A DNA stretch of 64,000 nucleotides from Fervidobacterium pennivorans (GTDB lineage Bacteria; Thermotogota; Thermotogae; Thermotogales; Fervidobacteriaceae). Shown here one piece after another: positions 1-64,000 of this stretch. Position 1 is the first letter of the stretch, and every line of letters starts with the position of its first letter. Location of the stretch: contig NZ_CP011393.1 of the NCBI RefSeq assembly GCF_001644665.1, forward strand, positions 1,262,001 to 1,326,000. Direction: 5' to 3'. The notes beneath the pieces are model-generated. The model was not told where the DNA came from, did no database searches, and saw nothing but the letters and a program-made list of their open reading frames with translations. The position numbers and the translations under genes were made by a program.

Positions 1-2
1 AA

Positions 3-407
3 TCGCCAATACCCATAATTGTTTTGGGTAATACACCGATAACAGAGCATTATGCAGAAATGGTTGATAAATTTAAAGAGAAGGGAATTATTCAAGGATT
101 CTACTCTTTGAATCCTTCAGTGGTTAAGGGTTTACAATCAGCTAATGATGTCGCACACAGTAAAGGTAGAAAAGAGGGCTATATTATAAAAACAGAACAT
201 GAGGGGTTCTTAACAGTGGAAAGTTACGAGGATTTTAAAAACAGAGTATTAACTCTTATGAAAGACTTTGTCGAAAACAAATCTGTATTCCTTTCATGCT
301 TGATTGACAAAGTGGTTCTTGGTAGAATAATAGAAAAGGCAAGCAAAGAGGAGAACTATGAAAAAATGGCAGAAGTCTTTGTTGAGCTTCTGCAGGATGG
401 TGAGTAG
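3..407 (+). CDS. C-terminal part of an unrecognised protein, possible restriction endonuclease
   Basis: The frame is open from the left edge, so the N-terminus lies outside the window. A TTG at 24 is only an internal codon of this frame. About 134 residues are visible: a beta-strand-like start (IPIIVLGNT), then a charged, mostly helical tail. I see no catalytic motif and do not recognise the family. The stop at 405-407 is one base from the start of a DNA methyltransferase, so the two are probably translated together. A restriction enzyme partner is the usual reason for that arrangement, but this rests on neighbourhood alone. Confidence 0.55.
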   Translation, partial: SPIPIIVLGNTPITEHYAEMVDKFKEKGIIQGFYSLNPSVVKGLQSANDVAHSKGRKEGYIIKTEHEGFLTVESYEDFKNRVLTLMKDFVENKSVFLSCLIDKVVLGRIIEKASKEENYEKMAEVFVELLQDGE

Positions 408-408
408 A

Positions 409-1338
409 ATGCCTAAGAAAAATGGTACTATCACAAGCCCGTTTGGTGTTTCTGGAAGAAGCAACCACGATTCTACACCTTTCTATAACAGCAATTTGTA
501 TAGTGGACTACAAAAAGAAAAAAACGTAGAGTATGTCGAGAATCCATTAAACAAAGATGTTCTAAATAAAATTTTCCCTAAGAGTAGTGAAAATATGGAT
601 GAACTACCAGATAACAGTGTACATCTCATGGTCACTTCCCCACCTTACAATGTTGGCAAAGAATATGATAAGAACCTAACTTTTACCGAATACAGGGAAT
701 TTTTAAAAAGAGTTTGGAAAGAAGTATATCGTGTGCTTGTTCCTGGAGGGCGGGCATGCATAAACATAGCGAATTTGGGGCGTAAGCCATACATTCCATT
801 GCATGCATATATTATAGAAGATATGCTTGAAATAGGATTTCTAATGCGCGGAGAAGTCATTTGGAATAAAGGTGCAACAGCTAGTTCATCTACAGCATGG
901 GGGAGTTGGATGTCAGCAGCGAATCCAACATTAAGAGATGTGCATGAATACATTTTGATTTTTTCTAAGGAGAAGTTTTCTAGGAAAAATCCAAGTGGTA
1001 GGAAGAGTACAATAACAAAAGAGGAATTTTTGGAATTCACAAAGAGCGTATGGACGTTTTCTGCAGTATCTGCAAAAAAGATAGGACATCCAGCGCCTTT
1101 TCCAATAGAACTTCCATATCGTTGCATTCAGTTATACACGTTCGAAAGTGAAGTAGTCCTTGACCCATTTATGGGAAGTGGTCAAACAGCAATAGCTGCA
1201 CTCATGACTAACAGATTCTATATAGGTTATGAAATTAATGAAGAGTACGTAAAACTTGCTAATAAGAGAATTGAAGAGATTCGTATGAAACTGGAAAATA
1301 ATTTTCCACTTTTTGAATGGGCGAGGGAAAATAAGTAA
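409..1338 (+). CDS. DNA methyltransferase, beta class (N4-cytosine type motif)
   Basis: This protein methylates DNA from S-adenosylmethionine. Motif IV, TSPPY (about residues 76-80), precedes the SAM-binding motif I, DPFMGSG (about 252-258). That order defines the beta class, and SPPY rather than DPPY favours N4-cytosine over N6-adenine. The ATG at 409 is chosen because it lies just after the upstream stop; an in-frame ATG at 358 would bury 17 residues in the upstream gene. At 309 residues it is complete for a type II enzyme. A hairpin terminator follows at once. Recognition sequence is unknown. Confidence 0.88.
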   Translation: MPKKNGTITSPFGVSGRSNHDSTPFYNSNLYSGLQKEKNVEYVENPLNKDVLNKIFPKSSENMDELPDNSVHLMVTSPPYNVGKEYDKNLTFTEYREFLKRVWKEVYRVLVPGGRACINIANLGRKPYIPLHAYIIEDMLEIGFLMRGEVIWNKGATASSSTAWGSWMSAANPTLRDVHEYILIFSKEKFSRKNPSGRKSTITKEEFLEFTKSVWTFSAVSAKKIGHPAPFPIELPYRCIQLYTFESEVVLDPFMGSGQTAIAALMTNRFYIGYEINEEYVKLANKRIEEIRMKLENNFPLFEWARENK

Positions 1339-1367
1339 TAAGGCGAGTGTGCAAACTCGCCTTTTTG
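1339..1367 (+). terminator. Rho-independent terminator after the methyltransferase
   Basis: The stem AAGGCGAG (1340-1347) pairs with CTCGCCTT (1356-1363) around an 8-nt loop and runs into a T tract. It lies between convergent genes, but the minus-strand side has a poor T tract. Confidence 0.85.
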
Positions 1368-1374
1368 TTGATAT

Positions 1375-2025
1375 TTATATCCCAACTATCAAATACTCGT
1401 TTTTCTCAGTCGAGTAATTCCCAACAATCTTTATCCTAATCGGCTTTTTAAAAATGGGTCCGTCGTAAACTACTGTATGATATTCGCCATTCTCACCTGA
1501 AAGGTCGATGTTGAGTTTTTCGATAAGCTTTAGTGTTTCGCCTTCTTGTAGTTCTTTTCCAAGCAGTTCTTTGTATTCCTTTTTGGTTGCTATAATCTTT
1601 GCTTTAAAGCCTTCCTTCAAGAATTCTTCCAGCAACTTCTCCCTCGGTTCGAGCCATAATGGTTCTAACGCTGTTACATTATACGTTTTGCATACGCGTT
1701 CAACCCAATCTCTGTGTTCTTGTAGGTCGATATCTCCAAATATGCCTATGCCATTTTGCGCATGTTCCTTTAGAAATTCAAGGAACTCATGTTCGTAAGT
1801 TTCCCAAGTAGCACACCTTGTTATGGAGCGTGCTCCTATGCTCTCAGCCTGCGCTGTGATGATTTCTTTTGGCAAACCATGTGCACGGGTATGAACGCAT
1901 GTTTCATCAAACATTGTGAAGAGAATGTCTACTTTTTTCAGTTCTTTTAAAGCCCTATTTAATGCTAAGGCAGAATCCTTCCCACCACTCCATGAAGAGA
2001 AAATAACTTTGTCTTGTGTAGACAA
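1375..2025 (-). CDS. Dph6-like ATP pyrophosphatase (PP-loop)
   Basis: The PP-loop SGGKDS near the N-terminus binds ATP, as in the N-type ATP pyrophosphatases. The GENGEYHT motif in the C-terminal third is characteristic of the diphthine-ammonia ligase (Dph6/ATPBD4) family. Bacteria do not make diphthamide, so the substrate here is unknown; an adenylate-activated amidation is a reasonable guess. The TTG at 2025 is preferred because GGGGG lies 7 nt before it; a TTG at 2040 has no ribosome site. It follows nadC by 35 nt on the same strand, so it is probably the last gene of the NAD operon. Confidence 0.85.
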   Translation of the reverse strand: MSTQDKVIFSSWSGGKDSALALNRALKELKKVDILFTMFDETCVHTRAHGLPKEIITAQAESIGARSITRCATWETYEHEFLEFLKEHAQNGIGIFGDIDLQEHRDWVERVCKTYNVTALEPLWLEPREKLLEEFLKEGFKAKIIATKKEYKELLGKELQEGETLKLIEKLNIDLSGENGEYHTVVYDGPIFKKPIRIKIVGNYSTEKNEYLIVGI

Positions 2026-2060
2026 TTTCGATACCCCCAAAATTTTATTCTTTACTTATT

Positions 2061-2882
2061 TTATTCTATCTCCAAACTGAAATCAATGTATTTTACCTCG
2101 CTTGTGAGTCTTCCAATAGAGATTACGTCTATATATTCGCAAAGATATTCTTCTATCTTATCGGGATTCACTCCACCAGATAGTTCAATGAGCACGTGAG
2201 GATATTTTTCTTTTAGAGCCTTTGCCACACGGCATGCTTCTTGCGGAGCGAAATTGTCGAGCATCACAATATCTGCTCCTGCTTCGCATGCCTCGAACGC
2301 CATCTGCTCATTTTCAGCTTCTACCTCTATCTTTTTACTGAACGAAAGTATTTTTTTCACTTGCTTAACAGCTTCAGAAATGGAACCATATAGCTTTATG
2401 TGGTTGTCTTTTATCATTGCACAATCGGATAAATTCAGCCTGTGGGTATCTCCACCACCGTGAATTACAGCCAATTTCTGTAACTCACCGGTGAATGGTA
2501 TAGTCTTTCTTGTTGCCGCAATTTTGACCTTTCCTTTTGTTTTTTCAACGATATTTCTTACCTTTGTTGCCACTCCGCTCATGAATGAGAGAACGTTTAA
2601 GATTGTGCGCTCACAGATGAGAAGGTTATAAGCATCTCCGGAAATCTTAGCAATTGAACCTTTTCCCACGACATCTCCATCTTTACATGAAAATTGAATA
2701 GTCAAGTTAAACCGTTTACATACATCTTGAACAATCTCCACACCTGATACAACAGCTGACGGTTCTTTGAGCAATATCTCTCCAGATACATTTTTACCTC
2801 TAAGTGGATACGATGCAAAATCTATGAAGTGCTCATCTTTTCTTATCAATTCGACTAATGCTTCGACTATTTTTTCAGACAT
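2061..2882 (-). CDS. nadC: Nicotinate-nucleotide pyrophosphorylase (quinolinate phosphoribosyltransferase)
   Basis: NadC converts quinolinate and PRPP to nicotinate mononucleotide, CO2 and pyrophosphate, the third step of de novo NAD synthesis. The signature ATRKTIP and the stretch MIKDNHI are visible, as is the ELSGGV motif late in the barrel. Its 273 residues are normal for the family. The ATG has AGAGGTG 7-8 nt upstream. It starts 6 nt after nadA ends, so it is translated from the nadX-nadA-nadC message. Identification is firm. Confidence 0.96.
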   Translation of the reverse strand: MSEKIVEALVELIRKDEHFIDFASYPLRGKNVSGEILLKEPSAVVSGVEIVQDVCKRFNLTIQFSCKDGDVVGKGSIAKISGDAYNLLICERTILNVLSFMSGVATKVRNIVEKTKGKVKIAATRKTIPFTGELQKLAVIHGGGDTHRLNLSDCAMIKDNHIKLYGSISEAVKQVKKILSFSKKIEVEAENEQMAFEACEAGADIVMLDNFAPQEACRVAKALKEKYPHVLIELSGGVNPDKIEEYLCEYIDVISIGRLTSEVKYIDFSLEIE

Positions 2883-2888
2883 TCTTCA

Positions 2889-3830
2889 TCACCTCTTTAC
2901 TTCTTTTGATTCAGTTATTTCAAGCATCCTTTCAATGGCTATTTTTGCTTTCTTAGCAATCTCTTCGTCTACAAGAACCTCAACACTTTCTTCCAAAAGC
3001 GACAAATATGTATTCTTAAGGTTGTTCTTTTTCATGTTGTAGCAAACCATACCAGTTACTGGGATAAATTCTCGCTCTGGATAGAGCTTTTTAAGTTTAG
3101 CTATCATGCCAATTTCGGTAACCACGATAAATTTTGTTGCCTGAGACTTTGCCGGATATTTTTCCATTTGTGAAGTGCTACCTACAAAATGTGCCAAATC
3201 TCTTATGTTCTTTGGCACTTCTGGATGTGCCATTATTTCAGCATCAGGGTGTTGGACTATAAGCTTTTTAATTTCTTCTTCTTTGATATAGTTATGGACA
3301 TAGCAATAGCCTGTTTCTCCTGGGATCGGGATGATGTTTTTACCTGTTTTTTCCGCAACATACGATGCAAGGTTTTTGTCAGGACCAAAGAGTATGGTAT
3401 CAGAATCAATAGCTTTAACAACATCAACAGCATTTGCTGAAGTGCAAACAACATCTGCATAGGCTTTAACTTCCGTTCGGCTGTTGACGTATACAACAAA
3501 CGGAGCATTGTATTTTTCTTTGAACTTGATGACATCTTCCACTGTCAATGAATTTGCCATTGGGCATGTTGAGTGTCTAACTGGAACGATAATTTTTTTC
3601 TCAGGGTTGAGAACTTTCATAACTTCTGCCATGAAATCTACTCCAAGAAAGAGTATTTTCTTTGCATCAATTTTTGTAACCATTCTTGCCAACTGGAGTG
3701 AGTCACCGAGATAATCAGCGATTTCCTGTAACTCAGGAATTTGGTAATTGTGTGCTACAATAACGTATCCTTTTTCATCTGCAAGCTTTCTTATATCCTC
3801 AGGTCTTACACTCACTGCACTCTTCAACAT
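2889..3830 (-). CDS. nadA: Quinolinate synthase A
   Basis: NadA condenses iminoaspartate with dihydroxyacetone phosphate to make quinolinate, using a [4Fe-4S] cluster. The protein has the family's HNYQ start (about residues 27-30), the motif CPMANS, and cysteines in VVCTSAN, TGYCYV and MVCYNM that include the expected cluster ligands. The ATG at 3830 is preferred because GGAGG lies 9 nt upstream; an in-frame TTG at 3839 abuts that site. It starts 5 nt after nadX stops. The oxygen-sensitive cluster fits an anaerobe. Confidence 0.96.
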
Positions 3831-3835
3831 ACTTA

Positions 3836-4570
3836 TCAACCTCCAATTCTAAATTTTTCTGTTCTCTTTTTCAATGCAGCGGCAAGTGATAGTGGGGCAA
3901 GATAGCTTGTTTTTGGATTGGGTGATGGTTTATTCTTATGGATGATTTTGTAGTCCCCAACGGATGAATAGATATTAATCTCGTGTATATTCTGGTCGAC
4001 GTCTGGGTCTGCTACAATTCGTACGTTAACTTTATTAAAATCACCGACAGCGAGTGAAAGTGTAACAGAGACGTTTGTATTTTGAGGGAACTTGGTTATA
4101 GCTTCACGTGCGTTACCTGTGAATATTATTTGTTCTTGGAATACATTTTCAAGTCCGAATGCTTTTGGAGGTTTGCGTGTAATTAGTTCAACTTTTTCTA
4201 TGAAATTTCTTATGGAGTATACGATGTCCAAACCTCCAATTGCTCCTGAGGGAACGTAAACTGTGGAATTTGAATTCTTCAACTCTATCATGAATTTATC
4301 GAAAAAGTCTTCGTCAGAAAAAGCTCCAGAACTAATGATATAAAAATCTTTTCCGCTTTTTAGGATGTCCACACCATATTGCTTAACAGCTTCCACACTG
4401 GCACATTCGACAACAACATCTGCTTCATTTGGAATGGTAAAATCATTCATTCTTTCACACGGAAGGTTTGTTTGAAGTACATCGTAATACCAGCATTTTT
4501 CAATGTGGTCCTTGAGCTCGTTGTATACAATATTTGCTATATTACCACCACCAATAAATAATATTTTCAT
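3836..4570 (-). CDS. nadX: L-aspartate dehydrogenase
   Basis: NadX oxidises L-aspartate to iminoaspartate with NAD(P)+, replacing the oxygen-using NadB in anaerobes. The N-terminus [13 protein letters not shown] is a Rossmann dinucleotide-binding loop, and PSGAIGGLD in the middle belongs to the catalytic domain. I start at the ATG at 4570, preceded by AAGGGGGC; a longer form from 4621 adds a basic stretch before the Rossmann strand and is unlikely. It is the first gene of nadX-nadA-nadC. The family was first characterised in Thermotoga maritima. Confidence 0.94.
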
Positions 4571-4629
4571 TTTTAAATGCCCCCTTTTGGTCTTAAGTGT
4601 TGCTTTCATTTTCGCAATCATTTAACATA

Positions 4630-4658
4630 ATTATACCTATAGTAATATGTGCTGTCAA
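4630..4658 (-). promoter_or_regulatory. Consensus sigma-A promoter of the NAD operon
   Basis: On the minus strand TTGACA (4653-4658) and TATAAT (4630-4635) are both perfect and separated by exactly 17 bp, about 60 bp before nadX. This is the best promoter match in the window. I could not identify an NiaR-type operator with confidence. Confidence 0.85.
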
Positions 4659-4829
4659 ATACTGTAAAGTAATGAATAAATGAAATAGATTCTTTCATTA
4701 AAACGGAACCAATTTTGAGAAGTAGATGTAGAATAGTGTTATATCCTGACTTCGAAATATATTTTGATGGTTATGAGTAGCACTATTCTCTCAATTTTCT
4801 AAGTTTCGATCACGGAAGGAGGGAATCGT

Positions 4830-6368
4830 ATGGAAAAAGAGGAGGACATAGAATTAAGAAAAGTTGAATTGAGGAGGAGAAAAGCGCTTTCAGCTATTTT
4901 TAATACCTTACTTAGCTATGTTCTCGTCTGCGGAAGCGCATTTTTAACTTCGAACTCTCTGAAGAACTTTTTGCTATTTTTAGCTTTTATTTTTCTTGTC
5001 AATTCCGTTGTAAAATTTCTTTTTGTGCAATCTTACAGAATCTTTGCACTGATTTATTTGCTTGGATTCTTATTGCTGGCAATTTATAGTTTCAAAGTTG
5101 AATTTCCTACGCTTATGCTCTATTACTTGCTCATAGCTCTTGCACACATGTTGTACTTCAAGAAAACGAAGAAAAGAATGTTCTCTTTTCTTACATCATT
5201 ATCTTTAGCTTTTTCAATAGTTGAGATACTGTTAAATCTTTCAGGTTTGAGTTTTGCCAGTTATCTTCTACTTTTAGCCTATCAATTCCTCCTTGCGTAC
5301 GCCTTTTCAAATGCATGGTACATAGATGCATTTTACTTTACACCAAAACGAAAAGATTACACAGATGATAAAGGTTTGGAAAGTCGGGGGATAAATTCGC
5401 CATTTGAGTTGAAAAAACCAACTCTGATGTTTAAGACGTTTGGAGAGATATACTCTTCCCCGTTTGTTGATAGTGAGGAGTCAGTTTATGTCGTATCTGC
5501 CGATGCAACGTTTTACAAGTATGCTTTCGATGGAACGTTATTATGGAGTATTGAGCTCGGTTCTGAGAGTTTTTCAGGACCGTTTGCTGACAAATATGGG
5601 AATTTGTACATTGTGGATAACGGTGGAGAAGTTAGAAAGTATACGATTAATGGAGAAAAGCTCTGGAGCTCTAGGATTGGAAAAACTCTAACTTTTTCAG
5701 CAGTACTGGTTGATGATAAGATTTATGTAATGACTTTTGATGGAAATCTGTACGAGGTTAATTCGCAAGGCACTAAGAGAAAGTTACTCAGTATTTCGGA
5801 GTATATAGAATTGAATCCACTTGTAACAGAAGAGGGGATATATATTTTAACATCCGAAGGGAAGTTATATAAATTTTCGATCGATGGAAATGAGATTTGG
5901 CATCTCGTTACCGGGTTTGTAAGTGCAATGCCAGTACTTGGTAGTGATGGGAACTTGTACATAGGTTGCGAAGATAAGTTTTTGTACTCTATCAATTCAA
6001 AAGATGGGAGTATAAATTGGGGATTTAAAACGAATGAAAAGATTAACGTTTCACCAGCATTAGATAGTTTAGATAATACAGAACATGTGTACGTTGGTTC
6101 TGGAGAAGAATTATTCTGCCTCGATTTAAATGGGAATTTGATTTGGAAATTTGACATGAGTTCTGAAATTTCAGTTTCACCGACTGTTTTGGAAGACAAT
6201 GATATATATATCGGTTGCAAAGGTGGGGATTATTTCTCATTAAGAAGAGATGGGAGCGTTAAGTGGTATTGGAAGATGGGAGCGGGCGTATATGCAAAAC
6301 CTGTTATGTCTAAATCTCAGAAAGTTTATGTACCTTGTACAGATGGAAATGTTTATTTGTTTGAATAG
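4830..6368 (+). CDS. Membrane protein with a C-terminal PQQ-like beta-propeller
   Basis: The first 175 residues hold about six hydrophobic segments. From about residue 190 to 512 there are repeated blades of the form GxLxWxxxxG followed by DGNLYI, typical of PQQ/WD-like propellers (for example DGTLLWSIELG, NGEKLWSSRIG, DGSVKWYWKMG). This suggests a membrane-anchored propeller that may bind a ligand or scaffold other proteins. No quinoprotein catalytic residues could be assigned, so enzyme activity is not claimed. The ATG follows AAGGAGGGA. The next two genes follow closely and probably share its message. Confidence 0.75.
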   Translation: MEKEEDIELRKVELRRRKALSAIFNTLLSYVLVCGSAFLTSNSLKNFLLFLAFIFLVNSVVKFLFVQSYRIFALIYLLGFLLLAIYSFKVEFPTLMLYYLLIALAHMLYFKKTKKRMFSFLTSLSLAFSIVEILLNLSGLSFASYLLLLAYQFLLAYAFSNAWYIDAFYFTPKRKDYTDDKGLESRGINSPFELKKPTLMFKTFGEIYSSPFVDSEESVYVVSADATFYKYAFDGTLLWSIELGSESFSGPFADKYGNLYIVDNGGEVRKYTINGEKLWSSRIGKTLTFSAVLVDDKIYVMTFDGNLYEVNSQGTKRKLLSISEYIELNPLVTEEGIYILTSEGKLYKFSIDGNEIWHLVTGFVSAMPVLGSDGNLYIGCEDKFLYSINSKDGSINWGFKTNEKINVSPALDSLDNTEHVYVGSGEELFCLDLNGNLIWKFDMSSEISVSPTVLEDNDIYIGCKGGDYFSLRRDGSVKWYWKMGAGVYAKPVMSKSQKVYVPCTDGNVYLFE

Positions 6369-6398
6369 TCCTGAATTTAAAAAGAAAGGAGTGGCTAT

Positions 6399-6935
6399 AT
6401 GGAAAGGCCAGACATTTACCGCATTGGTAGCTGGCGCTGGATAATAACAAGCCTAATTTTTACGATTATTTTTGGCTACTTCATCTTTGGACCATATGGT
6501 ACTAAGATTAACAACGCCATCGGAGAGGCTGTGATTGATTCAAAATTTTTACTGTCCGAGAACTATATATCAGATTATGTAGATAAAGTCAACGAGGTAG
6601 ATGCAAAGAGCTTTGTATATTTGCACGTGTTAGATTCGTTCTTTGCGTTGAGCTATTCTTTTCTTCTTTGGTCAATATCCGTTAGAATATTTCTTGAGCG
6701 AATTCAGATGTCGAACGAGTTTTTAACTGTATTTTCTCTTTTTGGTGGTTTGTTTGATTTGGTTGAGAATATAATGATTATTGGGTTAATCTATTTTAAA
6801 AAGAGCGTGTTCGATTCCTTTAGCAAAGTCTTGATATTCGTCACACCGGGAAAATTTGTTTTGTTAGGAGCCACGATTGTAATTTTGTTAGTAGGCTTAA
6901 TTGTGAGTTTTTTTAAACATGGAACGGAGGTTTGA
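6399..6935 (+). CDS. Integral membrane protein of unknown function
   Basis: This 178-residue protein has about four hydrophobic segments: near residues 14-32, 72-92, 105-128 and 148-170. A soluble loop of about 40 residues lies between the first and second. I recognise no family. The ATG has GAAAGGAGTG just upstream. It sits 30 nt after the propeller protein, and its end touches the next gene's ribosome site, so the three are probably co-expressed. Confidence 0.7.
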   Translation: MERPDIYRIGSWRWIITSLIFTIIFGYFIFGPYGTKINNAIGEAVIDSKFLLSENYISDYVDKVNEVDAKSFVYLHVLDSFFALSYSFLLWSISVRIFLERIQMSNEFLTVFSLFGGLFDLVENIMIIGLIYFKKSVFDSFSKVLIFVTPGKFVLLGATIVILLVGLIVSFFKHGTEV

Positions 6936-6936
6936 A

Positions 6937-7767
6937 ATGAAGATACTCACTTTGAATTTGCACACATACCAAGAGTTATCATGGGAAAAAGAGGACACGT
7001 TATGTTCCTTTTTGAAAAAATACAGACCCATTCAAGAAACAATTGCTAATTTTATAACAGAAAAAAACGTTGACTTTGCTTTTTTTCAGGAAGCCGGTCA
7101 GTATATTCACGATGAAGCAGATATGGAGTTATTTGGTGTGTTAATAAAAAAGAGCAATTATGTGAGGATTTTGTCCGATATTCTCTTTGAACAAGGCAGA
7201 AATTATTACTTTACCTGGGATGTTTCACATTTTGGTTTTGGTGTGTGGGAAGAAGGACTTGGGATACTTTCAAAGTATCCTATCGTAGAATTTGAAAGTA
7301 GATATGTTTCGAGAAAGGATGATTTAAATACATTTTACTCAAGAAAAATTATCAGAGCACGTGTTTATGTTGGCAACAATATAACAGACCTCTATTGCGC
7401 CCATTTTAATTGGAAAGAAGCGGGATTTGTGGAAGAATTTTTAAAATTGGTAAATTGGATTAAGGAGGTTGGAAACGATAGCTTTGTTATTGCAGGGGAT
7501 TTTAACATACCGTATGGTTCTGAAGAATACCTGCTTGTGATAAACACTAAAATTTTTGGAAGAAGATTAATCGATGCTTGGGTTGTTGCCAATCCTGAAA
7601 AACCTGCTCAACCAACTTTCCGCGGAGACATACTCTCAAAAGAGAGTGAGCGGATAGACTATATCTTTATTCCGGAAGGATGGGAAGTGAAAGATTCAGA
7701 GATTGTGTTTGATAAGGAAAGAGTGTCTGATCATATGGGAGTTTTTTGCGAAGTTTTAAATAAGTAA
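6937..7767 (+). CDS. Endonuclease/exonuclease/phosphatase (EEP) superfamily hydrolase
   Basis: The fold is shown by an N-terminal LTLNLHTYQ, by FFQEAG with the metal-binding glutamate, by AGDFNIP, and by the C-terminal RIDYIFIP followed by SDHMGV with the catalytic histidine. Family members cleave phosphodiesters of DNA, sphingolipids or phosphoinositides, and the substrate cannot be read here. There is no signal peptide, so it is probably cytoplasmic. The ATG at 6937 follows CGGAGG at 9 nt; an in-frame ATG at 6919 lies before that site. It is last in the three-gene set and is followed by a terminator. Confidence 0.85.
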   Translation: MKILTLNLHTYQELSWEKEDTLCSFLKKYRPIQETIANFITEKNVDFAFFQEAGQYIHDEADMELFGVLIKKSNYVRILSDILFEQGRNYYFTWDVSHFGFGVWEEGLGILSKYPIVEFESRYVSRKDDLNTFYSRKIIRARVYVGNNITDLYCAHFNWKEAGFVEEFLKLVNWIKEVGNDSFVIAGDFNIPYGSEEYLLVINTKIFGRRLIDAWVVANPEKPAQPTFRGDILSKESERIDYIFIPEGWEVKDSEIVFDKERVSDHMGVFCEVLNK

Positions 7768-7780
7768 AAAGACAAAAAAA

Positions 7781-7812
7781 TAAAGGGGCTTAACGCCCCT
7801 TTGTGTTTTTAT
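7781..7812. terminator. Bidirectional terminator between convergent genes
   Basis: AAAGGGGC (7782-7789) pairs with GCCCCTTT (7795-7802) around a 5-nt loop. T-rich sequence follows on the plus side, and an A run on the left gives a T run on the minus strand. Confidence 0.85.
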
Positions 7813-8336
7813 ATCGTCTGAATCCACAAAATCTTTGCTTTCTCTTTTCCAGGGTTTCTCATATAGTGGACACAATCGCCTGAGTAATAGAAACAGTCTC
7901 CCTCGTTGGCACGGTATCTTTTTCCATCTATATAGATATCAACGGAACCTTCAATAACGTAACCGAACTCATCACCATCATGGTAACCTTCTTGTTCAGT
8001 TTGTGCCCCAGGTTCTAGTTCAACAATCTTGGCATCGAGCTCCTTATCTTCTACAGCGTCCATGAGGATTTCAATATTTACACCTTTCGGTAGATCATAC
8101 ACAGGCACGCGTTCGTCCTTTTTGAATATTATTTTTTTCTGCTCATCAGAAAAGAAGTGCTTTAAATCTGTTCCCAGAACGCGTAATATCCTTTCCAATG
8201 TCTCAACAGATGGAGAGACTTTGTCGCTTTCAAGTTGAGAGATGAAACTTCTTGATAAGTCACATCGGTCAGCTAATTCTTCTTGTGTATAACCTCTTGC
8301 TAAACGAAGTCTTTTCAATTTACTTCCCAGTTTCAT
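7809..8336 (-). CDS. XRE-family regulator with cupin sensor domain
   Basis: Residues 1-60 form a helix-turn-helix (LKRLRLARGYTQEEL, then SRSFISQLE). Residues from about 100 form a small cupin barrel (GYHDGDEFGYVIEGSVDIYI, then CFYYSGDCVHYMRN). This HTH plus cupin layout is that of PuuR-type and related small-molecule repressors. Lying downstream of speD and speE, it plausibly senses polyamines; that is inference. The ATG at 8336 has AGGGGTG upstream, while longer in-frame starts run through the promoter. A terminator separates it from speE, so it has its own promoter. Confidence 0.88.
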   Translation of the reverse strand: MKLGSKLKRLRLARGYTQEELADRCDLSRSFISQLESDKVSPSVETLERILRVLGTDLKHFFSDEQKKIIFKKDERVPVYDLPKGVNIEILMDAVEDKELDAKIVELEPGAQTEQEGYHDGDEFGYVIEGSVDIYIDGKRYRANEGDCFYYSGDCVHYMRNPGKEKAKILWIQTI

Positions 8337-8360
8337 CGTTTCACCCCTAGTTGTTTGAAT

Positions 8361-8411
8361 GTTCCTTGTGAACTTCAAAACCATTATACACCAAATCTCA
8401 AGAGATTTAAC
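8361..8411 (-). promoter_or_regulatory. Promoter and possible operator of the XRE-cupin gene
   Basis: On the minus strand a perfect TATAAT lies at 8383-8388 with a weak -35 (GTTAAA, 8406-8411) at 17 bp. An inverted repeat GTTC-N5-GAAC (8361-8373) lies at the expected start of transcription, suggesting autoregulation. Confidence 0.5.
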
Positions 8412-8416
8412 AAGGA

Positions 8417-8446
8417 CGAAAAAACGGCAGGAATACTCCTGCCGCA
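8417..8446 (-). terminator. Terminator after speE
   Basis: The perfect stem CGGCAGGA/TCCTGCCG (8425-8444) has a 4-nt loop. On the minus strand it is followed by six T residues. Confidence 0.9.
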
Positions 8447-8465
8447 AGGGGTGTGAACATGTCCT

Positions 8466-9350
8466 TTACTCTTCTCCGATGTATTTCTTAACAAAATTTG
8501 GAAGCGCAAATGCAGCTTTGTGAATTTCCTCGTTGTAGTATCTCAATGGTTCTTTGAAGTTTCTTACTTTTTCTGGGTTGTAGTCTTTTATTGGGTCCAA
8601 ACCGGCTTTTGACGCATACGTATAGCTCCAAATTCCACCGGGATATGTTGGCATAAAGCCAAGGTACATCTTAACCAATGGAAAGTTGGCTTTGATTCTC
8701 TTGTAAGCTGTTGAACCCCATTCCCAGTCGTAAGTCATACCTTCCGTTTGCGCGCAGAGAATACCGTCCTCTTTAAGTGCTTCATTACACGCTTTGTAGA
8801 ACTCAAGTGTGAAGAGGTGTCCGCCTTGTCCAGCTGTCGGGTCTGTCGAGTCGATGATTATAACATCAAATTCGTTCTTAAATTGTCTTACGAATTTTGC
8901 CCCGTCTTCAAAGACCAATTCTACTCTTGGGTCATTGAGTTTTGATGCTGTGTATGGAAGGTATTCCATAGCTGCTCTAACAACCATTTCGTCTATTTCG
9001 CACATGACAACTTTTTCTACGCTTGGGTGTTTCAACACTTCTCTAACACTTCCTCCATCTCCGCCACCGATGACAAGTACTTTCTTTGGATTTGGGTGCA
9101 TGAACATCGGTACGTGAACAAGCATTTCGTGATACATGAATTCGTCAATTTCCGTTGTCATTGTAATACCATCAAGTGCAAATACGCGACCGTAGAAAGG
9201 TGATTCAAAAATATCTATTCTCTGATATGGGCTTTGAGCGGAATAAAGCCATCTGTTTACTTTCATGAATAATCCGCCCGGGTCACGAGAATACCATTCC
9301 ATGTACAACATATGTCTTCCGGGTTTGAGTTCCATCTCTTCCATAGGCAT
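8466..9350 (-). CDS. speE: Spermidine synthase (polyamine aminopropyltransferase)
   Basis: SpeE transfers the aminopropyl group of decarboxylated SAM to putrescine or a similar amine. The SAM-binding region VLVIGGGDGGSVREVL and the catalytic region IIDSTDPTAGQG are present. The N-terminal beta domain with the YQRIDIFES motif is complete. Its 294 residues match the Thermotoga enzyme class, which also makes longer or branched polyamines. The ATG at 9350 has GGAGGAGGGA directly upstream. It lies 63 nt after speD in the same direction, so the pair makes and uses the aminopropyl donor. Confidence 0.96.
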   Translation of the reverse strand: MPMEEMELKPGRHMLYMEWYSRDPGGLFMKVNRWLYSAQSPYQRIDIFESPFYGRVFALDGITMTTEIDEFMYHEMLVHVPMFMHPNPKKVLVIGGGDGGSVREVLKHPSVEKVVMCEIDEMVVRAAMEYLPYTASKLNDPRVELVFEDGAKFVRQFKNEFDVIIIDSTDPTAGQGGHLFTLEFYKACNEALKEDGILCAQTEGMTYDWEWGSTAYKRIKANFPLVKMYLGFMPTYPGGIWSYTYASKAGLDPIKDYNPEKVRNFKEPLRYYNEEIHKAAFALPNFVKKYIGEE

Positions 9351-9413
9351 TCCCTCCTCCTTTTCCTTATATTTTATTTAGCTTTCCCGCGTCATACAAT
9401 TCACACGTATCAA

Positions 9414-9836
9414 TTAAAGACTGACAACTGCCTGTTCGTTTTCGTCAACAACGGCTTTGTGAGATGCAGTCTCAGGAATGCCTATTTCGTCGTATCTGCC
9501 TCTTAAGTGTTCAACAACATGCACTCTCTGAGATCTGAAAACTTTCTTGAGATATGTGAAAGCCTTCCACGGGTCTACATGGTCACCACAAGTAAATAGG
9601 TCAACGGCTGCATAACCGTATTCTGGCCATGTGTGAATTGTCAAGTGAGACTCACTGACAACAACTACACCGCTCACTCCATAGGGGAGGAACCGGTGGA
9701 AAGATGAGTTGACGATGGTTGCTCCGGTTTCGTATGCAGCCTGCTTCATGTGAAACTCGATAGCATCGATGTTGTCAAGTATTTCTTTGTCACAGTCGTA
9801 GAATTCCGCAATGATGTGTCTGCCCAAGCTTTTCAT
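9414..9836 (-). CDS. speD: S-adenosylmethionine decarboxylase proenzyme
   Basis: SpeD makes decarboxylated SAM, the aminopropyl donor for SpeE. The proenzyme cleaves itself between Glu62 and Ser63 in the motif [12 protein letters not shown], leaving a pyruvoyl group at Ser63. His68 and Cys83 (FTCGD) are the other expected catalytic residues. At 140 residues it is the short prokaryotic form. The ATG follows a GGGAGGG site. Two matching palindromes lie upstream, so its transcription is probably regulated. Confidence 0.97.
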
Positions 9837-10137
9837 CGCAATCCCTCCCCGACAAAAGATTTTTTTCTTGATTATTACTAATACTTTCGAATGTTCACTT
9901 AAGTAGACAAACTTTTTTCATATACATTGGCATGTCTATTTAAATGAACACAATGCGTCAGTATTGCGAACAATATTATATACCCCCTTTCGGGATTTTT
10001 TAGTTAAGAGAAAGTAACAATTTGTGTAATTTTTAAGCACTAAATATGAGTTGAATGAAGGGACAGATTATAATATTTTGCCTTGGGGTTAATGATAACG
10101 ATTTAAAATAGACGATATTTGAAAGGAGAGGTGGCTT
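9837..10137. other. Divergent intergenic region between speD and the queuosine transporter
   Basis: Besides the operator pair, a plus-strand TATAAT lies at 10069-10074 without a good -35. I looked for a preQ1 riboswitch before the transporter and did not see one. No gene is visible. Confidence 0.6.
9892..9950. promoter_or_regulatory. Pair of 18-bp palindromic operators upstream of speD
   Basis: Site 1 (9892-9909) is TGTTCACTTAAGTAGACA and site 2 (9933-9950) is TGTCTATTTAAATGAACA. Site 2 is the reverse complement of site 1 with two mismatches, and each is itself nearly palindromic. They are 41 bp apart, close to four helical turns. The XRE-cupin protein is the obvious candidate to bind them. 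Confidence 0.65.
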
Positions 10138-10728
10138 GTGGACAGACAGGAGAGAAGCGCTATGATTTTAACAACTTTGTTTATCACCGGAATTGTTATC
10201 TCAAACGTTATTGCGGCAAAGGTTATTAAACTCGGAGTGTTTTTGTTTCCAGCATCGATTATTAGCTATACTTTTACGTTTATAATTGCAAACATGATGT
10301 CTGATGTAGTTGGTAAAGAGCGTTCGAAATTTTTGGTTTTCATGGGTTTCCTAGCTCAAGCAGTTGCGAGCGGATTGATTTTATTTGGTTTATTTCTTCC
10401 ATCTGCGGACATAAATAGAGCTGAAGCGTACCGTTTGATTTTGGGAATCAACTGGAGATTTACACTTGCTAGTTTGTCCGCATACGGAACTTCTCAGTTG
10501 ATAAATTATTATATATTCAATTCAAGGTTCTTCAAAAAAGCATCTACTGCAAATCTTATCTCTGTTCTTGTTGCACAATTTTTCGATACACTGATATTCA
10601 CGCTTGTCGCATTTATTGGTGTTTACGACCGCTTGTTTAATATGGTGTTGTCTCAGTATGTTATAAAGATTATAATAGTAGTGGTAACCAACCCAATATT
10701 TTTGTTGACCAAAAAAATGAAAGGTTAA
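10138..10728 (+). CDS. Queuosine precursor transporter, YhhQ/VUT family
   Basis: This 196-residue membrane protein has about six hydrophobic segments. It carries the family's early motif SNVIAAKV, then PASIISYTFTFIIANMMSDVVG, and late AQFFDTLIFT. Members import queuine, preQ0 or preQ1 for tRNA queuosine synthesis; the substrate here is not determined. The GTG start has AAGGAGAGG upstream. It stands alone, 50 nt before the lipoate-type ligase gene. I place it in the YhhQ (DUF165) family from motif layout. Confidence 0.85.
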   Translation: MDRQERSAMILTTLFITGIVISNVIAAKVIKLGVFLFPASIISYTFTFIIANMMSDVVGKERSKFLVFMGFLAQAVASGLILFGLFLPSADINRAEAYRLILGINWRFTLASLSAYGTSQLINYYIFNSRFFKKASTANLISVLVAQFFDTLIFTLVAFIGVYDRLFNMVLSQYVIKIIIVVVTNPIFLLTKKMKG

Positions 10729-10778
10729 GCTTAAAGTGCTAAGAAAGAGGCTTCAAAGTTTTTAAAGGAGTTGATAAG

Positions 10779-11540
10779 TTGTACGTTTTTGAAACTTATG
10801 GGTTAAACGGCTCAAAAAATATGGCAGTTGATGTTGCGCTTGGTCAAGTTGTGAATGAGCTAAACGATGTGATTCTTAGGTTCTATACATGGGAACGGCC
10901 AACGCTTTCTCTTGGTAAGCATCAGAAGGCAAAGGATGTAGATTTTGATTATCTTGAAGAGAATGGGTTTGATATTGTCCGGAGGCCATCCGGTGGACGA
11001 GCAGTTCTACATTGGGATGAAGTAACTTATTCGATAATTATTCCTCGAGGTCATGAGCTTTTCAAATTTGGAGTGCTTGAATTGTATAACTTGATTTCTA
11101 AAATCATCGTAGCTGGATTGAATAAACTGGGGTATCCTGTAGAATTAACAACGGGAAAAAACAAGCCATCCAGTCACATTTGTTTTCAAGTTCCTTCTGC
11201 CTATGAAATAACATTGAATGGTAAAAAAGTAGTTGGAAGCGCCCAAACCAGGACGCAAGATTACATACTCCAGCATGGTTCAATAGTGTTAATTCCCCAC
11301 GAGGAAATTAAGCATTGTTTTAAAAACACGAAGACTCTTGATGTACCTTTAATAGGACTCTATGACCATGCATATAATGAATTTTCGCAGATAGTTGAAA
11401 GTTTGAAAGGAGCGTTTGAGAACTACTTCGGTAAAGGAACAGAATTCGACGAAAACTTGCAAACGAAGGTTTTGGAAATTAGCACCGGATTTGAGAAAGA
11501 TTTCGTAGTTATAAAAGATGAAATTTTTGCAGAAGGATAG
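10779..11540 (+). CDS. lipM: Octanoyltransferase LipM / lipoate-protein ligase family
   Basis: This enzyme attaches octanoyl or lipoyl groups to carrier proteins. The motif RRPSGGRAVLH (about residues 68-78) and GSAQTR (153-158) define the biotin/lipoate ligase fold. Cys135, in HICFQVPSAYE, matches the position of the acyl-accepting cysteine of LipM, so octanoyl transfer from ACP is more likely than ATP-dependent lipoate ligation. The TTG start has AAAGGAG 8 nt upstream. A LipA partner is not in the window. LplA activity remains possible. Confidence 0.82.
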   Translation: MYVFETYGLNGSKNMAVDVALGQVVNELNDVILRFYTWERPTLSLGKHQKAKDVDFDYLEENGFDIVRRPSGGRAVLHWDEVTYSIIIPRGHELFKFGVLELYNLISKIIVAGLNKLGYPVELTTGKNKPSSHICFQVPSAYEITLNGKKVVGSAQTRTQDYILQHGSIVLIPHEEIKHCFKNTKTLDVPLIGLYDHAYNEFSQIVESLKGAFENYFGKGTEFDENLQTKVLEISTGFEKDFVVIKDEIFAEG

Positions 11541-11587
11541 AAGGAAGTGGGATTATAATCGAGGAAGGAAAAAATCAAAATGTCTCG

Positions 11588-12331
11588 ATGGATGATGAGA
11601 CCTTTGGTGTGTTGTATGTTGTTGGAACGCCGATAGGTAATCTCAAAGATATCTCTTTTAGGGCTCTCGAAATCCTAAAAAATGTAGATTTAATAATTGC
11701 GGAAGACACCCGAAGAACTTCTCATCTGCTCTCTTATTACGGTATCTCCAAACCTATGGAGTCGTTTAACGAGCGAAATTCTTTCAAAAAGATAGACAAC
11801 ATTATTGAGCGTTTGAAATCAGGAATGAAAATTGCCCAAGTTTCTGATGCGGGAATGCCTGTGATTTCAGACCCAGGCTGGAATCTCGTTAAAAGATGCC
11901 ATGAAGAAAAAATAAAGGTGGAAGTAATACCTGGACCAAGCGCTTTGACGAGTGCGGTAGCCATAAGTGGCTTTCCTGGAACTTATTTTTATTTCGTTGG
12001 CTTCATGCCAAAAGATAAGAACAGAAGAAGGCTTCTAAGAAAAATCAAAGATAACGAATTGATTGAACGCTTTGCTTTTTTCGAAAGTCCAGAGAGGTTG
12101 AAAAAAACACTGGAGGATATATACAATATCCTTGGAGATTGCAAAATCTTTATCGCAAGAGAACTTACAAAACTACACGAAGAGCACTTCTACGGAACAG
12201 TTTCTCAGGCATTGAAACATTTTGATAAAGTCAAAGGTGAGATAACGGTTGTCGTAGAAAAGCTAGAAGCCACAGAAATCCCAGAAGGTGAGGAAAGCCA
12301 GGATTTGGGATCTGGTGAATATATACGATAG
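11588..12331 (+). CDS. rsmI: 16S rRNA (cytidine1402-2'-O)-methyltransferase
   Basis: RsmI methylates the ribose of C1402 in 16S rRNA using SAM. The N-terminus LYVVGTPIGNL is diagnostic, followed by AEDTRRT, SDAGMPVISDPG and the HEEHFYG region near the end. The length (247 residues) is slightly shorter than the E. coli enzyme. The start is uncertain: the ATG at 11588 has only GAGGAAGGA at about 18 nt, while an ATT at 11552 sits 7 nt after AAGGAAGTGG in the same frame. It is followed 20 nt later by rsmD, another 16S methylase. Confidence 0.93.
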   Translation: MDDETFGVLYVVGTPIGNLKDISFRALEILKNVDLIIAEDTRRTSHLLSYYGISKPMESFNERNSFKKIDNIIERLKSGMKIAQVSDAGMPVISDPGWNLVKRCHEEKIKVEVIPGPSALTSAVAISGFPGTYFYFVGFMPKDKNRRRLLRKIKDNELIERFAFFESPERLKKTLEDIYNILGDCKIFIARELTKLHEEHFYGTVSQALKHFDKVKGEITVVVEKLEATEIPEGEESQDLGSGEYIR

Positions 12332-12351
12332 AGCTATAGGAGAGAAATTGT

Positions 12352-12888
12352 ATGCTCAAAATCGAGACAGGGGAACTGAAAGGTAGGACGGTCGATACTG
12401 TCCCAGACCCAAGAACAAGATATACATCAGCGATAATTAGAAGAAGTCTTGCAAACATGGTAGATTTTGAAGGAAAGACTTGCTTAGATGTATGTGCAGG
12501 TAGTGGTATCGTTGGTGTTGAGATGCTAAGTAATGGAGCACGGCATGTAACTTTTGTTGATGTTTCTGGTCTATCTATATCAACGATAAAAAGGAACATC
12601 AAAAAGTTAGGACTGGAAGAAAAAGTTGATATAAAGAGAATCGATGCACGCCGGTTTTTAGAATCTTATGCCGGCGTTTTTGATATTATCTATTCTGACC
12701 CTCCATATGAACTGGGAATTGTTAATGAAATTGCCTCGCGTGTTCATAACGTTATGGCTGATAATTCGATTTTCATCCTTCAATGTTCGAAAAGAGAAAA
12801 ACCGAGTGAGAGTGTAATTGAAAAACTGAGAGTCGTAAAAGAAAAAGACTACGGTGATACTTTGTTGATTTTCTTTAAAAAAGCATGA
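12352..12888 (+). CDS. rsmD: 16S rRNA (guanine966-N2)-methyltransferase
   Basis: RsmD methylates G966 of 16S rRNA. It shows the substrate region near TVPDPRTRYTSAIIRRSL, the SAM loop DVCAGSGIVGVE (around residue 50), and the N2-guanine catalytic motif SDPPYELG (around residue 115). The 178 residues form a compact, complete enzyme. The ATG has AGGAGAG upstream. Spacing suggests co-transcription with rsmI. Confidence 0.93.
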   Translation: MLKIETGELKGRTVDTVPDPRTRYTSAIIRRSLANMVDFEGKTCLDVCAGSGIVGVEMLSNGARHVTFVDVSGLSISTIKRNIKKLGLEEKVDIKRIDARRFLESYAGVFDIIYSDPPYELGIVNEIASRVHNVMADNSIFILQCSKREKPSESVIEKLRVVKEKDYGDTLLIFFKKA

Positions 12889-12930
12889 ATTTTGGGAAAG
12901 TTGTGATATAATTATTTAGGGGTGTTAAAT

Positions 12931-13578
12931 ATGCCGCTATCGTTTGCAAAGAAGGAGAAGGAAGTGATAGAGCGCTTACTTGCGCTATCCAAAAAGACAG
13001 TGGAAGCAAGTGTTACATTAAAAGAATTTTTTACTTGTTATTTCGAAGAAAGATGTGACGAAGCTCAGGATTATTTCCGGAGCATTAAACGCATAGAACA
13101 TGAAGCCGATGAGCTAAGGCGTGGGATAATTTCCGATATATACAAGGGATTGTTCTTACCCGACATGCGTGAGGTTATCCATTCTTTGACGGAATCAGTT
13201 GATAAGATTGTTAACAAGTGTGAATCGGTTAGCAAGATTATAGATTACCAACACCCAAAAGTTCCGGATGAACTAAAAGAAAAGCTTATTGGGCAATTGG
13301 AATGTGCTGTAAACGCTGCCGAATCGTTTGTAAAGGCTGTCGAGAAACTTTTTGATAATCTTGATGAAGTACAACATTATGTGGTCGAGGTAGAAAGGTT
13401 CGAACACGAAGAGGATGTACTTGAAGAAGAATTGCTAAGGGCGATATTTGGTAAGGACACGCCTCTTGCTGAAAAGATGCAACTGAAGGAATTAGTAATA
13501 AATATAGGGGACATAGTTGATAGAACGGAAGACGCTTCTGACATATTGGAGGTATTGCTATTAAAGCTTGCGTACTGA
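12931..13578 (+). CDS. DUF47 / PhoU-like helical protein
   Basis: The protein is a predicted all-helical bundle of the DUF47 family (TIGR00153), related to PhoU. It shows RIEHEADELRR early and ERFEHEEDVLEEEL in the second half; these are the paired metal-binding E/D-rich helices. Relatives usually sit next to a Pit phosphate permease and modulate it, but no permease is adjacent here and the pst operon is 48 kb away. The ATG at 12931 has AGGGGTG upstream; a GTG at 12922 overlaps that site. A TATAAT lies at 12907-12912. Confidence 0.85.
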   Translation: MPLSFAKKEKEVIERLLALSKKTVEASVTLKEFFTCYFEERCDEAQDYFRSIKRIEHEADELRRGIISDIYKGLFLPDMREVIHSLTESVDKIVNKCESVSKIIDYQHPKVPDELKEKLIGQLECAVNAAESFVKAVEKLFDNLDEVQHYVVEVERFEHEEDVLEEELLRAIFGKDTPLAEKMQLKELVINIGDIVDRTEDASDILEVLLLKLAY

Positions 13579-13580
13579 AC

Positions 13581-14639
13581 GTGCGCAATTTTTGGTTGAT
13601 ATCCTCTTTGATACTATTAGTCTTATTGATTTCAGGTCTCACTTTAGCTCAGCAAAATGATGATTATGGAGTATATTATGTTTACTATAATTCCCTAGTT
13701 CCAGTTTACAAAACGCTTTATAAAATAGACCCTTTTTTCGAGTATACCAAAGTAGCTGAATATAACTGGAAAAGACCAGAAACGAGACTTGTAGAAATTA
13801 GAAAACCAAAGAATCAAGAACCTTCGGTAATTCTTATACATGGGATAGATCCTAACGAAATAAATGGAGAATGGACAAATTACAAAAAGTACTTTATTGA
13901 TACTTGGAAAAGATGTTTGCCGGAAGAATATGGGCTATATATTTTTGTCTATCCATCTTTAGATATCCCGTTAGAAGAAAGTGCTAAAAAACTTGTGCAA
14001 GAAATTCAAAAGTTAAGTTTAAGCACCGAGCAAAAGCGTTTTAATTTTTACGCCCACAGTATGGGTGGTTTGCTCTTAAGGTATGCTTTGCAAGACACTG
14101 GTTTTACAAATTATGTTGCAAAAATAATTTTTGCTGGAACTCCCCATATTGGTTCGCCATTTGCAAATTTAATTGTAATGAACAAAAAAATCCTAAAACT
14201 GAGAAACGATTGGGATTATCTCAAAATGATTTTGATTAGTGCAAACCTGTCAGGGATATTTATAGAAGCGCCAAACTACACTTATTTACAGTATGGAAGA
14301 GAACATCCCAGTATTCCGGAAACTGTTGAGTTTATGAATTTTGCAAGTTTAATAACAAACACCAATGAACCTATCGTTCAGAATATCTTGAAAACAGAGC
14401 CTTTTTCGAGTGTGGCTATGATTTTTCTGAATTCGGTAAGCAGGGTACTATTCCCAGAAGGGGAATTTACAAAAAATGATGGCATGGTTCCGCTGATTAG
14501 TGCAACCGCTTTTGGGAAGAGCAAAATATTTGAAGGTTTTGACCATTCGGATTTTATTTTGAGTGATATAATTGTAAAGAATGCAATAGAATTTTTCTAT
14601 CCAATCGAGAAACCAGAAAAAGTTTCATGGAAGAATTGA
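13581..14639 (+). CDS. Secreted alpha/beta hydrolase, lipase/PGAP1-like
   Basis: A hydrophobic signal segment (residues 4-23, ending near LAQ) suggests export. The mature part has an oxyanion-type ILIHGID and the nucleophile elbow AHSMGG (GxSxG type), followed by FAGTPHIGSP. This is the pattern of lipases and of the PGAP1-like/DUF676 group. Aspartate and histidine candidates near the end (KNDGMVP, GFDHSDF) complete a triad. A secreted esterase or lipase is the best call; the substrate is unknown. The GTG start lies 3 nt after the DUF47 stop and lacks a clear ribosome site. Confidence 0.78.
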   Translation: MRNFWLISSLILLVLLISGLTLAQQNDDYGVYYVYYNSLVPVYKTLYKIDPFFEYTKVAEYNWKRPETRLVEIRKPKNQEPSVILIHGIDPNEINGEWTNYKKYFIDTWKRCLPEEYGLYIFVYPSLDIPLEESAKKLVQEIQKLSLSTEQKRFNFYAHSMGGLLLRYALQDTGFTNYVAKIIFAGTPHIGSPFANLIVMNKKILKLRNDWDYLKMILISANLSGIFIEAPNYTYLQYGREHPSIPETVEFMNFASLITNTNEPIVQNILKTEPFSSVAMIFLNSVSRVLFPEGEFTKNDGMVPLISATAFGKSKIFEGFDHSDFILSDIIVKNAIEFFYPIEKPEKVSWKN

Positions 14640-14657
14640 AGAAGAAGGTGATGAACA

Positions 14658-15161
14658 TTGCTATCCAAAACCATTAAAAGTGTTAGCTGGACTTTTATAA
14701 TTTTAGTAAGCTTGTTCCTTCTCACTTCATGTTCAATACCATTTATTCCCGAAGTTCCGCCCGCAAGTTACTCGGTTGAGGCGGCTATAAATGTTATTGC
14801 AAATAAGTACATGTTGCTAGATACAGGATGGATAAACGGATTTGGTGACATGGAACTTGGAGAAGGTAGGTATGCAACTTTTGATGGTGTAGATGGATTT
14901 TTAATGGTCTTTAAATACGAAGACCCTGACCAGGCTAAAGCATCGTGGGACAAGATAACAAAAAGATACGGGAATCCGTTTAAGCTGAAGTATTTGAAAA
15001 TAAACATGGGGACTTACGGTGTTTTTACAATCCGTTTGGAGAACACAGATTTGTACTGTTGGTATAAAGAGAATTGGCTATTTGTTATCACAGGTGACAA
15101 GATTGAAAAATTCGTGATGGATGTGAACAATATCTACAAGACTATAAGAACTGCACGATAA
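14658..15161 (+). CDS. Putative lipoprotein of unknown function
   Basis: The first 25 residues are a lipoprotein signal: a basic start, a hydrophobic core and the lipobox LLTSC, with Cys25 as the lipidation site. The remaining 140 residues are predicted to be a mixed alpha/beta domain with several aromatic residues, and I recognise no family. The TTG start has GAAGAAGGTG 8 nt upstream. It lies 18 nt after the secreted hydrolase, so the two envelope proteins probably share a message. Confidence 0.75.
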   Translation: MLSKTIKSVSWTFIILVSLFLLTSCSIPFIPEVPPASYSVEAAINVIANKYMLLDTGWINGFGDMELGEGRYATFDGVDGFLMVFKYEDPDQAKASWDKITKRYGNPFKLKYLKINMGTYGVFTIRLENTDLYCWYKENWLFVITGDKIEKFVMDVNNIYKTIRTAR

Positions 15162-15170
15162 AGGTGCGAT

Positions 15171-15926
15171 ATGAAGTCAATGAATGAGGAGAAGTCAAAA
15201 AAAGTGAATTGGGCAGAAGAAAAGAAGCATATCGACTATTCTATAATCGGAGTAGACGAAGCAGGACGTGGACCTTTGTTCGGACCAGTTGTTGCAGCAG
15301 CGGTTTATTTTGATGAAGGGGTTTATATTGAAGGTATTGCCGATAGTAAGGCTTTGAGTGAGAAACAGCGTGAAGAACTTTACAATGAGATTTTTGCTCG
15401 TGCAAAATTTGGGTTAGGGCTTGCAACACCAGAGGAGATAGATTTATATAACATTTTCCATGCTACTGAACTTGCTATGAATCGTGCACTTGAGATATTA
15501 AGCCAGTTTGTGGAAATCAAAAATGTCTTTGTTGATGGAAAGAATTTGAAATTGAACATTCCAGCGGTCTGTGTTGTTAAGGGGGATTCAAAAATTTACC
15601 AGATATCTGCAGCATCTATTTTGGCGAAAGTTACACGTGATAAAATCATGGAGAAGTTCCATGCTCAGTATCCGGAATATAACTTGATAAAGCACAAAGG
15701 TTACCCTACACAAGAACATTTAGAACTTCTAAGAAAATATGGTCCAACACCTTTTCACAGGTTGAGTTTCGAACCAGTGATTAACCTAGTTTCAAAAGAG
15801 CTTCTTGACGATTGGCTCGACAGGAGATTAATTACTGAACAGAGATACAGGCATCTTCTTAATTTGCTGGAGGTGGATCTCTTTGGTAACACGAGAAGAA
15901 GTAAACGAAAAACCCGAGTCAAATGA
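15171..15926 (+). CDS. rnhB: Ribonuclease HII
   Basis: RNase HII removes RNA from RNA-DNA hybrids and misincorporated ribonucleotides. The family signature [17 protein letters not shown] gives the first metal-binding Asp-Glu pair. FVDGK and the region [21 protein letters not shown] supply the remaining metal-binding acidic residues, and HKGYPT is the usual late motif. Its 251 residues include a short basic C-terminal tail. The ATG has AAGGTG upstream. Its last 44 nt overlap thyX in another frame. Confidence 0.95.
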
Positions 15927-16620
15927 ACATAATTTGTTCGAAGCAAGAGTCTTAGATAAAGGTTTTGTTCGTCTTGTTGATATGATGGGTGATGATTACG
16001 CTGCAGTTAAAGCTGCCCGAGTTTCATACGGTCAAGGTCTAAAGACTCCGGAACGAGATAAAGCATTGATATTTTACTTAATGGAACACGGGCATGAAAC
16101 TCCATTTGAACACATTGTTTTCACTTTCCACGTAAAGGCTCCACTTTTTGTTGCAAGGCAATGGTTTAGGCACAGGATAGGCTCGTTCAACGAGATAAGT
16201 CAGCGTTACACGGAGATAAAAGAGGAAGAGTTCTATATTCCCGAAAATGTTCGTGTTAATGTTCCTGAGGACAGACAAAAGGCAGTTCCTGTGGAAGATG
16301 AAGAACTGCTGGAAAAGGTTAAGGGTTTAATGGTAAAATCTTTTGATGACAGCTACAAGGTTTACAAAGAGTTATTGAGTCTAGGTGTTGCTAGGGAACT
16401 AGCAAGAATAGTTCTCCCATTGTCTACATACACGCAGTTTTATTGGACAGTCAATGCGCGAAGTCTTATGAATTTTCTAAACCTTCGCGCAGATTCGCAT
16501 GCTCAATGGGAAATTCAGCAATACGCGATAGCAATTGCGAAAATGTTCAAAGAAAAATGTCCGTGGACGTACGAAGCCTTTACAAAATACGCTTACAGAG
16601 GTGATTTGCTTGAAGCTTAA
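15883..16620 (+). CDS. thyX: FAD-dependent thymidylate synthase
   Basis: ThyX makes dTMP from dUMP using methylenetetrahydrofolate and reduced FAD. The ThyX motif is present as [14 protein letters not shown]. The C-terminal region [10 protein letters not shown] matches the family. The TTG at 15883 is supported by GGAGGTGG at 6 nt and overlaps the end of rnhB. The folD gene two positions downstream supplies the folate side of one-carbon metabolism. At 245 residues it is full length. Confidence 0.96.
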
Positions 16621-16966
16621 AGAAGTGTTAGAGCTTGTCGAAGGTAGAGTTGTTGCACCGGAAAATGCAGATTTAGAGATAGAAATTTCTAAGGTTGCAG
16701 CTTCTGACCTGATGAGTGATGTTTTAGCTCTCTCTGAGCCAGGCTCTTTGCTTGTAACAGGACTCGCAACACCGCAATGTGCGAGAACTGCAGGTGTTGT
16801 GGGCATACCGGTAGTTTTGATTGTAAGGAATAGGGATATAATGCCAGAGACAATAAAGGCAGCAGAGCTTTCTGGTGTTGTTTTGTGTGTCACAAAAAAG
16901 GGAATGTACGAAGTTTGTGGTATACTTTACTCCGCAGGTCTTCAACCTGTTTATAACCAAGGTTGA
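16610..16966 (+). CDS. DRTGG-domain protein
   Basis: This 118-residue protein matches the small DRTGG domain that is also found in phosphotransacetylases and near HPr kinase-like proteins. The strand [10 protein letters not shown], then [15 protein letters not shown] and a late [11 protein letters not shown], fit that fold. Its role is unknown; relatives often sit beside redox or signalling genes. The TTG at 16610 overlaps the thyX stop and has GAGGTG at 6 nt; a longer start inside thyX is unlikely. Confidence 0.7.
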
Positions 16967-16998
16967 AACTTTTGGATTACTTAAGAGGTGGTAGGGTT

Positions 16999-17820
16999 AT
17001 GTTTTTGAATTTGGAACCGCTTTATTCATCAATTGTTGAGAACATAAAGGAACGAGTTTCAAAATTAGCAAGGCCACCGAAGTTGGCTGCTGTTACGTGT
17101 CAGCCTGACCCTTCTACACTGAGTTATTTGAGAAGTCAGGAGAAGCAAGCAAAAAGGTTGGGAATAGAGTTCGCAGTTTACGAAGCACCAAAGGCTTCGG
17201 ATTTAAAACTGCTTTTACCCAAACTTTCTGCGGATGATACAGTCAATGGAATTTTTTTGACCCATCCACTACCATCAGATATTTCAGAATTGGAAGCAGT
17301 TTCTCTGATTTCTCCAGAAAAAGACGTTGAAGGAAGGCATCCCATCAGTCTTGGTAACATTATGTATGATAACCCTATTTTTCCACCATGCACTGCAGAA
17401 GCGGTTTTAAGAATAATAAAATATGTTACGAATCCATCCGGCAAGAGGATAACGGTAGTTGGTAGGAGCGTCACTGTTGGAAAACCTCTTAGCATGTTAC
17501 TTTTGCAAAAAGGTGTAGATGCTACTGTTACCGTTTGTCATTCAAGAACTAAGGACCTTGCTGAAATAACGAAAAACTCAGAAATTGTGGTTGTTGCGAT
17601 AGGAAAAGCAAAAGCACTCGGAAAAGAATACTTCAGTTCAGGGACACTGGTTATAGATGTAGGTATAAACGTTGAGAACGATGAAATATTTGGTGACGTG
17701 GACCCATCAGTTGCTGAGATTTGTGAACTCACACCAGTTCCTGGAGGAGTAGGTAGGATTACGACGCTCGTGTTAATGGAACATACTGTTAAAGCAGCCG
17801 AAATGGCAAGAAAATACTGA
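16999..17820 (+). CDS. folD: FolD-family methylenetetrahydrofolate dehydrogenase, cyclohydrolase residues altered
   Basis: FolD normally oxidises methylene-THF and hydrolyses methenyl-THF. The NAD(P) site TVVGRSVTVGKPL and the C-terminal TPVPGGVGRITT are intact. However, the residues known from E. coli as Lys54, Gln98 and Asp121 appear here as Gln47 (YLRSQ), Thr88 (IFLTHPLP) and Glu111 (KDVEG). Tyr43 of the first motif is kept. Cyclohydrolase activity is therefore in doubt. The ATG at 16999 has AAGAGGTGG upstream; a TTG at 16963 overlapping the previous stop is an alternative. Confidence 0.9.
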   Translation: MFLNLEPLYSSIVENIKERVSKLARPPKLAAVTCQPDPSTLSYLRSQEKQAKRLGIEFAVYEAPKASDLKLLLPKLSADDTVNGIFLTHPLPSDISELEAVSLISPEKDVEGRHPISLGNIMYDNPIFPPCTAEAVLRIIKYVTNPSGKRITVVGRSVTVGKPLSMLLLQKGVDATVTVCHSRTKDLAEITKNSEIVVVAIGKAKALGKEYFSSGTLVIDVGINVENDEIFGDVDPSVAEICELTPVPGGVGRITTLVLMEHTVKAAEMARKY

Positions 17821-17844
17821 TATATACCTTAGGAGGTGTTTAGA

Positions 17845-18213
17845 GTGAGATTAGTATTCGCTGGTGCACCTGACGTAGGTGCAACAACATCGACAGGAAC
17901 GCAGACAAGTGCCTCAGGAGCCTTGATGCAAATGTTGATAATGCTCCTGATATTCTTCGCAATGATGTATTTCTTGGTTATTTTACCACAAAGAAGAAGA
18001 GAAAAAGAGTTTAGGCAAATGATTGAGAGCTTGAAAAAGGGTGACACAATTATTACAACTGGTGGGGTTGTTGGAAAAATAGTTGATATCAAAAAAGATG
18101 TAGTAAAAATAAAGAGCGCAAATTCTACTGAACTTGAAATTCACAAGGCTTATATAGCCAAAGTCATCAAGGAAAAAGAAGAGGTAAAAGAAGAAACAGA
18201 ATCAAAAGACTAA
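17845..18213 (+). CDS. yajC: Preprotein translocase subunit YajC
   Basis: YajC is a small accessory of SecDF. It has one membrane segment (about residues 30-48), the motif LPQRRREKE and a cytoplasmic domain with KGDTIITTGGVVGKI. The GTG at 17845 has AGGAGGTG at 6-7 nt; a GTG at 17836 lies inside that site. The tail is strongly acidic and basic. It lies 22 nt before secD, completing the usual yajC-secD-secF order. Confidence 0.94.
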   Translation: MRLVFAGAPDVGATTSTGTQTSASGALMQMLIMLLIFFAMMYFLVILPQRRREKEFRQMIESLKKGDTIITTGGVVGKIVDIKKDVVKIKSANSTELEIHKAYIAKVIKEKEEVKEETESKD

Positions 18214-18235
18214 ACATTTGGGGGAGGGTTTATTG

Positions 18236-19660
18236 ATGCGCTCAGATCGTGTAAGACTCATAGTCTCATTAATCCTACTTGTTGCGGCGATTGTTGCAAT
18301 GCTCTTACCAGGTGGACGCCAGGCTAAAGGTCTTGCTAGACTTTTCAGCCGTATCAAACTCGGTTTGGACCTCAGTGGTGGTGTAAGGCTTGAGTACAAA
18401 GTAGATATCGAAAAGGGAGTAGAAAATCCAGCGGCAGTTGTGGATGATGTCTGGACAGTCCTTCGAAATAGACTTGACTCAGCAGGATACACAGAAGCAG
18501 TTGTTAAAAAGAGTTTCAGAGAGAATAATTCATTTATTATCATAGAAATACCAGATGCAACTGATACTACAAAAGCAGAAAAACTCGTTGGTTCAACTGG
18601 TTTGCTCTGGTTTGGACAAGCTATCGACGAAAGGGATTATGACCCTACAGTAAATCCAGATGATGTTAACCTTGCTCTAAGAGAAGGCGCACAATGGTAT
18701 GCAGATAAGAATGGGAAAAAGTGGTACTTGATAAAGAAGGAAATAAACAACAGAAAGGACTTAGTTCTTGTTGGTCCTAGGGTTGTCGAGGCAGTGCCGA
18801 CTATAGACCAGAAAGGAGTTGCCAACTACGTCGTTTCCTTCACACTCGACAAGCAATTTGTTGAGCTGTTCAAGAACATAACAAAAGAACTTTACGTTCC
18901 CGAACAAGTGTTGAACGCAGGCACGACTCAATACCAACTTGCGCTGAAAAAGAGACTTGCAATTGTGCTTGATGACAAAGTTCAGTTTGTTGGTTTTGTT
19001 GTTAGTCCTATCGAAGATGGAAGAGGACAGATTAGAGGTAATTTCACATTCGATGAGGCAAAAGAACTTGCTGCCATTCTTAGAAGCGGAGCATTACCAG
19101 CAAGACTTGAGAAAACAACAGCAAGCCTTGTATCACCAACACTTGGAAAAGACGTTCTCCAGCAATCATTAAATGCCGGTATCATTGGTATGATACTTGT
19201 TATGGTTTACATGATTGCCTTCTATGGAATTATGGGTATCGTAGCAGCTATCGGTATAATTTACGCACTGATAATAATCTTTGGTTTCCTTGCTGGGACA
19301 GGTGCTATACTAACACTCCCTGGTATTGCAGGTATCATCTTCACAATTGGTACACTTGTTGATGGTAATGTAATCATTTACGAAAGAATTAAAGAAGAAA
19401 TCAGAGCAGGAAAGACACCTAAGGCTGCATTTGAAGTAGCATTCTCAAGGTCCTTCTGGACACTTTTTGATGCGAACCTTACAACGATTATTGCTGCTTT
19501 GTTCCTTTACTACTTTGGAACCGGAACAATAAAAGGCTTTGCAATAACGACTATCGTTGGTATCTTTGCAGCAATGTTCATGAACCTTGTATTCAGTAAA
19601 TTCTTGTTTGATGCAATGGCCGGTGCTATTAGAGTTAGAAAAGCAGGGGGTGCGCAATAA
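18236..19660 (+). CDS. secD: Protein translocase subunit SecD
   Basis: SecD works with SecF to drive late steps of protein export using the ion gradient. Near the N-terminus GLDLSGGVRLEY is the SecD signature, followed by a large external domain. The C-terminal half has about five membrane segments, with GTLVDGNVIIYERIKEE carrying the conserved Asp and Arg. The ATG at 18236 follows GGGGGAGGG; a start at 18218 precedes that site. SecF overlaps its stop by one base. Confidence 0.96.
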   Translation: MRSDRVRLIVSLILLVAAIVAMLLPGGRQAKGLARLFSRIKLGLDLSGGVRLEYKVDIEKGVENPAAVVDDVWTVLRNRLDSAGYTEAVVKKSFRENNSFIIIEIPDATDTTKAEKLVGSTGLLWFGQAIDERDYDPTVNPDDVNLALREGAQWYADKNGKKWYLIKKEINNRKDLVLVGPRVVEAVPTIDQKGVANYVVSFTLDKQFVELFKNITKELYVPEQVLNAGTTQYQLALKKRLAIVLDDKVQFVGFVVSPIEDGRGQIRGNFTFDEAKELAAILRSGALPARLEKTTASLVSPTLGKDVLQQSLNAGIIGMILVMVYMIAFYGIMGIVAAIGIIYALIIIFGFLAGTGAILTLPGIAGIIFTIGTLVDGNVIIYERIKEEIRAGKTPKAAFEVAFSRSFWTLFDANLTTIIAALFLYYFGTGTIKGFAITTIVGIFAAMFMNLVFSKFLFDAMAGAIRVRKAGGAQ

Positions 19661-20556
19661 TGAAGATTGATTTCGTAGGAAAGAGATATTATTTCATAGC
19701 ACTTTCTATTGTACTTATAGTCGTATCTCTCATTAGCATATTTACAAAAGGGTTCAACGTTGGACTTGAGTTTATTGGTGGTAGCGAGCTTGTTGTAAAA
19801 ACTTCTGAAAATTATACAGTTGCTGATATTCGATCAAAAATTGCAAGTATCGGACCTGAATTTAAAAAGGCAAGAGTAGTAGAGGTTCATGCCATTGGAC
19901 AAGCAGAGGAAAAGACATTTTCAATAGTCGTTGCCCCTAAAGATGAAAAAGGTGCTTTAAGAACTTACAAAGCAGAAGAAAAGGGTCAAATAGCAGCCAA
20001 AGTAGAAGAATTACTTAAAGGAAAAGTTGTATCTTTCAACGAAGTTAGTGGTGATGCAGCGGACGAAATAAAGAACCTTACATGGAAAGCCGTTGTTTTT
20101 ACACTTCTTGGAATACTTGTGTACGTAGCGCTTAGATTCAAATTTGCATTTGGAGTTGGCGCAGTAGTTGCACTTATCCATGATGTAATTATCACCGCAG
20201 GATTTTACTCAATCTTTGGAGTAGAAATGAACATAGCAGCAATAGCAGCGCTATTGACGCTCGTTGGTTATTCTGTCAACGATACAATAATTGTCTTCGA
20301 TAGGATTAGAGAATTTGGAAGAAAATACAAAGGAAAAGATATGGCTAACATAGTTAACGATAGTATAAACTCTGTTATCGTCAGAACTATAAATACGTCG
20401 CTCACAACATTCTTTACAGTATTCATGCTCTTATTATTTACAACAGGTAGCATTAAATCTTTTGCTTTCGGAATGACAATAGGTATAGTAGTGGGAACGT
20501 ACTCATCTATATTCATAGCTTCTCCTATAGTTATTAAGTGGGGAAAATCGATATAA
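19660..20556 (+). CDS. secF: Protein translocase subunit SecF
   Basis: SecF is the partner of SecD, with about six membrane segments and one external domain. The signature GLEFIGGSEL appears near residue 35, and VGYSVNDTIIVFDRIRE carries the conserved Asp and Arg. The last helical region ends IVIKWGKSI. Start and stop overlap with secD (TAATG) shows tight translational coupling. A terminator follows. Confidence 0.96.
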   Translation: MKIDFVGKRYYFIALSIVLIVVSLISIFTKGFNVGLEFIGGSELVVKTSENYTVADIRSKIASIGPEFKKARVVEVHAIGQAEEKTFSIVVAPKDEKGALRTYKAEEKGQIAAKVEELLKGKVVSFNEVSGDAADEIKNLTWKAVVFTLLGILVYVALRFKFAFGVGAVVALIHDVIITAGFYSIFGVEMNIAAIAALLTLVGYSVNDTIIVFDRIREFGRKYKGKDMANIVNDSINSVIVRTINTSLTTFFTVFMLLLFTTGSIKSFAFGMTIGIVVGTYSSIFIASPIVIKWGKSI

Positions 20557-20576
20557 AAATCTCAAATAAACATGTT

Positions 20577-20602
20577 GGGGGCACCCACGTGCCCCTTTTT
20601 TG
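20577..20602 (+). terminator. Terminator after yajC-secD-secF
   Basis: GGGGCAC pairs with GTGCCCC around CCAC (20578-20595), followed by six T residues. Confidence 0.92.
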
Positions 20603-20634
20603 TAATATAAAAAGTAGATAACGGAGGTGGGATT

Positions 20635-22584
20635 TTGATATTTCTTTTCTCATCTATTTTGGCGGGTGTGATTCTCATTGTTTATCTAACTTTGACAGTG
20701 CTTGATAAGAGTACGGGAAATGAAAGAACTGAAAAGATCTCGAGAATTATCCAAAAAGGTGCGAGGTCTTTTCTATTTCAAGAGTACGCTGTATTCTTTC
20801 CCATAGTCTTTGTAATCGCTATACTTTTTGGCTTTTCTTCTGGATGGACTAACGCGATAGCGTTCATTATAGGTTCGATATTCTCGGTTCTTGCTGGATT
20901 TTTTGGAATGACAATTGCGACAAAATCAAATGCAAGAACTGCCTGGGGTGCAACAAAAGGTGTTGGTGAGGCACTTGATATAGCCTTTTCTGGTGGAGCA
21001 GTTATGGGTCTTGTTGTTTCTGTACTTGGACTTTTGGGATTAAGTATTGTGTATCTAACATTTGGTCTTAAAGCTGTCAGTTTTTACTCACTTGGTGCTT
21101 CCTTTTTTGCGTTATTTGCACGTGTTGGCGGTGGAATTTACACGAAGGCAGCAGACGTAGGAGCTGACATCGTTGGAAAGGTTGAAGCAAATTTACCAGA
21201 AGATGACCCAAGAAACCCAGCAGTTATAGCTGATAACGTTGGCGACAACGTTGGTGATGTTGCAGGAATGGGTGCAGACCTCTATGAATCTTACGTTGGT
21301 TCTATATTCTCAACAATAGTTCTTGGATATGCGCTCTTTGGTGACAAAGGGATTCTTCATACATTGTATATAATCTCATTTGGGCTTATCTCTTCGATAC
21401 TTGCAATCATATTTGTGAAGGTTCTTTCAAGATTAAACACTGAACCAGCTGTAGCTCTGAGAATGGGAACTATATCTTCAAGTGTAATATTCCTCGTATT
21501 TGCACTCGCTTATGCTATTATAGAAAACAACATGAATTTATTTTGGACAGTTTTGACAGGTAATGTTGTTGGAGTATTTATCGGTCTTATAACTGAATGG
21601 TACACATCTGGTAAGAATGTTGAAAAATTGGCTCATTCAGCTGCAATGGGACCTGCTAACGTCATAATAAGCGGAACTGCACTTGGTATGGAATCGACAG
21701 CAGTAATTACAATATTGATTGCAGTAGGTACATTGATATCCTATAAGCTTTCAGGTCTTTACGGCATAGCGATGGCTGGTGTTGGAATGCTCGCAACACT
21801 TGCAATGAATCTTTCTGTTGATGCATATGGTCCAATTGCAGATAACGCTGGTGGGATTGCTCAGATGTCCGGACTTGATAAGAGCGTTAGAGAAATTACC
21901 GACAAACTTGATGCACTTGGAAATACAACTGCAGCTATGGGAAAGGGCTTTGCAATTGGTTCAGCTGCATTAACGGCGATAGCACTCTTCGCAAATTTTG
22001 GTTCTGTGGCACATGTTCAACAAATTCAACTCCAAGACCCGAACATGTTTATTGGTGCCCTCATTGGTGCTATGCTGACGTTTTTCTTTTCAGCACTTAC
22101 CATGAACGCTGTCGGAGACGCTGCAAATGACATGGTTGAAGAGATAAGAAGACAGATTCGGGAAGTGCCGGGCATTTTGTCTGGAGCAGTCGACCCTGAT
22201 TACGAAAGTTGTATAAAAATTGCTACAAAAGGTGCATTGAAAAGGATGGTATTACCCGCAGTTCTTGCAATTTTAGCTCCTATAGTCCTCATGGTAGGTT
22301 TAGGTGTTCAAGCAGTTGTAGGATTACTTATCGGTTCAACTGTTACTGGCGTTGCCCTGGCTATCTTTATGGCGAACTCTGGTGGTGCGTGGGATAATGC
22401 AAAGAAATATGTAGAAGAGGGGCATCTTGGAGGAAAAGGTTCGTTTGCTCATAAAGCGACAGTTGTTGGTGACACAGTTGGTGACCCATACAAGGATACT
22501 GCAGGACCATCGTTGAATATACTCATAAAGTTGATGGCAATAACGTCCATAGTATTCTACTCAATTGTGGGGAGGTGGCTATAA
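20635..22584 (+). CDS. hppA: K+-dependent membrane-bound pyrophosphatase (ion pump)
   Basis: This enzyme hydrolyses pyrophosphate and pumps H+ or Na+ out of the cytoplasm. There are about 16 membrane segments over 649 residues. Substrate motifs are GGGIYTKAADVGADIVGKVE, DDPRNPAVIADNVGDNVGD and the late VVGDTVGDPYKDTAGPS. GNTTAAMGKG carries Ala where K+-independent pumps have Lys, so it should need K+. The Thermotoga homologue pumps Na+; ion choice here is inferred. The TTG start has GGAGGTGGG at 4-5 nt. It is followed directly by a phosphofructokinase. Confidence 0.95.
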   Translation: MIFLFSSILAGVILIVYLTLTVLDKSTGNERTEKISRIIQKGARSFLFQEYAVFFPIVFVIAILFGFSSGWTNAIAFIIGSIFSVLAGFFGMTIATKSNARTAWGATKGVGEALDIAFSGGAVMGLVVSVLGLLGLSIVYLTFGLKAVSFYSLGASFFALFARVGGGIYTKAADVGADIVGKVEANLPEDDPRNPAVIADNVGDNVGDVAGMGADLYESYVGSIFSTIVLGYALFGDKGILHTLYIISFGLISSILAIIFVKVLSRLNTEPAVALRMGTISSSVIFLVFALAYAIIENNMNLFWTVLTGNVVGVFIGLITEWYTSGKNVEKLAHSAAMGPANVIISGTALGMESTAVITILIAVGTLISYKLSGLYGIAMAGVGMLATLAMNLSVDAYGPIADNAGGIAQMSGLDKSVREITDKLDALGNTTAAMGKGFAIGSAALTAIALFANFGSVAHVQQIQLQDPNMFIGALIGAMLTFFFSALTMNAVGDAANDMVEEIRRQIREVPGILSGAVDPDYESCIKIATKGALKRMVLPAVLAILAPIVLMVGLGVQAVVGLLIGSTVTGVALAIFMANSGGAWDNAKKYVEEGHLGGKGSFAHKATVVGDTVGDPYKDTAGPSLNILIKLMAITSIVFYSIVGRWL

Positions 22585-23586
22585 ATGAGAAGGATAGGTG
22601 TTCTTTCTGTTGGAAATGATTGTCCAGGTTTAAACCCAGCAATCAGGTCGATTGTTGTTAACGCCATAGAACAAGAAATTGAAGTGATGGGTATAAAAGA
22701 TGGATTTGAAGGACTGCTCAACGATAAAGTTGACATACTTGTTAGAAATAACGTATCAGGTATTCTTCACCAGGGTGGAACGATATTAGGAACTTCGCTT
22801 TTTATTCCTGAAAAAGACGAGGATTTAACTGCCATTAAAAACAAGACGATTCAATATGGTATAACTGGATACATAATTCTTGGTGGAAGAAATGCAGTTA
22901 GAGCTGCATTAAACCTACAAAGATACGGAATACCGTCAATAATCGTTCCTGCAACAATAGATAATGACCTCTCATTTACGGATTTTTCCATAGGATTCAT
23001 AACAGCGCTTGAGCATGTAACACAGGCACTTGATATAATTCATTCGACAGCCGAATCTCACCATAGGGTCATGATTGTAAAGACAATGGGTGCACCTGGT
23101 GGTTGGCTCGCAACTTTTGGCGGTCTTGCTGGAGGTGCCGATTTCGTCATAACAAGCTCGGATGTTTTAAATCCAAAAGAACTCTTGACAACCATTCAGC
23201 ACAGATATGAGAGCGGGAAGAGATTCTCAATAGTTGTAGTAGAAGATGGTGTAAAATTACCCGAAGAGATAATCGACGAATGTAAGTGCTCCCACGAAAC
23301 AGACCCAGCCGAAGTTGTTGGTATATACATAGGTAAAAAACTCAACCTCGAATGGAGATATACAAACCTTGGATACATTCAAAGAGGCGGAACGCCTGCA
23401 GCAATGGACAGAATCATTGCAACACAACTGAGTGCAAGAGCTGTGGAACTTGTGAAAATGGGAAAATTCTACCATGCGGTTGGTGTAAAAGGTTTCATCG
23501 TAACAGAGGTGCCTTACAGTGAGACGCTCCTTAATGTGAGACCTGTTGATTATTACATCAAGCAACTTGCAAAGCTTTTCTATTAA
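22585..23586 (+). CDS. Divergent phosphofructokinase-family enzyme
   Basis: The PFK fold is clear from TIDND (124-128), SHHR near 158-161 and QRGGTPAAMDR late in the protein. Several donor-site residues differ from known PFKs: GNDCPG at 10-15 for GGDAPG, GGRNA (100-104) for GGDGS, and MGA (168-170) for MGR. The Lys that marks pyrophosphate-dependent enzymes in KTIDND is Ala here. The phosphoryl donor is therefore unclear. It abuts hppA (stop then ATG), which points to a pyrophosphate link. The ATG has GGAGGTGG upstream. Confidence 0.8.
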   Translation: MRRIGVLSVGNDCPGLNPAIRSIVVNAIEQEIEVMGIKDGFEGLLNDKVDILVRNNVSGILHQGGTILGTSLFIPEKDEDLTAIKNKTIQYGITGYIILGGRNAVRAALNLQRYGIPSIIVPATIDNDLSFTDFSIGFITALEHVTQALDIIHSTAESHHRVMIVKTMGAPGGWLATFGGLAGGADFVITSSDVLNPKELLTTIQHRYESGKRFSIVVVEDGVKLPEEIIDECKCSHETDPAEVVGIYIGKKLNLEWRYTNLGYIQRGGTPAAMDRIIATQLSARAVELVKMGKFYHAVGVKGFIVTEVPYSETLLNVRPVDYYIKQLAKLFY

Positions 23587-23608
23587 TCTCTTAATATCAA
23601 ATAGAACA

Positions 23609-23649
23609 AGCGGTGGCATTAATTAAAAAAATGCCACCGCTGTTTTTTA
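23609..23649 (+). terminator. Terminator after hppA-pfk
   Basis: AGCGGTGGCATT pairs with AATGCCACCGCT (ends at 23641) and is followed by a G and six T residues. Confidence 0.92.
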
Positions 23650-23745
23650 CGAAAAAAACAAGAGAAATCAAAAGCTCAAAGCAGTGTTAGATAGAATTTA
23701 CAAGATAAAAACGACTGGCCTTAATAATTTCATAATTTTCGAAAA

Positions 23746-23775
23746 TTGTAACCATAATCCCCTGAATGATATAAT
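23746..23775 (+). promoter_or_regulatory. Promoter of the GPH symporter gene
   Basis: TTGTAA (23746-23751) and a perfect TATAAT (23770-23775) are separated by 18 bp, just before a long palindrome that would cover the transcription start. Confidence 0.65.
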
Positions 23776-23782
23776 AATAGCG

Positions 23783-23804
23783 TTATCGGTAACGTTACCG
23801 ATAA
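23783..23804. promoter_or_regulatory. Perfect 22-bp palindromic operator, LacI type
   Basis: TTATCGGTAAC (23783-23793) is followed directly by its reverse complement GTTACCGATAA. The central CG and length suit a LacI-family repressor. It differs from the operator of the lacI gene at 40 kb (TGTAAGCGTTTACA), so another regulator elsewhere should bind it. Confidence 0.75.
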
Positions 23805-23847
23805 GATAATCAGAATTTGGAGTTATCGAGAAAGGGGTGTTGAGGGG

Positions 23848-25215
23848 ATGGCAGAAAGATTACCATTGTGGAAGAAGTGGATGTATGCACTAGGGCAGTT
23901 GGGCTGGTCTCTGACCAGTTTTGCTATCGGAAACGCTCTTGTATATTTTTACATGCCCCCTGAGGGTGTGAATTTTCCCCAGTATATAACCAGAGGAGCT
24001 GTTTGGGCTGGATTGACTATCGTGGGACTTGTGTTAGGAACATCCAGACTCTTTGATGCAATTACAGACCCAGTTGTTGCTACCATGTCGGACAGAAGTA
24101 GATTAAAACTAGGCAGAAGAAGAGGATTTTTGGCAATCAGCGTGCTTCCTTTTGCGTTGCTTTCTTTTTTGCCTTTCTTTCCACCTTCGACAAGTTATAC
24201 AATCAACACTATTTGGCTTTTTGCTACAGTTATTGCATTCTATTGGTTTATGACCATGTATGTTACCCCGTTCTTTGCATGGATGAGCGAACTTGGACAT
24301 GACCCTGACGAACGACTGGGTCTTAGCACAATGATTTCCATCACATGGGCTCTTGGATACGTTTTAGGAACCCAGATTTACCTTTTCCAGACCATTTTGG
24401 AAAAACGAGGTTTTGAACCCGTTAAAGCGTTTCAAACAGTTACAGTGCTTTATGGATTAATAGGTTTTATCTTTATGTTACTACCTATTATATTTATCGA
24501 TGAAAAGCGTTATTGTGAACAACACGTGGTTAATGAAGGAAGTTTAGAGGCTATAATCAACGCATTCAAAGAAAAGCACTTTACAATCTTTGTTATCCAG
24601 GATTTGCTTTACTGGATAGGTTTAACAGGCATAAGTCTTGGGCTCGTTTATTACATAACGGTCTTGCTGAAGCTTTCAAAAGAGCAAGCTTCTCAAGTTC
24701 AGCTTATAATGTTCCTTTTGTCTTTCTTATTCTACGTTCCTGTTAATTTCTTGGCAAGAAAACTTGGCAAAAAGGCGGTCCTTATGGCAGGGTTTATCGT
24801 ATTTGCCTTAGACTTCGCATTTGCTGCACTTTTAGGTAAATTGAATATGTCACCATATGCCCAGAGTTACATTGTAGGAGTTTTGGCAGCAATACCACTT
24901 GCGATATTTGGAATCTTACCAAATGCAATGGTAGCTGATATTGCTGAAGCACATGGAAGAAAGACGGGTAACTACAAAGCAGGAGTCTTCTTTGGCGCAA
25001 GGACATTCATGCAAAAAATGGGACAAACAATAGCAGGACTCGTATTTCCATCTATATACATTTTCGGAACTAACCAAGTCAACGAATTCGGTCTTAGAAT
25101 TAGCGCTATAATTTCGCTGACTTTAATGGTGCTCGGCTATATCGTAATGTTGTTCTATAACGAAAAGGAAATCTTAAAAATACTGGGGGTTAAAGCAGTA
25201 GCGCAAGAGGAATAA
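23848..25215 (+). CDS. GPH-family sugar:cation symporter (MFS)
   Basis: The N-terminus LPLWKKWMYALGQLGWSL and the cytoplasmic loop DPVVATMSDRSRLKLGRRR are typical of glycoside-pentoside-hexuronide:cation symporters such as MelB relatives. About 12 membrane segments span 455 residues. The late sequence MVADIAEAHGRKTG is also family-like. It stands as a single gene with its own operator and terminator, and the sugar cannot be inferred from neighbours. The ATG follows AAAGGGGTGTTGAGGGG. Confidence 0.85.
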   Translation: MAERLPLWKKWMYALGQLGWSLTSFAIGNALVYFYMPPEGVNFPQYITRGAVWAGLTIVGLVLGTSRLFDAITDPVVATMSDRSRLKLGRRRGFLAISVLPFALLSFLPFFPPSTSYTINTIWLFATVIAFYWFMTMYVTPFFAWMSELGHDPDERLGLSTMISITWALGYVLGTQIYLFQTILEKRGFEPVKAFQTVTVLYGLIGFIFMLLPIIFIDEKRYCEQHVVNEGSLEAIINAFKEKHFTIFVIQDLLYWIGLTGISLGLVYYITVLLKLSKEQASQVQLIMFLLSFLFYVPVNFLARKLGKKAVLMAGFIVFALDFAFAALLGKLNMSPYAQSYIVGVLAAIPLAIFGILPNAMVADIAEAHGRKTGNYKAGVFFGARTFMQKMGQTIAGLVFPSIYIFGTNQVNEFGLRISAIISLTLMVLGYIVMLFYNEKEILKILGVKAVAQEE

Positions 25216-25256
25216 AAGAGTAAAACTATAAATTTTGCTACACAGTTTTAGACTTA

Positions 25257-25300
25257 GCCCCTATATCGTTAGTAATATCCGATATGGGGGCATTTTTATT
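25257..25300 (+). terminator. Terminator after the symporter
   Basis: GCCCC-TATATCG pairs with CGATAT-GGGGGC (25257-25291) with one unpaired base, followed by T-rich sequence. Confidence 0.85.
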
Positions 25301-25332
25301 TTATTGATTCGGGAATATGTTCACAAGTTGTC

Positions 25333-25361
25333 TTGACAAGATTTGTAAGAAGTGTTAAAAT
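25333..25361 (+). promoter_or_regulatory. Strong plus-strand promoter with no gene directly downstream
   Basis: TTGACA (25333-25338), a 17-bp spacer and TAAAAT (25356-25361) form a near-consensus promoter. The next gene on this strand is the alcohol dehydrogenase at 26932, beyond the IS110 element. Confidence 0.65.
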
Positions 25362-25543
25362 GATAGTAGAATTGTGAAAAATATCACGAATGATGCAGAG
25401 GATTTTTACTTTGCAGACAAGATTTCCGGTAATAAGTCAAGAGGAGAAAAAATAGAAAAATAAAAAACCTAGTCAACACTTTGACTTTCAATAACTTAAT
25501 ATTTCACTTTCATTCTTCACATACTTGATTTCGTTCTTTTTAC

Positions 25544-26692
25544 CTATTTCATCGGTACATACGGTACGTTGTTCTTTAGTAAATAATACACTAAATTTAC
25601 TAATTTCCTTGCAGTTAATATTAGCGCTCTCATGTGTTTGTGTGTTGTTGCTTCTGCGTACTTTTTGCGATAATATTCTTTGTATACAGGATCGTATGTC
25701 TTTACTCCGTTCGCTGCCATTACTAGGTATGTTCTTAGATACTTGTTCCCTTTTTTCGTTAGTTGGTTGTTTTCTGATTTGTAATTTCCACTTTGATTGA
25801 TTGTCCATACAAGCCCTGCGTATGATGCTAACGCTGAGGCTTTTTCGAAACGATTGATGTCTCCTATTTCGGCTATAATTCCAGCTGCAGTTATTTCTCC
25901 TATCCCTTTGACTGTTGTTAGTGTGTTCGAAATTACTTTAAGTAATTTACTTATTTCTTTCTTTACTAGTTCGATTTGTTTTTCATAGTGCTGTATCAAA
26001 TCGATAGTGGAAACAATAGATATTCTCAGAGTGTTTGAAGGATTAACAGACAACCTCAAGGCATCTTTAGCAAGAGTTTGGAGTTTTTCTGCTAAGACTT
26101 GTGAAGAGACATTGTGTCTGGAAATTTTCGCAATATATTCAAATAACTCTTCAATTGGCATGTTTGCGATTTCTTCGATTGTATAATCTTTAAGCAGGCA
26201 TTCGAAAGTCTTATTTAGTTTAAAGTCAAGTTTAGGGAAATAAAGAGAAACATACGAATAGAGCCTAAGTTTCAATCGAGCGATATCTTCGTTGAACTTT
26301 AAATAAAGTCTGGTGAGATTACGAAGCTCAGAGATGATATATGAGTTATTGACAAAAGGGACTAAAGACTCAGGAAATTTAGAAGCGATAGAGAAAATAA
26401 GTTCAGCATCGATTTTGTCAGTTTTAGGACGATTGAGAATTTTGCGATAGAGCTTAATGTTATCAGTTTTAACCCAAAAGACAGGTACGTTGTTTTGAAA
26501 GAAGAAGTTAGCGACATTAAAAGAAAAAACACCAGTTGATTCAAGGACAAGAGAAAAATCGGAAGAAGAAGCAAAAGCTTTGTTAAAAAGTTCAACAATA
26601 CCTTGAGGAGAGTTCTCAACAGTCCCACTACCGATGAAATCAGAAAAGAAAGAAAGATAGTTCTTTGAGACATCAATAGCTAAAATAGCCAA
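25544..26692 (-). CDS. IS110-family transposase (DEDD recombinase)
   Basis: The RuvC-like catalytic residues are visible as AIDVSKN (Asp7), LESTG (Glu51) and KTDKIDA (Asp92, Asp95). The C-terminal Transposase_20 domain has VKGIGEITAAGIIAEIG and, later, NQSGNYKSENN with the family's serine. The 382-residue frame has no stop or shift, so the element may be active. The TTG at 26692 is preferred because GGAGGTG lies 6 nt upstream; the GTG at 26701 is inside that site. Confidence 0.93.
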   Translation of the reverse strand: MAILAIDVSKNYLSFFSDFIGSGTVENSPQGIVELFNKAFASSSDFSLVLESTGVFSFNVANFFFQNNVPVFWVKTDNIKLYRKILNRPKTDKIDAELIFSIASKFPESLVPFVNNSYIISELRNLTRLYLKFNEDIARLKLRLYSYVSLYFPKLDFKLNKTFECLLKDYTIEEIANMPIEELFEYIAKISRHNVSSQVLAEKLQTLAKDALRLSVNPSNTLRISIVSTIDLIQHYEKQIELVKKEISKLLKVISNTLTTVKGIGEITAAGIIAEIGDINRFEKASALASYAGLVWTINQSGNYKSENNQLTKKGNKYLRTYLVMAANGVKTYDPVYKEYYRKKYAEATTHKHMRALILTARKLVNLVYYLLKNNVPYVPMK

Positions 26693-26701
26693 AGGAATCA
26701 C

Positions 26702-26790
26702 CTCCGGATTGAGTACAGCCTTACAACCTCGCGGTACATAAGAAAACGAGGCAAAACATTTTCCGGCAAGTAAAAAGCTGTACTCTAGTT
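26702..26790 (-). ncRNA. Candidate bridge RNA region of the IS110 element
   Basis: A perfect 9-bp stem joins GAGTACAGC (26711-26719) with GCTGTACTC (26777-26785). Inside it CCTCG (26727-26731) pairs with CGAGG (26747-26751) around a 15-nt loop. IS110-group elements encode a bridge RNA in the non-coding end upstream of the transposase, which is exactly this position. Exact ends and the target and donor guides are not assigned. Confidence 0.55.
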
Positions 26791-26931
26791 AGGCAATCTT
26801 ATTTAAGAGAACAAAGTCTCAAGGAGGGGCAACCTGAAACTATTTTACCAGAGGTGTTAAAAAATATGCATTCAATTTTCAAAGACCAATTTTAATTTTT
26901 ACCGAACTTATTATACGAGGAGGTAGAAAGT

Positions 26932-28140
26932 ATGTTTGAGAAGAAGGTAAACATCTACAACGTCTTTGAGTTAAGATGCAAAACAACATGCTATTTTGGT
27001 GTAGGTGCGATAGATAAAATGGGGGATATTTCTGAGTATCTTTCAAAACATGGGATGAGAAAAGTAATTGTTGTAACGGACCCTGTTGCATACAAAGTTA
27101 CTGGAGCATGGGATGTTGTGACAAAATACTTCAACGAATTTGGCATAGAATACGTTCTGTATGATAAGGTTACACCAAATCCAACAGTTGAACAGATTGA
27201 TGAAGCAACGAAACTTGGAAAGGATTTTGGTGCACAAGTGGTGTTTGGTATAGGTGGAGGTAGTCCGATAGACACAGCAAAAAGTGTTGCAGTGCTTTTG
27301 GAATACGAAGGGAAAACGGGAGAGGAACTTTACGAAGGAAAATTCACCCCAGAAAAGGCTAAGCCAATTATTGCTATTAACACAACACATGGCACAGGAA
27401 CTGAAGTGGACAGATTTGCTGTTGCCTCGATACTTGAGAAAGAATACAAACCAGCAATTGCTTACGACTGCATTTACCCAGTCTTTTCTATTGATGACCC
27501 GCAACTAATGGTTACACTCCCATACAAACAAACACTTTACACAACTATTGATGCACTTAATCACATCACAGAAGCATCGACAACGCTTGCAAGAAACCCA
27601 TACTCCATACTCTTAGCAAAGGAAACCGTCAGACTTATTGCAACATACTTGCCACAGGCACTCAGCAATCCAAACGACCTTAATGCAAGATATTGGCTAC
27701 TTTACGCATCAGCTATCGCTGGCATTTCTTTCGATAATGGATTACTCCACTTCACTCACGCACTCGAACACCCACTTAGCGCAGTAAAACCAGACCTTGC
27801 ACACGGACTTGGACTTGCAATGCTACTTCCGGCAGTTGTAAAAGAGATTTATCCCTTTGTTGCAGAGATTCTCGCAGAAGTTTTCGAACCGATAGTTCCA
27901 GGTCTTGAAGGAAAGCCAGGAGAAGCAGAAAAAATAGCAAAAGGAATTGAAGACTGGCTTTTCAATATGGGATTAACAGAAAAACTTCAAGATGTTGGTT
28001 TCAGCGAAGAACATGTTGAAAAACTTACAGAGCTTGCTATGACTACTCCATCTTTGGGATTGCTTCTTAGCCAAGCACCAGTAAAAGCAGAAAAAGAGGT
28101 AATATCAAGAATATATAGAAACTCTTTGAGGAGAATGTGA
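26932..28140 (+). CDS. Iron-containing alcohol dehydrogenase
   Basis: This NAD(P)-dependent dehydrogenase belongs to the Fe-ADH (group III) family. The nucleotide motif FGIGGGSPIDTAKSVA and the TTHGTGTEVDRFAV region are clear. Metal ligands fall in the stretch from SFDNGLLHFTHALEHPLS to LAHGLGLAM, with the expected histidines. Its 402 residues are normal. It probably disposes of reducing power by making alcohol during fermentation, though the substrate is not shown. The ATG has GAGGAGG at 8 nt. The IS110 element lies upstream and may have separated it from a promoter. Confidence 0.93.
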   Translation: MFEKKVNIYNVFELRCKTTCYFGVGAIDKMGDISEYLSKHGMRKVIVVTDPVAYKVTGAWDVVTKYFNEFGIEYVLYDKVTPNPTVEQIDEATKLGKDFGAQVVFGIGGGSPIDTAKSVAVLLEYEGKTGEELYEGKFTPEKAKPIIAINTTHGTGTEVDRFAVASILEKEYKPAIAYDCIYPVFSIDDPQLMVTLPYKQTLYTTIDALNHITEASTTLARNPYSILLAKETVRLIATYLPQALSNPNDLNARYWLLYASAIAGISFDNGLLHFTHALEHPLSAVKPDLAHGLGLAMLLPAVVKEIYPFVAEILAEVFEPIVPGLEGKPGEAEKIAKGIEDWLFNMGLTEKLQDVGFSEEHVEKLTELAMTTPSLGLLLSQAPVKAEKEVISRIYRNSLRRM

Positions 28141-28160
28141 GCCTTTTAGAATCTAAAATG

Positions 28161-28197
28161 AAAAACGCTCCGGTTTTGAACCGGAGCGTTATTGTTA
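28161..28197. terminator. Bidirectional terminator between convergent genes
   Basis: AACGCTCCGGTT (28164-28175) pairs with AACCGGAGCGTT (28179-28190) around a 3-nt loop. T-rich sequence follows on both strands. Confidence 0.9.
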
Positions 28198-28207
28198 AGT
28201 TGTAAGG

Positions 28208-28834
28208 TTAGTCACTCATCGGCAAGCTTTTTTTGACCCATTCGTATACATCTTCACATACTCGAAGTGCATCGATGGGTAGTTCTTTGTGTTTATATGC
28301 TTTTAAGATGAGTATTTCATTGTCTTTATATACTATACCTACAGAGGTAAATTGCAACAAATGTTCTTTTAAATCGTAAGGAATATTATCGATTATTTCC
28401 TTAGGTTTTGCGATAAAATACTTTAGAAATGGGGTTTTCTTGGAAATGAAAAATTTCGAAAGACCGCGGGGTACAATTGCAAATTCAGAAATGGGTAACG
28501 ACAAGGTAATACCTTTAACCAGCATGCAGAAATACCTCTGAGAATTATATCTGTTAGACACATACATTTCGAAATAAAAGCGTTTCTCCTCGGTGTCTTC
28601 GTTTGTAAATATATCACTTATTCTAACGGATAACCATCTTAAAGTTGGATGAGCTTTCAATATGCCTTTTAGGATAGAGCGTTCAAATTCGTTATCAGAT
28701 CCAATATATTTATATCCAAACCTTTCAACGTATTCTTTTCTCTTGTTTTGCCTGTTTTTAGACAGGTGGTATATCACTAGCAATTCAATTATTGAACTGG
28801 CAACAACGAACAAAATAATAGTCAACATAACCAT
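28208..28834 (-). CDS. Membrane-anchored protein of unknown function
   Basis: One N-terminal membrane helix (about residues 3-22) is followed by a basic stretch (SKNRQNKRKEYVERFG) and a soluble, probably cytoplasmic domain of about 180 residues. I recognise no motif. The ATG has AAGGTG about 10 nt upstream. It is the last gene of the metal operon, 15 nt after the CYTH fusion gene, so a role at the membrane linked to metal or redox handling is possible but unproven. Confidence 0.65.
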   Translation of the reverse strand: MVMLTIILFVVASSIIELLVIYHLSKNRQNKRKEYVERFGYKYIGSDNEFERSILKGILKAHPTLRWLSVRISDIFTNEDTEEKRFYFEMYVSNRYNSQRYFCMLVKGITLSLPISEFAIVPRGLSKFFISKKTPFLKYFIAKPKEIIDNIPYDLKEHLLQFTSVGIVYKDNEILILKAYKHKELPIDALRVCEDVYEWVKKSLPMSD

Positions 28835-28849
28835 ACAATATCAACACCT

Positions 28850-29917
28850 TTACTCAACACGTGATTTCCCTGTAACATGTTCTAAGACAATTTTTATAAC
28901 TTTTGTGTTTTTACACTCTTCCTCTTCTCCATTTCCATCGACTGGAACATTTATTTTGTATTTTTCAGCAAGCTGAGGCGAATACTTTTTGACAAGTTCA
29001 TAAATCGCTACTCTTTTTTCTACACCTTCTACTAATTCGGCACTGCCAAATGCGATTGCACTTTCATATGCAGTTGTCAATTTTTCTGGCAATACTTTTG
29101 ATTTTGCAGTTACACTGAAGCTGACTTTCGGGTGTTTTGATATATTCTCAAGTTTTTTGCCATCTAGTGCGCAGTGGATATATATTATTCCGTCTTTATA
29201 TGCATAATTAACGGGTACTCCGTATGGGTATTCCCCATCGAATGTTGAAAGCACCCCATATTCGCCTTTTTCTATTATTTCTAGTGCCTTTCCGATAGGA
29301 AGTTCTCTGTCTTTTCGGCGCATCATTTTAAATCTACTAACACCCATTATTTGACGGATTTTTTCAACTATTAATCTTGGAGGGATGGAGCTTACAATAG
29401 CTATATTTTTGTTTGTGTACCTATCAAATTCTTCGTAGTTAAGACCCTTGCCAAGTTCGTATTCTTTTTCATATATTTCGAAATCTTCATGTGTTTCGAT
29501 TTCGACAAGGTATTTGACGGATACATTGTATGGTTTTTCGAGTTCAACGAATTCGTCGAGCACGATTTCAGCAGGTTTTTCGCTGATGAAATATCTTACC
29601 TTTGCTGCGACAGGAATTCTTATCAAAGTATTCCATAGAGATTCGTTAAGTCTTATTTCGTATTCTTCTTCAATTCTTTTGAAACCTTCCATCAACTCCG
29701 ATTTAAAAGCAACAATCCATTTTTCGTTTCCTGTTTCATCAACCATGTATCTGACACGGCAATTTTTGATATTCTTATCCTTAGCAAAATCAAAAAAGGA
29801 GCAGTCCTGTAGATACCATTGGACCACTCCTAGTTTCCATTTTGAAATTGCTTTAAGTTTCTGGGCTTTTTCTTCACTAACAAGGTACTTTTTTTCGCGT
29901 TCAATGCTTTCACTCAT
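28850..29917 (-). CDS. Fusion of CYTH domain and Nim-type flavin-binding domain
   Basis: Residues 1 to about 180 look like a CYTH (triphosphate tunnel) domain: the signature ExExK is present (Glu6, Glu8, Lys10) and basic and acidic strands alternate as expected for binding triphosphates or polyphosphate. From about residue 190 to 340 the protein resembles the pyridoxamine-phosphate-oxidase-like NimA group (GEYGVLSTFDGEYPYGVPV and GIIYIHCALDGKKLENI). I know of no standard family with this order. It lies in an operon with FTR1 and CopA. Function is open. Confidence 0.75.
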   Translation of the reverse strand: MSESIEREKKYLVSEEKAQKLKAISKWKLGVVQWYLQDCSFFDFAKDKNIKNCRVRYMVDETGNEKWIVAFKSELMEGFKRIEEEYEIRLNESLWNTLIRIPVAAKVRYFISEKPAEIVLDEFVELEKPYNVSVKYLVEIETHEDFEIYEKEYELGKGLNYEEFDRYTNKNIAIVSSIPPRLIVEKIRQIMGVSRFKMMRRKDRELPIGKALEIIEKGEYGVLSTFDGEYPYGVPVNYAYKDGIIYIHCALDGKKLENISKHPKVSFSVTAKSKVLPEKLTTAYESAIAFGSAELVEGVEKRVAIYELVKKYSPQLAEKYKINVPVDGNGEEEECKNTKVIKIVLEHVTGKSRVE

Positions 29918-29953
29918 CTTTAACTGTGCTCCTGTCTACATTTCTTGGCATGA

Positions 29954-30160
29954 TTACATGATCGTTGCCGATTCTACAGGATAATCAATTTCTTCGAGCT
30001 TTTGCACTACCCTCTCAATGCTATCCGTTTCAATGACAATTTCCTTCTGAGCAACCCTAATTTCAAAGTTGGTTTCACCAATTTCCTCGAGTGCCTTCGA
30101 AATTCTCATTTTGCAGTGATTGCAAGAAATGTCAGGGACTTTCAATAAATATTGTGCCAT
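29954..30160 (-). CDS. Heavy-metal-associated domain protein, CopZ-like chaperone
   Basis: This 68-residue ferredoxin-like HMA domain carries the metal motif CNHC (Cys13 and Cys16). It probably delivers Cu(I) to the ATPase encoded just upstream. The conserved Met/Thr before the first Cys (MTC) is replaced by DIS, which is a common variant outside copper chaperones, so metal choice is not certain. The ATG has GGAGGG upstream. It starts 13 nt after the ATPase gene ends. Confidence 0.88.
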   Translation of the reverse strand: MAQYLLKVPDISCNHCKMRISKALEEIGETNFEIRVAQKEIVIETDSIERVVQKLEEIDYPVESATIM

Positions 30161-30173
30161 CTTTAACCCTCCT

Positions 30174-32357
30174 TCAACTTTCAGTTTTGAATTTCTTTCG
30201 GATGTTCATAGAATTCAAGATTACTGTTATTGAGCTCATCGCCATGGCTCCTTCTGCAATGGCTGGGTGCAAAAGACCAATCATTGCTAAGGGGATAGCC
30301 ACCACGTTATACAAAAATGCAAACAAAAGGTTTGTTTTGATTGCACCAAACGTAGCTTTCGATATCGATATTACATCTGAAACTTTTGATATACCACCTT
30401 TTGTTATTATGATATCTGCACTATCTATCGCCAAGTCACTTCCACTTCCGATGGCAACCCCAATATCTGCAGCTTTCAAAGCAGCTGCATCATTAATACC
30501 ATCACCAACCATAACTACTTTCTTACCCGTTGCCTGGTATTTTCTCACAATGTCCATTTTTTCTTCTGGTTTTACATTAGCATAAATTTCGTCTATGCCA
30601 ACGATTTTTGCAACATGTATTGCGGTTTTTTCGTTATCACCAGTTACCATCACGGGTATTATACCATGTGATTTTAGTTCTTCGATAGCTTTTTTCGAAT
30701 CTTCACGAACAGTATCTTCCAACGCGAAGAAACCTATGATTATGTCGTTTTTACACACTTCAACAATGGACATACCTCTAGAAGTGTATTCTTCGTAACT
30801 CGACACATCCTTAGGTTTTCCAATGAAGTATTCGTCAGTTCCAATTTTTGCTTTCAAACCCTTGCCGTGTATTTCTTCGAATCCGTTGATTGTTTCACAT
30901 CCATCAGTTGTGTCGATTATTTCAGTTGTGTTTAAATACTCTGAAATGGCTTTAGAAAGAGGATGAGTCGATAATTGTATGATTTGTTTTACTTTTTTGC
31001 GTTCGTCAACCGGTAGGTTCTCTACCGCTACACGAGGTTTTCCATAGGTTATCGTTCCGGTTTTGTCAAAAAGAACATATCCTACATTCTTAACCGTTTG
31101 TATCGCCTCTGCGTTTTTTATCAAAAGCCCTTTCTTTGCTGCAAGAGAAGTTCCAACTATCAAAGCCATCGGAGTTGCAAGTCCAAGTGCACAGGGACAC
31201 GCAATGACAACTGTTGTTAAGAAGACGAAAATTGAAAACGACAGTCTATCAATTTCATGCAATGACCATGGCAACATCAAGCGTATCGAATGCGTTAAGT
31301 CGCTTAAAGAATCAAAATTGAAATACCAGAGAAATGCACTTAGAAGAGCTAAACTGATAATTGTTGGGACGAAATAATTCGTTATCCTGTCAGCAAGTTG
31401 TTGGATTGGGACCTTTGCCCCCTGTGCTTCTTGAACAAGAGCTATCATTTTAGATAGGAACGTATCTTCACCAACTCTTGTAACCTTAATTTTCAAAACA
31501 CCTGTCAAATTCAAAGCTCCCCCGACTACTTCATCGTTTACCCCCTTTTCAACAGGGATGGATTCACCTGTTATCATAGATTCATCGACAGAAGAATGCC
31601 CTTCAACAATTATTCCGTCAGCGGGTATTCTCTCACCAGGTTTAACAAGAGCTAGTAGTCCTTCCTTAACAGCCTCGATAGGAACCAATAATTCGCCTTT
31701 GTCTGTAATTATTCTTGCCTCTTTCGACTGTAGTGCCAGCAATTCCTTAACCTGTTTTGATGCTTTGTCCCTAAGGGTAGATTCTATATATCTTCCTACA
31801 AGGTGGAGAGAGACTATCATTGCACCAATCGTACCAAATGGGTGTATAGATAGACCAAAGTAAGTAGTAACATTTGTTAACCACGCAGTTACAGCTCCAA
31901 AAAATATCAAAGTATCCATATTCGAATGTTTGTGCAAGAGTGCAATTGTTGCACCGCGGATAGTGTCTCTTCCTGCATAGAAAATGACAATCGCTGAGAA
32001 AATTAGTTCTATCTCTTTGAAAAACGGGACGTGTTTTCCAGACATGTGCAGAAACATAAGGACCATGAGGGGTATAGTTATTGTAAGAGAAATGTATGTA
32101 TTCTTTTTGATTCTTTTAAGCCTTTTTTTTTCGATGGCTTCAAGAGGTTCGTCTGAAACCCCGTAACCAACACTTTCGACAGCTTTCTGAAGAACTTCAT
32201 CAGGTACATCTTTTTCCAACACAACGAAAGCAGTGTTTGTTGCCAAATTTACAGCTGCAAACTTAACCCCATCAACTTTTGACAGAGATTTTTCAACTAT
32301 CCTTGCACAATTTGCACAAGTCATTCCGGTTATCTTTAAACTCTTTTTCTGCTCCAT
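30174..32357 (-). CDS. copA: Copper-type P1B ATPase
   Basis: This pump uses ATP to move soft metals, most likely Cu(I), across the membrane. One N-terminal HMA domain has GMTCANC (Cys14, Cys17). TGES (263-266) is the actuator, CPC (387-389) the metal site in the sixth helix, and Asp431 in DKTGT the phosphorylated residue. The late [10 protein letters not shown] closes the ATP domain. The 727 residues are complete. The CPC motif fits copper or silver rather than zinc. It follows the FTR1 gene by 9 nt and precedes an HMA chaperone. Confidence 0.93.
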
Positions 32358-32366
32358 ACATCTTAC

Positions 32367-33068
32367 CTACGCTTTTGAAAAAATGCGTTTCAAATCTTCA
32401 TCGAAGAATAGGATGATCATAGATACAAAATAAATTCCAATGAGCAACAATTCGTAAAATTCACCAGCTATTTCAAATAGATCCACAATCCCCTCGCCGA
32501 ACATTTCTGCACCCAGGACTATTAGAACTACACCCAAGAACTTGAAAATCCTCTTAATGTTTATCTTGATAGCATATTTGAACATTGCAAAAACCAAGCC
32601 AACTGCCAAAACCAAGCCAATTAAGATCCCAGTTATAGTTTCGAACGAATTCTTCCCAATACTTGCGAGTGTAAATACAACCAACTCTATGCCTTCCCTC
32701 AAAACTGATATGAAGGCTAATGAAAACAAACCAATTGAAGATGAACGCCTATCGACATTTTCCTTGAGATTCTTAGCTATGTTTTTATTCTGCCTGCCAA
32801 TCCAAACAACCACATATGTTATTAAGACTGATGCAATGAGTTTCATTAATGCTTCAAAAAACTCTCTTTCCGCACCTTCCGACGTACTCATTTGTAAATA
32901 ACTTAGTAGACCTACTATCAAGCTTGCTATAACCCCACCAAAAGTTCCGTAAAGCACATACTTAATCAAAGTGTCCCTTCCAGATTGTTTTAAATATGTG
33001 AGTATAATACCAACTAAAAGAGCAGCCTCAAAAACCTCGCGAAAAGATAGGAAGAATGTCTGTAACAA
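32367..33068 (-). CDS. FTR1-family iron permease
   Basis: About seven membrane segments carry two RExxE motifs, REVFE (residues 10-14) and REGIE (124-128), the iron-binding hallmark of FTR1/EfeU permeases. In bacteria these import oxidised or free ferrous iron, often with EfeO and EfeB, which are absent here. The TTG at 33068 is preferred since GGAGGTG lies 6 nt before it; a GTG at 33077 overlaps that site. It is first in the operon with copA. Confidence 0.9.
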   Translation of the reverse strand: MLQTFFLSFREVFEAALLVGIILTYLKQSGRDTLIKYVLYGTFGGVIASLIVGLLSYLQMSTSEGAEREFFEALMKLIASVLITYVVVWIGRQNKNIAKNLKENVDRRSSSIGLFSLAFISVLREGIELVVFTLASIGKNSFETITGILIGLVLAVGLVFAMFKYAIKINIKRIFKFLGVVLIVLGAEMFGEGIVDLFEIAGEFYELLLIGIYFVSMIILFFDEDLKRIFSKA

Positions 33069-33106
33069 ACCAAGCACCTCCTCGACTTATTTGAATTCCC
33101 AATAAA

Positions 33107-33135
33107 ATTATATCAAATGTATTGAATAAGTCAAT
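33107..33135 (-). promoter_or_regulatory. Promoter of the metal operon with overlapping inverted repeat
   Basis: On the minus strand TTGACT (33129-33134), a 16-bp spacer and TATAAT (33107-33112). The inverted repeat ATTGA-N5-TCAAT (33121-33135) covers the -35. A further inverted pair, GACTTATT (33084-33091) and AATAAGTC (33125-33132), flanks the promoter. Confidence 0.6.
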
Positions 33136-33240
33136 AAGGTAAAACTAATTAGAAATACGAAATAATTTAGAAAAAACAAATATGGACAGAGGATACGATT
33201 TTAAGGCATTTAGACGAGGGGTTAATTGAACTGAGTAATA

Positions 33241-34383
33241 CTAAACGTTAAGGTTAGAAGCGAGGAAGAAGTAAAGGTTGTTATTTTTTGCATAGTACAT
33301 AGCAACATCGGCTTTTAATAACAAATCACCGAAGGATGTTGCATCTTTTGGATAAATTGCTATGCCGAAATTTGCGGATACGTTTATTGTATTTTCTTCA
33401 TACTGTATGGGTTTTTCGAGTTCGTTAATAACTCTTTCTACAAATTGAACATACTCCTTGCAATCGTAAAGGAGATAAACAAATTCATCTCCGCCAACTC
33501 TTGCAAGAAAATCACTTTTTCGCATGACTGATGAGAGTCGCTGAGCTACCACTGAAATAACATAATCACCAGCTTTATGTCCAAATCTATCGTTAACGGG
33601 TTTAAAATTCTTCAGATCAACATATACAACGCACACCTGTTTTCCTTCCCTATTTGCTAGTGCGAGCATTCTTTCTGCTTCATTTTCAAGAGCTCTTCTA
33701 TTTGGAAGGTTGGTGAGCGGGTCTCTCAAAGAGATGTATTCAAGATATTCTTTTTGTTTTTGTAGTTCATTTTCAAGCTTTATCCTTTCGAAAACAACAC
33801 CAACTTGATTGGCAAAAACTGTAGCTATTCTTATTGAAAATTCATTAAAAGCTTTTTCGTCTTCAAAATTATCAAGGTTAAGGAAAGCTACTATCTCATT
33901 TTCCACAGATATCGGAACAGAGAGCATGGCTTTAATTTCTGAGATTCTTCCGTATTTCAGAAGAATTTCCTGACGCTCGTCCATAATTTTTGTAGAATCA
34001 AATTCGTCAAGATGCGTGATAATTTTCACTTGCCCGTCTAAGCTTTGTGCAAGTTCTTCAGGTTTGAATTTTACCTTCGATAACTGAGCAAAATCGTAAC
34101 CTACACACGCAGCAAATTCATAGTAGTCTCCGTTTTTAATCAAAACAGAGCCGGCTTGTGCACCAGGAATAATTTCAACCGCTTTTTCAAGTATGAATTG
34201 ATAACTTGGAGCAAGAATACCCTTAAGGAGCCCTTGAGTCAGTTCGGTTATCGCTTCAAGGGATTTATTCAATGTTTCTTCCATTTTTAACAGTTTTTGT
34301 GTTTTGAACTCGTTTACAAATAACGTAATCGATACAATCAGAACCAAAAAGAGCAGTATTAGGAATATTTCTTTAATAGTCAA
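33241..34383 (-). CDS. Diguanylate cyclase, membrane helix plus GAF and GGDEF domains
   Basis: This half of a cyclic-di-GMP synthase begins with one membrane helix (residues 4-23), then a GAF domain (about 55-200) and a GGDEF domain. DPLTNLPNRR (221-230) opens the cyclase domain, GGDEF (297-301) is intact and catalytic, and RKSD (288-291) forms the product-inhibition site five residues before it. The TTG start overlaps the stop of the upstream sensor gene by 4 nt. The single leading helix suggests it was, or still is, the second half of a longer receptor. Confidence 0.9.
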   Translation of the reverse strand: MTIKEIFLILLFLVLIVSITLFVNEFKTQKLLKMEETLNKSLEAITELTQGLLKGILAPSYQFILEKAVEIIPGAQAGSVLIKNGDYYEFAACVGYDFAQLSKVKFKPEELAQSLDGQVKIITHLDEFDSTKIMDERQEILLKYGRISEIKAMLSVPISVENEIVAFLNLDNFEDEKAFNEFSIRIATVFANQVGVVFERIKLENELQKQKEYLEYISLRDPLTNLPNRRALENEAERMLALANREGKQVCVVYVDLKNFKPVNDRFGHKAGDYVISVVAQRLSSVMRKSDFLARVGGDEFVYLLYDCKEYVQFVERVINELEKPIQYEENTINVSANFGIAIYPKDATSFGDLLLKADVAMYYAKNNNLYFFLASNLNV

Positions 34384-34901
34384 AAATCTTTCGTATTTAA
34401 ACCATAGACAAAGTCTTTTGATAGTGTTCTATCACCAGAAGAAATTTTTATCCCTTTTATCTGATATTTTTCGAGGATATAGCTTGCGTCTAATTTGACA
34501 ACAGCAAACTTATCAGGCAAATATGAATTACCGAATGAGTCCAAAATCTTAAAGCGCATCAATAACAAGGTGCCTTCTGATGTGATTTCAAAATAACCAG
34601 TTGGGGGATAACCAGAAGAGAACTCCACATAATTCACATATGGATAGTCTTTTCGTATAATTTTCTTGACGTTATTGATGAAATTGGAATCATTATTTTT
34701 GAGTGCTTCATAAAGCTCGGTCCATTGGAAATATGCAAATGAGATGTTAACCGCTTCATTTTCAATGACTATACGTGCTAACTTTTTTAAGTTTTCGTCT
34801 TCATTATAGATGAAAAAATTCATTCCTATGATGAAAGATATGATAATTGTCAAAAGAAAAATTAGAAATTTCCAATTTGCAAGTCTTAGGAAACCCATCA
34901 T
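34380..34901 (-). CDS. Extracytoplasmic sensor half of a split diguanylate cyclase
   Basis: A membrane helix (about residues 11-31) is followed by about 140 residues that look like a CHASE-type ligand-binding domain, ending abruptly at NTKDF. The stop falls in a run of five T residues, and one extra T would fuse it in frame to the GGDEF protein, giving the usual helix-sensor-helix-GAF-GGDEF layout of about 553 residues. The ATG has GAGAGGT upstream. It could also be a genuine two-gene arrangement. Confidence 0.72.
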   Translation of the reverse strand: MMGFLRLANWKFLIFLLTIIISFIIGMNFFIYNEDENLKKLARIVIENEAVNISFAYFQWTELYEALKNNDSNFINNVKKIIRKDYPYVNYVEFSSGYPPTGYFEITSEGTLLLMRFKILDSFGNSYLPDKFAVVKLDASYILEKYQIKGIKISSGDRTLSKDFVYGLNTKDF

Positions 34902-35045
34902 ACCGACCTCTCATAGAATGGATTTTCATGTGATATTATACCACCTAAACAAGTAAAAATGATGAAATGTCTATAAAAATCTTAAGCTCTTGTGATAAAA
35001 TATAATAAAAAAACCAGAATCCCAGCAACTAAAGAGGTGATATGA

Positions 35046-35975
35046 ATGATATTTACTTTAACTATGAACCCATGCCTTGATAGGTACATTTATGTTGATG
35101 AATTAATTGTGGATGATACTATCCGTGCCAAGAAAGTTGTTGATTACCCAGCAGGTAAAGGAATAGACGTTTCGCGTGTAATCAGAGAACTTGGAGGAGT
35201 ATCGATAGCTATTGCGCTTGTTGGTGGAGCTAACGGTAGAAGGCTTGAAGAGATGCTTGATAAGGAAGGAGTCATATACTCATCCATACGCGTTCCTCAA
35301 GAGACGAGAATGAATATTATCTTGGAAACGAGCAAAGGGCAATATCGAATAAGTATGCCCGGTGAAAAAATAGGTGTGAAGAAATTGCAGGTTGTTTTGG
35401 AAGTGCTCAATGCCTTGGTGCGCCAGGGAGATGTTGTTGTAGTGTCCGGTAGCCTTCCAAAAGGAGTTGCAGCCGAGTTCTATACTGGAATCATCTTTAC
35501 TTTAAAACAATGGGGAGCAACTGTTTACTTTGACTCTGATGGAGATAAACTAAAAGCTGGGTTGATAGGCCAACCGGATTATATTAAGCCAAATTTACAC
35601 GAGTTTCAAAGATTGATAGGCAAAAATGTATCCTCTAGAGAAGAAATTATCTCAGAAGCGAGAAAGGTTATAGAAATTCACGAACTGAAAGCTATTCTTT
35701 TAACTCTTGGCGGTGAAGGTGCGTATTTTATTTCTAACGAAAAAGTATTGTACACAAAAACCATAAAGGTTCCTGTTAAAAGTGCAGTTGGCGCTGGTGA
35801 TTCTTTCCTTGCGGGGTTTGTGTTGAAGAAAACAGAAGGTGCTTCTGATGAGGAAGCGTTGAGATGGGCGAACGCATCAGGAACAGCGGCAGTCATGACC
35901 CCTGGAACGAGGCTGTGTAGAAAATCCGATGTGGAAAAATTACTTGAGAAAGTGGAAGTGGAGAGAATAGAGTAG
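35046..35975 (+). CDS. 1-phosphofructokinase-type PfkB sugar kinase
   Basis: A ribokinase-fold kinase of the 1-phosphofructokinase/tagatose-6-phosphate kinase group. The N-terminal TLTMNPCLDRYIYVDEL is typical, AGKGIDVSRVIRELGG is the substrate motif, and SAVGAGDSFLAGFV holds the catalytic base and anion hole. Its 309 residues are complete. No PTS or fructose gene is adjacent, so the exact sugar phosphate is open; a role with the flanking carbohydrate locus is possible. The ATG has AAGAGGTGAT upstream, and a terminator follows. Confidence 0.88.
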   Translation: MIFTLTMNPCLDRYIYVDELIVDDTIRAKKVVDYPAGKGIDVSRVIRELGGVSIAIALVGGANGRRLEEMLDKEGVIYSSIRVPQETRMNIILETSKGQYRISMPGEKIGVKKLQVVLEVLNALVRQGDVVVVSGSLPKGVAAEFYTGIIFTLKQWGATVYFDSDGDKLKAGLIGQPDYIKPNLHEFQRLIGKNVSSREEIISEARKVIEIHELKAILLTLGGEGAYFISNEKVLYTKTIKVPVKSAVGAGDSFLAGFVLKKTEGASDEEALRWANASGTAAVMTPGTRLCRKSDVEKLLEKVEVERIE

Positions 35976-35990
35976 AATTTAAAATTATCA

Positions 35991-36023
35991 AAGAAGAAGG
36001 GGTGAGCCCCCTTCTTCGTTTTT
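35991..36023. terminator. Terminator between the kinase and GH130 genes
   Basis: GAAGAAGGGG (35993-36002) pairs with CCCCTTCTTC (36008-36017), followed by T-rich sequence on the plus strand and a weaker T tract on the minus strand. Confidence 0.88.
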
Positions 36024-36035
36024 GAAAGGTTTTGC

Positions 36036-36926
36036 TTATATTTTCCTACACCATTCCAAAACTTTCTCTACATCAATTGTTGCAAGTGCTATATAATTAT
36101 CAGCAGCTCCATAGTAAACGTAATACTTGCCCTTATATTCAACCATAGCATCACTGAAGACTACGTTTGGAACTCCACCGAAAACTTCCCATTCTTCCGT
36201 GGGTTCTAGAATTGGTTCTTCGCTCCTCTTAAGTATTTTTGTCGGGTCGTTTAGGTCAAGCAACATGAAACCTAATCTGTAAATTGGTCTTGGTGCATCT
36301 TCAACACCGTGGTATAGCAACAACCATCCATATGGTGTTTTGATTGGTGGTGCGCCGGCACCAATTTTCAGGTTATCCCAGTATCCTTGTCTGGGACCTG
36401 CTATGCTTACGTAATCTCCCCAGTTAATCAGATCATCAGAAAATGCAAGCCAGATATCTGGTTCAAACCGATGCATCATGACGTATCTTCCGTTTATCCT
36501 TTCAGGAAATAAGGCAGCATCTTTGTTATTTATCTCGTCTTTTATAACAATTCCATAACGTTCCCAAGTTATGAAATTTTTAGTTGATGCAAGTGCAACC
36601 CTCGGACCTTTTGGTGAATAAGCTGTATAAAGCATGTAATACCTATCGACGATTTTCGTAATTCTTGGGTCTTCCACCCCATAGAGTTCTTCTTTTGATG
36701 CAGGTGTAAATACGGGGTTCTCTAATCGGTTAAATTTGATACCGTCTAAACTTACAGCGTATCCTATGCGTGAGACCATGTCCGCACCTTGCGCTCGATA
36801 AAGCATATGGAACAACTCTCCATCAAAAACCACTGCACAATTGAAAACGAACTTGTTCTCCCACAGATGTTCCGGAACAGGACTTAATATTGGGTTAAGT
36901 GGGTGTCGTTCAAGTTTTAACTCCAC
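36036..36926 (-). CDS. GH130 family beta-mannoside phosphorylase or related
   Basis: GH130 enzymes phosphorolyse or hydrolyse beta-mannosides and related glycans. The five-bladed propeller fold is suggested by repeats such as NPILSP, MLYRAQG, GVEDPRITK and LLYHGV. GVEDPRI carries the acid residue typical of the family. It has no signal peptide, so it acts inside the cell. The GTG start has GGAGG at 9 nt. It ends the lacI-SBP-permease operon and probably processes the imported oligosaccharide. Confidence 0.88.
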   Translation of the reverse strand: MELKLERHPLNPILSPVPEHLWENKFVFNCAVVFDGELFHMLYRAQGADMVSRIGYAVSLDGIKFNRLENPVFTPASKEELYGVEDPRITKIVDRYYMLYTAYSPKGPRVALASTKNFITWERYGIVIKDEINNKDAALFPERINGRYVMMHRFEPDIWLAFSDDLINWGDYVSIAGPRQGYWDNLKIGAGAPPIKTPYGWLLLYHGVEDAPRPIYRLGFMLLDLNDPTKILKRSEEPILEPTEEWEVFGGVPNVVFSDAMVEYKGKYYVYYGAADNYIALATIDVEKVLEWCRKI

Positions 36927-36966
36927 AATAATTCGCCTCCTTGCTCTTGTTGTCTTGCTGAAGTTT

Positions 36967-37791
36967 TCACCTTAGAGACATTGATATCCCCTGCAAGAAA
37001 TAGTTTCTAAGTAGTAGGAAGATAATAACCATCGGTATTGTTTGAATCACGGCACCGGCAAGTACAGGTCCAATATAACTCGCGTATTCGTGATTAAAAG
37101 AAGCGAGTAAAACAGACAAAGGCATCTTTTTGTAATCTTTCATTACCATCAAGGGCCATAAGAAATTGTCCCAGACGCCTATGAAAGTGAACAACCCTAC
37201 AATAGATGCTGTTGAGCGACTTAATGGTAACATGATACGTAAAACAATCCAGAAATTATTCGCTCCGTCTATTTTTGCGGCATCGATATAGTCTTGTGGT
37301 ATGCTTTTGAAATTCTGGGCAAACATAAAAATACCCCATGAACTTGTTAAAGAAGGTACAATCAACGCTTGGTATGTGTTCAGCCAGCCAAAGGCTCTTA
37401 TCAATATAAACATCGGTATCATAAACATAAATCCTGGGAAAAGCATTTGATAAATTATGAAATTGAATACTGCTTTACCAATTTTGAATCTTATCCTTGA
37501 GATAGCGTAGCCTATAAGCATAGAAGTGAAGATTACAGAAAAAGTCACAGTTGACGAAATGAAAAGACTATTAAAAAAAGCTCTGACAAAAGGTCTTTCA
37601 AACCTGTTTGCCATAACGAAAATGAAGCGATAATGCTCCAGAGTCAATCTCTTTGGGAGAAATGTTGTAAATATGTCCTCTGCAGGTTTAAAGGACGAAA
37701 TGAGCAACCAAAGGTATGGGTAAATCCAAACGATTGCAAGAAACAAAAGAACAAAAGTTATAATGTACGAAGTAATCTTCTCGCGCTTCAT
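36967..37791 (-). CDS. Sugar ABC transporter permease, MalG type
   Basis: A six-helix permease of the carbohydrate uptake (CUT1) family. The EAA-loop motif appears as YIDAAKIDGANNFWIVLRIMLP, where the ATPase docks. It pairs with the MalF-type permease, whose stop overlaps its ATG by 4 nt. No ATPase gene lies nearby, so a shared MsmK/MalK-type ATPase elsewhere is expected. The 274 residues are complete. Confidence 0.93.
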   Translation of the reverse strand: MKREKITSYIITFVLLFLAIVWIYPYLWLLISSFKPAEDIFTTFLPKRLTLEHYRFIFVMANRFERPFVRAFFNSLFISSTVTFSVIFTSMLIGYAISRIRFKIGKAVFNFIIYQMLFPGFMFMIPMFILIRAFGWLNTYQALIVPSLTSSWGIFMFAQNFKSIPQDYIDAAKIDGANNFWIVLRIMLPLSRSTASIVGLFTFIGVWDNFLWPLMVMKDYKKMPLSVLLASFNHEYASYIGPVLAGAVIQTIPMVIIFLLLRNYFLQGISMSLR

Positions 37792-38666
37792 ACAAAGCTC
37801 ACTTCTTTCTCAAAGAACTTACGAATTAACATAACCAAGAGATAACTCACCAAAGCTGTCACAATCGCTACCGTAGTTGCATATGATGGATCAACTCTTT
37901 TAAAAGCCGTATCATACATATAAATCAGGAATGTTATTGTTCTCTGCATAGGGCCGCCACCAGTTATTAAGTACGGTTCCGTGAAAATTCCAAAAGTGAG
38001 CATTACGGCAAGGACTGTCACAGTTATAAGCGATGGATTAAGCAGAGGTAATGTAATTTTCCAGAATATCTGGCTTTTAGTTGCTCCGTCAAGCTCCGCT
38101 GCTTCGTACAAAGATTGGGGAATTGACAAAAGACTAGCGTAAAGAATCAGACCGTAATATCCTATAAACTTCCATGTAATTATAAGACAAATCGAAAAGA
38201 CAGCTAGCTGTGGATTTGAAAACCACGGAATAGTGATACCGAATAAATCATCCAGCAATCTGTTGATGGGTCCATTTATTGAGAAGAGATTTGAAAATAA
38301 AAGTGAATAGGCAACTCCGGAAGATACATTAGCTACCAAAAAGCTTAGCATTATAAATGTTTTTCCAAACCTGACTTTTGTCAGCGCAAGAGCGAAGAGT
38401 AAAGAAGCGGTTAATACCATTGGAATCAAGTATGCCAGGAAGTTCAGGGTGTTAAGAGCAATTCTTAAAACAGTACTGTCTGTGAGTATTCTTAAAAAAT
38501 TCTGCAGTCCTATAAACTTCGGTTTGGAGAAATAGTTCCACTTTGTGAATGCAAGGACTACCATCCATACAAATGGATAGCCCCAAAAAATGGCAGTATA
38601 AGCTAAATATGGGAGCACTATGGAATAACCGAACAACCGTTCTTTTTTACCAAATTTCGAACTCAC
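37788..38666 (-). CDS. Sugar ABC transporter permease, MalF type
   Basis: This is the other permease of the CUT1 transporter, with six membrane segments and the docking motif YEAAELDGATKSQIFWKITLP. The start is uncertain. A GTG at 38666 has GGAG at 9 nt and is preferred, while TTG at 38681 and ATG at 38675 lie in or before that site. It follows the binding protein gene and overlaps the second permease. Confidence 0.9.
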   Translation of the reverse strand: MSSKFGKKERLFGYSIVLPYLAYTAIFWGYPFVWMVVLAFTKWNYFSKPKFIGLQNFLRILTDSTVLRIALNTLNFLAYLIPMVLTASLLFALALTKVRFGKTFIMLSFLVANVSSGVAYSLLFSNLFSINGPINRLLDDLFGITIPWFSNPQLAVFSICLIITWKFIGYYGLILYASLLSIPQSLYEAAELDGATKSQIFWKITLPLLNPSLITVTVLAVMLTFGIFTEPYLITGGGPMQRTITFLIYMYDTAFKRVDPSYATTVAIVTALVSYLLVMLIRKFFEKEVSFV

Positions 38667-38716
38667 TTGCAACATCTCCAAATCATAGTTATGAATACAA
38701 AGCTTTTTGCCTAGAA

Positions 38717-39967
38717 CTAGAAAAGGAGTTTATTTATTTCTTTTACTGCTTTATTCAATATATCTTCTGGTTTGCCTTTCAAATACATCAAAGGTTCTAT
38801 CAGATTAGTTGTCATCGATTGTTGAATGTCAATAGTTTTGTCAGTAAGGGCGGGTGGGACAGCGTACGGCACGAATGATGCGTAAGCCTTGAAAAATTTA
38901 TCGTTCATAAACTTAGCAAAAGCAGGGTTAGTTGTCAAATCTTCTCTGGCAGGTGGCATCTGTGTTTTTTCAATCCATAGCACATCATTTTGGACGTTAG
39001 AGAAGACCCAGGATATGAATTCAAAAGCTGCTCGCTTGTCCTTACAAGTTGAGTAGATAACAAGACCTTTAGTATCTGCAAATGTGTAGATAGGTTTATC
39101 TTTCGGATAGTTGTCTGGAACTGGAGGTGCAGAAAACCAAATATTCGGAACCACTTTTGGGAATGTCTCTTTAGCCCAGTTAACTTCCCATGGTCCTGTT
39201 ATCTTTGCAAGTATCGTGCCGTTATAGAACGGGTTTGTGCCCAATTCAACCGCAGTCCATTTGTTCTGGAACATTGTATAGATGAATTGCACAACAGCTT
39301 TTCCTGTCTCATCACCGAAATTGACTTTGCGTTTCTCCACATCTATATATGGTTTTCCTCCCGTAGCGGCGTAGTAATAGGTGATGAAGTCAAACCATCT
39401 GTCCCACCAATTCCTACCAGATATAACTTGCATTGTGAATTTCTTTTTGCCGTCAGCGAATTTCTTGCTAAGTTCATAAATTTCCCCGTATGTTCGCGGA
39501 GGTTCGTTGTAACCCAAACTTTTTAGAATATCACCACGCCACCAAAAAATCATCGGGTTGGAGTAAATAGGGAAGACATAATATTTACCTTTGATTTTCC
39601 ATGTTTCCATAATGTTCTTCATCTTCCTGGCCTCAACGAGTCTTTGGAAATCCGTTCCGAAGTTGTCAAGAGGATAAATCGCGCCAATTTCGGCAAGTTG
39701 CGCGGCAAATCCACTGAAGATGTTTTCTGAAAAATCGGGGGCATTCCCTGCTGCAATTGCGCTCAAAATAGCTTCCTCAGAGCTTCCAGCAGCAGGAATA
39801 GTTTGAACTTCGATTTGGATATCGGGTCGCATTTTATTCCACTGTGCGACAACTGTCTTCCAGAACTCTTCTTGAAAAGCATTTGGGGCTGTCCAGAAAG
39901 TTAACTTAACTGCAAAGCTAACTAACGAGAGCACCGCAATCAGAAACAACACAAATATCCTTTTCAT
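38717..39967 (-). CDS. Sugar ABC transporter solute-binding protein
   Basis: A signal peptide (MKRIFVLFLIAVLSLVSFA) leads a family 1 extracellular binding protein of 416 residues. Motifs such as WNKMRPDIQIEVQTIPA and FVFWxF-type sequence near RAAFEFISWVF are typical. There is no lipobox cysteine, so it is probably held by other means in the periplasm-like space under the toga. The ligand is likely the oligosaccharide used by the GH130 enzyme. It sits 56 nt after lacI. Confidence 0.93.
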   Translation of the reverse strand: MKRIFVLFLIAVLSLVSFAVKLTFWTAPNAFQEEFWKTVVAQWNKMRPDIQIEVQTIPAAGSSEEAILSAIAAGNAPDFSENIFSGFAAQLAEIGAIYPLDNFGTDFQRLVEARKMKNIMETWKIKGKYYVFPIYSNPMIFWWRGDILKSLGYNEPPRTYGEIYELSKKFADGKKKFTMQVISGRNWWDRWFDFITYYYAATGGKPYIDVEKRKVNFGDETGKAVVQFIYTMFQNKWTAVELGTNPFYNGTILAKITGPWEVNWAKETFPKVVPNIWFSAPPVPDNYPKDKPIYTFADTKGLVIYSTCKDKRAAFEFISWVFSNVQNDVLWIEKTQMPPAREDLTTNPAFAKFMNDKFFKAYASFVPYAVPPALTDKTIDIQQSMTTNLIEPLMYLKGKPEDILNKAVKEINKLLF

Positions 39968-40023
39968 ACCTCATCCATCCCTCCCTCGAGTAGTTTAAGC
40001 AGTATTTTATAAACTTCTGGCTC

Positions 40024-40998
40024 CTATATAACGGAACTATTCCTTTTCACATAAGTTGTGTAAATACACTGTTTATATGGATGAATAGATTGCTTACTAA
40101 GAATTTCGTTAATCCTTTTTACGGCATTTATACCTAGTTCAACCTTCTGAACGCGCATAGTAGACAAACCTTCCTTTTCGGCAGCTGGTATATCATCAAA
40201 TCCGACAATACTCACATCGCCTGGAACATCGTAACCCCAGTCCTGTAACTTATGAAGTACTCTAATAGCGATTGGATCATTGGAACATATTATTACTTCG
40301 GGCACCCCATCGCGGAGAGCTCTTCTCAAGACGGAATCAATTTCCTCGTGTAGATCATCATACTCAAATGTAATTGGAAGCTTACCGAATTTTGTCATAG
40401 CGGTAACGTAACCATTGTATCTATCGCGGAAACCATAGTACTTCAAAGGTCCATGGATATGAATAATCCTGTTAAAACCACTACCAATGAATTTCTTGGT
40501 TATGTAGAATATACCATCGTAACCATCGCTGACAATACTGTCAATCCTGAGTCCGTCAATATAATGATCTACCAAAACAACTTTGCCATTTTTCGAAATT
40601 TTCTCTATCTCCTCCTCAGAGGCGTCGCTCCCAACGAGTATGTATCCGTCATATTTGTGATGTTTGCCTTGAAGAACCTCATCCAATAGAAGAATGTCTA
40701 ATGAAATTTTGTAGATACCTGCAGTGTTTTCAATCGCGTCAAGGATTATTTTGTAGAATATGCCGACATCACTTTGGATGAGTTCTTTTATCCTTTGACT
40801 TATAACAACTGCCACGCTGAATATCTTTTTACGTGCCAAAGTTTTGGCTGAGACGTGTGGAACATATCCGAGTTCTTTGACAGCTTTTAAGACCTTAATC
40901 TCAGTTTCTTCGGAAACATACCCGGTTCCGTTTAAAACTCTAGAAACTGTTGCAGTTGAAACCCCTGCTCTTTTTGCAACATCATCTATGGAAACCAT
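40024..40998 (-). CDS. LacI-family transcriptional regulator
   Basis: The N-terminal helix-turn-helix is SIDDVAKRAGVSTATVSRVLNG with hinge helix further on (VPHVSAKTLARKK). The periplasmic-binding-protein-like effector domain runs from about residue 55 to 325. It probably represses its own operon and the divergent secreted-protein genes, since the same 14-bp operator is at both promoters. The ATG at 40998 has GGAGGTG at 7 nt; a longer start at 41052 is not supported. Confidence 0.95.
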   Translation of the reverse strand: MVSIDDVAKRAGVSTATVSRVLNGTGYVSEETEIKVLKAVKELGYVPHVSAKTLARKKIFSVAVVISQRIKELIQSDVGIFYKIILDAIENTAGIYKISLDILLLDEVLQGKHHKYDGYILVGSDASEEEIEKISKNGKVVLVDHYIDGLRIDSIVSDGYDGIFYITKKFIGSGFNRIIHIHGPLKYYGFRDRYNGYVTAMTKFGKLPITFEYDDLHEEIDSVLRRALRDGVPEVIICSNDPIAIRVLHKLQDWGYDVPGDVSIVGFDDIPAAEKEGLSTMRVQKVELGINAVKRINEILSKQSIHPYKQCIYTTYVKRNSSVI

Positions 40999-41060
40999 AA
41001 TTTGTTCACCTCCGGAAAAAATTTTACCAAATGAAAGACATGACGAAGACATTTTGCTAA

Positions 41061-41113
41061 TGTAAGCGTTTACACATCGAAGATATTATATCAAGTGAAA
41101 GAGATAGCTCCAA
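41061..41113 (-). promoter_or_regulatory. Promoter and operator of the lacI-ABC-GH130 operon
   Basis: On the minus strand TATAAT (41085-41090) with TTGGAG (41108-41113) at 17 bp. The operator TGTAAGCGTTTACA (41061-41074) is just downstream, where a repressor would block initiation. Confidence 0.7.
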
Positions 41114-41242
41114 AAATTATAATACAAAGAGAAAGCAAACAAATTTAATAATAACGAAGAACATAAAAGATTTATGTTTATAATTATCCATAAACTTCAT
41201 TTTTTTTAGTTATTATACTTTCGCATAGTGTGTAGTAAAATA

Positions 41243-41272
41243 TATAATAGACGCAGTATGTAAACGCTTACA
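41243..41272 (+). promoter_or_regulatory. Promoter -10 and operator of the divergent secreted-protein genes
   Basis: TATAAT (41243-41248) has a weak -35. The operator TGTAAACGCTTACA (41259-41272) is the exact reverse complement of the copy at 41061-41074 and overlaps the expected transcription start. Confidence 0.7.
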
Positions 41273-41582
41273 CAGTTCCTTTCCTACACTCTTGATACTG
41301 TTAACTTGTAGTGATGAAAGAGTATAATCGTAAAAGAATGCGATTGATATTGCCATTATGCATTTTCCAAGGATTCTTCACTACACAAAAACCTTTGAAT
41401 ATATATCACTAAATTCTTCGTATTCTTCTTAGGCAAGAAAGCATTGGGTTATGCATTTTGGGAAACCTGCTTTTGTTAAGAGTTGGTTGGGGGGTGTCCC
41501 CTCTTTATAAGGATAATGCGGTTTTTGGAAAGTTTCAATACTTTTAGTTAACATTATCACACTCTTCCAAGGAGGTGTTAGC

Positions 41583-42902
41583 ATGAAAAAACTTGTTCTA
41601 TTGTTGGCTATCTTGTTAAGTTTGGTAGTATTTGCTGGGTCCTTTTCAATTCCTGTGATTGCTGGTCAAGTTGAGGTACCGGTAGTTGTGCAGATGGGAA
41701 AACTGGTCGACATGCTCCCCGAAGACTTTGAACCAGATTGGACAAGTTTGAGAATCTTAGTAGAAGGTGTGGAAGTGCCTTTCCAGATTGAAGATGTTGA
41801 TGGTAACGGACGTATATCTGCACCTGACTATTTGGTTTTCATCGCAAAAGGGAATACACAGATAGTTGTTCAGGATGCCCCAGGAAAAGCTGTTGTATAC
41901 CCAAAGGCATTTGAAGTTGTAAAGGATTCAAAAGGGTGGACGATCAAAGCTGTTGACGAGAGTATAGAAGCCGTGGTAAATGACCACGGACTTTTGCAAG
42001 TTACCAAATTTGGCAGTGTGAAAGCAAAGTTAGTTGACGAAGTTGGAATTGCAAGAGTCAGCGGTTGGTACAATTCTACATATTACGTTGATGGAAAACT
42101 AGGAGACCACCATGAGGAAACAAGTGGAGCTTTTAGAGTAGTTTCATTGAAAGTGCTTGACCCAGGTCCTGTTGCAGTGTGTGTTGTTGCGGTTCTTAAA
42201 TCTGAGAAATTCAACGGTCTAAAGCAGGAGCTTGTCACTCACCTTTTCAAAAACGGTGATATTCTTGTAGACAACAGATTCGTTTTTGAAACGTACGCCG
42301 ATATGATGAAACTCCAAACAATGATTACAAGACCGATTATTCCAGCATTCGATGATACTCTACACATCCTTCCGGTGTTCAGACGGCTTGTATGGGCAGA
42401 CCAACTTAATATAACTCCATACGAGTACTGGTTGCAAAGAAACGCAATTACGTGGGTTGACAACATGCCGTACATCACATTCCCCGCTGGAAGTAGTATG
42501 AAACCACTTTGGTGGGGTGCTACTTATATTTTTGCTTCCATGGAAAGATGGAGAACTAATTTCTCACCGAAAGGTAAAATCGGCGTTGCTGAAATTCTTC
42601 CAGAAATCCCTGTTGTTCCTGCTGACTATAAGAAGTGGTTAGATGGCGACACATGGGTTTACGAAAGTCTCGAATTCCGTGATGGAGTATTCAAATGGAT
42701 GCCTGGAGAATTCGAAGCATATCCATCAACAACAGGAGTTTATTCAATGAAAGTTGAGGATATGCCAAACAGATACAAAGCAGGAGACATTGTGCAACAC
42801 TTGAGATTGTACAGCATTTATAGTGCCAAGAGTGTAGAAGAAGCTATCAAATTCATCGAGGCAAAAAGCAATTCGTTTAGGAGCTTGAAAATAGGAGAAT
42901 AA
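41583..42902 (+). CDS. Secreted protein of unknown family, carbohydrate locus
   Basis: A signal peptide (about residues 1-18, ending VFAGS) leads 420 residues with many beta strands and aromatic residues. I recognise no family or catalytic motif. DVDGNGRISAPDYLVF near residue 70-85 looks like a dockerin or EF-hand calcium loop (DxDGNGxI). The ATG has AAGGAGGTG upstream. It lies behind the LacI operator shared with the GH130/ABC operon, so it probably acts on or binds an extracellular polysaccharide. Confidence 0.72.
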   Translation: MKKLVLLLAILLSLVVFAGSFSIPVIAGQVEVPVVVQMGKLVDMLPEDFEPDWTSLRILVEGVEVPFQIEDVDGNGRISAPDYLVFIAKGNTQIVVQDAPGKAVVYPKAFEVVKDSKGWTIKAVDESIEAVVNDHGLLQVTKFGSVKAKLVDEVGIARVSGWYNSTYYVDGKLGDHHEETSGAFRVVSLKVLDPGPVAVCVVAVLKSEKFNGLKQELVTHLFKNGDILVDNRFVFETYADMMKLQTMITRPIIPAFDDTLHILPVFRRLVWADQLNITPYEYWLQRNAITWVDNMPYITFPAGSSMKPLWWGATYIFASMERWRTNFSPKGKIGVAEILPEIPVVPADYKKWLDGDTWVYESLEFRDGVFKWMPGEFEAYPSTTGVYSMKVEDMPNRYKAGDIVQHLRLYSIYSAKSVEEAIKFIEAKSNSFRSLKIGE

Positions 42903-42920
42903 AATAGCTGTACTTTGCCG

Positions 42921-42948
42921 GAGGCCGGTTGTCCGGCCTCTTTTATTT
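42921..42948 (+). terminator. Terminator after the first secreted gene
   Basis: GAGGCCGG pairs with CCGGCCTC around TTGT (42921-42940), followed by T-rich sequence. It may reduce transcription of the next gene. Confidence 0.88.
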
Positions 42949-42990
42949 GATTTAGAAAAGATGTGGTTCATAGAGAGGGTGATATTCAGG

Positions 42991-45147
42991 ATGAAGAGGG
43001 TGTTTGTTGCTTTTGTTACGGTTATTCTTTCTTACGTTTGCTTTGGAGGTATAATTTTCAACAATACACATCTTGAAAGACTTAGTCAGCAATTCACCTT
43101 AAACGGTGAGATTGTAAAAGGATACTGGGTTTATGCCAACAACAAGGGTGATTATTTCGAGGTAACAACAGCCCAAAACGAAGGAGATTTTTGCGTAGAT
43201 GACGTAGCACGTGTCGTGCTTTTGTATACAGAGGCATATGAAATTCTGAAAGAGGAGAAATACCTTTCCCTTGCAATCGAAGCCTCGAAGTTTGTACTCC
43301 AAATGCAAGCAACCGATGGTGAGTTTTACAACTTTGCGTGGCAAGATGGCACAATAAACAAATATGGTGTCACTAGTGAAAAGTCCTCGTCTTGGTGGAC
43401 TCTTCGTGCTTTTGCTGCACTATCAAAGCTTTCGCAATATTATAAAGATACAAAAGTTGTTAACGCAGTAAGAAAAGCTTACAGTGCAATTAAGAAATCG
43501 CCACCTGTATATGGGGACCAACTTGCGATGTATATCCTCGGGCTATCATATTATGTGATTTCAACAAAAGATGAAAATGCGAAAAAGGAACTAATGAAAT
43601 ACGCTAATGAACTTATTAATTATCAGTGGAAAGAATACAAATACTTACCGGGTTTCTTTTCGGTTTACCAAGACAAATTCAACTGGAATGGATGGGGTAA
43701 TCATTATCCTGAGGCACTTATCGAGGCATACAAAATACTTGGTGATAACCGTTACCTCTCAATTGCCCGTGAATCTTTAGATAGCCAGGTCCCGTTGCTT
43801 CTTTCAACAGGCTTGATTTATTCCATCGGAAGATACGTAAAACTATTTCCAGAACTTGCTTATGCGCTTGAATGTGTTGCTGTTCCTTCAGTTAAATTAT
43901 ATGAAATGACGAAAGATGAGAAATACGCTTACTATTCAGCATTGTTAACCTCTTGGTTATTTGGTAAAAATAGGCTAAACATAAGGATGCTAGGTGAGAA
44001 TGGAGAAGGTTACGATGGCTTAGAATACATGCACTACAACAGGAATGCAGGTGCGGAATCAACCATCTGCGCATTAAGAACATTACTATATGCAACCAAA
44101 CTTCCTGAAGATTTTCAGAACCTTGCGACTAAGCCTGTTATCTTGGGTAGAAATGGAATGATAGTTTTAGAAGTTGAAGCTTTCGATCCAGGACTTTCCA
44201 GTGTCCGTTTTATCTCTGGGGATTTCGGTGGTGGTGCAGTGTTTCAAATCGAAGGCAAAGCAAAATTGAAAAAAGAGATATTGGAGATACCGGAAGGCCA
44301 TTACTTTGCTTTTTTGTCTGGTGATTTTAAAAACACGACGGTGATTGTTTCTTCAAAATCGCAAGTTAAGAAAGAAATATCGGGAAGTGGTCTCTTTGAA
44401 ATAGGTGAAATCGAAGTTGGCAGAACTATAACCGTATCGGTTTCTAACCAATGTCTAGTTGATCAGTTGATACTGATTCCTCAAAATACAGGGATAACGT
44501 TTAAAATAAACGACAAAGTGTTGACACTTTACTACGATTTCAACAGCAGAAAAAATAAAATAATTGATCAGGCTCTTTTTTTGGGTAAAGAAGCTAGTGT
44601 ATTTAACGCGTTAACTCCGAAATTAAGGTTTGTAGACAGCTTTACTATCCTTGAGCTTCGAGAACTTTTCAATAATGATGGCTTTGCAATCCCTCAGAAA
44701 CCTGGGAACTTCGATAATCTTGGAGGTATTGTGGGTGCATACCTTCCTGAAAATGAAGTGTCAGAGGGAATAATAATAGTTAATGGTGTACCTTTTGAAG
44801 TTGTAGCGAATGGAAATGATAACATTCGTTGCAATGGCCAGAAGATAGTTTTACAACAACCTATTAATTGCACTAAGATATACATACTAGCGGCCGCAAA
44901 TCACGGTGATTACAAGGTTGACTTTCTAATAAATCAGAAAGCCTATTCAGTAAAAATTAATGATTGGTGTAATCAACCTAATGCAACAGAGTTTGACTAT
45001 CGTTACATACAAAGTGGAGAACGGCAATATATAAAATGCGGCCTGAGCCTTTACGAGTTGGATATCTCAAGTTTAAACGAGGCATTGGAGGAAATAATTC
45101 TTCCACGTGAAATTAATGTGCATATTTTTGGAATAACGCTTAGATAA
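42991..45147 (+). CDS. Large secreted protein, helical-barrel glycosidase-like N-terminal half
   Basis: After a signal peptide (residues 1-17) the first 370 residues are alpha-helical with a repeating pattern resembling an alpha/alpha barrel of glycoside hydrolases. Examples are DDVARVVLLYTEAYEIL, SWWTLRAFAALSKLSQYY and NHYPEALIEAYKILG. The last 330 residues are beta-rich and may hold binding modules. No named family was recognised and catalytic acids were not assigned. The ATG at 42991 follows AGAGGGTGAT; the frame is open from 42961. It lies 90 nt after the other secreted gene. Confidence 0.72.
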   Translation: MKRVFVAFVTVILSYVCFGGIIFNNTHLERLSQQFTLNGEIVKGYWVYANNKGDYFEVTTAQNEGDFCVDDVARVVLLYTEAYEILKEEKYLSLAIEASKFVLQMQATDGEFYNFAWQDGTINKYGVTSEKSSSWWTLRAFAALSKLSQYYKDTKVVNAVRKAYSAIKKSPPVYGDQLAMYILGLSYYVISTKDENAKKELMKYANELINYQWKEYKYLPGFFSVYQDKFNWNGWGNHYPEALIEAYKILGDNRYLSIARESLDSQVPLLLSTGLIYSIGRYVKLFPELAYALECVAVPSVKLYEMTKDEKYAYYSALLTSWLFGKNRLNIRMLGENGEGYDGLEYMHYNRNAGAESTICALRTLLYATKLPEDFQNLATKPVILGRNGMIVLEVEAFDPGLSSVRFISGDFGGGAVFQIEGKAKLKKEILEIPEGHYFAFLSGDFKNTTVIVSSKSQVKKEISGSGLFEIGEIEVGRTITVSVSNQCLVDQLILIPQNTGITFKINDKVLTLYYDFNSRKNKIIDQALFLGKEASVFNALTPKLRFVDSFTILELRELFNNDGFAIPQKPGNFDNLGGIVGAYLPENEVSEGIIIVNGVPFEVVANGNDNIRCNGQKIVLQQPINCTKIYILAAANHGDYKVDFLINQKAYSVKINDWCNQPNATEFDYRYIQSGERQYIKCGLSLYELDISSLNEALEEIILPREINVHIFGITLR

Positions 45148-45435
45148 TTTGCTCCGACAACTTTAGAACAAAATACCAAAAATCTGCCGCACTTTGCGGC
45201 AGATTTTTACATATACGTACATCTTCTGAGCTTTGAGATTCTGTATTTGACTATTTTGCCTTCCTTTTTGCGATTATGAAATTCTTTCCATTGATGATGC
45301 AACTGACAGTTCCATTTTTTTCAACACGGTTGTAGATTTTTCTGGAAAATGTTCCAAGTTGTGTAACAATTTGACATGTATATGGGAAAATATAAACGGG
45401 TTGGTATTCTAAACCTCAGAAAAGGAGGGATACGC
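45148..45435. other. Intergenic region before the starch-binding protein
   Basis: Apart from the terminator I see no supported gene. A TTGACA at 45372-45377 could be a -35 element, but no good -10 follows at the right distance. Confidence 0.45.
45178..45208 (+). terminator. Terminator after the large secreted protein
   Basis: AATCTGCCGC (45181-45190) pairs with GCGGCAGATT (45196-45205) around ACTTT, followed by a short T run. Confidence 0.9.
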
Positions 45436-47430
45436 ATGGCTTGGGTGAGAAGATTGGTAGTTTTTGCGCTCTTGATTGGTGTTCTTTCACTTGCGGCTTT
45501 AAAAGTTGAGGGGAACAAGGTTATCTTCACGTTCACCTATCCACAAGCAAATACTGTCCACCTCGCTGGGACATTTAACAACTGGTCTACCACAGCCAAC
45601 CCGATGAAAAAGGAAGGCGACACGTGGATAACGGAACTCGAGCTAAAACCAGGGACTTATCAGTACAAATTTGTCATCGATGGTGGTAAGGTTTGGAAAG
45701 AAGATCCGGATGCTCCAGGTTACACAGATGATGGATTCGGTGGAAAGAATGGTGTCTTTACGCTTGCTCTTAAGGATGGAAAGCTAGTCATAGTTGCACC
45801 TGCTCCTGATATCGCCGGAAAAATAGAAATCAACGAACAAAGGGAAGAGAATTTCTCTATTGAGGACAACGCGTATGTTGTCATTCGTTTCTACAAGCCA
45901 GATGCAAAATACGTGTTCATCGCAGGTTCATTCAACAACTGGAGTTCATCGGACACGGAGTGCTATAGTGCAGGCGATGGTTGGTGGGAAGCTGTCCTCG
46001 AACTAACACCAGGTGTTTATCAATACAAGTTTGTAGTTGATGGAAAAGATTGGGTAGCTGACCCGAATGCACCAGCGTATGTAGATGATGGATTTGGTGG
46101 AAAGAACGGAGTATTCGAAGTTTGGAAAGAAGATGGCGTACTGAAAGTAGGGGCACCAAGAGTTCAGTTGAAAGTAGAAGAAAAGAAAGTTGAGATGCCG
46201 AAAGAAAACATTGTCAGGTCAGTTGAGTACTCAGTCGATGGTAAATTAACTGATACAGAAAAATCGACAGCTCACTTTAAGGGAACGGGAATTTTCAAAG
46301 GAGCTTATGTAGCAAGAACATCATCAGCACTTTATGTTGCCGTAGAACTTGATAAACTGGCAAAAGACTATCTCAACCAGAATGTTCTTGTCGAGGTATA
46401 TACCGATTCTCCGAGAATGACTTCTTCAAATACAAAGACCTACAACGGAACGGAACTTACCAAAAAGGTTGGCTTCAGATTCTCTGTGAATATGAAAACA
46501 TACCCAGCAAGAAAACGCGGTTCGTTCTTTGCAGCTATGGGAGACAACACTTGGGTTCTCCAAGCTAATCCATTCAAAACCGCCGTCGATGAAGTTGTGG
46601 AATTCGAAATACCATATGACATTATCGGCGTGAAGAGTGGAGAAATGTTCAACATTTTCGTTGTGGTATCGGTTGATGGAAAGGACCAAGTAGTGCCACC
46701 AGAAGGAGTTGCTATTAAGACACCAAGTATGATTTCAGGTAATGTTATTGCCAAGTTTGTTGACAAAGTCGGAGATGACTACGGCTTTGGAACATACACA
46801 TGCCCAAAAGACCCTGCGTTTGCACCATACAAAGGACTTTGGGATATAACAGAGGTTACGGTGCTTGAAAACGAAGATGCATATGTATTTGCAATTAAAT
46901 TTGCAGAGATGACCAATCCATGGGCTTCACCGAAAGGTTTTTCACACCAGCTTGTGAACATTTACCTTGACACAAAAGATGGTGGAAGGACAAATACATA
47001 CAAAGAAGGTGCAAGAGTCCAATTCAAAGAGCCTTGGGATTACTTTATAAAGATTGCGGGTTGGCCTGACTATGGTCAAGTTTTTGCAACCGCTGATGGA
47101 AAAGAGATACCTGATGCAATAACATACGAAGCTGATCCCGCAGACAAGGTAATATACATTGTTGTATTCAAGAAATACCTTGATGTCCAGAGAGGTATAA
47201 AAGCTTACATCCTTTCAATGAGCCAAGATGGTTTTGGAACAGACCACATAAGAGCGGTTACACCGAATGCTTCACAATGGACACTCGGTGGTTACCCATC
47301 TGATTCAAAAGACTACGCACCATGGGTCCTTGATATCATAGTCCCAGAAGGATACACCCAAGAAGAGATGCTCAAATCCTACATTCCTGGTCAGGCATAT
47401 GCAACGCTGATACCTGTAGTTATCAAATAA
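45436..47430 (+). CDS. Secreted protein with two CBM48-like modules and a glucodextranase-C-like domain
   Basis: After a signal peptide there are two very similar early-set modules, at about residues 25-105 and 150-240. Both contain AGxFNNW, ExxPGxYQYKFVxDG and YxDDGFGGKNGVF, the pattern of CBM48/AMPK-type glycogen-binding domains. From about 270 to 664 the protein resembles the C-terminal region of glucodextranase and pullulanase-like proteins (VGDDYGFGTYTCP and YFIKIAGWPDYG). No glycosidase catalytic domain is present, so it probably binds starch or glycogen. The ATG at 45436 follows AAAGGAGGGATACGC. Confidence 0.85.
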   Translation: MAWVRRLVVFALLIGVLSLAALKVEGNKVIFTFTYPQANTVHLAGTFNNWSTTANPMKKEGDTWITELELKPGTYQYKFVIDGGKVWKEDPDAPGYTDDGFGGKNGVFTLALKDGKLVIVAPAPDIAGKIEINEQREENFSIEDNAYVVIRFYKPDAKYVFIAGSFNNWSSSDTECYSAGDGWWEAVLELTPGVYQYKFVVDGKDWVADPNAPAYVDDGFGGKNGVFEVWKEDGVLKVGAPRVQLKVEEKKVEMPKENIVRSVEYSVDGKLTDTEKSTAHFKGTGIFKGAYVARTSSALYVAVELDKLAKDYLNQNVLVEVYTDSPRMTSSNTKTYNGTELTKKVGFRFSVNMKTYPARKRGSFFAAMGDNTWVLQANPFKTAVDEVVEFEIPYDIIGVKSGEMFNIFVVVSVDGKDQVVPPEGVAIKTPSMISGNVIAKFVDKVGDDYGFGTYTCPKDPAFAPYKGLWDITEVTVLENEDAYVFAIKFAEMTNPWASPKGFSHQLVNIYLDTKDGGRTNTYKEGARVQFKEPWDYFIKIAGWPDYGQVFATADGKEIPDAITYEADPADKVIYIVVFKKYLDVQRGIKAYILSMSQDGFGTDHIRAVTPNASQWTLGGYPSDSKDYAPWVLDIIVPEGYTQEEMLKSYIPGQAYATLIPVVIK

Positions 47431-47455
47431 TCCTGAAGATAGCCAAGAAAGAAAA

Positions 47456-47486
47456 AACCTGCCAGCAATAGCTGGCAGGTTTTTAT
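47456..47486. terminator. Bidirectional terminator between convergent genes
   Basis: AACCTGCCAGC (47456-47466) pairs with GCTGGCAGGTT (47471-47481), with T-rich sequence on both strands. Confidence 0.92.
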
Positions 47487-47504
47487 TTGCATTTTTTTGC
47501 TTTA

Positions 47505-48806
47505 TCAACTTATTTCTGCATCCTTTGTCTCAATTCCAAATATCAAAACAACAACTGAAGCAATAACCGACAAAACAGCAAGCCAAGAGAAAATTTCCAA
47601 AAGCGATTTGTTCAAACCAAACATATAGCCACCAAATTGTGGAGCCAAAATACCGGCAATCCTTGCAATAACTCCAGCCATACCATTTCCAGTTCCTCTC
47701 ATTGAAGTTGGGTACAGTTCAGGTGTGTACGCGTACACAAGTCCCCATACACCGAGGGTGAAGAATGAAAGTAGCAAAGCTACAACAATTAACTGGACTG
47801 TGTTGGCTACAAATGCCCAAAGGATAGCAGTTATTGCCATACCCAAGAAATATAATGCAAGTGACTTCTTACGCCCAAGTTTTTCGATAGAGTACGCAGC
47901 AGATAGATATCCCGGCAATTGAGCAACCATCATAAAAAATGTGAACCAAAGCGACTTCGTAGCACTTAGCCCTTGTTGAGCGAATATCTTTGGTGCCCAG
48001 GAAAAGAGCACGTAGTAAACGAAACTTACGACAAACCAACTTGTCCAAATCATGATGGTTCGAGTAAAGTATGGTTTTCTAAGAATATCAATGACTGTAA
48101 TTTTACTCTCAGGTATTGATTCAATCTCTTCTCTTAGCTCTATTCTTAATACCTTTTCTAAACCAGCTTTTCCATGTTTTTTAAACGCAAATTTTGGAGA
48201 TTCCGGCAATTTGAGCAAAACTGGAAGTAATAGAAGCCCCATTGCAAAAACCCAGTATGTTATTCGCCAGTTGTTTTGAACTGTTAAAACCGCGACAAGT
48301 CCTATTAGTATACTTCCAATAGCCCAGCTGGCTTCAAGTAAGACAAGATAGGCACCTCTAAGCCCCTTGCCTAAAAATTCGGCAAAGTAAGCATTAACAG
48401 ACGGCATCAAACCACCGTAACCGATACCGGCAAAGAAACGGAAAACCATAAAGGTACTTGCTGAGTTTGTAAAGCCAAGTATTGTTGAAAATAAAATTGT
48501 CATAAGAAAATATATTAAATTTGAAAGCTTTCTTCCAAACAAATCAGCAACAAAACCAACGCTCAAAGCACCAACGAGCATACCAAGGAATGTGGAACTT
48601 AAAATGTTTGCCGATTGCTGAACACTAAGCGCCCACTCTTTACTGATAGAAGGAAGTGTGAAAGATAAGGCAAGCACACCAGCAGCGTCGAACATCCACA
48701 TAAGGGACGTAATATACAGCAGACTTTTCTTAGTTTTTTCACCTACGTGCATCTCAATAACTGAATCGATAGTTAGAATACCATTTGCCGGTGAGTGTTT
48801 ACTCAT
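47505..48806 (-). CDS. MFS transporter, sugar/aromatic acid porter type
   Basis: About 12 membrane segments span 433 residues. The loop GFVADLFGRKLSNLIYF matches the MFS signature between helices 2 and 3, and GYGGLMPSVNAYFAEF matches the helix-4/5 region. It resembles the sugar porter and aromatic acid:H+ symporter groups. The substrate is not inferable. The ATG at 48806 has AAGGAGG at 8 nt; a longer start at 48872 is unsupported. It is a single gene with its own terminator. Confidence 0.87.
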   Translation of the reverse strand: MSKHSPANGILTIDSVIEMHVGEKTKKSLLYITSLMWMFDAAGVLALSFTLPSISKEWALSVQQSANILSSTFLGMLVGALSVGFVADLFGRKLSNLIYFLMTILFSTILGFTNSASTFMVFRFFAGIGYGGLMPSVNAYFAEFLGKGLRGAYLVLLEASWAIGSILIGLVAVLTVQNNWRITYWVFAMGLLLLPVLLKLPESPKFAFKKHGKAGLEKVLRIELREEIESIPESKITVIDILRKPYFTRTIMIWTSWFVVSFVYYVLFSWAPKIFAQQGLSATKSLWFTFFMMVAQLPGYLSAAYSIEKLGRKKSLALYFLGMAITAILWAFVANTVQLIVVALLLSFFTLGVWGLVYAYTPELYPTSMRGTGNGMAGVIARIAGILAPQFGGYMFGLNKSLLEIFSWLAVLSVIASVVVLIFGIETKDAEIS

Positions 48807-49369
48807 TACAGTGCCTCCTTTCTTTAAGATTAGTATTTTTCTTTTTTGAGCGCAGAAATTTACTTTTACCAACTTAATATTACACTAAATGTATCATTCT
48901 GTCAATTAAGTAGAAAGTGGCTTATTTTTTAGTGTTCTAAGGATGGTTTTAACTTGCCAAACAATATATTGTCAACTGGAAGATTGCTGAAACGGTTTAC
49001 AATACTTACAATATTTATTGCTTTTTATTTTCAACTGATTAAAGAATAGACTCATCTTCTCAATGGTACGTTGACTTAGGCATATTATAATTTTTGAAAC
49101 TGTCTGCTTGAGGAAGTAGAGAAGAATTTATAAGGTTTTAAACTTCTGAATCACGAAAGATTTAAAAAAATAGAATATAAAGAATAACTCCCTGCGTAAA
49201 CTGCCTTTTGAATCGCAATTCGCAGGGAGTTTTTTTACGAGTTGAATTTGAATTTTCATCTCTGCAAGTCTGCAAGCCCCTGTCTAAGATTTTCTTTTAA
49301 TCCTGGAGGCTGTTGTATATGATAAAATAAAAATATCTTTTGAAAAGATTTGAAAAGAGGAGGTAAGTG
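48807..49369. other. Long intergenic region with an orphan terminator
   Basis: No gene is visible in 560 bases. It holds the hairpin at 49187-49237. A TATAAT at 49086-49091 has no good -35. A sequence TGAAACGGTTTACA near 48988 resembles a LacI half-palindrome but is not symmetrical. Confidence 0.5.
49187..49237 (+). terminator. Terminator hairpin without an upstream gene
   Basis: ACTCCCTGCG (49187-49196) pairs with CGCAGGGAGT (49221-49230) around a 24-nt loop, followed by seven T residues. The nearest upstream plus-strand gene ends 1.8 kb away, before another terminator. Confidence 0.7.
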
Positions 49370-49939
49370 ATGAGGCAGACTCACATTAGATTAGAAAATC
49401 GTTCAAGAATAGTTGCTTTCTCATCGGTAATGCTTGGTTTATCGTTTGTTGGTCTATATCTTGGCTACGTTTCTCCGAGTAAGTGGACATTTCTCATAGT
49501 AACTTCTTATCTTGCATATTTTCCGTACCTTCTCTTCGATTCATTTTTTTCTGGTTTATGGATTGTCATTGGGTTGAACGTTCTTGCGTATATGTTTATC
49601 CCACGTCTTGGGTACGTTACTACTTTTACTTTCATCTCTTTATATGTTCCAATCAGGTACGTTTTAAGGGGTTTACCAAGCTTGTTTTCTTGGGTTTTTA
49701 AGTACATTTATTTCAACGTAGCATTTTTTAGTTGGCTGTTTGTGCAGTCCAAAGTGCTTGGTATAGATATACTATCTCAAACGGCAGAAGGTATTACAAA
49801 AATTGTTCAGTTAGACAAAGATTTAATAATATATGGTATAATCATTTTTGGGAATATATTTTTTGCAGCATATGAGTATCTTTTCGAAAGAGTTGTTCAA
49901 AAGATGAATACATGGGTAGAAAAGATTGTCGGAAAATAA
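49370..49939 (+). CDS. Integral membrane protein of unknown function
   Basis: About five hydrophobic segments span 189 residues. The N-terminus is basic (MRQTHIRLENRSR). I recognise no family. The ATG at 49370 has GAGGAGG at 7 nt; a GTG at 49367 also exists. It leads a group of three genes with the J-domain-like and DUF5685 proteins, with a 33-nt gap to the next gene, so a shared function at the membrane is likely. Confidence 0.7.
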   Translation: MRQTHIRLENRSRIVAFSSVMLGLSFVGLYLGYVSPSKWTFLIVTSYLAYFPYLLFDSFFSGLWIVIGLNVLAYMFIPRLGYVTTFTFISLYVPIRYVLRGLPSLFSWVFKYIYFNVAFFSWLFVQSKVLGIDILSQTAEGITKIVQLDKDLIIYGIIIFGNIFFAAYEYLFERVVQKMNTWVEKIVGK

Positions 49940-49972
49940 TTGGAATAGTTAAATTTCTTGGAGGTGTTCTCT

Positions 49973-50359
49973 GTGAAACGGAGCATATTTGAGTTACTAA
50001 ATATTCCTTTAGATACACCGCACGCTGAAATCGAGATACTGTATAAGGAATATCTCGAGAAGTATAACTCTAAGAGATATGAAAATAGTGAGTTAAAACC
50101 TATCGCAATGGCTAAATATAATGAGCTTATAGAAGCTTATGAAGCGTATAAAAAGCAAGTAGAAGGTGATAATGCTTTGAATGCTGCTATGGATAATGGA
50201 CTTGTTTATTCATATACTTCGTTGAGAGGATATAGACCAGGTTATTATTATAGACGGCATGATGGCTGTTGTGATGATATTTGCGAATGTATCGGTTGTA
50301 TGTGGGTTGGAGATACTTGTTGTGAATGTATGGGTGGAGATTGCATTTCGTGCATGTAA
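49973..50359 (+). CDS. Degenerate J-domain protein with cysteine-rich C-terminus
   Basis: The first 65 residues resemble a J-domain (SIFELLNIPLDTP, then YNELIEAYEAYKKQ), but the HPD motif that activates DnaK is missing; NSK stands in its place. The last 35 residues hold about ten cysteines in CxxC-like groups (GCCDDICECIGC, DTCCECMGGDC), ending CISCM. A metal-binding role for the tail is likely. The GTG at 49973 follows GGAGGTG. It lies directly before a DUF5685 gene, a pairing I recall from Clostridia. Confidence 0.72.
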   Translation: MKRSIFELLNIPLDTPHAEIEILYKEYLEKYNSKRYENSELKPIAMAKYNELIEAYEAYKKQVEGDNALNAAMDNGLVYSYTSLRGYRPGYYYRRHDGCCDDICECIGCMWVGDTCCECMGGDCISCM

Positions 50360-50390
50360 ATTTTTTGATTTTCTTTAAGAGGGAGTCTTT

Positions 50391-51248
50391 ATGTTTGGAT
50401 ATGTCAGACCAGAAAAAAGCGAACTAAAGGTCAGAGAACTGAATGAATTTCGTGCGTTTTATTGTGGAGTTTGCACAAGTTTACATAAATCGCGATACCT
50501 TGGAAAGTTGTTTTTGAGCTACGATGCTGTTTTTTTCGCTCTGATTTTAACTTCGATTAGAGGCAAGATACTCGAATACAAGAAGCGTTTTTGCGGGGTT
50601 GAGTTAAGAAATATTTTGTATTACGAAAGCGATGAGATAAATCTTGCTGTAAGTAATTTTCTTTTGCTGCTGAAATACAAACTTTTAGACGATGTGAGAG
50701 ATGAAAGAAATTTTGTTAAAGCAATGCTTTTGAGATTTTTCGAAAACATTCCTGGAAGCTCCGCGACTTTAGAATCTCGCCTTCAATCGCTTATTGAAGA
50801 ACTCACTGAGGCAGAAAGAAAACGTGAACCTTCCATTGACAAACCTGCTGAGATTTTTGGTAGTATCGTTGCTCTGTTTTTTGAAAATTTGGGTGAGCTG
50901 TCTTCCGAGCAAAGGACGGTGTTAATACATCTTGCAAGGCATGTTGGAAAATGGATATACGTGCTTGACGCGTTCGATGATTTGAAGAAGGATGTTAGTA
51001 AAGGGAACTACAATCCATTGGCTATTCAATTTGGATTTACCCACGGCATGGATATTCAAGAGTTTACTGACAGGATTAGGCCTGAGGTTAGAGAGTACTT
51101 ACTCAAGATTCTGGATGAAGTAGTCCTTGCTTACAATTTGCTTGAGTTGAAGACGTATAAAGGAATTCTTGATAATATAGTCTACCTCGGGCTATTTGAA
51201 GAGACGGAACGCGTTTTAAGCGGAAGAAAAACGTGCAAAAGGTTTTAA
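50391..51248 (+). CDS. DUF5685 family protein
   Basis: The start MFGYVRPEKSELKVRE and the CGVC motif (about residues 26-29) mark the DUF5685 family, whose function is unknown. In the C-terminal part YVLDAFDDLKKDVSKGNYNPLA has an aspartate cluster (DxxDDxxxD) that recalls the metal-diphosphate site of isoprenoid synthases; this likeness is my inference. The protein is mostly helical, which fits. The ATG has AAGAGGGAG upstream. It follows the cysteine-rich J-like protein by 31 nt. Confidence 0.8.
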   Translation: MFGYVRPEKSELKVRELNEFRAFYCGVCTSLHKSRYLGKLFLSYDAVFFALILTSIRGKILEYKKRFCGVELRNILYYESDEINLAVSNFLLLLKYKLLDDVRDERNFVKAMLLRFFENIPGSSATLESRLQSLIEELTEAERKREPSIDKPAEIFGSIVALFFENLGELSSEQRTVLIHLARHVGKWIYVLDAFDDLKKDVSKGNYNPLAIQFGFTHGMDIQEFTDRIRPEVREYLLKILDEVVLAYNLLELKTYKGILDNIVYLGLFEETERVLSGRKTCKRF

Positions 51249-51419
51249 ATGGCGTAATTCTCTTTTAGTTCTTTTAGTCCATTGATTTGCTGTTGGCTAT
51301 TACGCTTTTAAAATGTGAAGAGTTATGATAAAATAAGCAAGCCAGTGCTAAAGGGAGCATTCTTTAAAGTTAGAAGCTTAAGCGAGAAATCTATTTTTTG
51401 TTAATCAGGAGGTTTTAGG

Positions 51420-51743
51420 ATGATAAGATGGAACTTGTATTCTTTTGGTGAGTTTATTCCACATTGGTATAAGTGGGAAGACGGAACGAAGTTTGTTGTA
51501 GTTTACGGCACATATGAGATAGGTGATTGGGTTTTCCAAGATTCGAAATTGGAGATAGAACTAATTGAGGTTCCAGATGAGATAAGAGACCTAAGAGAAA
51601 TATACGAATTCCCCTGGGAGAGATTTAAGATACTACCAACGGATAAAACGGTGGTTGTAAATCAAGGAAATTTAGAAGATATAGCAGAAACAGAATTCGA
51701 AAAGTTTGTACTTCGACTTGACAATAATAAAAACGAAGGTTAG
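51420..51743 (+). CDS. Small protein of unknown function
   Basis: This 107-residue acidic protein is rich in tryptophan and aromatic residues in its first half (IPHWYKWEDGTKFVVVYG), suggesting a small beta domain, with a helical end. I recognise no family and see no signal peptide. The ATG has AGGAGG 8 nt upstream, which supports it as a real gene. It is separated from the DUF5685 gene by 170 nt and followed by a terminator. Confidence 0.65.
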   Translation: MIRWNLYSFGEFIPHWYKWEDGTKFVVVYGTYEIGDWVFQDSKLEIELIEVPDEIRDLREIYEFPWERFKILPTDKTVVVNQGNLEDIAETEFEKFVLRLDNNKNEG

Positions 51744-51800
51744 TAAATTTTAAGATTATTGCTATTTTTCACGACGAAATCCAACAATAAAACAAAAATG

Positions 51801-51832
51801 AAGCGGGCCCGTTTCTGCCCGCTCTTTTTTTA
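51801..51832. terminator. Terminator between convergent genes
   Basis: AGCGGGC (51802-51808) pairs with GCCCGCT (51817-51823) around an 8-nt loop, followed by C and seven T residues on the plus strand. The minus side is T-rich as well. Confidence 0.88.
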
Positions 51833-51857
51833 AGATTATTGTTTTCCTTAATCTGGC

Positions 51858-53450
51858 TCAGGTGTTTGCCATTATTTCTAAAATGAAACTCGCAGTCTTT
51901 CTAAGGATTTCATCTTTTATTTGTAGTATTTCATCTTTCGATGGCTGGTAACCAATTGCTTTGAAAAGATTAACTGTAAATGTTTCATAATCCGAGCCGT
52001 CGGTATCAAAGAAATCGTCCAAAGGTGATTCCAGTAGGGAGATTAATTTTGTTGAGAATAGGAAGTGAATTTCTTCAATTTCGTTGTGGATGTCTTCGAT
52101 GATGTGGTCTACATTTTTATCGCCAGAGAGTATGTGTTGGTATAGCCTTAATATCGCTGTCGAACACGCAAGTGGAAGTCCTGCACCCATAGTTGTAAGA
52201 GTGATTTTGGTAGCGTTCTTTTCCATAATTATCGGTTCTGTGCCTGCTATGTATATACCAGCCAGAATATACGGGAAGTAATCAGTGCTGGCATTATTGA
52301 CATCTTTTAAGACAGGTTCTATGTTCAATAGTTTTATGAATTCTTCTATGATTATTTCTCCATTATCATCGGTCGACTGTATAATAGTTTCGAGCGCTTC
52401 TTCAAATGGGAATTGAATTTTTTCAAGGATTTCCTCTGATTTTTTCATCTCGTTTTCGAATTCATCGTTGTAATGTTTTTTACCAACAAAGAACTGTATT
52501 CTCTCGAAGTTTTCTGGGAAATCTTCTTGCACTCTTTCAAAGGTTTCGTAAGCTTCTTCATAGAGTCCGAGGCGACGTTGGAGTATGCCAAGTTCGTTGA
52601 GTACGTCGGGTGTTTCGTATTGTTTAGCTAATTCGAGTAAAATGTTGTAAGCCTCGAAATGCTTGCCAAGCTTCGTAAGAGTGTAGGCAAGGTTATACAT
52701 AATCTCGGGTTTTTTGGAGATAGCTAAGCCCTTTTTGAAAATTTCTTCAGCTCTTTCGTATTGTTGGCGTAGGTTGTATACAACACCAAGTCTCAGGTAT
52801 GCCTCTGGCATAGGTTCAAATCTTATCCCTTCGGCGGACAATTCACGTGTTTCCAGCTTTTGAATTATTGAACGGTAAATTACCTCTGCGTCACTTAGTT
52901 GTCCAAGTTCTATGTATATGTCCCCGATTTTTAAAAGCGGTAGTAAGAAGTTTGGGTCACTCTGGTAAGCTTTTGTGTAAGCTTCCAAGGCTTCGTCATA
53001 GTCTTTTTTAGCAAACAACACGTTGCCAAGTTCGTAATACGCAAGTGGGAAATTGGGGTTAAGAGCTAGCGATTGTTTAAGTTCTATTTCTGCAAGGTCA
53101 TAATTTGCTAATTTGGCCTGTAAGATAGCATTGTAGAAATGGTATCGGTAATCTTCTTGGAGTTCTTTCGCTCTCTTTAGAATTTGCTCTGCTTCTTCAA
53201 ATTGTGTTTCATTGATTAGTATTTTGAACTTTTCATACAGAAAGTAAAGCAAATATGATTTCCAGTATTCGCTCTTTTCTACTTTGTATTGTTCTGCAAG
53301 ACCCCTGAGTATGACATCGATTGGTATATTATTTTGATCTGTTACAAGCAGAAGGTCTTCAGCAAGAATAGGCAATTTGACAGGCAAGTTCAACCTTTTT
53401 GCAACTTCAGGTTTAATGGGAAGGTATACTATCGCTTTTATTTTCTCCAC
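51858..53450 (-). CDS. TPR-repeat protein
   Basis: From about residue 60 to 320 there are about seven tetratricopeptide repeats, for example FPLAYYELGNVLFAKKDYDE and PEAYLRLGVVYNLRQQYERA. The C-terminal 200 residues are helical and not recognised. There is no signal peptide or membrane helix, so it probably scaffolds cytoplasmic proteins. The GTG start sits inside GAGGTGGAG, an odd overlap, so the true start is uncertain. It is the last gene of the ileS group. Confidence 0.85.
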   Translation of the reverse strand: MEKIKAIVYLPIKPEVAKRLNLPVKLPILAEDLLLVTDQNNIPIDVILRGLAEQYKVEKSEYWKSYLLYFLYEKFKILINETQFEEAEQILKRAKELQEDYRYHFYNAILQAKLANYDLAEIELKQSLALNPNFPLAYYELGNVLFAKKDYDEALEAYTKAYQSDPNFLLPLLKIGDIYIELGQLSDAEVIYRSIIQKLETRELSAEGIRFEPMPEAYLRLGVVYNLRQQYERAEEIFKKGLAISKKPEIMYNLAYTLTKLGKHFEAYNILLELAKQYETPDVLNELGILQRRLGLYEEAYETFERVQEDFPENFERIQFFVGKKHYNDEFENEMKKSEEILEKIQFPFEEALETIIQSTDDNGEIIIEEFIKLLNIEPVLKDVNNASTDYFPYILAGIYIAGTEPIIMEKNATKITLTTMGAGLPLACSTAILRLYQHILSGDKNVDHIIEDIHNEIEEIHFLFSTKLISLLESPLDDFFDTDGSDYETFTVNLFKAIGYQPSKDEILQIKDEILRKTASFILEIMANT

Positions 53451-53470
53451 CTCGCTTTTTGAATTTTAAA

Positions 53471-53806
53471 TTATCCAAGAGGTCCTAATTTTCTGCCTCC
53501 GATTATGTGAAAGTGAATATGGTGTACTTCTTGTCCTGCGTCTTTGCCATTGTTTTGAACAATTCTGTAGCTTTCCAAACCATTTGCTTTGGTTACGGTC
53601 TTTATAACTTCGAACAATTTCCACATCTTTTGACTATCCTCAACAGAAAGCTCGCTGACTGTAGGCACGTGCTTTTTATAAATCGCCAGTAGGTGGACAG
53701 GTGCAACGGGTCTTATGTCTTTGATAACTATGAAATCTTCATCTTCATACACTTTTTCTGAAGGGATTTCTCCGTTTATAATCTTGCAAAATACACAATC
53801 TGCCAT
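53471..53806 (-). CDS. HIT-family nucleotide hydrolase
   Basis: A histidine triad protein of the Hint group, which hydrolyses adenosine phosphoramidates. The N-terminal CVFCKIINGEIPS has two metal-binding cysteines, and the triad HHIHFHIIGG is near the C-terminus. Its 111 residues are the standard size. The ATG has GGGGGG about 8 nt upstream. It lies between the beta-helix-like protein and the TPR protein in the ileS group; Hint proteins can act on aminoacyl-AMP by-products, which may explain the link. Confidence 0.94.
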   Translation of the reverse strand: MADCVFCKIINGEIPSEKVYEDEDFIVIKDIRPVAPVHLLAIYKKHVPTVSELSVEDSQKMWKLFEVIKTVTKANGLESYRIVQNNGKDAGQEVHHIHFHIIGGRKLGPLG

Positions 53807-53836
53807 ATCCAGCCCCCCTCGAGCGTAGTACAGATT

Positions 53837-55102
53837 TTATTCTTCTTGAAGTTTTGTCAACTTCTTTATGTTGCTTTCTAACTGATAGTATTTTGCATTT
53901 CCAACGCTTAATTGGTTGACATTGGTTTTGAATATGTAGGCAATTGAATAATCTTCAACTTTGGCGTTCATTAACGTCGAATTTTTTACTTTTAAGACAC
54001 TACCTTTAGATAACTGTAAGTTTGTAATTTTTGAGGAAACAAGTGCAACAGATGAAAGGTCGGAAATCGAAAGTTTGTCAAATCTAGAGTCGTATGAAAT
54101 AACTTTTGATACCAACCCTACTTTTGCGTCGTTAACAACTGTGTTATTTATAAAAACATTCCCACAGTTTTGAATTTCAAGTTCTTCAATGGATGAATCT
54201 ATGATGTAAACTGCATAAACGCCGTTAATTGATACTCTGTTAAGCGAAGATTTTCTAATCACTACGAAGTTAGTCAAATTGGCATCAATATTTCTAAGAT
54301 TTGACCCGTCTACAAAAATCAGTGAACCCCGGTCTGAGCTAATATCAATTTCAGGACCGATAGCGCTGACGTAAGCTGAACCGCTATCGGAAACAGTCAG
54401 TTTCCCACTTCCCAAGAAGCTAACTAGTCCTGTTGTTACAAGTGCACCCTTGATATTCAGTTCGGCATTGAGAGCCGTGATAACTGTAACTCCACTCTCC
54501 AGCATAAGAGCACTTTTCTCAGGAAGTAGGGTTTTGCTGATAATCCTATAAGGTGATTTTGAAGAGAGTAAAAATTTTCTACCAGAGATGTTTGTAATCG
54601 GGTTTTGTGAGTCGAGTATGTCGAGGTTCTCAAGTGTTGGCGGGACAAAAGCGACATCTGATATATTACCAAAATCATCACTTGCAACTGCCAGGTAGAA
54701 TTTGTCAGAAAGCTTGATTTCGTTGGATTTATTGATAGCTTTCAGGGCTCTTACCGTTGGGTCGTAAAACGTGACTGTACTTTCAAAGACATATGTATAG
54801 ACTTCCGTAATTCCATTCAGTCGAATTTGGTCAGGAGAGGTTTTTACTTCAACGATGTATTTTTGACCATTCATGGTTATGGTTCTCTTCCCGTCAACTA
54901 AAAGCATTCCATCGAGAAATGTAAAAGGAAAGTTTTTTCCGTCAACTTTTAGTTCTTTTCCAAGTTCAACCTTAGCAATTCCCAATTTTTGGGGAACTAA
55001 AACCCCGGCAGTCGCTATGACCACCGGGATGATTAAAGTTAGCAAGGCTACAAGCTGTACAAAACGTGTTTCTTTGAAAAGACGTTTTACAACCTTTCTC
55101 AT
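53837..55102 (-). CDS. Membrane-anchored, beta-helix-like protein
   Basis: One membrane helix (about residues 15-35) anchors a long domain. From about residue 200 to 410 short strands repeat every 18-22 residues with NxxxxVxxxxS-like turns (SSLNRVSINGVYAVYIIDSS, SSKITNLQLSKGSVLKVKNS), suggesting a right-handed beta-helix outside the membrane. No enzyme motif is seen. It could be an envelope or surface protein. It starts 26 nt after ileS ends. Confidence 0.7.
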   Translation of the reverse strand: MRKVVKRLFKETRFVQLVALLTLIIPVVIATAGVLVPQKLGIAKVELGKELKVDGKNFPFTFLDGMLLVDGKRTITMNGQKYIVEVKTSPDQIRLNGITEVYTYVFESTVTFYDPTVRALKAINKSNEIKLSDKFYLAVASDDFGNISDVAFVPPTLENLDILDSQNPITNISGRKFLLSSKSPYRIISKTLLPEKSALMLESGVTVITALNAELNIKGALVTTGLVSFLGSGKLTVSDSGSAYVSAIGPEIDISSDRGSLIFVDGSNLRNIDANLTNFVVIRKSSLNRVSINGVYAVYIIDSSIEELEIQNCGNVFINNTVVNDAKVGLVSKVISYDSRFDKLSISDLSSVALVSSKITNLQLSKGSVLKVKNSTLMNAKVEDYSIAYIFKTNVNQLSVGNAKYYQLESNIKKLTKLQEE

Positions 55103-55128
55103 TTTATCATCTCTTCTTACGTTTTATT

Positions 55129-57867
55129 TTATTTCCTTTCTCCTCTGAGCACAGCCGAACAACGTGGACATGTTTCTGGATGTTCTTCATCTTTACCAGT
55201 GTCTGGGTGATATTTCCAACAACGCTGACATTTTTGACCTTCTGCTCTTTGGACTAAAACGTTTGCAAACTGACCGTTTAACCCAGAGACATTTTCAGAC
55301 AAAGTCACTTTTGAAACGATGAAGAATTCCTCAAGCAGTGACTCGTATTTTCTGAGCAAGCTTTTCAATTCTTCGTTCTTTGCTTCGATTATTACATGGG
55401 CATCGAGTGAATGGCCGATAATATCAGACGCCCTGGCGCTTTCCAGTGCTTTCAACACATCGTCTCTTATGAGTAGCAAATGATTGAATTCCTCGAGAAG
55501 CCCATCGTCAATGAATTCTTTTCTAACTTCTGGCCAATATTCAAGGTGAACACTTTCGTATTTCTTCAAATGGCTTTCTTGGTAAGCCTCTTCTGCTGTG
55601 AATGGAATAATTGGTGCAAGAATTTTTATTAGAGCCTCAAGTATGTAATGTAGAACGGTTTGAGCAGACCTTCTGTAGATTGAATTTTTCGCCTCGACGT
55701 AGAGTCTGTCTTTGAGTATATCTAAATACACAGCACTTAGTTCTGTAGTACAGTATTTGACAGTTGCGTTGTAGACTTTGGAGTATTCGAATTCTTCGTA
55801 GTATTGTGTTACATGTTCGATGAACTTTTGAAGTTTGCCAAGTGCCCATTTGTCCAATGGGAGCAGTTTTTCGTATGGCAGCAAATCTGCTTCTGTGAAG
55901 TCATAAAGGTTACTGAGCAAATATCTCAGCGTGTTTCTTAGCTTTCTGTAGACCTCAACTTGCTGTTCAATTATGTTCTTACCAACCCTGATGTTATCAA
56001 AAAAGTCCGTGCTTGCAACCCATAATCTCAATATGTCGGCGCCATATTTGTTGACGATTTCCGTAGGATCAATTACGTTTCCGAGAGATTTACTCATCTT
56101 CCTTCCTTGTTCGTCTTTGATGAAGCCATGTGTGACAACGGTTTTGAACGGTGCTATTCCTGCTTTTGCAGTAGACAAGAATATCGAGCTTTGGAACCAA
56201 CCTCTGTGTTGGTCATCACCTTCTAAGTAAAGGTCAACTGGGAACTTCTCACCTTTGGAGCGTATCACCGCTTCCCACGAACATCCAGAATCTATCCAGA
56301 CATCTAGTGTATCATGTGTCTTTTCAAAATTCTTACTTCCGCAAGCTGGACATTTGAAATCTGCTGGAATTAGTTCGGCAACGTCGAGTTCGAACCAGGC
56401 ATCTGTGCCTTTTTCTTTAACTATGTTTGCAAAGTGCTCGATTACTTGTGGGTCGAGTGTAACTTCGCCACAATCTTTACATTTTACCGCTGGAATTGGT
56501 ACTCCCCAAACCCTTTGACGCGAAATCGTCCAGTCTGGTCTTTCCTGAACCATTGCGGTGATACGTGTTTCACCCCAAGCAGGATACCATTTAACTTTCT
56601 TAATCTCTTCAAGCACTTTACCTCGCAAGTTGTTTTTATCAACGGAGATGAACCATTGTGGTGTGGCACGGAACATAACCGGGCCTTTACAACGCCAGCA
56701 GTGTGGGTAGCTATGGCTAATCTTTCCTACTTTAATCAAAGAACCGTTGTTTTTTAGGTCTTCAACTATAATTTTGTTGGCATCCCATATCTTTAATCCT
56801 TCATATTTTCCTGCCTCTTTTGTGAACCTACCTTCGTCATCCACAGGTGAGAGAACTGGAAGATTGTATTTTAAACCCGTTTGATAGTCTTCTTCACCGT
56901 GACCAGGAGCCGTATGGACACAACCAGTACCGTCTTCAAGAGTTACGTAATCAGCAAGAACAACAACGGAAGTTCTGTCGTAAAGTGGGTGTTTTGTAAG
57001 TTTACCTTCGAGTTCTTTACCTACGAATTTTTCAACAACTTCAAAATCGATACCAACATCTGCGGCGAATTTTTGAAGTAGTCCTTCTGCAACAATCCAG
57101 TATTCTTCACCAACCCTTATTTTGACATATGTGTAATCTGGATGGAGTGCGATAGCAACGTTCGCTGGGATAGTCCAAGGAGTTGTGGTCCAGATGACAA
57201 TATACGTGTCTGGTTTGTCGACCATTTGGAATTTTACATAAATTGATGGGGATTCATGGTCATGGTATTCAATTTCTGCTTCCGCAAGGGCTGTTCTACA
57301 CGTTGGACACCAATAAACGGGCTTGTTACCACGATAGACGTTCCCGTTTTCCACCAACGTTTTGAATACATCAAGTATGTGGTATTCGTAATCTGGGTCA
57401 AGTGTTATGTATGGATGTTCCCAGTCACCTTTTACGCCGAGTCGTTTGAATTCCTCTCTCTGAATGTCTACGTATTTCAGAGCAAACTCTTTACAAAGCT
57501 TTCTTATTTCGGCTGGTGATTTTTTCTTTGCTTCTTCTCCCAAGGATGTTGTAACTCTGTGTTCAATTGGCAATCCGTGTGTATCCCATCCAGGAACGAA
57601 AGGCACTCTGTAACCGCGCATGGTTTTGTATCTGGTGACGAAATCTTTCAGTATCTTATTCATAGCGGTACCAAGATGGATGTCTCCATTTGCGTACGGA
57701 GGTCCATCGTGTAGAAGGTATGTTGGTGCATTTGCTCTTGTTTCCAAAGTCTTTTTGTAAATCTCCTTTTCTTCCCAGAATTTCAACATCTCCGGTTCCT
57801 TGTTCACAAGGTTAGCCTTCATTTGAAAGTTTGTTTGTGGTAAGTTCAGCGTTGCTTTATAGTCCAA
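55129..57867 (-). CDS. ileS: Isoleucyl-tRNA synthetase
   Basis: IleRS charges tRNA-Ile. The class I HIGH-like motif is [11 protein letters not shown] in the first 75 residues and the KMSKS motif is [10 protein letters not shown] at about two thirds. The C-terminal zinc finger [12 protein letters not shown] followed by CPRC is present. At 912 residues it is a bacterial-type enzyme. The TTG at 57867 has GGAGGTG at 6 nt; the GTG at 57876 lies inside that site. I did not find a T-box leader upstream. It heads a four-gene set on this strand. Confidence 0.97.
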
Positions 57868-57917
57868 TTTGAGCACCTCCTAATGCAGTTTTATCCTAAT
57901 CAGCTATTTTATAATAG

Positions 57918-57946
57918 AAAAAAAAGGGGTGATGCCCACCCCTTTC
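57918..57946 (-). terminator. Terminator after the receiver gene
   Basis: AAAGGGGTG (57923-57931) pairs with CACCCCTTT (57937-57945). On the minus strand the hairpin runs into a T tract (A run at 57918-57925). Confidence 0.88.
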
Positions 57947-57966
57947 TTGAAAGGTGTGGGCACCAT

Positions 57967-58326
57967 TCACATGTTAATCAAACGACTGATTACTTCTTTT
58001 AATTCAGTTAAATCAGCAGACTTCACAATGTAGGCATCAGCTGCCCAAGAAGCCATATCGCTTTTGTAATGAGAGTAAGCAGTCAATAGAACCAACTTTG
58101 TTTCCCGTCTGATTTCTCTCAATTTACCCGCAAGTTCCAATCCGTTCATGCTTCCAGGCATCTCGATATCGATAGTAACAAGATCATACTGTTTTTCACC
58201 AAATTTTTTTAGCGCTTCGTCAGCATTTTCGGCTTCATCTACTTCATAACCAGCGTCCATTAATTCTTCGGCTATTAGTAATCTCATGTTGGGTTCATCT
58301 TCAACTACGAGAATTCTTTTGGGCAT
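57967..58326 (-). CDS. Stand-alone response regulator receiver (CheY-like)
   Basis: A single receiver domain of 119 residues. The acidic pocket is VVEDEPNM, the phosphorylated aspartate is in TIDIEMPG (about residue 52), the threonine/serine is in LLTAYS and the lysine in IVKSADL. There is no output domain, so it acts through protein contact or as a phosphorelay intermediate. No histidine kinase is adjacent. The ATG has AAAGGGGGT upstream. Its terminator lies just after it. Confidence 0.92.
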   Translation of the reverse strand: MPKRILVVEDEPNMRLLIAEELMDAGYEVDEAENADEALKKFGEKQYDLVTIDIEMPGSMNGLELAGKLREIRRETKLVLLTAYSHYKSDMASWAADAYIVKSADLTELKEVISRLINM

Positions 58327-58401
58327 ACTCTTACCCCCTTTCTCGGGGATATTATACCATATGAATTGTTAATATTTCAACTCATCGATAACAAGTTTCT
58401 G

Positions 58402-60951
58402 TTAATTACCTTTGTACATTACCATAGCTGATATAGCTTTAATATTTATCTTACCGCTAACTTGGTAGAGAACCTTTGTTCCTGCGTTATCTTTGTCAAC
58501 AACGACGTTCCAAGTCCCATCCGGAAGTGTGAATTGTTGGTCTTTTGTGTCACCGTTGTAGATTACGAGTATTTCCTTCCATGGGTCTTTCTCATCTTTA
58601 AGTACAAATGCTACCATCTTTCTTGGACTTGGTAAGAATGTCAGTTTCTTTCTTATATCCTCGGCGGTCCTTTGCCTAAACGCAATGTGTGATTTTCTCA
58701 GTTCGATTAGACCTTTGTAGTAATTGAAAACATCTATAAACTCGGCTTTTCTAGCGTAGTCAAGTCCGTTTATGGAGATTGGTGATTTGTAAGAGTTCTC
58801 ATCGAATTTCTTTGTTCTAGCGAAATCTTGACCTGCATGCAAGAATGGTATACCTTGTGATGTCAACAATATAGCACCAGCAAGCTTTTGAGCGTCTTTG
58901 AGCATTTCTTCAGTCCACTTTACCGTTGTATCCGCCTGTGCTGCCAGGTAGTTTTTGTCCCACAAGGTGTGGTTATCATGAACTTCGACGTAGTTGATAG
59001 TTTCCTGTGGGTCTTTCGCAAAGCTTCGAATTACTTCGTCGTATTCGATGCTACCTGCAACTCCGCGTTTTACACCTGTTTCTTTGGCAAGAGCGCCCAT
59101 CAAGAAGCCCTTGACAGTTGCGTTGAAAACAGAACCACGGAGTGCATCTCTGAATTCATCGTTGAACGCGGCGATACCTGTACCACCAACATCGGCTTTT
59201 CCAAATCTAATGGGTGCTCCCCAACCGCCCCAAGGTTCACCGTAAAGAACCACAGAAGGCTCTATCTTTGAGAGTTCTGATTTTATCGCAAGCATTGTCA
59301 CCTTATCCATTAATCCCATCTGGTCAAATCTGAAACCATCAATTTTGTATTCCGTGACCCACCATTTGAGTGTGTCGACTATGTATTTTCTCATCATCGG
59401 TCTTTCGCTTGCAATGACATTACCACAGCCACTTTCGTTCAAATATGCACCTGTTTTGTCAATTCTGTAGAAGTAATATGGAACTGCCTGGTCGAATGGA
59501 GACATTACACCAACGCCCCATGTATGTGGGAAGACCATATCAAGGATAACCCTTATACCATTTTCATGGAGTGCTTTAACCATTTGTTTGACTTCGATAA
59601 TTCTTGTGTATGGGTTGATTGGGTCTGTTGAGTAGCGTCCTTCTGGAACTGTAAAGAGGTATGGGTCATAACCCCAGTTGTAACTTCTTTCAAAATCTTT
59701 ATCAGCTTCATCGCCTGTCCAGAAATCGAACATTGGAAGAATATGAACGTGAGTAACCCCGAGTTCAACGAGGTGGTCAAGACCAGTTGTTACACCATTA
59801 GGACCTCTTGTGCCTTTTTCTGTGAGTCCCAAGTAAAGTGCTTTGTTCTTGACGCCAGAATTATCGAGTCCGGTCATATCTGCGATGTGGATTTCGTATA
59901 TTATCGCATCTTCTGGGGCAACTAGTGGTGGTCGTGCGACTTTTTCCCAGCTCTCTGGATTTGTTTTGCTGAAGTCAATGATAGCACTCTTGGCAGAATT
60001 CTTCGTTACCGCTTTTGAGAAGTAATCAACTGATTCTCTATATTCTCCATAGCTGAAGTACCTGATTTTGTAGAACCATCCATCCCAGTTTCCTTCAAGG
60101 ACGGCTTCCCATGCCCCGTTGCCTATATATTTCATTGGAACAACTTGCGTTGGTTCTTTATCATCCCAATTTTTGTAAAGTAGCACATCAACAGTTTTTG
60201 AAACAGGTGACCAAACCCTTATCGTTGTCTTTTCAGGGGTGTATTCAAATCCGAGTGGACCATCGTAATAAATCTTGTCCAAAATTTCCATCATGATGAC
60301 CCTTGCCGGTTTGTACCCTTCTATCTCTACTTGGACATCTTTGTTAACATCCTCAAGTTTGATAGGTTCAGCGAGAACAACTTTGACATGGTTTGTTCTG
60401 GAAATATCCGTCGGATTGGCTTTCTCGACACGAGCTATTTTGAGTGGTTGACCGTCTACCGTAACTTTTGCACCGACTTTTGTTGTGTCGACTTGACCTG
60501 TTAAATATGCTTCGATTGTGTATTGGTCCCTAGCCTGTGCAAAGAGCACACGAGGGCTTGTGTCTGGTTTTGTTGTGTAAATCTGTTCTATTCCTTGCAA
60601 GAGCCACACCTCCGCCTTACCATCTTTGATTGTTATGAATCTATCCATTGCAACATCTTTTTCTCTCCATTCTCCAAGTCTAACTATTATTCCAACTTTC
60701 GTTAATGTCTCCGGGAATTTAACTTTTGCAACAACTCCAAAATCATCTTTTTCTGTGAACTGATAAGCTGCACCTTCTTTTGAAATAGGTTCAACCCACC
60801 AAATCCAAAGGTTCCATCCGTCGTAGTTACCATCCCACCTGTGATAATGGATAATCAGCTCTGTTTCCGCAAAGCTTATCGATAATGCGAATACGATGAG
60901 CGTAATAACTGAAAGCTTTTTGAGCAGACCCATACTTGAATCTCTAAACAT
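58402..60951 (-). CDS. pulA: Secreted type I pullulanase (GH13)
   Basis: Pullulanase cuts alpha-1,6 links in pullulan and branched starch. After a signal peptide ending near SFAET there is a CBM41-like domain ([20 protein letters not shown]), then a CBM48-like region and the GH13 barrel. The nucleophile is in [13 protein letters not shown], the acid in LYGEPWGGW, and the third carboxylate in [12 protein letters not shown]. The motif [10 protein letters not shown] is typical of type I enzymes. The ATG at 60951 has GGAGGTG at 7 nt. With the CBM48 protein at 45.4 kb it would serve starch use. Confidence 0.96.
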
Positions 60952-61093
60952 ACCCTGACACCTCCTTAAATTGGTGTTTTTGAACAACTATATTGTACCC
61001 AAAGTATTATACATTATCCCAGATTTTTTTCTACAAATTTTTGGAAATGTTTCCAGTGAAAAAAGAGACGAGCAGCACCTCAAATAATCGAAC

Positions 61094-61130
61094 TTAACAA
61101 TTCTTAACATATTAAAAATTTTACTTAATG
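61094..61130 (+). promoter_or_regulatory. Pho-box-like repeats upstream of pstS
   Basis: TTAACA occurs at 61094-61099 and 61104-61109, with TTAATG at 61125-61130. The roughly 10-bp spacing on one helix face recalls the PhoP boxes of Gram-positive bacteria. Confidence 0.55.
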
Positions 61131-61177
61131 GACCTCTGAGAAAATAAAAGCGAACTTTAAAACAGGAGGTGGAAGGT

Positions 61178-62005
61178 ATGAGGAAGTTCATTTTAACGAT
61201 AGCATTTGTTTCACTTTTTGCGGTTTTTGGTTTTGCGACTGCGTTGGTTATAAAAGGTTCGAACACGATGCTTGACATTGCGCAGTTGTGGGTCGAAGAG
61301 TTCAACAAACAGAATCCAGACATCAAAGTTACACTTGAGGGGGCAGGTAGTTCAACGGGGATTGCAGCACTTTTTAACGGAACAACGGACATCGCAAACT
61401 CCAGTAGATGGTTTAAGGATTCTGAAGTTCAAAAGATGTTTGAAATGAAAAAGTGGTTTGCACCAGTTCTTGTTGCTTGGGATGGTATCGCAATAGTTGT
61501 TCACAAGGATTTGCCTGTCAAGAACCTTACTATACAGCAAATAAAGGATATCTACACAGGAAAAATTACAAGATGGAACCAGATTGATCCGAACCTTCCG
61601 GCAAGAGATATTGTTGCTTTCTCCAGAAACACAGCTTCCGGAACGTTCGAAGTCTTCAAAGAAAAAGTGCTCGGTGATGAAAAGATGTCTCCAAGGGTAA
61701 GAATGCTTGAATCATCTATGGCTGAGCTTGAAACTGTTGCCAAAACTCCGTATTCTATAGCTTACTTTGGTGTTGGCTACGTAGATCAGAGTGTAAAAGT
61801 TGTCTCCGTAAACGGAGTTATGCCAACAAAACAAAACATACTTTCTTCGAAGTATGCACTTTCTCGTCCACTCTTCATTTTCATCGATGTTACAAAAGGT
61901 TGGCCCGAAGAAGGACCAGTTGCAGAATTCTTGAGATTTGTTATGTCAAAGAAAGGACAGGAACTTGTTGAAAAAGCGGGGTTTGTCGCTGCTCTTGGAC
62001 AGTAA
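61178..62005 (+). CDS. pstS: Phosphate ABC transporter substrate-binding protein
   Basis: PstS captures phosphate outside the membrane. A signal peptide (residues 1-20) precedes the phosphate-binding loops SNTMLDIAQLWVEEF, GAGSSTGIAALFNG and SRNTASGTFEVFKE. At 275 residues it is the short form common in Thermotogae. The ATG at 61178 has GGAGGTGG upstream; a GTG at 61169 overlaps that site. It is first in the pstS-C-A-B operon. Confidence 0.95.
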   Translation: MRKFILTIAFVSLFAVFGFATALVIKGSNTMLDIAQLWVEEFNKQNPDIKVTLEGAGSSTGIAALFNGTTDIANSSRWFKDSEVQKMFEMKKWFAPVLVAWDGIAIVVHKDLPVKNLTIQQIKDIYTGKITRWNQIDPNLPARDIVAFSRNTASGTFEVFKEKVLGDEKMSPRVRMLESSMAELETVAKTPYSIAYFGVGYVDQSVKVVSVNGVMPTKQNILSSKYALSRPLFIFIDVTKGWPEEGPVAEFLRFVMSKKGQELVEKAGFVAALGQ

Positions 62006-62060
62006 AAAGGGTAGCAGATACTGAAAAGAAGTTTCTAAGAAACAAGAAAGGGGATGCCAT

Positions 62061-62924
62061 GTGCGTAGAGAAATAAAAGATAAAACGCGAAAAGCTTTGA
62101 TGGCAATATCTTCAGTCACAGCGATTGCTGCTCTCTTTGGAATATACTATTACCTTGTTAAAGAGTCGCTTCCAGCTATCCGCTCCGTTGGAGCGGAACT
62201 CTTTTTATCTGACCAATGGTATCCCGTTTGGGAACCAGGAGAATATGGAATGAGAGCGCTAATTATAAATTCTTTGATTGTAACTGTATTAGGGACGTTA
62301 TTGGTTGTTCCTGTTGCATATTTCATAGCCATCTATTTACATGGATTTGCAACGAAGAAGGAAAAATCAATTGTAAGGAGATTGATCGAGTATCTCTCAG
62401 GTATACCGTCTGTAATCATTGCTTTTGTCTTTCTTACGTACCTCAGTCCCATTTTTCCGGCGATAGGTATATATTCTCCCCAGAATTTGTTACTTGCATT
62501 AATAGGTCTGTTCTTTTTGACAATACCGATAAGTACCGTATTAATATTAGAATCCTTGGACAGTGTTCCAAAGGAACTAGAGGAAGCGAGCGCGGCGCTC
62601 GGAGCACTCCCGTTGAAGACTTACATGAAGGTCACGACTAAAGCAGCACTGCCAGGTGTTATGAACGCAATAGTTTTAACGGCGAACAGGATAGTTGGCG
62701 AGACGATTGTTGTGTTGCTCCTTGGTGGGGGTGCAGCTATGGTGCCTACAAAACTAACGGACCCGTTTAAGACATTGACAGCAGCTATTGCAAGTGAAAT
62801 GCCGGAAGCTGCTAAATTTTCAATTCATTACAGCGCGTTATTCTTTGCAGGCTTGGTACTTGTAATCTTTTCAACGGTATTTGAACTCACATCGGTTATG
62901 TTGTTAAGGAGGAGCCGAAGATGA
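62061..62924 (+). CDS. pstC: Phosphate ABC transporter permease
   Basis: A six-helix permease with the ABC docking motif LEEASAALGALPLKTYMKVT. The GTG start has AAAGGGGAT upstream. Its stop overlaps the pstA start by 4 nt, so the two permeases are translated together. The first helix follows a basic N-terminus (MRREIKDKTRKA). Confidence 0.95.
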   Translation: MRREIKDKTRKALMAISSVTAIAALFGIYYYLVKESLPAIRSVGAELFLSDQWYPVWEPGEYGMRALIINSLIVTVLGTLLVVPVAYFIAIYLHGFATKKEKSIVRRLIEYLSGIPSVIIAFVFLTYLSPIFPAIGIYSPQNLLLALIGLFFLTIPISTVLILESLDSVPKELEEASAALGALPLKTYMKVTTKAALPGVMNAIVLTANRIVGETIVVLLLGGGAAMVPTKLTDPFKTLTAAIASEMPEAAKFSIHYSALFFAGLVLVIFSTVFELTSVMLLRRSRR

Positions 62925-63751
62925 GAGAAATAGATAAATCACGTATCGCTGAAAACAGAAAGACAAGGCTTGCCCTACGAATTCTTACATACATTATTTC
63001 CTCACTTATCGTTGCTCTTTTCTTACTTGCGTTTGTGCCGGGGTTAAAATACTGGTCGTGGGAGTTTTTCACTCAATTCCCAAAGGAACGTATGACCGAT
63101 GGGGGTATATTTCCAGCCATTCTTGGTTCAATCTTACTAACCGTAACATCACTTGCGATAGCGATTCCACTTGGTGTGCTGTTGGGAATTGTGCTTTCGG
63201 AATATAATTTGACCTATATAAAGTTCGCAGTTACTATTTTGAGTGGTATACCTTCCGTTGTCTATGGACTTTTTGGATTGGGGTTGTTCTGTATCACAAT
63301 GAACATGAGAACTTCCATTTTAGCTGGTGCCTTAACACTATCTTTGATGGTCTTGCCGGTTATATCATCATCAGTTTACGAAGTGATGCAAGCAATTCCA
63401 AGAGAACTTAGAGAGGCTGCATATGCTTTGGGTGCTCGAAAGAGCGAAGTAATATTTGAAATGTTAGTCCCTTCAGTTAGAAACACCATCCTTACCGTTT
63501 CATTTGTCAGCGCGGGCCGCGTGATTGGTGAAACAGCACCGCTTATTCTTACCGCTGCTGTTTTTTATGCAACACAATTACCGAAAAGTCTTCTTTCTCC
63601 AGTTATGACGATGCCAACTCACATATATTTCTTGACCGCTGCATATGGAAGTAGTGCTCGATGGATGGCTGAAGGAACAGCTTCTGTTCTTATACTATTT
63701 ATAATTCTTGTCTACACAATAGCATTTATGTTCAGGAGGGAAAAGAAATGA
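62921..63751 (+). CDS. pstA: Phosphate ABC transporter permease
   Basis: The second permease has six membrane segments and the docking motif LREAAYALGARKSEVIFEML. Its ATG overlaps the pstC stop (ATGA) and its own stop overlaps pstB the same way. The sequence SGIPSVVYGLFGLG is typical of PstA. Confidence 0.95.
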   Translation: MREIDKSRIAENRKTRLALRILTYIISSLIVALFLLAFVPGLKYWSWEFFTQFPKERMTDGGIFPAILGSILLTVTSLAIAIPLGVLLGIVLSEYNLTYIKFAVTILSGIPSVVYGLFGLGLFCITMNMRTSILAGALTLSLMVLPVISSSVYEVMQAIPRELREAAYALGARKSEVIFEMLVPSVRNTILTVSFVSAGRVIGETAPLILTAAVFYATQLPKSLLSPVMTMPTHIYFLTAAYGSSARWMAEGTASVLILFIILVYTIAFMFRREKK

Positions 63752-64000
63752 CGGATACAGTGATTGAAATTAGGAATTTTAACGCTTATTATGGTGAGAA
63801 AATTGCTGTTAAGGATGCGAATTTGAAAATACAAAAGAACAAAATTACAGCAATAATGGGACCATCTGGTTGCGGTAAATCAACGTTGCTCAGAAGCATC
63901 AACAGGATAAATGACTTGATACCAGAGTTCAAAGTGCAAGGTGAGATACTATTTCACGATAAAAACATATACGACCCAGATGTTGATGTGTACACGCTCA
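63748..64000 (+). CDS. pstB: Phosphate ABC transporter ATPase, N-terminal part
   Basis: The gene runs off the right edge. About 84 residues are visible: EIRNFNAYYGEKIAVKDANL and the Walker A motif GPSGCGKST near residue 38-46, then LRSINRINDLIPEFKVQGEI, which is typical of PstB. The ATG at 63748 overlaps the pstA stop by 4 nt. PhoU, if present, would lie outside the window. Confidence 0.93.
   Translation, partial: MTDTVIEIRNFNAYYGEKIAVKDANLKIQKNKITAIMGPSGCGKSTLLRSINRINDLIPEFKVQGEILFHDKNIYDPDVDVYTL

Follow-up and report, generated by a model that had tools for sequence, protein, structure and literature searches.

For the CYTH/TTM proteins AtTTM3 and YgiF, a two-metal mechanism has been described together with the essential residues (PMC4641920), and Tyr-28/Lys-52 was proposed as the catalytic dyad of NeuTTM (PMC3440374). 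Motif rules that split TTM hydrolases, cyclases and ThTPases have been published, and HD, exopolyphosphatase, nucleotidyl kinase and CHAD have been reported as fusion partners of CYTH domains (PMC8233210). Loss of the CYTH-CHAD protein YgiF makes E. coli copper-sensitive, and the single domains rescue this phenotype partly, CHAD better than CYTH (PMC10892726). Among Nim proteins, CdNimB was shown to need heme at His55 (His55-Cys56), and mutation of His61 left resistance intact (PMC10338468).

The protein described here is encoded in a window of 64,000 nucleotides from Fervidobacterium pennivorans (contig NZ_CP011393.1, positions 1,262,001 to 1,326,000) and combines both kinds of domain in one chain. 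As in NeuTTM, AtTTM3, YgiF and SaTTM, its CYTH half has a predicted eight-stranded tunnel with ExExK, RxR, Lys, KxR and a C-terminal ExE, but, unlike the known TTM/CYTH tripolyphosphatases, it belongs to a branch missed by the Pfam CYTH profile and bears a C-terminal Nim domain. With the Nim reductases (NimA-F, CdNimB, DrNimA) it shares PF12900, the proximal His and the PPOX split barrel, whereas the CYTH domain, GKK in place of GHK, a longer C-terminal insert and a sub-equivalog score set it apart from them. YgiF likewise carries an accessory domain C-terminal to CYTH and has a reported link to copper tolerance; its CHAD domain, however, is helical and binds polyphosphate and copper, whereas the accessory domain of the fusion is a flavin-type split barrel. 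The long CYTH proteins of other Thermotogota, in frames of ~860-1090 aa, have a related CYTH half with a different partner and form a separate paralogous lineage, both kinds being carried by two genomes (G009 and G013). The second, diverged CYTH in such ~860-1090 aa frames was seen in L029/L030, G061, G070, G074, G079, G082 and G090, and the rest of L030 contains an HD-type motif, HDLGH.

A preliminary description of this DNA, made from its letters, knew of no described family with both domains, and that statement holds: among the papers searched we found none joining a CYTH domain and nitroimidazole, and no Pfam or NCBIfam model spans both halves. CYTH-Nim is a new architecture made from known parts and present in few species. 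With it, a partner of redox type joins the few published for CYTH domains, and a CYTH branch of the Thermotogota comes to light that the standard profile misses, so that the protein is probably annotated merely as Nim-like or hypothetical. The narrow distribution limits the weight of the finding.

Results

Fusion gene and domains

The gene and its two domains lie in the window as follows:

28850 to 29917, minus strand: CYTH-Nim fusion protein, 355 aa (open reading frame and translation)
29342 to 29917, minus strand: CYTH/TTM domain, about aa 1-192 (invariant columns and TTM fold in models), with the motifs E6-x-E8-x-K10, Q33-W-Y35, R54-x-R56, K72, E83-x-E85, K106-x-R108, D121 and E139-x-E141 and a C-terminal helix at aa 180-191
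28859 to 29332, minus strand: Nim/PPOX split-barrel domain, about aa 196-353 (Pfam, NCBIfam, Foldseek and alignment)

The intact frame of 355 residues occupies exactly 28850-29917 on the minus strand, and stops abound on its plus strand. Because the full-length frame is also open in three further species, whose proteins are 92, 60 and 57% identical to that of the window, the fusion cannot be put down to a sequencing artefact or to a frame open by chance; its retention at full length in four species of Fervidobacterium (57-92% identity) rules out a pseudogene or the read-through of a sequencing error. A search by eye for a separate Nim start inside the frame found internal ATG codons without a convincing ribosome-binding site. 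Among the more diverged fused species, dN was 0.15-0.37 and dS ranged from 2.2 to not computable; this saturation makes exact dN/dS ratios unreliable, but low dN next to saturated dS indicates that both halves are under purifying selection. AlphaFold modelled the whole fusion protein with a pLDDT of 92.9 and a pTM of 0.91.

Sequence profiles failed on the CYTH half, and a comparison of folds was therefore needed. Pfam gave no match to it, PF01928 reaching at best E=0.02 (in 2 of 16 relatives), and a sequence-profile search of the PDB started from the CYTH alignment returned no CYTH protein. Across the nine Fervidobacterium genomes PF01928 was never above its cut-off, whereas 11 of 14 control genomes were positive. 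Modelled alone, the N-terminal half reached a pLDDT of 92.1 and a pTM of 0.87 (pLDDT of residues 1 to ~192: 93), and eight strands were present both in this model and in that of the whole protein. The best Foldseek matches of the half-model in the PDB were AtTTM3 (5a67, E=3.6e-7), PH1819 (2een) and BH2851 (2gfg), with YgiF (5a60) lower, and CYTH/TTM proteins took the first nine places (E 3.6e-7 to 4e-5). Below or among the TTM matches came Mediator subunits and viral capping enzymes, and in the full-length search TTMs ranked under many Nim/PPOX matches. The resemblance to solved CYTH/TTM members is distant, with TM-scores of only about 0.4-0.58 and about 9-24% sequence identity. Judged by these models, the N-terminal half is a TTM/CYTH tunnel fold, an outcome that favours the preliminary description on a check that it had itself named, and we read the PF01928 miss as a limit of the profile, not of the fold. 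The ExExK motif (E6, E8, K10) noted in the preliminary description is present and invariant in 16 relatives, as are Q33, W34, Y35, R54, W67, K72, E83, E85, L98, K106, R108, E117, D121, E139 and E141. PF01928 is blind to this CYTH family (alignment A2, L035-L049) though the catalytic residues are present.

The fusion keeps R54/R56 and E139/E141, lacks HF before ExExK and has N52 at the aromatic position (NCRVR). A class IV adenylyl cyclase (CyaB) was rejected, since HFxxxxExExK, a small residue for the first Arg and Ala for the second Glu are all absent; a thiamine triphosphatase was rejected too, W/YxRxR being absent and Asn standing two residues before R54. Because the second Glu of ExE is kept, the rules of PMC8233210 point to a two-metal hydrolase, and from these motifs the CYTH half is predicted to group with the tripolyphosphatases. 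By our own residue-to-residue mapping, the invariant catalytic residues correspond to those essential in AtTTM3 and YgiF and fit the two-metal mechanism of these proteins, and Y35/K72 would be the counterparts of the NeuTTM dyad. Stand-alone CYTH relatives had no consistent gene partner in the neighbourhoods compared.

In the Nim half, Pyridox_ox_2 (PF12900) was found with E=4.4e-18 and 66 bits against a gathering threshold of 27, and the best NCBIfam model was NimABCDEF (NF000261; E=3e-30, 105 bits, under the 260-bit equivalog cut-off). The nearest solved structures were the Bacteroides Nim 2fg9 (BtNim) and DrNimA (1w3o), and the heme-binding MSMEG_4975, Anf3 and PaiB were also matched by Foldseek. 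The frame, AlphaFold, Foldseek and PF12900 thus bear out the earlier proposal of one protein made of a CYTH tunnel fold and a Nim-type domain.

H248 followed by C249 corresponds to His55-Cys56 of CdNimB, so that the proximal, heme-type His is kept, and in the GHK motif Lys (K254) replaces the second His in each of the four fused proteins (GKK). Loss of a catalytic His was rejected as a reading of this change, since K254 corresponds to His61 and the proximal His remains. HemB and ferrochelatase were not found in the Fervidobacterium genomes tested, which favours a flavin-only Nim and weakens the case for full heme-dependent NimB function; the Nim half is probably in a flavin-only state, scavenged heme being possible. 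Given its long stem in the tree and the change from GHK to GKK, the fused Nim clade may have lost or altered its activity. C335 (window about 28913-28915), in the C-terminal insert of the fused Nim (EC-x-NT), is kept in all four fusions and lacking in the stand-alone Nim proteins of the alignment.

Operon and genomic setting

The fusion gene lies among the following features:

33107 to 33134, minus strand: promoter-like TTGACT-16-TATAAT upstream of the FTR1 gene, 11/12, with TG before the second hexamer (consensus match only)
32367 to 33077, minus strand: FTR1-family permease, first gene of the operon (PF03239, E=3.4e-32)
30174 to 32357, minus strand: P1B-type metal ATPase with HMA domain (MTCANCA, CPC; PF00122, PF00702, PF00403)
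29954 to 30160, minus strand: CopZ-like HMA metallochaperone, 68 aa, CxxC (PF00403, E=4.9e-6)
28208 to 28834, minus strand: 208-aa protein with an N-terminal membrane segment (no Pfam family)
28164 to 28190, minus strand: intrinsic terminator-like hairpin of 12 pairs, after the 208-aa gene (consensus match only)

The order in the window is FTR1 permease, P1B ATPase, CopZ-like HMA protein, CYTH-Nim and 208-aa membrane protein, and 36 bp separate the fusion gene from the CopZ-like gene upstream of it. The metal-operon setting put forward in the preliminary description was confirmed by the Pfam matches of the P1B ATPase, HMA and FTR1 genes. The ATPase has YN-x4-P and MSS motifs, which we take to mark the Cu(I) subgroup. 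In the neighbourhoods compared, FTR1 headed the operon in just two genomes, that of the window and G004, and the 208-aa gene occurred only downstream of fused CYTH-Nim genes. Between G000 and G004 the 208-aa protein has diverged far more than its neighbours.

The order ATPase-HMA-CYTH is kept in six Fervidobacterium genomes (G000, G002, G004, G006, G007 and G008), but the CYTH linkage is genus-specific: the order is absent from the other genera compared, and copZ is found widely without CYTH linkage. All four fused and two of three unfused near-complete congeners have an operon that holds a P1B ATPase and an HMA chaperone. In G001 the order is not kept, copZ and CYTH being ~19 kb apart on one contig. 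The metal context is real but genus-specific, and by itself no proof of a metal role. In other genera the CYTH family adjoins a nucleotidyltransferase gene or lies a few genes 3' of a fabD-like gene.

Occurrence of the fusion

Among 103 Thermotogota genomes searched, the fusion of CYTH and Nim was found in Fervidobacterium only, in four of its seven near-complete species. CYTH proteins of ~190 aa and Nim-family genes stand apart in G001, G002 and G006, and in two of the four species with the fusion its Nim domain is the only Nim copy. No fusion spanning both halves was found in plasmids or phages; of two pattern-limited scans of genome contigs, which rare fusions in other phyla could escape, the first found none and the second only a stand-alone CYTH of Thermosipho. 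Thermosipho and Fervidobacterium belong to the same family.

In the Nim tree the fused copies fall into a single clade (support 94/98) on a long stem, and the fusion apparently arose once, as far as the trees indicate; the four fused copies are not grouped in the CYTH-only tree, which does not settle the order of species in the genus. Unfused CYTH proteins stop where the fused ones enter the Nim start (FxxMRRKDREL), so that the two proteins are joined end to end with hardly any linker. In two unfused congeners CYTH closes the same CopA-CopZ operon; one of them is G006, where the unfused CYTH has a hairpin directly 3' of its stop; since this stop runs straight into the hairpin, the fusion lengthened an operon's last gene. 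Sister species that carry the orthologue fused or unfused at one and the same operon position offer a natural before/after pair for asking whether fusing two domains couples their activities.

Discussion

We give a probability of roughly 0.55 to a two-domain enzyme, formed once in the genus, in which the C-terminal helix of a Mg-dependent triphosphatase leads into a dimerising flavin domain. A Nim-type gene would have been joined end to end to CYTH, the last gene of a CopA-CopZ operon, on a single occasion within Fervidobacterium. In the resulting enzyme, E6, E8, E139 and E141 would hold two metals (Mg2+/Mn2+), the triphosphate would be gripped by R54/R56/K72/K106/R108, and the predicted activity is removal of the terminal phosphate of a small triphosphate or of tripolyphosphate. 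For the Nim half we expect a dimeric, flavin-binding split barrel; since Nim-type proteins dimerise, the whole protein would pair as well, its two tunnels flanking the dimer. It would be a compact and probably thermostable test case for what tripolyphosphatases do in bacteria and what Nim proteins do beyond drug resistance.

The main rival, possible but clearly behind the two-domain enzyme, is a neutral event in which Nim insertion at the operon end and loss of the CYTH stop left two independent, uncoupled proteins sharing an mRNA and a polypeptide, with no special role in metal stress. Confinement to four species of one genus, a junction that keeps both natural termini, sister species with CYTH and Nim apart and the frequency of copZ without CYTH linkage all agree with it. 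However, the single frame has persisted across species whose synonymous sites are saturated, a second Nim copy is missing in two of the four fused species, and the fused Nim has conserved features of its own, GKK and C335, which suggests that it has adapted to the fused state.

A copper-stress protein, in which CYTH would bind or cleave short polyphosphate or Cu-nucleotide complexes and Nim would reduce a stress product, giving copper tolerance, seems doubtful to us. PPK1, PPK2 and Ppx/GppA were found in none of nine Fervidobacterium genomes, with positive controls, which counts against this proposal and leaves the polyphosphate link suggested in the preliminary description unsupported for long chains. 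The copper sensitivity that follows loss of YgiF (PMC10892726) would favour such a role, but it is chiefly an effect of CHAD, a domain missing from the fusion. The operon of P1B ATPase and HMA chaperone in all fused and most unfused near-complete congeners (2/3) also speaks for copper, whereas in G001 and in other genera CYTH is not linked to copA/copZ. Of the tie to metal stress drawn earlier, the metal operon itself stands, and the tie is weakened by unrelated CYTH contexts in other genera and by copZ without CYTH.

An extension of the two-domain enzyme concerns its last CYTH helix, a putative tunnel 'plug' helix. Loosening the plug helix of SaTTM doubled activity (PMC8233210), and because Nim starts ~4 residues past the putative plug, a change in flavin or ligand state could make the tunnel looser or tighter. 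The Nim dimer might then sense redox or a nitro/aromatic ligand and shut or open the tunnel through the helix, as a flavin-gated triphosphatase deployed with copper efflux. We think this unlikely, and both plug-helix coupling and a direct role in copper stress are speculative.

The least probable proposal is a NimB-like heme-flavin nitroreductase with CYTH as an inert binding module, for which the conserved proximal H248, at whose equivalent His55 CdNimB needs heme (PMC10338468), and the Foldseek matches to heme-binding MSMEG_4975, Anf3 and PaiB can be cited, but heme would need scavenging in a genus where HemB and ferrochelatase were not found, and the catalytic residues of CYTH are all intact.

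The recent history of the locus can be followed by comparison with G004. From 29034 to 36186 (~7 kb) the window is nearly identical to G004, with 5 mismatches within 30,282-36,066, whereas the flanks differ by ~7-10% and positions 28,100-29,033 by ~35%. A near-identical tract in diverged flanks points to a recent inter-species recombination that carried the metal operon. One of its breakpoints falls within the Nim domain, at ~aa 295, with a dS of 0.036 for CYTH against 0.385 for Nim. A GAF-GGDEF diguanylate cyclase gene at 33241-34901 of the window is split into frames of 380 and 173 aa; it is one frame of 553-568 aa in G004, G008 and G007 and is split in G006 too. The split is either a real frameshift or an assembly error.
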